This document shows positions 1 through 21,621 of a stretch of 21,621 bases of DNA, piece after piece (the first letter of the stretch is position 1; each line of letters starts with the position of its first letter). Under the pieces are notes generated by a model. That model was not told the origin of the DNA and did not search any database. It was given only the letters and a program-made list of their open reading frames with translations. The DNA comes from a virus. The DNA is taken from IMG/VR virus record IMGVR_UViG_3300040960_000479, positions 1 to 21,621 of that record, one strand, 5' to 3'. A program made the translations under genes and the position numbers.

Positions 1-2773
1 TAGGAGCTGCGTAATTGAGTAAAAGGCGAACATTCGAGCCGGCTTCGCCCAGCGCAAAGCTGCTGGCCGAGTTAATAAGTTGAAGACCGTAAGAAGGAGC
101 AGTTATTCCGCAGCCAATCTTTCCATCACTTGCAACAAACAACCGCCCAGTGCCATTAGTCGAGATGGCTACTTGATCTGCACCGGGGGAGTAGATGCCG
201 GTGTTGGTGTCACCATTAAAAGTGATTGCTGGATTAGCAGAAGAACCAAGGTTAACCTCTAACGTATCATTGACATAAACATTACCGCTAGAACTATAGA
301 TTCTTTTATCCAGTACATCCAAGTCACCACCAAGTTGTGGGCTCAAGTCCGAGACAAGATTAGTGGAATACGACTGGGGATCAATAGTAACAAAGCCAGT
401 CTTTTGATCAACTTCAAACGTATCACCAACCTTAAACTTACCGTTCTGGTCAGTACTAGACTGCCAAACACGACCTTCATTCAGGTTAATAGATTGCCTA
501 AGTTCATCAGCAACACCACCATTCTCAGGTAGTGCTGTGTAGTCAGTACCACTACCAGCGTACTCAAATGTATGACCAGAAGTACTAACAAGAGACCTAA
601 GGAAGAAACTTACAGCAGCACCGTTAGCATGACTATTATCAAGACCAAGGTTCTCAGAACGGTTAGCTGGATTGGGGTTACTGATAGTAACGTTCCAACC
701 AAGACCGTTAGCACTAGAAGACAGGATCGGGTAGATGTCACTACCGATCTGTACCAACATGTTGTCCAATGGACGGGTAGCAGAACCAAACCAATTATCA
801 ACAGGTTGGTTAATAGCAAAGGTAATGTCACCTGCAGTTGCTGCACCATTAGCTGTTGCAGTGAAGATGGCAGTAGTACTCTTACCATCAGCAATCAAAC
901 CATAACGACCAAAGTCAGTCGTACTGTTGGTAAGGTTAACTTGACCACCACTGAGTCCCTTAGTGTGGTAATGACAGAACGTACCAAAGAAGCTAACAAG
1001 CTGTGCATAGCCATTATTAGCCACCAGACAGCCAGGACCATCCAGGCAGATCTGAGTGAAGCTATCAACAACAAAGCTCCTCAGTGGACTAGATACTGAA
1101 GGCAATGAACCATCAACAAAGATACCACCACCAGTAGGACCAGAAGTTAGGTCACCACCAGTACCAGCAAAGTTATTAGGATCAAAGCTGTTGTTATTAA
1201 TACCAGAGTCTGCAAAGTTAGTACAGTTCTGGATGTATGGACTCTTCTTAACGATACAACCGGGATAGAACCCAGCCACCCAACCTTGGTTAGCAGGTAG
1301 ACCATATACCGGATCATCATCTACTGGGTGGTCACCACGTGTACCAGTTGCTTTCAAACCAGCAAAGGTGAATCCAGTGATGTACGTACCACTGTTACAC
1401 CGGAACATTGTCTCAGTTTCAGTAGCAGCAGTGGGGTGAATGAAGCAGCTACGGATAGACTGACCAACAATAGAAAGGTTACTAACGGTAATATCAATCG
1501 GCAGTACTTCCTGATAAACACCAGGAACCACATAGACAATATCACCAGCGTTAGCAGAGGCTACAGCATTCTTGATAGTCCTCTTAGGGTTGATGATACG
1601 GTGACCATCAAAGCTATCATTACCGTTAACAGAGTCAACGTAGATAACAGTAGGTTGACTGAGGAATGTACCACCAGAAGCAACACCAATCCATCCAGAA
1701 CCATTCCAAATAGACAGAGTATTATCAGGAACCTGTTGCAGCCAAGTCTTACCTACTTCCCAATCACTACCAACAGGAGTAGAGTCAGATACAATAGTAT
1801 CAAACCGCTTAGTAGATGCAAGTGAAGTGAAGAGATTATTATCTGCAGGAGAAGGTGATCCAGCATCCTGCTCAGCTTCAGTGATGATGTCTACATCTTT
1901 GATACGATCAAAGTCAATAGAACCAGCACCAAGACCAAGAGTAATGGTACCGTCACCATCATCAGTTACGGTGATACCAGTACCATCAGTACCGATGTCA
2001 TTGGTGATAGCAGTGTCGATAGAATCATTAACTAAAGTATCTACATAACTTTTGTTAGTAGCTTGAGTACCTACAGTAGGGGTAGGTACAACAGGACTAT
2101 CACTAAAAGTTTTAACACCACCAATAGTTTCAGGATTTAGTACATCAACAAACCGTGCATCAGTTGCTGCGGTTGTCGGAACCCTATTGTCATCACTAAT
2201 CCAAGTCTCAGTGCTTTCAATAGTTTCAGTTGCTTCATCTTGAAAACGTTGATCCAAAGCAGCAGTAGTTGCAAGGGTTGCATCATCACTACGCCAAGTA
2301 TCAGCAGAGTAGATAGTACCATCAAACTTATCCCAGTAGTAATTACGAAGGTAATCATATACCTCATCACTGATACCAGTGCAACCACTTTCTTGAAGAG
2401 CATACCGAAGTTGCTCAAAGTTCTTGTTTAGATCATCAGATCGAATAGCAGAACCAGGATTAAAGATTGCACGAATATCATCGATATTAGTAACACGCCT
2501 AATACGAATATTATCTACTGTAGGTTCACCAGGTTCAGTAGGAACTGCAGGAGCAGGTGGAGCAGTTCCAGTGAATTCTACAATAGTAGGGTTAGCATCT
2601 GTTACCTTCCAAGGATAGGTTAGGTCATCCTGTGCCTTGTCGTCCCATTCTTTAGTTGTAGCGTTCCAAAAAGAAACTTTAATCTCAGATTTTAAGATGT
2701 ACGGGAAGTCAAACGAAAACAAAATCTTTGTTCCGTTACCCGCTTGAATTGTTTGTACGTCAGCACACGACAT
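1..2773 (-). CDS. T7-type tail fibre protein (gp17-like), 3' end cut by window
   Basis: An uninterrupted minus-strand frame runs from ATG at 2773 off the left edge (about 924 codons, no stop). Residues 1 to about 145 resemble the T7 gp17 N-terminal domain that anchors fibres to the tail (motifs FSFDFPYIL, YPWKVTDANP, FNPGSAIRSDDLNKNFEQLRYALQ). Next come spacers typical of phage fibres (GVKTFSDSPVVPTP followed by ATNKSYVD). A pectate-lyase-like right-handed beta-helix starts near residue 378 (YVDSVNGNDSFDG, then VYVVPGVYQE). Near residue 855 is the DTNTGIYSPGADQVAIST type segment that often precedes a C-terminal intramolecular chaperone domain in marine phage fibres. The protein would recognise the host surface. 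It starts 5 bases after the gp16-like stop and has no Shine-Dalgarno. Codon use becomes GC-richer in the last 200 or so bases of the window. Confidence 0.9.
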   Translation of the reverse strand, partial: MSCADVQTIQAGNGTKILFSFDFPYILKSEIKVSFWNATTKEWDDKAQDDLTYPWKVTDANPTIVEFTGTAPPAPAVPTEPGEPTVDNIRIRRVTNIDDIRAIFNPGSAIRSDDLNKNFEQLRYALQESGCTGISDEVYDYLRNYYWDKFDGTIYSADTWRSDDATLATTAALDQRFQDEATETIESTETWISDDNRVPTTAATDARFVDVLNPETIGGVKTFSDSPVVPTPTVGTQATNKSYVDTLVNDSIDTAITNDIGTDGTGITVTDDGDGTITLGLGAGSIDFDRIKDVDIITEAEQDAGSPSPADNNLFTSLASTKRFDTIVSDSTPVGSDWEVGKTWLQQVPDNTLSIWNGSGWIGVASGGTFLSQPTVIYVDSVNGNDSFDGHRIINPKRTIKNAVASANAGDIVYVVPGVYQEVLPIDITVSNLSIVGQSIRSCFIHPTAATETETMFRCNSGTYITGFTFAGLKATGTRGDHPVDDDPVYGLPANQGWVAGFYPGCIVKKSPYIQNCTNFADSGINNNSFDPNNFAGTGGDLTSGPTGGGIFVDGSLPSVSSPLRSFVVDSFTQICLDGPGCLVANNGYAQLVSFFGTFCHYHTKGLSGGQVNLTNSTTDFGRYGLIADGKSTTAIFTATANGAATAGDITFAINQPVDNWFGSATRPLDNMLVQIGSDIYPILSSSANGLGWNVTISNPNPANRSENLGLDNSHANGAAVSFFLRSLVSTSGHTFEYAGSGTDYTALPENGGVADELRQSINLNEGRVWQSSTDQNGKFKVGDTFEVDQKTGFVTIDPQSYSTNLVSDLSPQLGGDLDVLDKRIYSSSGNVYVNDTLEVNLGSSANPAITFNGDTNTGIYSPGADQVAISTNGTGRLFVASDGKIGCGITAPSYGLQLINSASSFALGEAGSNVRLLLNYAAP

Positions 2774-2778
2774 AATTG

Positions 2779-5700
2779 TTACTTACGAATTGACAATGTT
2801 TCACCAACAATATTAGCTTCTTCAGTCAAATCTTGTTCAACTTGACGTTGTTCAATCTGACCGAACATTTGAGCACTCATATCAGAATAGGCAATTTCTT
2901 CAGCAGCACGACGTGCTTCAGACAACCTAGAGTGAATATCATGCCATCTCTTAATGGATACATCATCAGATGTCAAACCTTGTCTACGCATATCACGTAG
3001 TTTAGCGATGCTTTCCCAATCACCAGCATCACGCATGATCTCTTGGATAGCAGCTTTAAAATGACCACCAGTACCCATCAAACGGAATAGCTCAGAACGT
3101 TCAGCTGCTTCCAACTTAATACCATCTTTTGTACGGAAGGTAGTGTTGATATCAAACTCCATATCCTGTAGGAACTTCTCCTCAGGGGATTGTTCAGCGT
3201 GGATTTTAATAGGACTGTAAGCATTCCACACACGTTGAAGGAGACCGTACCCATTAGCCTTTTCACCAGTCACAGGACTGTAGATATAAGGATGACGGTT
3301 AGAAGGATCCAAGTAACTATTACGATTACTAAGAAGACTAAAGAACTCATTATCTACTTCTTGTAGACCTTCACTGAAGATACGAGACCACTCAGCACGT
3401 TGACTTGCAAGAGGACCAAGACTATTAACGAAACCAGCACTCCAACGAGTCAAAGCACCTTCGTTACCACTTACAATATCAAGCAACGGTTTAATAGTAG
3501 ACAATGCAGTACGATCAGTAACGGATGCACCAATCACAAACGCTGCCTTTTCAAACATACGTTCACTTGCCGCTTCACCTAACATATCAAAGTTATCGGC
3601 TACGTTAACAACAAAAGCCATCCAATCAGCAAGCGGTCCCAGAGCTGCATAGGAATACCACTTACCATCAAAACCTTTGATACTACGAGGTTTCCAGTTA
3701 GAGTTCTTAACACGTGCTCGTTGTAGTTCCTTGTCGTAAAGACCGTCACCAGTGATGCGATCATTAAAGACAAGACCAATAGCTCCTGTTACAGCAAGTC
3801 CACCGATAGCTTTACGTCCCCTTGTAGTGTACTTAAGATCAGCAAGTTTGTTTTGCTTAGCAATAGTATCTAGATTCTCTACATCAATGTTACGTGCACG
3901 TAGTAGTTCATCAACTCGTGCTTCATTAGCAAAGAGATCTTCTAGTTTGACATAAGCTAGTTCATTAACATCACGTTGGAAAGGCATCCACGGTCCGTAC
4001 TTACCACCCATATCAATGAGGTTCATACCAGTAGTAGGGAACATCATGAATGGACGCAAACCAGGTACAGTCCGAATAAGATCAGACATACCTTGTGCTA
4101 CTTTACTGTCAATGTTAAGTGCCATCTCATTAGTAGAGTACTTAACTGCTTCATCCTTTAGAAGATCATCAGGACCAAACATTTCAGCGTAGTACTTATC
4201 AGCAATAGGTTTGACACTTTCTTTACTGATAGGTTGACCAGAAGCTACAAGTTCATCCATAGCACGGAACCGTGACTCAGCAGCTGCATTAAATACACCA
4301 GTGAAGCCATCAGTTGCTGTCATAGCATTAACACCAAACCTAAGTACAGGATCTTTACCAAGATCATTCAACATCTCAATTTGGTTAACCAAGTATTGAA
4401 GACCGTGATTACCTTCTTGTGCTTGTCTAAGTGCGGATGCCTTAAGGAATTCAAGCTCCCGTTCTTGTGAAAGAAGTAAATCAATACGAGTAGTAGATCG
4501 TACAGAATTAGGTTCTTTTGATGCCTTCATGAAAAGCTCACCAGCATATGGCAAAGCTTTCTTCAAGGTATCACCAACAGAACTGTAAGCAATCCAACCA
4601 CGTTGAATAGCTTTGATGTCACCACTCATTGCAGCACCAGCAAAGTGTGAAATAGGTTGGGCAATAATACCACCAAAGTTACCAACAAGAGCTTCAATAG
4701 GCGTCTTAAAGGCAGACAACATATTATTGAAGATGTTAGACCACACACCAGCAATCAACTTATTCTCAACTTCAGGGTTAAGGTTAATAATACCTTTACC
4801 CAAATCAGTTGTCATACCACTAATCCACTTATTCATTTTAACAATGGTATCAATATCACCATTGCTAATTTCATAAGCCATCAGGAATTCATCCATTAGA
4901 CGTGGTTGATTATCAGCAATCTGTCGAAGAGTAGAAGCAAATTGTTGAGAATCTTGGAATACCTTTTGTGCTACTTCACCAGCGCCTTCAACAGTAGCTT
5001 GGTTATAACCTTCAATGTTACGGAAACCATTCCTAACAAGTTGAATCAAGTTAGCTTTACGATTCTTATAGTACTTAGCAGAACCAGACAACTGAGAAAC
5101 ATATTGCATCAAATCAATTACTTTCTCTTGTGCTGCTTCAACAGCTGGAGTACCACTCATTAGGCGTGCACCTTCTGATACATCAGAGATGCGTCCAGAA
5201 AGCGACCCAGCAAGCAATGATTGAGCACGGGCTACATCCATACTAGTAAGGTCTGTACCGAGCCCACGGAGCGCTCTAGCGGCCATAGCGAAGCCTTCCT
5301 CTACCATTACCTCCTTACCATCATCAGTACGCATAATGAATGGTTCAAGGATCTGACGAGCATCAGCTTTACTCATCCGTGGATCAAACAACTGAACAGC
5401 TAGATCAGTGTTAGCATCAAGTACATCATCAAAAGTAACCTTCCAATTAGGACCTTCCATACCCACACGACCTGCTTGCTTCAATTGATCAGCAAGACCA
5501 AGTACAATGTCCTGAGCATTATCACCATTGATAAGTGCATACTTCAAAGCAGGCTCAGAAAGCATGTTACCTAGACGACCATCAACAGTGTCTAGATTCT
5601 TAGCAATACGAGCTTGATCAATAGCAGCACCAACAACACCGAAGTCATCTACAGTACGTACACCAATCTCAGTAGGATCAAACATATCATGGATACCTTT

Positions 5701-6657
5701 AAGAGGTACATCCATGTTAGGATTATTAGAAAGGTTATAGTAACCTACTTCATCCAATGCTTCTTCTTGTTTAATTAAGTTCTCAATTACTGCTTCTTCA
5801 GGATTAGCTGATTTAGGAGCAGGAGAGTTCTCATTTAACCATCGACGTGCTTCATCAGTTTCACCAACAAGTTTATTGGATTTACGGAGACTACTAGCAG
5901 CGTTTGCTAGAGATCCAACAAACTTAACAGCACCTTCTGCAAAGCTAGTAAAGACACCAAGTCCTACATCTTCGTAGATATTTTTCTTACGTTTGATGTC
6001 CGGTGGATCATCTTTAAGTGTAGCTAATGAATCAGGGATAAAGTCAAACTGTTCAGGGAATGCTTGCTTAATAGTACCTGTTAAGTTGTCTTCAGTGTAT
6101 TCACTGCTAACAGCACCAACAATAACACCTGCTGCTGTTTCAACACCAAGTGTTCCAACACCTTTAACAAAAGCATTACCACCAATTGACCACCCAACTC
6201 GTGAGTTAGCGGCTACACCACCACGTAAACCAAGCTTAGCAAGTAGAATAGTTGGTGCTACAACAGAAGCAATCTCACGAAGAGCTTGCAAATGTTTGGT
6301 TTGAAATTCAGGTGGTTTTGGTACGTTTTGTCCAGTGACTTTGTTGACAAGATCTACACCAAAATCAACAAGACCTGCAGGTACCGTCATACCTCCTTCT
6401 ACTACTTGCCTTGCGGCATCACCAATATCAAAACCTTGCTCCCAAGGAGCCTGTTGCTCTGCCGTAGCAGGTTGCGGGGGTTGAGCTTGTCCAGGTTGTC
6501 CTCCCGTAGGAGTAGTTGCTCCGGTTTGAGCCATGGCAGCTTGAGCAGCAGCATTTTGTTCAGCTTGCCGCTCAAGTTCCATTTGGGCTTGAAACTCTTC
6601 ATTGAGTTCCATTTCACCTGGATCAACCCTAAACATCTCGCTAGGATCGTATTCCAT
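2779..6657 (-). CDS. gp16-like internal virion (ejection core) protein
   Basis: This 1292-aa protein occupies the T7 gene 16 position between the gp15-like gene and the tail fibre, and its length is close to T7 gp16 (about 1300 aa). The first 70 residues are rich in Gln, Ala and Pro. A hydrophobic stretch lies at about 129-142 (IASVVAPTILLAKL) and another near 945-965 (IGGLAVTGAIGLVF). Most of the rest looks helical. I see no lytic transglycosylase motif here. T7 gp16 carries one at its N-terminus, whereas in this phage it sits in the gp15-like protein. By analogy it would be packed in the capsid core and ejected to form the conduit across the envelope. The call rests mainly on position and size. 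The gene begins 6 bases after the upstream stop, at a TTAATTAATTATG context without a Shine-Dalgarno. Confidence 0.75.
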   Translation of the reverse strand: MEYDPSEMFRVDPGEMELNEEFQAQMELERQAEQNAAAQAAMAQTGATTPTGGQPGQAQPPQPATAEQQAPWEQGFDIGDAARQVVEGGMTVPAGLVDFGVDLVNKVTGQNVPKPPEFQTKHLQALREIASVVAPTILLAKLGLRGGVAANSRVGWSIGGNAFVKGVGTLGVETAAGVIVGAVSSEYTEDNLTGTIKQAFPEQFDFIPDSLATLKDDPPDIKRKKNIYEDVGLGVFTSFAEGAVKFVGSLANAASSLRKSNKLVGETDEARRWLNENSPAPKSANPEEAVIENLIKQEEALDEVGYYNLSNNPNMDVPLKGIHDMFDPTEIGVRTVDDFGVVGAAIDQARIAKNLDTVDGRLGNMLSEPALKYALINGDNAQDIVLGLADQLKQAGRVGMEGPNWKVTFDDVLDANTDLAVQLFDPRMSKADARQILEPFIMRTDDGKEVMVEEGFAMAARALRGLGTDLTSMDVARAQSLLAGSLSGRISDVSEGARLMSGTPAVEAAQEKVIDLMQYVSQLSGSAKYYKNRKANLIQLVRNGFRNIEGYNQATVEGAGEVAQKVFQDSQQFASTLRQIADNQPRLMDEFLMAYEISNGDIDTIVKMNKWISGMTTDLGKGIINLNPEVENKLIAGVWSNIFNNMLSAFKTPIEALVGNFGGIIAQPISHFAGAAMSGDIKAIQRGWIAYSSVGDTLKKALPYAGELFMKASKEPNSVRSTTRIDLLLSQERELEFLKASALRQAQEGNHGLQYLVNQIEMLNDLGKDPVLRFGVNAMTATDGFTGVFNAAAESRFRAMDELVASGQPISKESVKPIADKYYAEMFGPDDLLKDEAVKYSTNEMALNIDSKVAQGMSDLIRTVPGLRPFMMFPTTGMNLIDMGGKYGPWMPFQRDVNELAYVKLEDLFANEARVDELLRARNIDVENLDTIAKQNKLADLKYTTRGRKAIGGLAVTGAIGLVFNDRITGDGLYDKELQRARVKNSNWKPRSIKGFDGKWYSYAALGPLADWMAFVVNVADNFDMLGEAASERMFEKAAFVIGASVTDRTALSTIKPLLDIVSGNEGALTRWSAGFVNSLGPLASQRAEWSRIFSEGLQEVDNEFFSLLSNRNSYLDPSNRHPYIYSPVTGEKANGYGLLQRVWNAYSPIKIHAEQSPEEKFLQDMEFDINTTFRTKDGIKLEAAERSELFRLMGTGGHFKAAIQEIMRDAGDWESIAKLRDMRRQGLTSDDVSIKRWHDIHSRLSEARRAAEEIAYSDMSAQMFGQIEQRQVEQDLTEEANIVGETLSIRK

Positions 6658-6663
6658 AATTAA

Positions 6664-9600
6664 TTAAGATCGTAATTGACTTGCAAGTCTCCGACGTAAA
6701 GAGTCATAATTAGCGTAAGGTGTCATATCTTTACTTCCTCGTGGTGCAGGACGTAAAAAGTCAATAGAAGCAATTGTACCGTCAGCACTTACTACCCTAC
6801 CAGTTCCACCTTGTTGTCCAATGATTTGACCAATCCGTACTGTTTGACCAGGACGTAAGTTAGGTTTAGAAGCTAAGTGTGCATAAAGTACATCTACGGT
6901 TTGATTAGTTTCTGGATCCAAGGATTCAATAACTACATAATTACCATAGCCTCTTCCTTGTCCACCTTGGAAACTAATATCCTTTACAACACCAGGTAAT
7001 ACAGCTGGGAACTGTTTATCCTCAAAGAATACATCAATCCCAGGTTGACCTGTGTCAAATGTAATAGAGGATACTTGTGGTGAGAAGGATTGAAGAGCAC
7101 GAGCCGGTGTACGCATCAATGCAGAGCTTTGTAATGGTGAACCTTGGCGCATTAATGCAGGATTAGATAGAGCTTCAGTAGCTCCACCGTACTTATACAT
7201 AGCCTTTGCAAACTTCTTACCGTGGTCAAGCATTTGACGAAGCTTAGGGCTATCAGCTACTTCACCGCGAAGATAAGCATCGTAATAAGGAGGACCACCG
7301 TTGTAAGCCATAGCAGCTGCTACAGGGTCACCGTACTTTTGTAGTTGTTGTTTGAAGTACAAACCACCATACCTTGCATTAGCACGTGGATCACGCCAGT
7401 CATTATTTTGAAAGAATCCTTGATGGTAGTCCGGATTGATTTGTGTTAAACCTTTAGAGCCTGTAGGACTTATAGCACCAGCATTACCACTACTTTCAAT
7501 CTCTACTACTGCTGCAAGCATTGCAGGAGCTAGTCCAATTTCACTAGCTACTTCCATTACAACTTGGCCGTGGCCACCAGGTACAAGAGTCGGATTAAAC
7601 ATATTAGTGCTACCTAATGCACGGGCAGATCGGTTAACACTAGGACTCTTATAAAGAAGTTTTTGGAAAGCAGGTGATACTGTCTGACTAACAGTAGAAA
7701 GAGACGGTGGTGGTTGAAGCGGAGCAATACCGTGTTGAGCAAGTTGACGGTTAATAATCACCATAGGATCCAAACCATTAGACATACCAGACACAGCTAG
7801 TACATCTTGAGGAATACTAAATCCAGGCTTACCGTAGTTCTGAACAATACTAGGAGCTTCCTCAGCAGTGATAATACTGTTCTTAGTGTCAATCGTTGCT
7901 TGAAGACCATTAGTACGAATAGAGTTCTTTAGTTCTTCATAACGACGATTAGCACGTTCAAGTGCGGGTAAAGAACCTTTATTAAGGTTAGGGAATTGTG
8001 CAGCACCACCAGGTGAATCAGCTTTACGATACCATTGACTGTTAGGATCCCTAGCACCTGCTTTTACTTCAGCATCCAATGCTTGACCAATAGTGGTAGC
8101 AGCTTGGTTGAAGTCCATACCACCTGCTACAGCTTGATCTACACGCTGTCGATATACAGCCTTCATACGCTCCTGTAGGAAGACACTAGAGGGTGTGTTA
8201 GGTTTGTTGGTACCAAAGGATGTAACACCGTTAGCAGTAGCCTTAAAGGATTCAGCAGTCTCTTTGTAGATACCAGCGTTATAACGTGCCTCTTGAGCTT
8301 GTAAACGTTTCTGAAGGTTAGCACCAGCTGTAGGGTCTACTGCATAGGCAGCATCAACAGCTTCACGTGTTACAAGACCAGGAGGGATAGCTTCTAGTTT
8401 CTTGATTGCTTCTTCTTTCTGCTTAGCTTCTACAGTATAACTAGATTCAAACCTTAAAAGCTCAGAAGGTACTTGACCTTGATGGTTATCAACAAAGTAT
8501 TGAACAGCAGCATTAGCATTAGCTTGAGTTGGATCTTGTGCAAGACCATCCATGATCCGCTTAACATCTTGCTTATAAGCGATGTCATCAACCTGAAGAT
8601 TTAGCTTATCACGATCAATCCTTGCTTTAGTACGGGCTTCTTGAACATCTAAATAACGATTAGGCCATTCTTGTTCAAAAGTTTTACCACTTTTTGGATT
8701 AAGAACAAGGTTACCAATGTCCTCCATTTTGTGGATAAACTCACCATCAGCATTCATAGCAGAAGCTTCACCTTGAAGCCACTTATGTGCACCATCATAA
8801 CCAATGTTAGGATCAGTAGCTAACGCTCTAAATGTAGTGGCTCCATACAATGCCATACCATTGGTGTTATTCCTAGGTATGCTTTTGAGCTGATCAGCTC
8901 GCATTGCATAGGTGTTTTTAATGTAGGTTTCCCGTGCTTTTGCTACTCTTCCTTGACCGTGCTCATAAGCTGCCTTAAGGCCAGGGAGTAGATACTGATC
9001 CTCTAAGCCTTGTAAACCATTTCTACGGATAACCTCCCTCATGCTAAGAGTTACAGCAATTCCCATAATTTCTGGGTTGCTGGGAGCTTGGCTAAAGGAA
9101 ACCATCTCACCATTCAATTCAAATTGAGCACCTGAATTGATAATGGTATCTAGCATTATTGGTGTTTGAGTAGACAAAGCTACAGTAGCTTGACCTTTAC
9201 CGGCAAAGTAAGTTACACCAGGGTTACCAAATCTTGCTTGAGCAGTGGCTAGGGTATCACCACCTTGAGCTTCTTGGATGTTTACAGCACCTTCCCACTG
9301 TTCAGTTGCAATCAATTGCTCAGTTTCTAGGTTTTTAAACCAAGTCTCATTAGCATAATTTGGGTTTAAAAGAGCAGAAAGAGTACCACTTTCAATCTCT
9401 CTTTTTTCATCTAGAACTGCCCTTTCATTTGCTAGTTCAGCAGCTGTTTTGCTAAAACCAACAAGACTACCAAAGATTTGTTTAGCAGCTTGTGTGTTTA
9501 CATCTGCTTGACTTTGAGCAGTTCTAGCATCAAGTTGACTTTGAACAAGATCTGCTTGAAGGTTTTGTTGTTGAATTTGGAAGTTACGTTCTTCTGCCCT

Positions 9601-9795
9601 ACGTGTGTAGTCAGCATTATCTCGTAAAGCTTGGAGATTAGCTTTGCCTTGCTCAAGTTGGGCAAGCCTATTCTTCTCCATGTTTTGGACGACTCGGTTC
9701 GTCTCTTCTCTCATCCGAGAGATTTCACCCCTACCAAGTTGAATAGGACTAAATCCTGAATCAGGTCTTGTAGGGTTATGCTTTAGACGTGCCAT
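6664..9795 (-). CDS. gp15-like internal virion protein with SLT lytic transglycosylase and M23-like domains
   Basis: This is a 1043-aa protein. Residues about 20-110 are a Gln-rich coiled-coil-like segment. Residues about 755-870 form a soluble lytic transglycosylase domain with the ESSGN motif (likely catalytic E767), SPTGSKGLTQINP, then AMAYNGGPP and a C-terminal helix. Residues about 915-1025 follow the LytM/M23 peptidase pattern (GIDVFF, VVKDISFQGG, YAHLASKPNLRPGQTV, IGQIIGQQGGTG). In that pattern the first zinc histidine is Gln and the final HLHFE motif is SIDFL, so the fold is probably retained without zinc catalysis. By position it belongs to the ejection core, and the transglycosylase would open peptidoglycan locally during DNA entry. 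It lies 12 bases after the gp14-like stop, with a TTAATTAACTATG start context and no Shine-Dalgarno. Confidence 0.82.
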   Translation of the reverse strand: MARLKHNPTRPDSGFSPIQLGRGEISRMREETNRVVQNMEKNRLAQLEQGKANLQALRDNADYTRRAEERNFQIQQQNLQADLVQSQLDARTAQSQADVNTQAAKQIFGSLVGFSKTAAELANERAVLDEKREIESGTLSALLNPNYANETWFKNLETEQLIATEQWEGAVNIQEAQGGDTLATAQARFGNPGVTYFAGKGQATVALSTQTPIMLDTIINSGAQFELNGEMVSFSQAPSNPEIMGIAVTLSMREVIRRNGLQGLEDQYLLPGLKAAYEHGQGRVAKARETYIKNTYAMRADQLKSIPRNNTNGMALYGATTFRALATDPNIGYDGAHKWLQGEASAMNADGEFIHKMEDIGNLVLNPKSGKTFEQEWPNRYLDVQEARTKARIDRDKLNLQVDDIAYKQDVKRIMDGLAQDPTQANANAAVQYFVDNHQGQVPSELLRFESSYTVEAKQKEEAIKKLEAIPPGLVTREAVDAAYAVDPTAGANLQKRLQAQEARYNAGIYKETAESFKATANGVTSFGTNKPNTPSSVFLQERMKAVYRQRVDQAVAGGMDFNQAATTIGQALDAEVKAGARDPNSQWYRKADSPGGAAQFPNLNKGSLPALERANRRYEELKNSIRTNGLQATIDTKNSIITAEEAPSIVQNYGKPGFSIPQDVLAVSGMSNGLDPMVIINRQLAQHGIAPLQPPPSLSTVSQTVSPAFQKLLYKSPSVNRSARALGSTNMFNPTLVPGGHGQVVMEVASEIGLAPAMLAAVVEIESSGNAGAISPTGSKGLTQINPDYHQGFFQNNDWRDPRANARYGGLYFKQQLQKYGDPVAAAMAYNGGPPYYDAYLRGEVADSPKLRQMLDHGKKFAKAMYKYGGATEALSNPALMRQGSPLQSSALMRTPARALQSFSPQVSSITFDTGQPGIDVFFEDKQFPAVLPGVVKDISFQGGQGRGYGNYVVIESLDPETNQTVDVLYAHLASKPNLRPGQTVRIGQIIGQQGGTGRVVSADGTIASIDFLRPAPRGSKDMTPYANYDSLRRRLASQLRS

Positions 9796-9807
9796 AGTTA
9801 ATTAAAG

Positions 9808-11010
9808 TCAAAAAAGTGTAGAAGCTGTCTTTGGATTATTCCTAGCGTAAGCTATGTTTGACGCTTGAGCGACACTACCAAGCGCACTAGAAACACCGCT
9901 AACCAACGGACCCCAAACACTTTGTTGAACAGGTTGAGCAACAGCACCAGGCAGAACTTTCATAGGCTTAATAAAGATACGCTTAGGAGCTTTAGTAGGC
10001 TTGGGTGCATAAGACAACCGTTCTGGTCTGATCATTACCTGTGCAGAAGCATTTAAATCAGCACCGTACTTTTGCAGACTAATAGCTTGCATGTTACGTT
10101 CAGACTGAGAAACAGCACTAGCAATGTCAGCATCAAGTACACGTAGGTTGAATTGAGCATCAGAGATAGCACTCAATGCTGCGTTATCAATGCTCTCCAT
10201 TTGAATACCTAGTTTCTTCTCAAGCAAAGAAGTTTCAAGACCAAGTTCTGCTAGTTGTAAAGCTGCTTGACGTTGACGACCTTGTAATTCAGAAGCCATC
10301 CGTGACATACCACGATAGAAATCTCCCATCGTAGTTTGAACTGCTTTACGACGTGAACCACCAGCTTGCATAAGACCAACTTGACCTTGTGCTTTAGCGT
10401 TCTCAATTAAAGCACTTTCTTTTTCAAAGTCAGTCTTTTTGGTGAACTCTTTAAGATTCTCTTGAATAGTTGCACTACCAAAGATACCTTTATTGGCAAC
10501 ACTTTGCATCTCAAGTTGTGTCGTCCTACGGTTCAACACGTTCTCAGCTAGCGTCTTTTGAAGACCCATCATTTGATCTTGACGGTCAAACATCTGTTGG
10601 GTAAAAAGACCAGCCAGTGCTGCGCTTTCATTAGAGAAGGCTTGTTTAGCAGCTAGGTCATTAAAGTCAAGCTGTTGATCACGGATCTGAAGATCACGTT
10701 GGTATTGCCGTAGAGACTGTAGATACTGAAAGTCTTGAATCTCGTTTTGACGTTGCCAATCTTGTACGGCAATATCATATTGATAATTACGTTGAGCTTT
10801 GTAATTCTCTTTATCAGCTTCAAAAACTTTATCGTTGTATTTAGTTTGCTTTTTAGCAATCTTCTCTTGTTGCTTTACCTGTGCTTCGTATCGATCTTGA
10901 GCTTCTTGATTTTGTCGGTCAGCCTCAGATGCACCAAAGATACCACCAAGAATACTAGACCCAGCGCTGATACCTGCCATAACAGCAGATGTTCCTGTAA
11001 GTAATGGCAT
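9808..11010 (-). CDS. gp14-like internal virion protein
   Basis: This 400-aa protein lies between tail tube B and the gp15-like gene, the T7 gene 14 position. T7 gp14 is about half this length. The N-terminus has a small-residue hydrophobic stretch (AVMAGISAGSSILGGIFGAS, residues 9-28), a plausible membrane-interacting segment. Residues about 30-130 are highly charged and Gln-rich and look like a long coiled coil (DRYEAQVKQQEKIAKKQTKY). In T7 this protein forms the outer-membrane part of the ejection conduit, and the same role is inferred here. The start is well supported: AGGAGGA lies a few bases upstream of the ATG, made by the last codons of the tail tube B gene. Identification is by position and character, not by a diagnostic motif. 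Confidence 0.72.
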   Translation of the reverse strand: MPLLTGTSAVMAGISAGSSILGGIFGASEADRQNQEAQDRYEAQVKQQEKIAKKQTKYNDKVFEADKENYKAQRNYQYDIAVQDWQRQNEIQDFQYLQSLRQYQRDLQIRDQQLDFNDLAAKQAFSNESAALAGLFTQQMFDRQDQMMGLQKTLAENVLNRRTTQLEMQSVANKGIFGSATIQENLKEFTKKTDFEKESALIENAKAQGQVGLMQAGGSRRKAVQTTMGDFYRGMSRMASELQGRQRQAALQLAELGLETSLLEKKLGIQMESIDNAALSAISDAQFNLRVLDADIASAVSQSERNMQAISLQKYGADLNASAQVMIRPERLSYAPKPTKAPKRIFIKPMKVLPGAVAQPVQQSVWGPLVSGVSSALGSVAQASNIAYARNNPKTASTLF

Positions 11011-11012
11011 AA

Positions 11013-13553
11013 TTAAGTCCTCCTATAGAATCGTGGTGAATAGTTACCTTCCCACATCATCGATACTAACGACACAGGGTACGGGAAATTACTTGTCACT
11101 TTTAGTTCAAAGTTTGTATTACGTTGGTGGATTGGTACAATGAAACGGTATTCAGGTTTAACTGGATTACTATCAGCGGTGTAGTAATCAGCTTCAGCTA
11201 CGTGTTGTATGTCTACCCATTCATTAGAACCAGTAGAACGTAACTTAAATGTAACTGCACCAGTCCTACCTACAGAGAACTTAACTCTAGAGATAGTTAG
11301 TGTAGCTGTAAAATCAATAGTGTTTTGATCACGTCTAAAGTAAAACTTAGGTAGTGTTACCTCTAGATCATAATTATAACCTACAATGATACCATCAGCA
11401 TAACTAGTGAAATCACCTTTTACTTCAAAGTAACGATAACCAGTTCCAATCTCTGTACGTTCAGTAGCTACTGCCCAATAACCAGCATCAGCTGAACGAA
11501 GAGCTTGTGGATTACCAAGATCAGCTAATGGTTTAGCAAGAAGCATTGCTGCCTCTCGTCCTTGGAATGGTGTGTACGGTACGTAGATCTTAGTAACACC
11601 GTTTGTAGCATCATACACCACTGCATCGACACCCACAGCAGGCTGTACGGGTCGTGTAAACATGTCTAGGCACGGATTACCCTCAGAGCTGTTAGAGCTT
11701 GCTACAACGTCTCCTGTGGGTATCTCATCAAGGGTGATAGAACCAATAGAATATTCATTCTGATGTTGAGAGACAATCACAATAGAGTCATTAAGGATCC
11801 TGGCAGCTTGGATAGTACCAGGTAGTTGCCATTTAGTCCACGCTTGGAAGACATCCCGTTCACCGTTATTATAGTACCTAAATAGATACAGGAATTGAGA
11901 TTCCCTATTTACTAGTACAATAACAGAGTTTTGTGGGCTAACAGTAAGATCACTAATGGTCTCAGGGATCCATTCAAGTACTACTTTACTGATATCTACT
12001 ACAGTAGGGTTCTGTTCAACATCCCTCAATTGAAGAGTGAATAGTTTACTGTACCCAGATACCTGACTAACAAAAGCAGACGTAGTACCAACATCAACAG
12101 GTGCAATGTTAGTGTCCATCTCATAGCTAGAGATAGATCGTACAATAGTAGAAGTTGGTGTCAACACACTACCATCAGTAGTAAATACTTGGAACTGTTG
12201 ACGTTCACTAAAGACAACCAAACCTTGTGGTGATGGTAATACCTCAGACAATGTAACAGGTCGAATACTAGCAACATTCAAATCAATAGGATCTGAAGCT
12301 GTTTGTGTAAGAGCTGTTTTAACAAAGAAGTTAAATGGATCGTTAGCAGTACCAAGGAAGATATTATCTTGAGACAATGCTCCAAACCTATTACTGTAAA
12401 AGAAAGTACAGGTAATAGGATAACCAATAAAGGATGGTTGTGGACTTGTTAGGTCATCCCCTGATTGTCGTTCAGTCCATACAAGAGGTTTAAAATCAAA
12501 GGTAGTATCACTAGTAGCAATAAGCTGGTGAGGCATTGTAGAAGCATTAAGACCAGCTGAAGCATCACGTGCTCTTGTCTCCTTCCAATAACCCCTACCT
12601 TTAACACCATTGTAAGCTACGAACTTAACGTAGTAGTCATCCTCAGCAGCAGCACTATTGAGGATCTTTACGTTATGATCATGGAATGATTCAACAGGTA
12701 GACGGGTGATGTTCTGTGCTTCATCTTCAAAGACATAAAGGGAGTCATTATTAAGACCACCTTTTGCTTCAATAGTAAAGCTAGTAGGTGTACCAGTTAC
12801 AGCAGAGTAATCAGTGACAACAGCATTAGTACCAGTTGAACGCTTGATAACAAGGCTGTTTGTATACCCTTCAAGATACCACACACCTGCAAAGTCAGGA
12901 TTAGCAGCAGCTTGTTGGGCTAGAATACCAGCCCTAATGGCATCAACTAGATCGTGGCTAGTGTTGATATGACCAGCATCAAACAACAGCATATCATCAA
13001 ACGTGCTGTTGTTCTGTGCTTCTACAGAGAACGCTATACCTTGAATAGTAACAGTGTATTCAAATGTAGATACCAAGTTAGTCAACACTACAGTAGCTAC
13101 AGTGTTGGGTACAAAAGTACCTGGAGCTTGCATAGCAGTCACTACCTTTTTATTAGTGATGACTGTGGTATCTTGTACACTACGGAAGTGGTAATCATTC
13201 TGACTAGTACCAGTGAGGTAACTAGAACCAGTGTTAGTTACTGTACACCAGGTACCATTAGCAGCAGTCCATACATAAACGTTGCTACCTTTAATAGCAC
13301 CAATGTAAGACCCAGCAGCATCTCGTTCAATAAAGAACCAAGCAGCACCTTCTAGTTCAGTTTTAGTAAATGTACTACCGTCAGCTTTCTTTAGTGTATT
13401 GGTAAACCTCATCCCAGTTCTTTTAAGAAGACCGTAGGTAGGATCAGGATAACCGTTAATACACTCAGTAAGTTGACCGTTTAGTTTCTTGTCATCATTT
13501 TGTTGAGAGACACCACCAAGAAAGTTTGGTGTTAGTTGTGTTACAGCAGGCAT
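11013..13553 (-). CDS. Tail tubular protein B (gp12-like, tail nozzle)
   Basis: This 846-aa protein matches T7 gp12 (794 aa) in position and overall character. It begins with the typical N-terminus of the family (TQLTPNFLGGVSQQNDDKKLNGQLTECINGYPDPTYGL, split here only by my reading). It also has YPITCTFFYSNRFGALSQDNIFLGTANDPFNFF and FSERQQFQVFTTDGSVLTPTS segments, which recur in podovirus nozzle proteins. It would form the hexameric distal tail tube through which DNA leaves. Its ATG overlaps the stop of tail tube A (TAATG), which suggests translational coupling. Its final codons TAT AGG AGG ACT TAA supply the ribosome binding site of the next gene. Confidence 0.9.
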   Translation of the reverse strand: MPAVTQLTPNFLGGVSQQNDDKKLNGQLTECINGYPDPTYGLLKRTGMRFTNTLKKADGSTFTKTELEGAAWFFIERDAAGSYIGAIKGSNVYVWTAANGTWCTVTNTGSSYLTGTSQNDYHFRSVQDTTVITNKKVVTAMQAPGTFVPNTVATVVLTNLVSTFEYTVTIQGIAFSVEAQNNSTFDDMLLFDAGHINTSHDLVDAIRAGILAQQAAANPDFAGVWYLEGYTNSLVIKRSTGTNAVVTDYSAVTGTPTSFTIEAKGGLNNDSLYVFEDEAQNITRLPVESFHDHNVKILNSAAAEDDYYVKFVAYNGVKGRGYWKETRARDASAGLNASTMPHQLIATSDTTFDFKPLVWTERQSGDDLTSPQPSFIGYPITCTFFYSNRFGALSQDNIFLGTANDPFNFFVKTALTQTASDPIDLNVASIRPVTLSEVLPSPQGLVVFSERQQFQVFTTDGSVLTPTSTIVRSISSYEMDTNIAPVDVGTTSAFVSQVSGYSKLFTLQLRDVEQNPTVVDISKVVLEWIPETISDLTVSPQNSVIVLVNRESQFLYLFRYYNNGERDVFQAWTKWQLPGTIQAARILNDSIVIVSQHQNEYSIGSITLDEIPTGDVVASSNSSEGNPCLDMFTRPVQPAVGVDAVVYDATNGVTKIYVPYTPFQGREAAMLLAKPLADLGNPQALRSADAGYWAVATERTEIGTGYRYFEVKGDFTSYADGIIVGYNYDLEVTLPKFYFRRDQNTIDFTATLTISRVKFSVGRTGAVTFKLRSTGSNEWVDIQHVAEADYYTADSNPVKPEYRFIVPIHQRNTNFELKVTSNFPYPVSLVSMMWEGNYSPRFYRRT

Positions 13554-14437
13554 TAGCGATACAGTGTATGATAAGGTTGATAGCTTCTGTAGTAGTTCTC
13601 ACCTTGGGGGTGTCCAAAGAAAGTATAGTCACCTTGATTGCACTCATACTCAAGTGCCATAGACCGAGCAAATGCTTCCTTTTGTTGTAGCATTTGGTAT
13701 TGATTACCGTCTCCAATAATACGACTGGATACAATAGATGCAGCACGTGCTGTAATAAAAGCTTGGATAGGTGTAGGGACATTCTCCCAATCCAAGTACC
13801 AAGTAATATCTACATAAACTGTTTCGTCTTCCCAAATATATGAATGTGCTGTACGATCATAAAGTTTACCACCACGATTTACAGCATCCCTATTCATATT
13901 AATAACAGCTTCTTGATTTAAATCAACTTGAAGTGCATTGTTAGGAATAAGTATTTCGTTATTACTGTTAGGTGTTAATGGGAAATTAAATTCTTTATTG
14001 AATGTCCACCCCTCTGCCTGTACTTCACGTGATACTTCACGTAGGGTGTTGAGTGCAATCGCAACGTCCGGGTTGGTTTGAGTTTCAACTTGACTTGCAA
14101 CAGTTGAACGGGTAAGAGTACTTTCAGGTAAAGTTTGTGAAATGTTTACAGTGTACTCATAAGTTACTGGATCAGTAGCAGGTGTTACTTCTACACCTTC
14201 AGTAGCAATAGATGTACCATCAACAAGATCTACACCACCAAGATACGTACCAACTGGGATGTTAGCAGTAGTTGTAGTAAGTGTAGTACCAGAAATAGAA
14301 CCAGTAAAACGATCAACTTCTCTAAGGACAAGAGTTTGTTCAGTCGTTAAAGTAGTGACAGGAGCCTGACCAACTGACGCCAGGATCTGATTAACAGCTT
14401 GTAGCTCAGTGTCCGAGCCAGTAGTAGGGTAAGGCAT
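13553..14437 (-). CDS. Tail tubular protein A (gp11-like gatekeeper) with inserted domain
   Basis: This 294-aa protein matches T7 gp11 (196 aa) at both ends. The N-terminus ELQAVNQILASVGQAPVTTL corresponds to T7 [20 protein letters not shown]. The core resumes near residue 121 with TNPDVAIALNTLREVSREVQAEGWTFN. Further matches are RGGKLYDRT near residue 190 and a C-terminal ALEYECNQGDY. Between them, about residues 31-118, lies a Thr/Gly-rich insert with the FTGSISGTTLT signature seen in small beta domains of other phage virion proteins. The protein would form the dodecameric adaptor ring under the portal. It is the first gene after the capsid terminator, with an AACTATG start and no clear Shine-Dalgarno. 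Confidence 0.88.
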   Translation of the reverse strand: MPYPTTGSDTELQAVNQILASVGQAPVTTLTTEQTLVLREVDRFTGSISGTTLTTTTANIPVGTYLGGVDLVDGTSIATEGVEVTPATDPVTYEYTVNISQTLPESTLTRSTVASQVETQTNPDVAIALNTLREVSREVQAEGWTFNKEFNFPLTPNSNNEILIPNNALQVDLNQEAVINMNRDAVNRGGKLYDRTAHSYIWEDETVYVDITWYLDWENVPTPIQAFITARAASIVSSRIIGDGNQYQMLQQKEAFARSMALEYECNQGDYTFFGHPQGENYYRSYQPYHTLYR

Positions 14438-14446
14438 AGTTGATAA

Positions 14447-14461
14447 TGAGAATTGTTCTCA
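14447..14461. repeat. Short perfect dyad before tail tube A
   Basis: TGAGAA-TTG-TTCTCA is a perfect 6-base inverted repeat with a 3-base loop. It lies between the capsid terminator and the tail tube A start, about 10 bases from the ATG. It could be a 5' hairpin on the tail transcript or a protein-binding dyad. Nothing in the sequence decides between them. Confidence 0.4.
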
Positions 14462-14472
14462 ATAAAAGAATT

Positions 14473-14502
14473 AAAAAAAAGGGAGCCTCCGAAGAGACCC
14501 CC
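14473..14502 (-). terminator. Intrinsic terminator after the major capsid gene
   Basis: On the minus strand GGGGGTCTC-TTCG-GAGGCTCCC forms a 9-pair stem (two G-U pairs) with a stable TTCG tetraloop, followed directly by eight T. It starts about 20 bases after the capsid stop. This is the position of T-phi in T7, between gene 10 and gene 11. It would partly end capsid transcription and lower tail gene expression. Confidence 0.93.
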
Positions 14503-14521
14503 AATAGACACATAGAAGTGA

Positions 14522-15646
14522 TCAGAAAGTAGAAGGAGCAGTAGCACCCACGTACAGCTCAACAGAAGCTGCAGGGTTCAGATAGTCACAACCACAAGCC
14601 AGACGACCCAGCATCACATCACCTTGATAGATGACAGACACATCGCCGCTGGTGACTTGCACCTGAGGACCAATAGCTTCCACCATACCAGCGGCTTCCT
14701 TTTGGAAGATAAGACCGCAGGACTTGGCACCCACTTCAGCAGCAGTACCGTAATCGTTGTTGATACCAGTAGAAGCATCAGAAGCATTCTCCAGAGCTTC
14801 AGCCACGAAGTCACCAGTGTTACCAGGAGCAGTCACACCAGTGGTGCCGCCGTAAGCAGTACCATACTTACCCAGGAACGGAATGTTCATGGACTTGTAG
14901 ATCTTGATACCAGCAATCTCGATGATTCCGTTACCGGACTGCAGAGCAGTACCTTGAACGTCACGATTCACAAGACCGTTGGAACCCACAGCTTGAATCA
15001 GCTCATAGTATTGACGGGGGTTAAGCACAGCCACACGGCCATCGCTAGACACACCCTTCTCATCAAGAGCAGCAGCAGCATCATAGAATGCAGCTACCAG
15101 GTTAGCAGCCACATAAGCATCAGAATCGTTAGCAGTAGAACCTACACGAATCTGAGTACCACCGGGCTCAACATAGTTGGTAGCGGTGATAGGAGAAGCC
15201 TTACGTGCACCACGAGTGATAGCACGGAAAGCAAGGCGGTCATACTTTTCAGCCAAAGCATAGCCGATCTTACGTGAGATCTCCGAGCGCAAATCGTAGT
15301 GAGCAAGAACTTCATCAAGCTCATAGACAAAAGCAGAGCTAATCAGCAGGTCATCACAAGTGATAGTCTTCTCGGCCACCGGAGGTGCACCGTTGCTATC
15401 ACCCAGGATGCTGTTGCCAGGAGTGTGGAACTCAGACTTAGTACGACCCGTGAAGATGAACTGCAGGGATTTGCCGTTCTTCAGGGTACGCTTCATGATC
15501 AGATCACGAGCGATTGTGTTGTTCTGGAAACCCTTGAACATCTCACCGCTAAACAGCTTGAGATATAGGGCACGGCGATCAGCGCCGAAATTATCTGAAC
15601 CCGGAACAGTAAGTTGTGCGGGGTTCACAGAAGATTGAAAAGCCAT
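14522..15646 (-). CDS. Major capsid protein (gp10A-like)
   Basis: This 374-aa protein, slightly longer than T7 gp10A (345 aa), lies between the photosynthesis cassette and the terminator, the T7 gene 10 position. The N-terminus carries FGADRRALYLKLFSGEM, then NTIARDLIMKRTLKNGKS and FTGRTKSEFHTPGN, followed by KTITCDDLLISSAFVYELDE. This pattern is typical of T7-like cyanophage capsid proteins with the HK97 fold. It assembles the icosahedral shell with the scaffold and portal. Codon use is GC-richer than in the tail genes, which fits a highly expressed gene. The start lacks a Shine-Dalgarno (CTCCTTTTAAAAATG); initiation probably depends on the AT-rich leader. Confidence 0.95.
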   Translation of the reverse strand: MAFQSSVNPAQLTVPGSDNFGADRRALYLKLFSGEMFKGFQNNTIARDLIMKRTLKNGKSLQFIFTGRTKSEFHTPGNSILGDSNGAPPVAEKTITCDDLLISSAFVYELDEVLAHYDLRSEISRKIGYALAEKYDRLAFRAITRGARKASPITATNYVEPGGTQIRVGSTANDSDAYVAANLVAAFYDAAAALDEKGVSSDGRVAVLNPRQYYELIQAVGSNGLVNRDVQGTALQSGNGIIEIAGIKIYKSMNIPFLGKYGTAYGGTTGVTAPGNTGDFVAEALENASDASTGINNDYGTAAEVGAKSCGLIFQKEAAGMVEAIGPQVQVTSGDVSVIYQGDVMLGRLACGCDYLNPAASVELYVGATAPSTF

Positions 15647-15811
15647 TTTTAAAAGGAGTTAAGTAATAAGAACTTGCTCCCAAACGTTTGGAAAATTTTT
15701 TGAGTTATTTTTGACTGTCTCTCCAGTCCGTCTAGACGGCGAAGGTTGTCCTCGTAAGGGCCAACGCCAATAGGAACAGGGTCCGACTCTGAGGTGCCCT
15801 GCTCCGTTGAA
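15647..15811 (-). other. Structured leader upstream of the capsid gene
   Basis: These 165 bases lie between the 34-aa micro-gene and the capsid ATG. The upstream part is GC-rich and can form several hairpins on the transcript. The first is a 9-pair stem, GGAGCAGGG (15797-15805) with CCCTGTTCC (15773-15781), loop 15 bases. The others are GTTGGCC...AGGACAAC, CCGT-CTAG-ACGG, and GACTG-GAGAGA-CAGTC. The downstream part is AT-rich up to the capsid start. A frame without stops overlaps this region (15649-15837, TTG start, ends just before the capsid ATG), but the other frames are also largely open, so coding is not established. A capsid promoter would be expected near here by T7 analogy, but none is recognised with confidence. 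Confidence 0.55.
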
Positions 15812-15916
15812 TTATTTAGTTTTAGGTGTGTAAGCAACGCCGCGATACTTCAGCTTCAGCTCTTTCTGATGAGCTTGCTGCTCCCGTACACGGGCATCCA
15901 ATTCGACTTGAGTCAT
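15812..15916 (-). CDS. DUF4278/PirA-like micro-protein, 34 aa
   Basis: This short ORF begins at ATG 15916 and encodes a charged protein of 34 residues. The N-terminal half is helical (LDARVREQQAHQKELKLK). The C-terminal half carries KYRGVAYTP, the YRGVxY core of the cyanobacterial DUF4278 family. In cyanobacteria a member of this family, PirA, binds the PII signal protein and alters flux into arginine synthesis. That function is known for the host family, and its transfer to this phage protein is inference. It follows a riboswitch-like pseudoknot by about 16 bases, which strengthens the case that it is a real gene. No Shine-Dalgarno is present (TTTACAATG). A strong hairpin starts 6 bases after its TAA. 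Confidence 0.7.
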   Translation of the reverse strand: MTQVELDARVREQQAHQKELKLKYRGVAYTPKTK

Positions 15917-15922
15917 TGTAAA

Positions 15923-15985
15923 GGACCGAAGTACCTACCCCCCGTTCCATGAGTAGGTGTCATGCGTTCCCGAAGGAATGAACGG
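15923..15985 (-). promoter_or_regulatory. Glutamine riboswitch-like pseudoknot (downstream-peptide type)
   Basis: The minus-strand RNA begins 10 bases after the psbA stop and folds as a pseudoknot. P1 pairs CCGTTC (15980-15985) with GAACGG (15942-15947). Inside it P2 is TTCC-TTCG-GGAA (15967-15978). P3 pairs ACCTAC (15953-15958) with GTAGGT (15933-15938), crossing P1. The CGTTCA start, small P2, the CGCATGACACC joint and the GGAACGGGG-GTAGG end resemble, from memory, the cyanobacterial and cyanophage downstream-peptide class of glutamine riboswitches, which precede short ORFs as here. The hairpin GGTAC-TTCG-GTCC (15923-15935) shares bases with the 3' arm of P3 and sits next to the start codon, so it is a candidate expression platform. 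Ligand identity is inferred from the class resemblance. Confidence 0.72.
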
Positions 15986-15995
15986 ACGACGTTAC

Positions 15996-17078
15996 TTAAC
16001 CAATAGTAGGAGCTACCAATGCCACAGGAGTGGTATCAGCAGCAGCCAAATCAAGAGGGAAGTTGTGAGCATTACGCTCGTGCATTACTTCAAAGCCGAG
16101 ACCAGCTCGGTTCAGAATGTCTGCCCAAGTGTTAATGACTTGTCCTTCAGACGAGAGAAGGGATTGATTGAAGTTAAACCCATTCAGGTTAAACGCCATA
16201 GTAGATACGCCAAGAGCAGCGAACCAAATACCCACCACTGGCCAAGCAGCAAGGAAGAAGTGAAGACTCCTACTATTATTAAAACTTGCGTATTGGAAAA
16301 TGAGACGCCCGAAGTACCCGTGAGCAGCGACGATGTTATACGTCTCCTCTTCTTGACCAAACTTGTAGCCATAGTTCTGACTCTCTGTTTCAGTAGTCTC
16401 ACGCACAAGCGAGGACGTAACAAGCGAGCCGTGCATAGCACTGAATAGCGACCCACCGAATACTCCAGCGACCCCAAGCATATGAAATGGGTGCATGAGA
16501 ATGTTATGTTCGGCTTGGAATACCAGCATGTAGTTAAAGGTTCCCGAAATACCCAGAGGCATAGCATCGGAGAACGAACCTTGACCAAAAGGATAGACGA
16601 GGAAAACAGCGGACGCCGCTGCAACCGGAGCAGAGTATGCGACACAAATCCAAGGGCGCATCCCTAGTCGATAGCTAAGTTCCCACTCGCGTCCCATGTA
16701 AGCATAGACGCCAATGAGGAAGTGGAAGACCACAAGTTGGAACGGTCCCCCGTTGTAGAGCCATTCATCAAGTGAACTAGCTTCCCAAATTGGGTAGAAG
16801 TGTAGTCCGATGGCATTGCTGCTCGGAACGACGGCTCCCGATATGATGTTGTTTCCATAAAGAAGACTGCCTGCAACAGGCTCTCGGATGCCATCAATGT
16901 CAACCGGAGGAGCTGCAACAAATGCAACGATAAAACAAATGGTGGCTGCAAGGAGACAAGGAATCATCAAGACTCCAAACCAGCCGAGATAAAGACGGTT
17001 GTTGGTCGAAGTGACCCAGTTACAAAAAGAGTCCCAAGGATTAACTCGGGACTGTGGTGCTGCGAGTGTAGCAGTCAT
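15996..17078 (-). CDS. psbA: Photosystem II reaction centre protein D1
   Basis: This is a complete 360-aa D1, the thylakoid protein that binds P680, pheophytin, QB and the Mn4CaO5 cluster. Numbering is one higher than canonical. Key residues are present: TyrZ Y162, D171, E190, H191, H199 (P680 ligand), H216 and H273 (non-haem iron), and H333, E334, H338, D343 and A345 (manganese cluster). Residues 346-360 form the C-terminal extension normally removed by CtpA. Position 131 (canonical 130) is Glu, the high-light type. Five membrane helices are evident. There is no intron or frameshift. The phage copy would replace fast-turning host D1 during infection in light. It follows the RlpA-like gene by 8 bases, with a CAATTATG start and no Shine-Dalgarno. 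Confidence 0.99.
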
Positions 17079-17086
17079 AATTGAAG

Positions 17087-17383
17087 TTAGTTAAGACGAG
17101 TTACTTTGACTTGTCCAACTCCAGAACCAGTGAGACCGATTGCATCAGCCGCACCTTTACTGAGATCTAGATTCCTTCCAGGAATGAAAGGACCACGATC
17201 TGTTACCCGAACAACGGCACACCGTTTGAAACATACACGAAGGCGTGTTCCAAATGGTAGTGTCTTGTGCGCTGTAGTAAGGGCGTGTTGATTATATCGT
17301 TCACCGCTAGCAGTAAGGTTACCATGGAAGCCAGGACCATACCAACTAGCGATCACCGATAAAGTAGTTAGAACAGGAATCAT
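17087..17383 (-). CDS. RlpA-like double-psi beta-barrel protein
   Basis: This 98-aa protein consists almost wholly of an RlpA domain: [20 protein letters not shown] at about residues 12-31, then [36 protein letters not shown], and [17 protein letters not shown]. RlpA family members are septal lytic transglycosylases that cleave peptidoglycan strands lacking stem peptides. H39 and D62 match the conserved His and Asp of the active cleft. There is no lipobox and no SPOR domain. The N-terminus is only weakly hydrophobic, so export is uncertain. Two cysteines (C51, C55) in a shortened loop could form a disulfide. Its place between the small basic ORFs and psbA gives no direct clue; lysis or local wall remodelling are possible roles. 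No Shine-Dalgarno was seen at the ATG. Confidence 0.85.
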
Positions 17384-17412
17384 AATAATAAAGCGAAGGA
17401 CTTTAATATTGC

Positions 17413-17562
17413 TTACTTCTTCTTTGCAGTCTTAGCAGCTTTCTTAAATTGAGCTGCAGTAGGGGCACCACTAGTGCCAGGTTTACGCATCTTCTCTCCA
17501 CTACCTTTAGCGATACGTTCTCGCTTGGCGTGGATGTTAGCGTAGAGTCCAGGCTTAGCCAT
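17413..17562 (-). CDS. Small basic protein, 49 aa, unknown function
   Basis: Begins at ATG 17562 in a TAATG overlap with the 15-aa ORF and ends at TAA 17413. The protein (start MAKPGLYANIHAKRERI, then SGEKMRKPGTSGAPTAAQFK, ending in KKK) is strongly basic, with a Lys-rich tail and no hydrophobic segment. The style, a short phage ORF with an NIHAKRERIAKGSGEKMRKPG-like core, recurs as I recall in marine phage late regions, but I know no function. Coupling to its neighbours in the scaffold-hli chain suggests late expression. A nucleic-acid-binding or minor virion role is possible from charge alone. Confidence 0.75.
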   Translation of the reverse strand: MAKPGLYANIHAKRERIAKGSGEKMRKPGTSGAPTAAQFKKAAKTAKKK

Positions 17563-17609
17563 TACTTTTTCTTGCCCCCACCTTTGTAGCCTTTCTTACC
17601 ACAAGCCAT
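17562..17609 (-). CDS. Micro-ORF, 15-aa Lys/Gly peptide
   Basis: ATG at 17609 overlaps the hli stop (TAATG), and its TAA overlaps the ATG of the next ORF (TAATG). It encodes MACGKKGYKGGGKKK. The peptide is very basic and Gly-rich with one Cys. The perfect start/stop coupling on both sides is the main evidence that it is translated. It may be functional, or it may serve mainly to pass ribosomes to the next gene. Confidence 0.55.
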   Translation of the reverse strand: MACGKKGYKGGGKKK

Positions 17610-17779
17610 TAGAATACTCCAGGAATCAATTGACCAGTAACAACATAAGCGCCGATAGCTGCAATAACGCCAAGCATAGCTAGGCGACCATTGAGAAGTT
17701 CTGCTCGCTCATTGTGAGGAACGGTGTAGTCTTTGTCAGTGTACATGGTGGGTTCTTTAGCGAAGATGTTTTCAGTCAT
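17609..17779 (-). CDS. hli: High-light-inducible protein (Hli)
   Basis: This 56-aa single-helix protein carries the chlorophyll-binding signature AELLNGRLAMLG (E27, N30, R32). A hydrophobic helix GVIAAIGAYVVTGQLIPG follows. The acidic N-terminal tail (MTENIFAKEP, MYTDKDYTVPHNE) matches phage and picocyanobacterial Hlips in length and pattern. Hli proteins sit in thylakoid membranes near photosystem II and protect it from excess light by quenching or pigment shuttling. Here it is coupled to scaffold (TGATG overlap) and to the micro-ORF downstream (TAATG), so it is expressed with late genes. It is paired in the same cassette with psbA, as in other T7-like cyanophages. Confidence 0.97.
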   Translation of the reverse strand: MTENIFAKEPTMYTDKDYTVPHNERAELLNGRLAMLGVIAAIGAYVVTGQLIPGVF

Positions 17780-18426
17780 CAGAAAGCAAGGTCAGAGTTA
17801 TCAAGTTTACGCATAACATCTTGACGATATGCAGGATCTTTATCGTAGCGTGGATCACTCATCGCTTTAACAAGCTCAGCTTGGCTACGGAAAGAACTCT
17901 CTTCTGAATTAGAGCCACGTCCAGTAAGGAGTTTACCATCCTTACCAACAGCATCATTGAAGCGTCCAGACAATGCTTGCACAGCAAAGAAGATGGCACT
18001 AGGATCACCTTTACCCATGACTCGATCATACATATCGATCTCACCTTGGGAAAGACTTTGACCTGCCCATTCGATCATAGCTTGATAGGCTTTCTTACCA
18101 CCTACCATCTCGAACAACTTATCAGCTTGCTCTTGAGTGAGTCGCTGCTCAGTGTCTTCTTCTTCTACTTCTTCGGACTCTTCTTCGTCCCCTTCGTCCC
18201 CTTCATCGGACTCATCGGCTTGTTGTACTTCATCACGTGATTCTCCTAGTTTCTTTTGAAGTTCGATGTAAGCTTGCTCAAGTGATTTAGCATCCTTGAA
18301 TTTACCAGCAAGCATTTCTTGGCCTTCACCTTCAGCTGCTTCAGCAACAGCCAGTGAATCCATCTCATCAGCATTCAGTTCAGATTGATCAGCTGATGTT
18401 TCGTTGTAAGTAAGTGTTTCGCTCAT
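17779..18426 (-). CDS. Capsid scaffolding/assembly protein (gp9-like)
   Basis: This 215-aa protein lies between portal and the hli-psbA-capsid segment, the T7 gene 9 position. It is very acidic, with a low-complexity Asp/Glu/Ser run at about residues 71-93 preceded by a helical LEQAYIELQKKLGE segment. The C-terminal part (FRSQAELVKAMSDPRYDKDPAYRQDVMRKL) resembles the conserved end of T7-group scaffolds, which contacts the capsid protein. It is shorter than T7 gp9 (307 aa). It would direct procapsid assembly and then leave the shell. The start lies 9 bases after the portal stop, without a Shine-Dalgarno. Confidence 0.9.
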   Translation of the reverse strand: MSETLTYNETSADQSELNADEMDSLAVAEAAEGEGQEMLAGKFKDAKSLEQAYIELQKKLGESRDEVQQADESDEGDEGDEEESEEVEEEDTEQRLTQEQADKLFEMVGGKKAYQAMIEWAGQSLSQGEIDMYDRVMGKGDPSAIFFAVQALSGRFNDAVGKDGKLLTGRGSNSEESSFRSQAELVKAMSDPRYDKDPAYRQDVMRKLDNSDLAF

Positions 18427-18435
18427 ACGTGGTGG

Positions 18436-20013
18436 TTAAATTTGTGGTGGTTGTTGCTGAGCTTGTTGCATCATCTCACCAGTCATTTGCTCACGTCGTT
18501 GTTCGACTTGTGCAAACTGACCAGCTTGTTCTGTCATAGCCATTTGTTGTTGTTGTTGCATAGCAGCTTGCTGTTCTTGCTGAACTTCTTGCATACTACG
18601 TACCAAATTCAACACTTCAATACCTTGTGAAGCAGCCAATCGTTTGATGACTTCTTCAGGATTGATGTAAGTTTGAATGGCTTCAGGACCCATTGTTTGT
18701 GCAATGGTAGCAAGGAATTGGTTGAGACTTTCACGATCTTGTCCACGACCAAGGGCATTGATACCTGCAACAATAGTAGGTTTAACAATGTCACCTTTAG
18801 GAAGACGTGGGATCTCACCAGTCTTCTGTGCAATACTCAGCTTGCGGTTTAAATACGGTACCAAGAACTCAACAGTCAACAAGGAGAATAGTCCGCCGAG
18901 TTGTTGTTCGAGTTCAAGTTGAGTCATTCGGACTTCTTCCGCTGTAGTGCGTTCACTGTTCCTAACAGTAAGGACAAGAAAAGCATCACTCAATCGTTGA
19001 GAAAGAGTACCAATCATTTGGTAAGCGGTTTGGAAGTCAGCTGTCTTACCAACCTGAACAACACCAATGTCATCAGGGCGACCCTGAATGATGGCTCCGT
19101 TGCCTGCCTTGGCAAGCGTCTGGGGCTTGGTGGTGCTGGAGGGTGAGACAGTAAACACTACCTTAGCAGCGGCTGCGCTCCCCTCAACAAGGGCTTGTGA
19201 CAGTGCTTCAAGTGACTTGAGATCACCGATGAATTCTTCAACTCGTCCCCGTCCGTACACTTCACCATCTACATGGTTGAACCTAAGGACCAGCCAAGGG
19301 CTAGAATCCTTTGGTGCTTTACCTTCAGAACCTTGTAGGCGTTTGTCGTTAACCTCTTGATGCCACATCCAACGATTGTTATCAAGAGTACAATGTGTAT
19401 AGACATCAACCTCATCACCATAGGATGTAGAATCATCCATGGAATCATTCGGTTCAGGTTCTTTGTAGTCTGGGAAATAATTTTTTAGTAATTTTTTCGA
19501 GACTGTCTCCTTTGTTACTATTTCAATAACATTACCGTTACCATCTCTATCTACTACATATCGGTTCAAAGGATAAAGCTTAAGCCCATCCTTACCCATA
19601 AAGATAAGAGCATTACCAGCTACAACAAGATGCTTTAGTGCTTGGTGTACAACGACACGATCACCGGAAGCTGCAATAGATTCCATGATTGTACGTTCTA
19701 CTTTAGCAAACGACAAGTCAAGCTCGGATCTAATCTCTGGTCCTAGTTCTTGACCAAGGTTAATATCATTAACTTGTAGCTTAAAGAAACTGGTTTGAGG
19801 AGGCAGTAGAGCTAGCATCAATTTAGATGCCAGAGTGACTACCCCTTTAGAACCAACGCTTTGCCACGGAGTTGTTAGTTTGATAGAACCCTTAGTATAA
19901 ACTTCATCCTCTCGAATGAGGTAAGGTAGAGTTAGATCTGCTGATTGTCTAGCAGTGTTTAGAAACTGTGAACGGTCTGAAGAGAGTCTGTCATAACGTG
20001 ATTTAGCAGACAT
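18436..20013 (-). CDS. Portal protein, head-tail connector (gp8-like)
   Basis: This 525-aa protein is close in length to T7 gp8 (536 aa). The N-terminus RYDRLSSDRSQFLNTARQSADLTLPYLI, the TPWQSVGSKGVVTLASKLMLALLPP block, and the later SDAFLVLTVRNSERTTAEEVRMTQLELEQQLGGLFSLL block are characteristic of the T7-type portal family. It forms the dodecameric ring at one capsid vertex through which DNA is packaged and ejected. The last 50 or so residues are Gln-rich (QQEQQAAMQQQQQMAM). Its ATG overlaps the stop of the upstream 312-aa gene (TAATG), so the two are probably translationally coupled. Confidence 0.96.
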   Translation of the reverse strand: MSAKSRYDRLSSDRSQFLNTARQSADLTLPYLIREDEVYTKGSIKLTTPWQSVGSKGVVTLASKLMLALLPPQTSFFKLQVNDINLGQELGPEIRSELDLSFAKVERTIMESIAASGDRVVVHQALKHLVVAGNALIFMGKDGLKLYPLNRYVVDRDGNGNVIEIVTKETVSKKLLKNYFPDYKEPEPNDSMDDSTSYGDEVDVYTHCTLDNNRWMWHQEVNDKRLQGSEGKAPKDSSPWLVLRFNHVDGEVYGRGRVEEFIGDLKSLEALSQALVEGSAAAAKVVFTVSPSSTTKPQTLAKAGNGAIIQGRPDDIGVVQVGKTADFQTAYQMIGTLSQRLSDAFLVLTVRNSERTTAEEVRMTQLELEQQLGGLFSLLTVEFLVPYLNRKLSIAQKTGEIPRLPKGDIVKPTIVAGINALGRGQDRESLNQFLATIAQTMGPEAIQTYINPEEVIKRLAASQGIEVLNLVRSMQEVQQEQQAAMQQQQQMAMTEQAGQFAQVEQRREQMTGEMMQQAQQQPPQI

Positions 20014-20951
20014 TAGACGTTAAGTACAGTGGGTTGTGTTGTCATCATTGGATTAGCGGCTGCTGTTGCTGCCAAAGTAGGAGCAGTGAAAGCAGTAGCA
20101 GTTTGAGCAGGAGTCAAGGTAGGACGACGATCTTGACGTTTAAATCCTTGGGTACCAGCAAGTTGAGGTGTGCCATAGGTAGCACCAATCTGTAGGTTAG
20201 CAGGCATTACACCACGACCTTGGTTGATCATAAATGCACGAGCAGCTTCTTGATCAGCCAACGCTTGAGCATTAGCTTGTTGGATCTGCATGTCATACAT
20301 ACCCTGGGCATCAATCATCTGCTGATTGAACATATTGCTCATCTCAGCCATCTGTTGCTGAGCAGCCATTTGAGACTGATTCATCAGATCTTGGAAGTAA
20401 GTGCTTTGCTCACTTAAGCCAGTCTCAAGAGTAGAGATTTTATCAAGTAACTCTTGGTTAGGGTTAGCAGCATCTACTTTTCTACCACCAGGAAACCCAC
20501 CACTATCTGAGATGATCCTAGTTTTAACTTCAGGTGTCACCTTAGGTGCTGCTGGGTTCTTGACAGCAATACCACCACCAGGTTTAAGTACAGTACCACC
20601 GATCATTAGGCCAGAGCCAGGTTGAGCAGCATAAGTTGGATAACCAGATTGAGGGTTCCGTTGACCAGCAGGTGTGCCTGCCATACCCCGTATTGCCTGA
20701 GCAATCTTACTACTACCAAGTTGATAAACACCAGCTGGGGTAGATTGAGCTTGCCTGATTAGCATGTTAGCCGCACCAGCATTGATAGAAGGTGCAGGCT
20801 TATCAGATTGTTTAGCTGCTTGTTGTACAGAAGAAATCTTATTAAGTGCTTTCTCTGTACTACCAGCAGCTTTGACAATCTTATTCATCTCCTTTTTGGA
20901 GATGGTAGGTCCTGCTTTTTTGATTAGCTTTTTAGCTTTTTTCTTAGCCAT
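20013..20951 (-). CDS. Unknown protein upstream of portal, probably virion-associated
   Basis: I do not recognise a domain in this 312-aa protein. The N-terminus is very basic (MAKKKAKKLIKKAG). The middle is Gly/Pro/Gln-rich and looks disordered (about residues 50-155). Residues about 165-245 are Gln/Met/Ala-rich and look like a coiled coil (MAQQQMAEMSNMFNQQ). The C-terminus is Thr/Ala-rich. The start is well supported by GGAGGAG 6 bases upstream, the clearest ribosome binding site in the window. By position it corresponds to T7 genes 6.7-7.3, small virion or tail assembly proteins, and it is coupled to portal by a TAATG overlap. A tail-assembly or head-tail role is inference from place only. 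Confidence 0.85.
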   Translation of the reverse strand: MAKKKAKKLIKKAGPTISKKEMNKIVKAAGSTEKALNKISSVQQAAKQSDKPAPSINAGAANMLIRQAQSTPAGVYQLGSSKIAQAIRGMAGTPAGQRNPQSGYPTYAAQPGSGLMIGGTVLKPGGGIAVKNPAAPKVTPEVKTRIISDSGGFPGGRKVDAANPNQELLDKISTLETGLSEQSTYFQDLMNQSQMAAQQQMAEMSNMFNQQMIDAQGMYDMQIQQANAQALADQEAARAFMINQGRGVMPANLQIGATYGTPQLAGTQGFKRQDRRPTLTPAQTATAFTAPTLAATAAANPMMTTQPTVLNV

Positions 20952-21147
20952 CGTTCTCCTCCATATAATTCATGACCCACTCAACGACACTGCGCTGACC
21001 AGATCGGTACATGATTTGTTCCATTGTCATTTCAGGTGTAGGATTGGTGGGTGGAAACGTTTCATCTAATCGAGTAAGCATGGCATTAGCAGTCATGCCA
21101 CGTACATCTAATAGACTAAGCGTATTGTGGGAGGTTGGGGTTTGCAT
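20944..21147 (-). CDS. Small unknown protein between reductase and portal block
   Basis: This 67-aa protein starts from ATG 21147; a TTG two codons upstream is less likely. The gene overlaps the 3' end of the reductase gene by 32 bases and runs into the start region of the 312-aa gene, whose ribosome binding site lies within its last codons. The sequence SLLDVRGMTANAMLTRLDETFPP, then MTMEQIMYRSGQRSVVEWV and an acidic end, looks like a compact soluble helical protein. No motif is recognised. It could link reductase and virion transcription only in the sense of being cotranscribed. Confidence 0.78.
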   Translation of the reverse strand: MQTPTSHNTLSLLDVRGMTANAMLTRLDETFPPTNPTPEMTMEQIMYRSGQRSVVEWVMNYMEENDG

Positions 21148-21621
21148 GTTCAAAGAAGGCAGGCATACGTGCCCGACGTGTGTCAGAAAGTTCTGGAGCT
21201 TTTCCTTGATACATCAAAGAGTCACTGGAATCCAGCCAAAATTTTTTGTCCAAATATTTATTGGTAGTATTTCTACCTAGGGGCTGAAGTACCCAGTTGA
21301 TGGTGGCCAACCGGAGCTTATCGAGAGAAGGACTCCAATTGAGACCAAGCTCAGTACATACCAAGCTATTCGTTGCAACATGGACTTGTTCATCACGACT
21401 AATGTCAGCACTTACTGTTCGGAGACCAGCATCACCGTTAAATCTGAAGAATGGGAGGAGCACGAAGAAAATTGCACGCTCGGCAACAAGTGCCTTGAGG
21501 AGCGTGTGATCTGGATGAGCAATCCAGGCGTCCCGAAGACGCTTCGCTTCTTCCTCAGCCTTTTCATTAACGCCGATAGCGTTGGCGATGTAACCGAGTG
21601 CAAGGTCGTGATTCTCTTCGT
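21116..21621 (-). CDS. nrdB: Class I ribonucleotide reductase small subunit, C-terminal part
   Basis: The frame enters from the right edge and ends at TAG 21116, giving 167 residues. It shows ferritin-like diiron motifs: EENH at the edge (E. coli NrdB E115/H118), VAERAIFF (E204) and SRDEQVH (E238/H241). It ends with DTRRARMPAFFEHANPNLPQYA-type C-terminal residues, the tail that normally docks on the large subunit. It supplies the radical needed to reduce ribonucleotides for phage DNA synthesis. The position four residues after the first metal histidine, where E. coli has radical Tyr122, is Leu, so it seems not to use a tyrosyl radical. Reductase genes upstream of portal are usual in T7-like cyanophages. 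The large subunit is outside the window. Confidence 0.88.
   Translation of the reverse strand, partial: EENHDLALGYIANAIGVNEKAEEEAKRLRDAWIAHPDHTLLKALVAERAIFFVLLPFFRFNGDAGLRTVSADISRDEQVHVATNSLVCTELGLNWSPSLDKLRLATINWVLQPLGRNTTNKYLDKKFWLDSSDSLMYQGKAPELSDTRRARMPAFFEHANPNLPQYA

Follow-up and report, generated by a model that had tools for sequence, protein, structure and literature searches.

A predicted glutamine-II riboswitch and its micro-gene ahead of the capsid gene in T7-like cyanophages

Introduction

Marine picocyanobacteria carry the type 2 glutamine switch (glutamine-II, or Downstream-peptide, RF01704) ahead of DUF4278 genes, whose expression it raises at nitrogen excess, and a 2018 review regards the class as restricted to these organisms (PMC6316151). 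Weinberg 2010 recorded the motif in cyanobacteria and in marine samples, not in cyanophage. The Yfr6 RNA of Prochlorococcus is a chromosomal transcript that combines this aptamer with a 33-aa peptide (PMC2518516, PMC2864571). DUF4278 (PF14105) also makes up the N-terminal part of the glutamine synthetase inactivating factor IF17, where it is dispensable for inhibition of the enzyme (PMC6316151).

Glutamine riboswitches are on record for other marine phages, as a glnA-type element in methylophage Melnitz and as a mention for T4-like cyanophages (PMC9004378, PMC9602691, PMC9964418). Melnitz and the virus studied here both carry a glutamine-class aptamer, but that of Melnitz is type 1 (glnA-like) and sits beside tmRNA; the other cases also belong to different phage groups and are not the pair of aptamer and micro-gene described below. 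The literature on phage glutamine riboswitches that we covered yielded no RF01704 aptamer with a DUF4278-type micro-gene in podoviruses. The riboswitch class is known; its viral form and setting are new.

T7-like cyanophages rank among the significant members of the marine virioplankton, and their hosts are often nitrogen-limited. If the assignment made here is true, a conserved glutamine-reading riboswitch within a viral late cluster would directly connect the nutrient status of the host with infection.

The locus and its aptamer

The window, that is, the whole stretch of DNA analyzed, is a 21,621-nt (21.6-kb) viral record from a T7-like cyanopodovirus. On the minus strand, scaffold, hli and an RlpA-like gene precede psbA; the aptamer follows, and after it come a 34-aa ORF, the major capsid gene and, last, tail genes, which were assigned from position and relatives. 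The phage setting anticipated by the original prediction, between psbA and a micro-gene, is confirmed. A scan of the window found no intrinsic terminator or sigma-70 promoter on the minus strand between psbA and the capsid gene. The relevant features are:

15996..17078, minus strand: psbA, directly upstream of the aptamer (ORF; blastn relatives annotated psbA)
15933..15987, minus strand: glutamine-II riboswitch aptamer, RF01704 (Rfam cmscan 50.9 bits, gathering score 33, E 6.9e-10)
15980..15985, minus strand: pseudoknot 5' strand CCGTTC, P1 of the original prediction (sequence; U-A for C-G in SS120-1)
15967..15978, minus strand: hairpin UUCC-UUCG-GGAA, P2 of the original prediction and P1 of the crystal structure (sequence; both-side changes)
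15960..15966, minus strand: linker CGCAUGA, which holds C17-G18-C19 of the crystal structure (triple and long-range pair) and is identical to the crystallized RNA (PMC6698751)
15953..15958, minus strand: 5' strand ACCTAC of stem P3, which is P2 of the crystal structure (both-side changes in relatives)
15942..15947, minus strand: pseudoknot 3' strand GAACGG (sequence; invariant core in relatives)
15933..15938, minus strand: 3' strand GTAGGT of stem P3 (both-side changes in relatives)
14522..15646, minus strand: major capsid protein gene, downstream (PF21703, E 5.1e-70)

RF01704 is the sole Rfam family above threshold in the whole window, and its score against the cut-off bears out the downstream-peptide/glutamine riboswitch architecture that had been proposed from the letters. 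The three predicted helices are also present in the minus-strand sequence: the TTCG-capped stem pairs 15975-15978 with 15967-15970, and the pseudoknot helix CGUUC/GAACG crosses the P3 stem. One refinement concerns the outermost P1 pair. In the crystal structure, the nucleotide equivalent to G15942 pairs with a linker C (here C15964) rather than with C15985 (PMC6698751), and 7 of 18 phage relatives do not form the outermost pair; the pseudoknot therefore consists of five pairs plus one long-range pair. In pseudoknot, both stems, linker, core nucleotides and the short DUF4278-type ORF that follows, the locus agrees with host glutamine-II elements, but the phage copy lies in a lytic late gene cluster beside the capsid gene. 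Judged by sequence, the window aptamer is a member of RF01704 and is predicted to bind glutamine.

Covariation was evaluated over 18 phage aptamers found by covariance model. Both-side changes occur in 12 of the 17 pairs, the observed values are reached by none of 500 shuffles, and pairing falls from 90.6% to 46-56% when the partner is shifted by one column. Such changes affect the three outer pairs of the hairpin and all seven pairs of P3, U15952-G15939 included. Pseudoknot pairing is maintained throughout the 18 phages with a single compensatory change, the exchange of C-G for U-A in SS120-1. In addition, 118 distinct aptamers were found by a pattern that leaves the P3 stem outside; among the matches listed, at least five P3 pairs are kept in 117 of them, versus a mean of 38 with partners shuffled. 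Compensatory changes, which the original prediction had proposed to look for in related cyanopodoviruses, are thus present and the helices are kept.

The micro-gene and its product

The ORF directly behind the pseudoknot is real, as originally suggested:

15812..15916, minus strand: 34-aa micro-gene with a single LKYRGVAY unit, partial DUF4278 relative (Pfam, phrog_5049, pN/pS)

In the window its start codon lies about 16-17 nt past the end of the aptamer. Of 118 distinct viral cases among the matches listed, 116 have the start codon 21-25 bases past the end of the pattern, with a Shine-Dalgarno-like sequence in 88. Selection on the peptide is apparent from a pN/pS of 0.49, pooled over 757 same-length pairs of viral relatives among the matches listed. 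The second Tyr is kept in 113 of 113 viral relatives, again among the matches listed, through use of both codons; this codon test is partly circular for Y-R-G, a criterion in picking the ORFs, and the second Tyr stands outside that criterion.

DUF4278 is the only Pfam match of the window peptide, and it is limited to positions 37-57 of the profile (E 7.7e-4; 20.2 bits, below the cut-off of 25.3). The common element is the LxYRGxxY unit in the C-terminal third of the profile, present in the window peptide as one copy (residues 22-29), versus two to four in DUF4278 proteins, and the 34 residues do not include the C-terminal inhibitory part of IF17. On its sequence the peptide counts as a partial DUF4278 relative; the Pfam cut-off keeps it from being a member. 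Phage peptides are 17-18 aa long in P-SSP7, P-SSP10 and others (13-18 aa in many phages), and their N-terminal parts vary freely in length and sequence.

A search for DUF4278 among solved structures returned a chance match only. Structure prediction gives a hairpin-helix-hairpin for a host peptide, at a low pTM of 0.30, and one helix (residues 3-24) for the phage peptide, with the YRG unit devoid of regular structure. These models were left out of the evidence.

Distribution and host counterparts

The comparison set comprised 28 T7-like cyanopodovirus records (isolates and three fosmid or contig genomes) and one siphovirus. RF01704 scores above cut-off in 19 of the 28 podovirus records and in siphovirus S-CBS4, once per genome. 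The podovirus slot is constant: psbA or scaffold stands on one side of the aptamer and the capsid gene on the other, and the aptamer is followed by a YRG micro-ORF that is often unannotated. S-TIP28, S28-C3 and SS120-1 carry the module without psbA at that place. The module was not seen in 7B11-B, DSL-LC07, S-SRP01, S-CBP2, Syn5, S-CBP42 and P60 of the 28-podovirus set, and the module-less podoviruses include two freshwater phages; since several podoviruses do without it, the module is not essential.

A few individual records deviate from this arrangement. S-CBP3 has a rearranged aptamer (L145, about 2108-2160) in which pseudoknot and P3 pairing are possible and the linker CGCAUGA and GGG are gone, with an intact YRG micro-ORF behind it; this may reflect either decay or an altered ligand. 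In S-SBP1 (L141, about 2009-2210), the aptamer hairpin loop is split by an insert of ~150 nt with an annotated 54-aa ORF, and the stem is kept on both sides. S-CBS4 (L138, 2403-2459) places the riboswitch and a 39-aa YRG micro-gene right after a tRNA gene, outside the podoviruses. At the place where other phages have the riboswitch, 7B11-B (L139, about 1360-1640) shows the 3' end of psbA in about five tandem repeats.

The pattern scan of IMG/VR gave at least 120 viral loci, and because many of these contigs are closely kin, the counts that follow are not independent events. Among the matches listed, a YRGx(x)Y micro-ORF starts no more than 60 bases downstream in all 115 viral loci with 200 downstream bases; random places give 168 of 20,000. 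The nearest downstream marker is the capsid gene in 101 of 103 viral loci with room and psbA in the other two, and, with a single exception, viral loci with room have psbA or scaffold upstream (both among the matches listed).

Run on bacterial genomes, the same pattern finds mainly Prochlorococcus and Synechococcus. The two groups differ in repeat number: 127 of 128 viral peptides among the matches listed have one LxYRGxxY unit, versus two to four in 99 of 105 host peptides. The 33-aa host peptides behind the aptamer carry two units. The viral peptide is equivalent to the final unit of the host peptides plus an N-terminal extension, long in some phages and near-absent in others. One genome-labelled locus (L249) has the phage-type peptide; it also bears the phage leader RNA described below and is thus probably a phage contig. 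We note that the only two-unit viral peptide among the matches listed (L036) comes from a short stretch of 1934 bases, with no capsid gene near.

A second structured RNA in the capsid leader

Another conserved element separates the micro-gene from the capsid gene:

15711..15806, minus strand: 96-nt structured RNA, capsid-gene leader (covariation; no Rfam family)

It consists of a covarying stem around invariant CACCUCAGAGUCGGAC, a stem with a UACG-type loop, palindromic CCGUCUAGACGG (or a CAUG variant), and a covarying stem with loop GA(U/G/A)AGA. Both-side changes occur in 16 of 21 pairs, and the covariation score is reached by none of 500 shuffles. Our model of this RNA (R1) finds one copy each in 23 of 29 phage records, and matches 55 of 60 sources (window and viral loci) versus 1 of 60 genome loci (L249); the 23 and 55 include sequences used to build the model. 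The RNA is seen in the window and at loci L002-L150. An Rfam search with it returned no match. This capsid-leader RNA is undescribed and unrelated to the riboswitch.

Discussion

The reading we favor, at a probability of roughly 80%, is that the glutamine-II riboswitch and the micro-gene form a fixed T7-like cyanophage module before the capsid gene, with a predicted glutamine-ON peptide that has a putative DUF4278-type role. A mechanism for the glutamine-II riboswitch was proposed with the crystal structure (PMC6698751). Going by tested host RNAs, L-glutamine would stabilize the phage pseudoknot. By analogy with the hosts, the glutamine-locked pseudoknot would allow ribosomes to start on the micro-gene, and the peptide would be produced when the infected cell is nitrogen-rich. 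With low confidence, we suggest that the peptide binds whichever host partner the multi-repeat host DUF4278 proteins engage and may thereby adjust host nitrogen assimilation late in infection. Direct inhibition of glutamine synthetase is not proposed, because the peptide does not have the inhibitory part of IF17.

Translational control of the micro-gene is favored by the short and constant spacing between aptamer and start codon, and by the failure to find a terminator in the window scan. In the folding model, imposing the pseudoknot on 121 viral leaders among the matches listed left accessibility of the ribosome site unchanged (0.425 vs 0.433), so that no expression platform emerged from it, and host leaders showed a slight gain.

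The micro-ORF might instead encode a leader peptide that acts in cis, on the ribosome or the RNA behind it, and not as a free protein. Peptides of only 13-18 aa in many phages fit this idea, as does the fact that a structured RNA and the capsid gene nearly always come next. We consider it unlikely, since host proteins of up to 72 aa contain the motif two to four times, and the N-termini of the phage peptides are free in length and sequence.

Control of the downstream late operon, such that capsid synthesis follows glutamine, is less probable again. The aptamer does lie on the same strand, 287 bases upstream of the capsid gene, and no intrinsic terminator was found between them. However, the start codon that keeps a short, fixed spacing is that of the micro-gene, an expression platform of the terminator type was not seen, and the capsid gene is preceded by a 96-nt structured leader of its own, which also occurs in the riboswitch-less phages 7B11-B, DSL-LC07 and S-SRP01. 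On the same grounds, the earlier suggestion that phage output as a whole tracks nitrogen status is not supported: the layout implicates the micro-gene alone, and the separate RNA before the capsid gene leaves a nitrogen response of capsid output unsupported.

A variant aptamer that has kept the fold and changed its ligand would have precedent in other riboswitch classes, and S-CBP3 shows that the locus can diverge. This seems very improbable for the window, where every core binding-site nucleotide named in the crystal structure (C1-C5, C17-C19 and G35-G41) is retained. Least probable of all is that the aptamer and peptide are passenger host sequence, acquired with psbA and now decaying: the module is missing in 7B11-B and the aptamer is rearranged in S-CBP3 and split in S-SBP1, but compensatory changes, purifying selection, a fixed slot over many genera, and the presence of the module in podoviruses without psbA at that place all argue against it.

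Returning to the favored module of riboswitch and micro-gene, the one-repeat peptide provides an entry point to the role of DUF4278 in picocyanobacterial nitrogen control. A broader and more doubtful proposal is that a stacked control region before the capsid gene, made up of the glutamine riboswitch, a micro-protein serving as a monovalent decoy against the multi-repeat host DUF4278 proteins, and the new leader RNA, might tie host nitrogen to late infection.

The 96-nt capsid-leader RNA is a separate lead. Its palindrome, CCGTCTAGACGG or CCGTCATGACGG in relatives, is kept through compensating changes and overlaps the 3' strand of the adjacent stem; the palindrome and the neighboring stem may be alternatives, or the palindrome may form a dimer contact.
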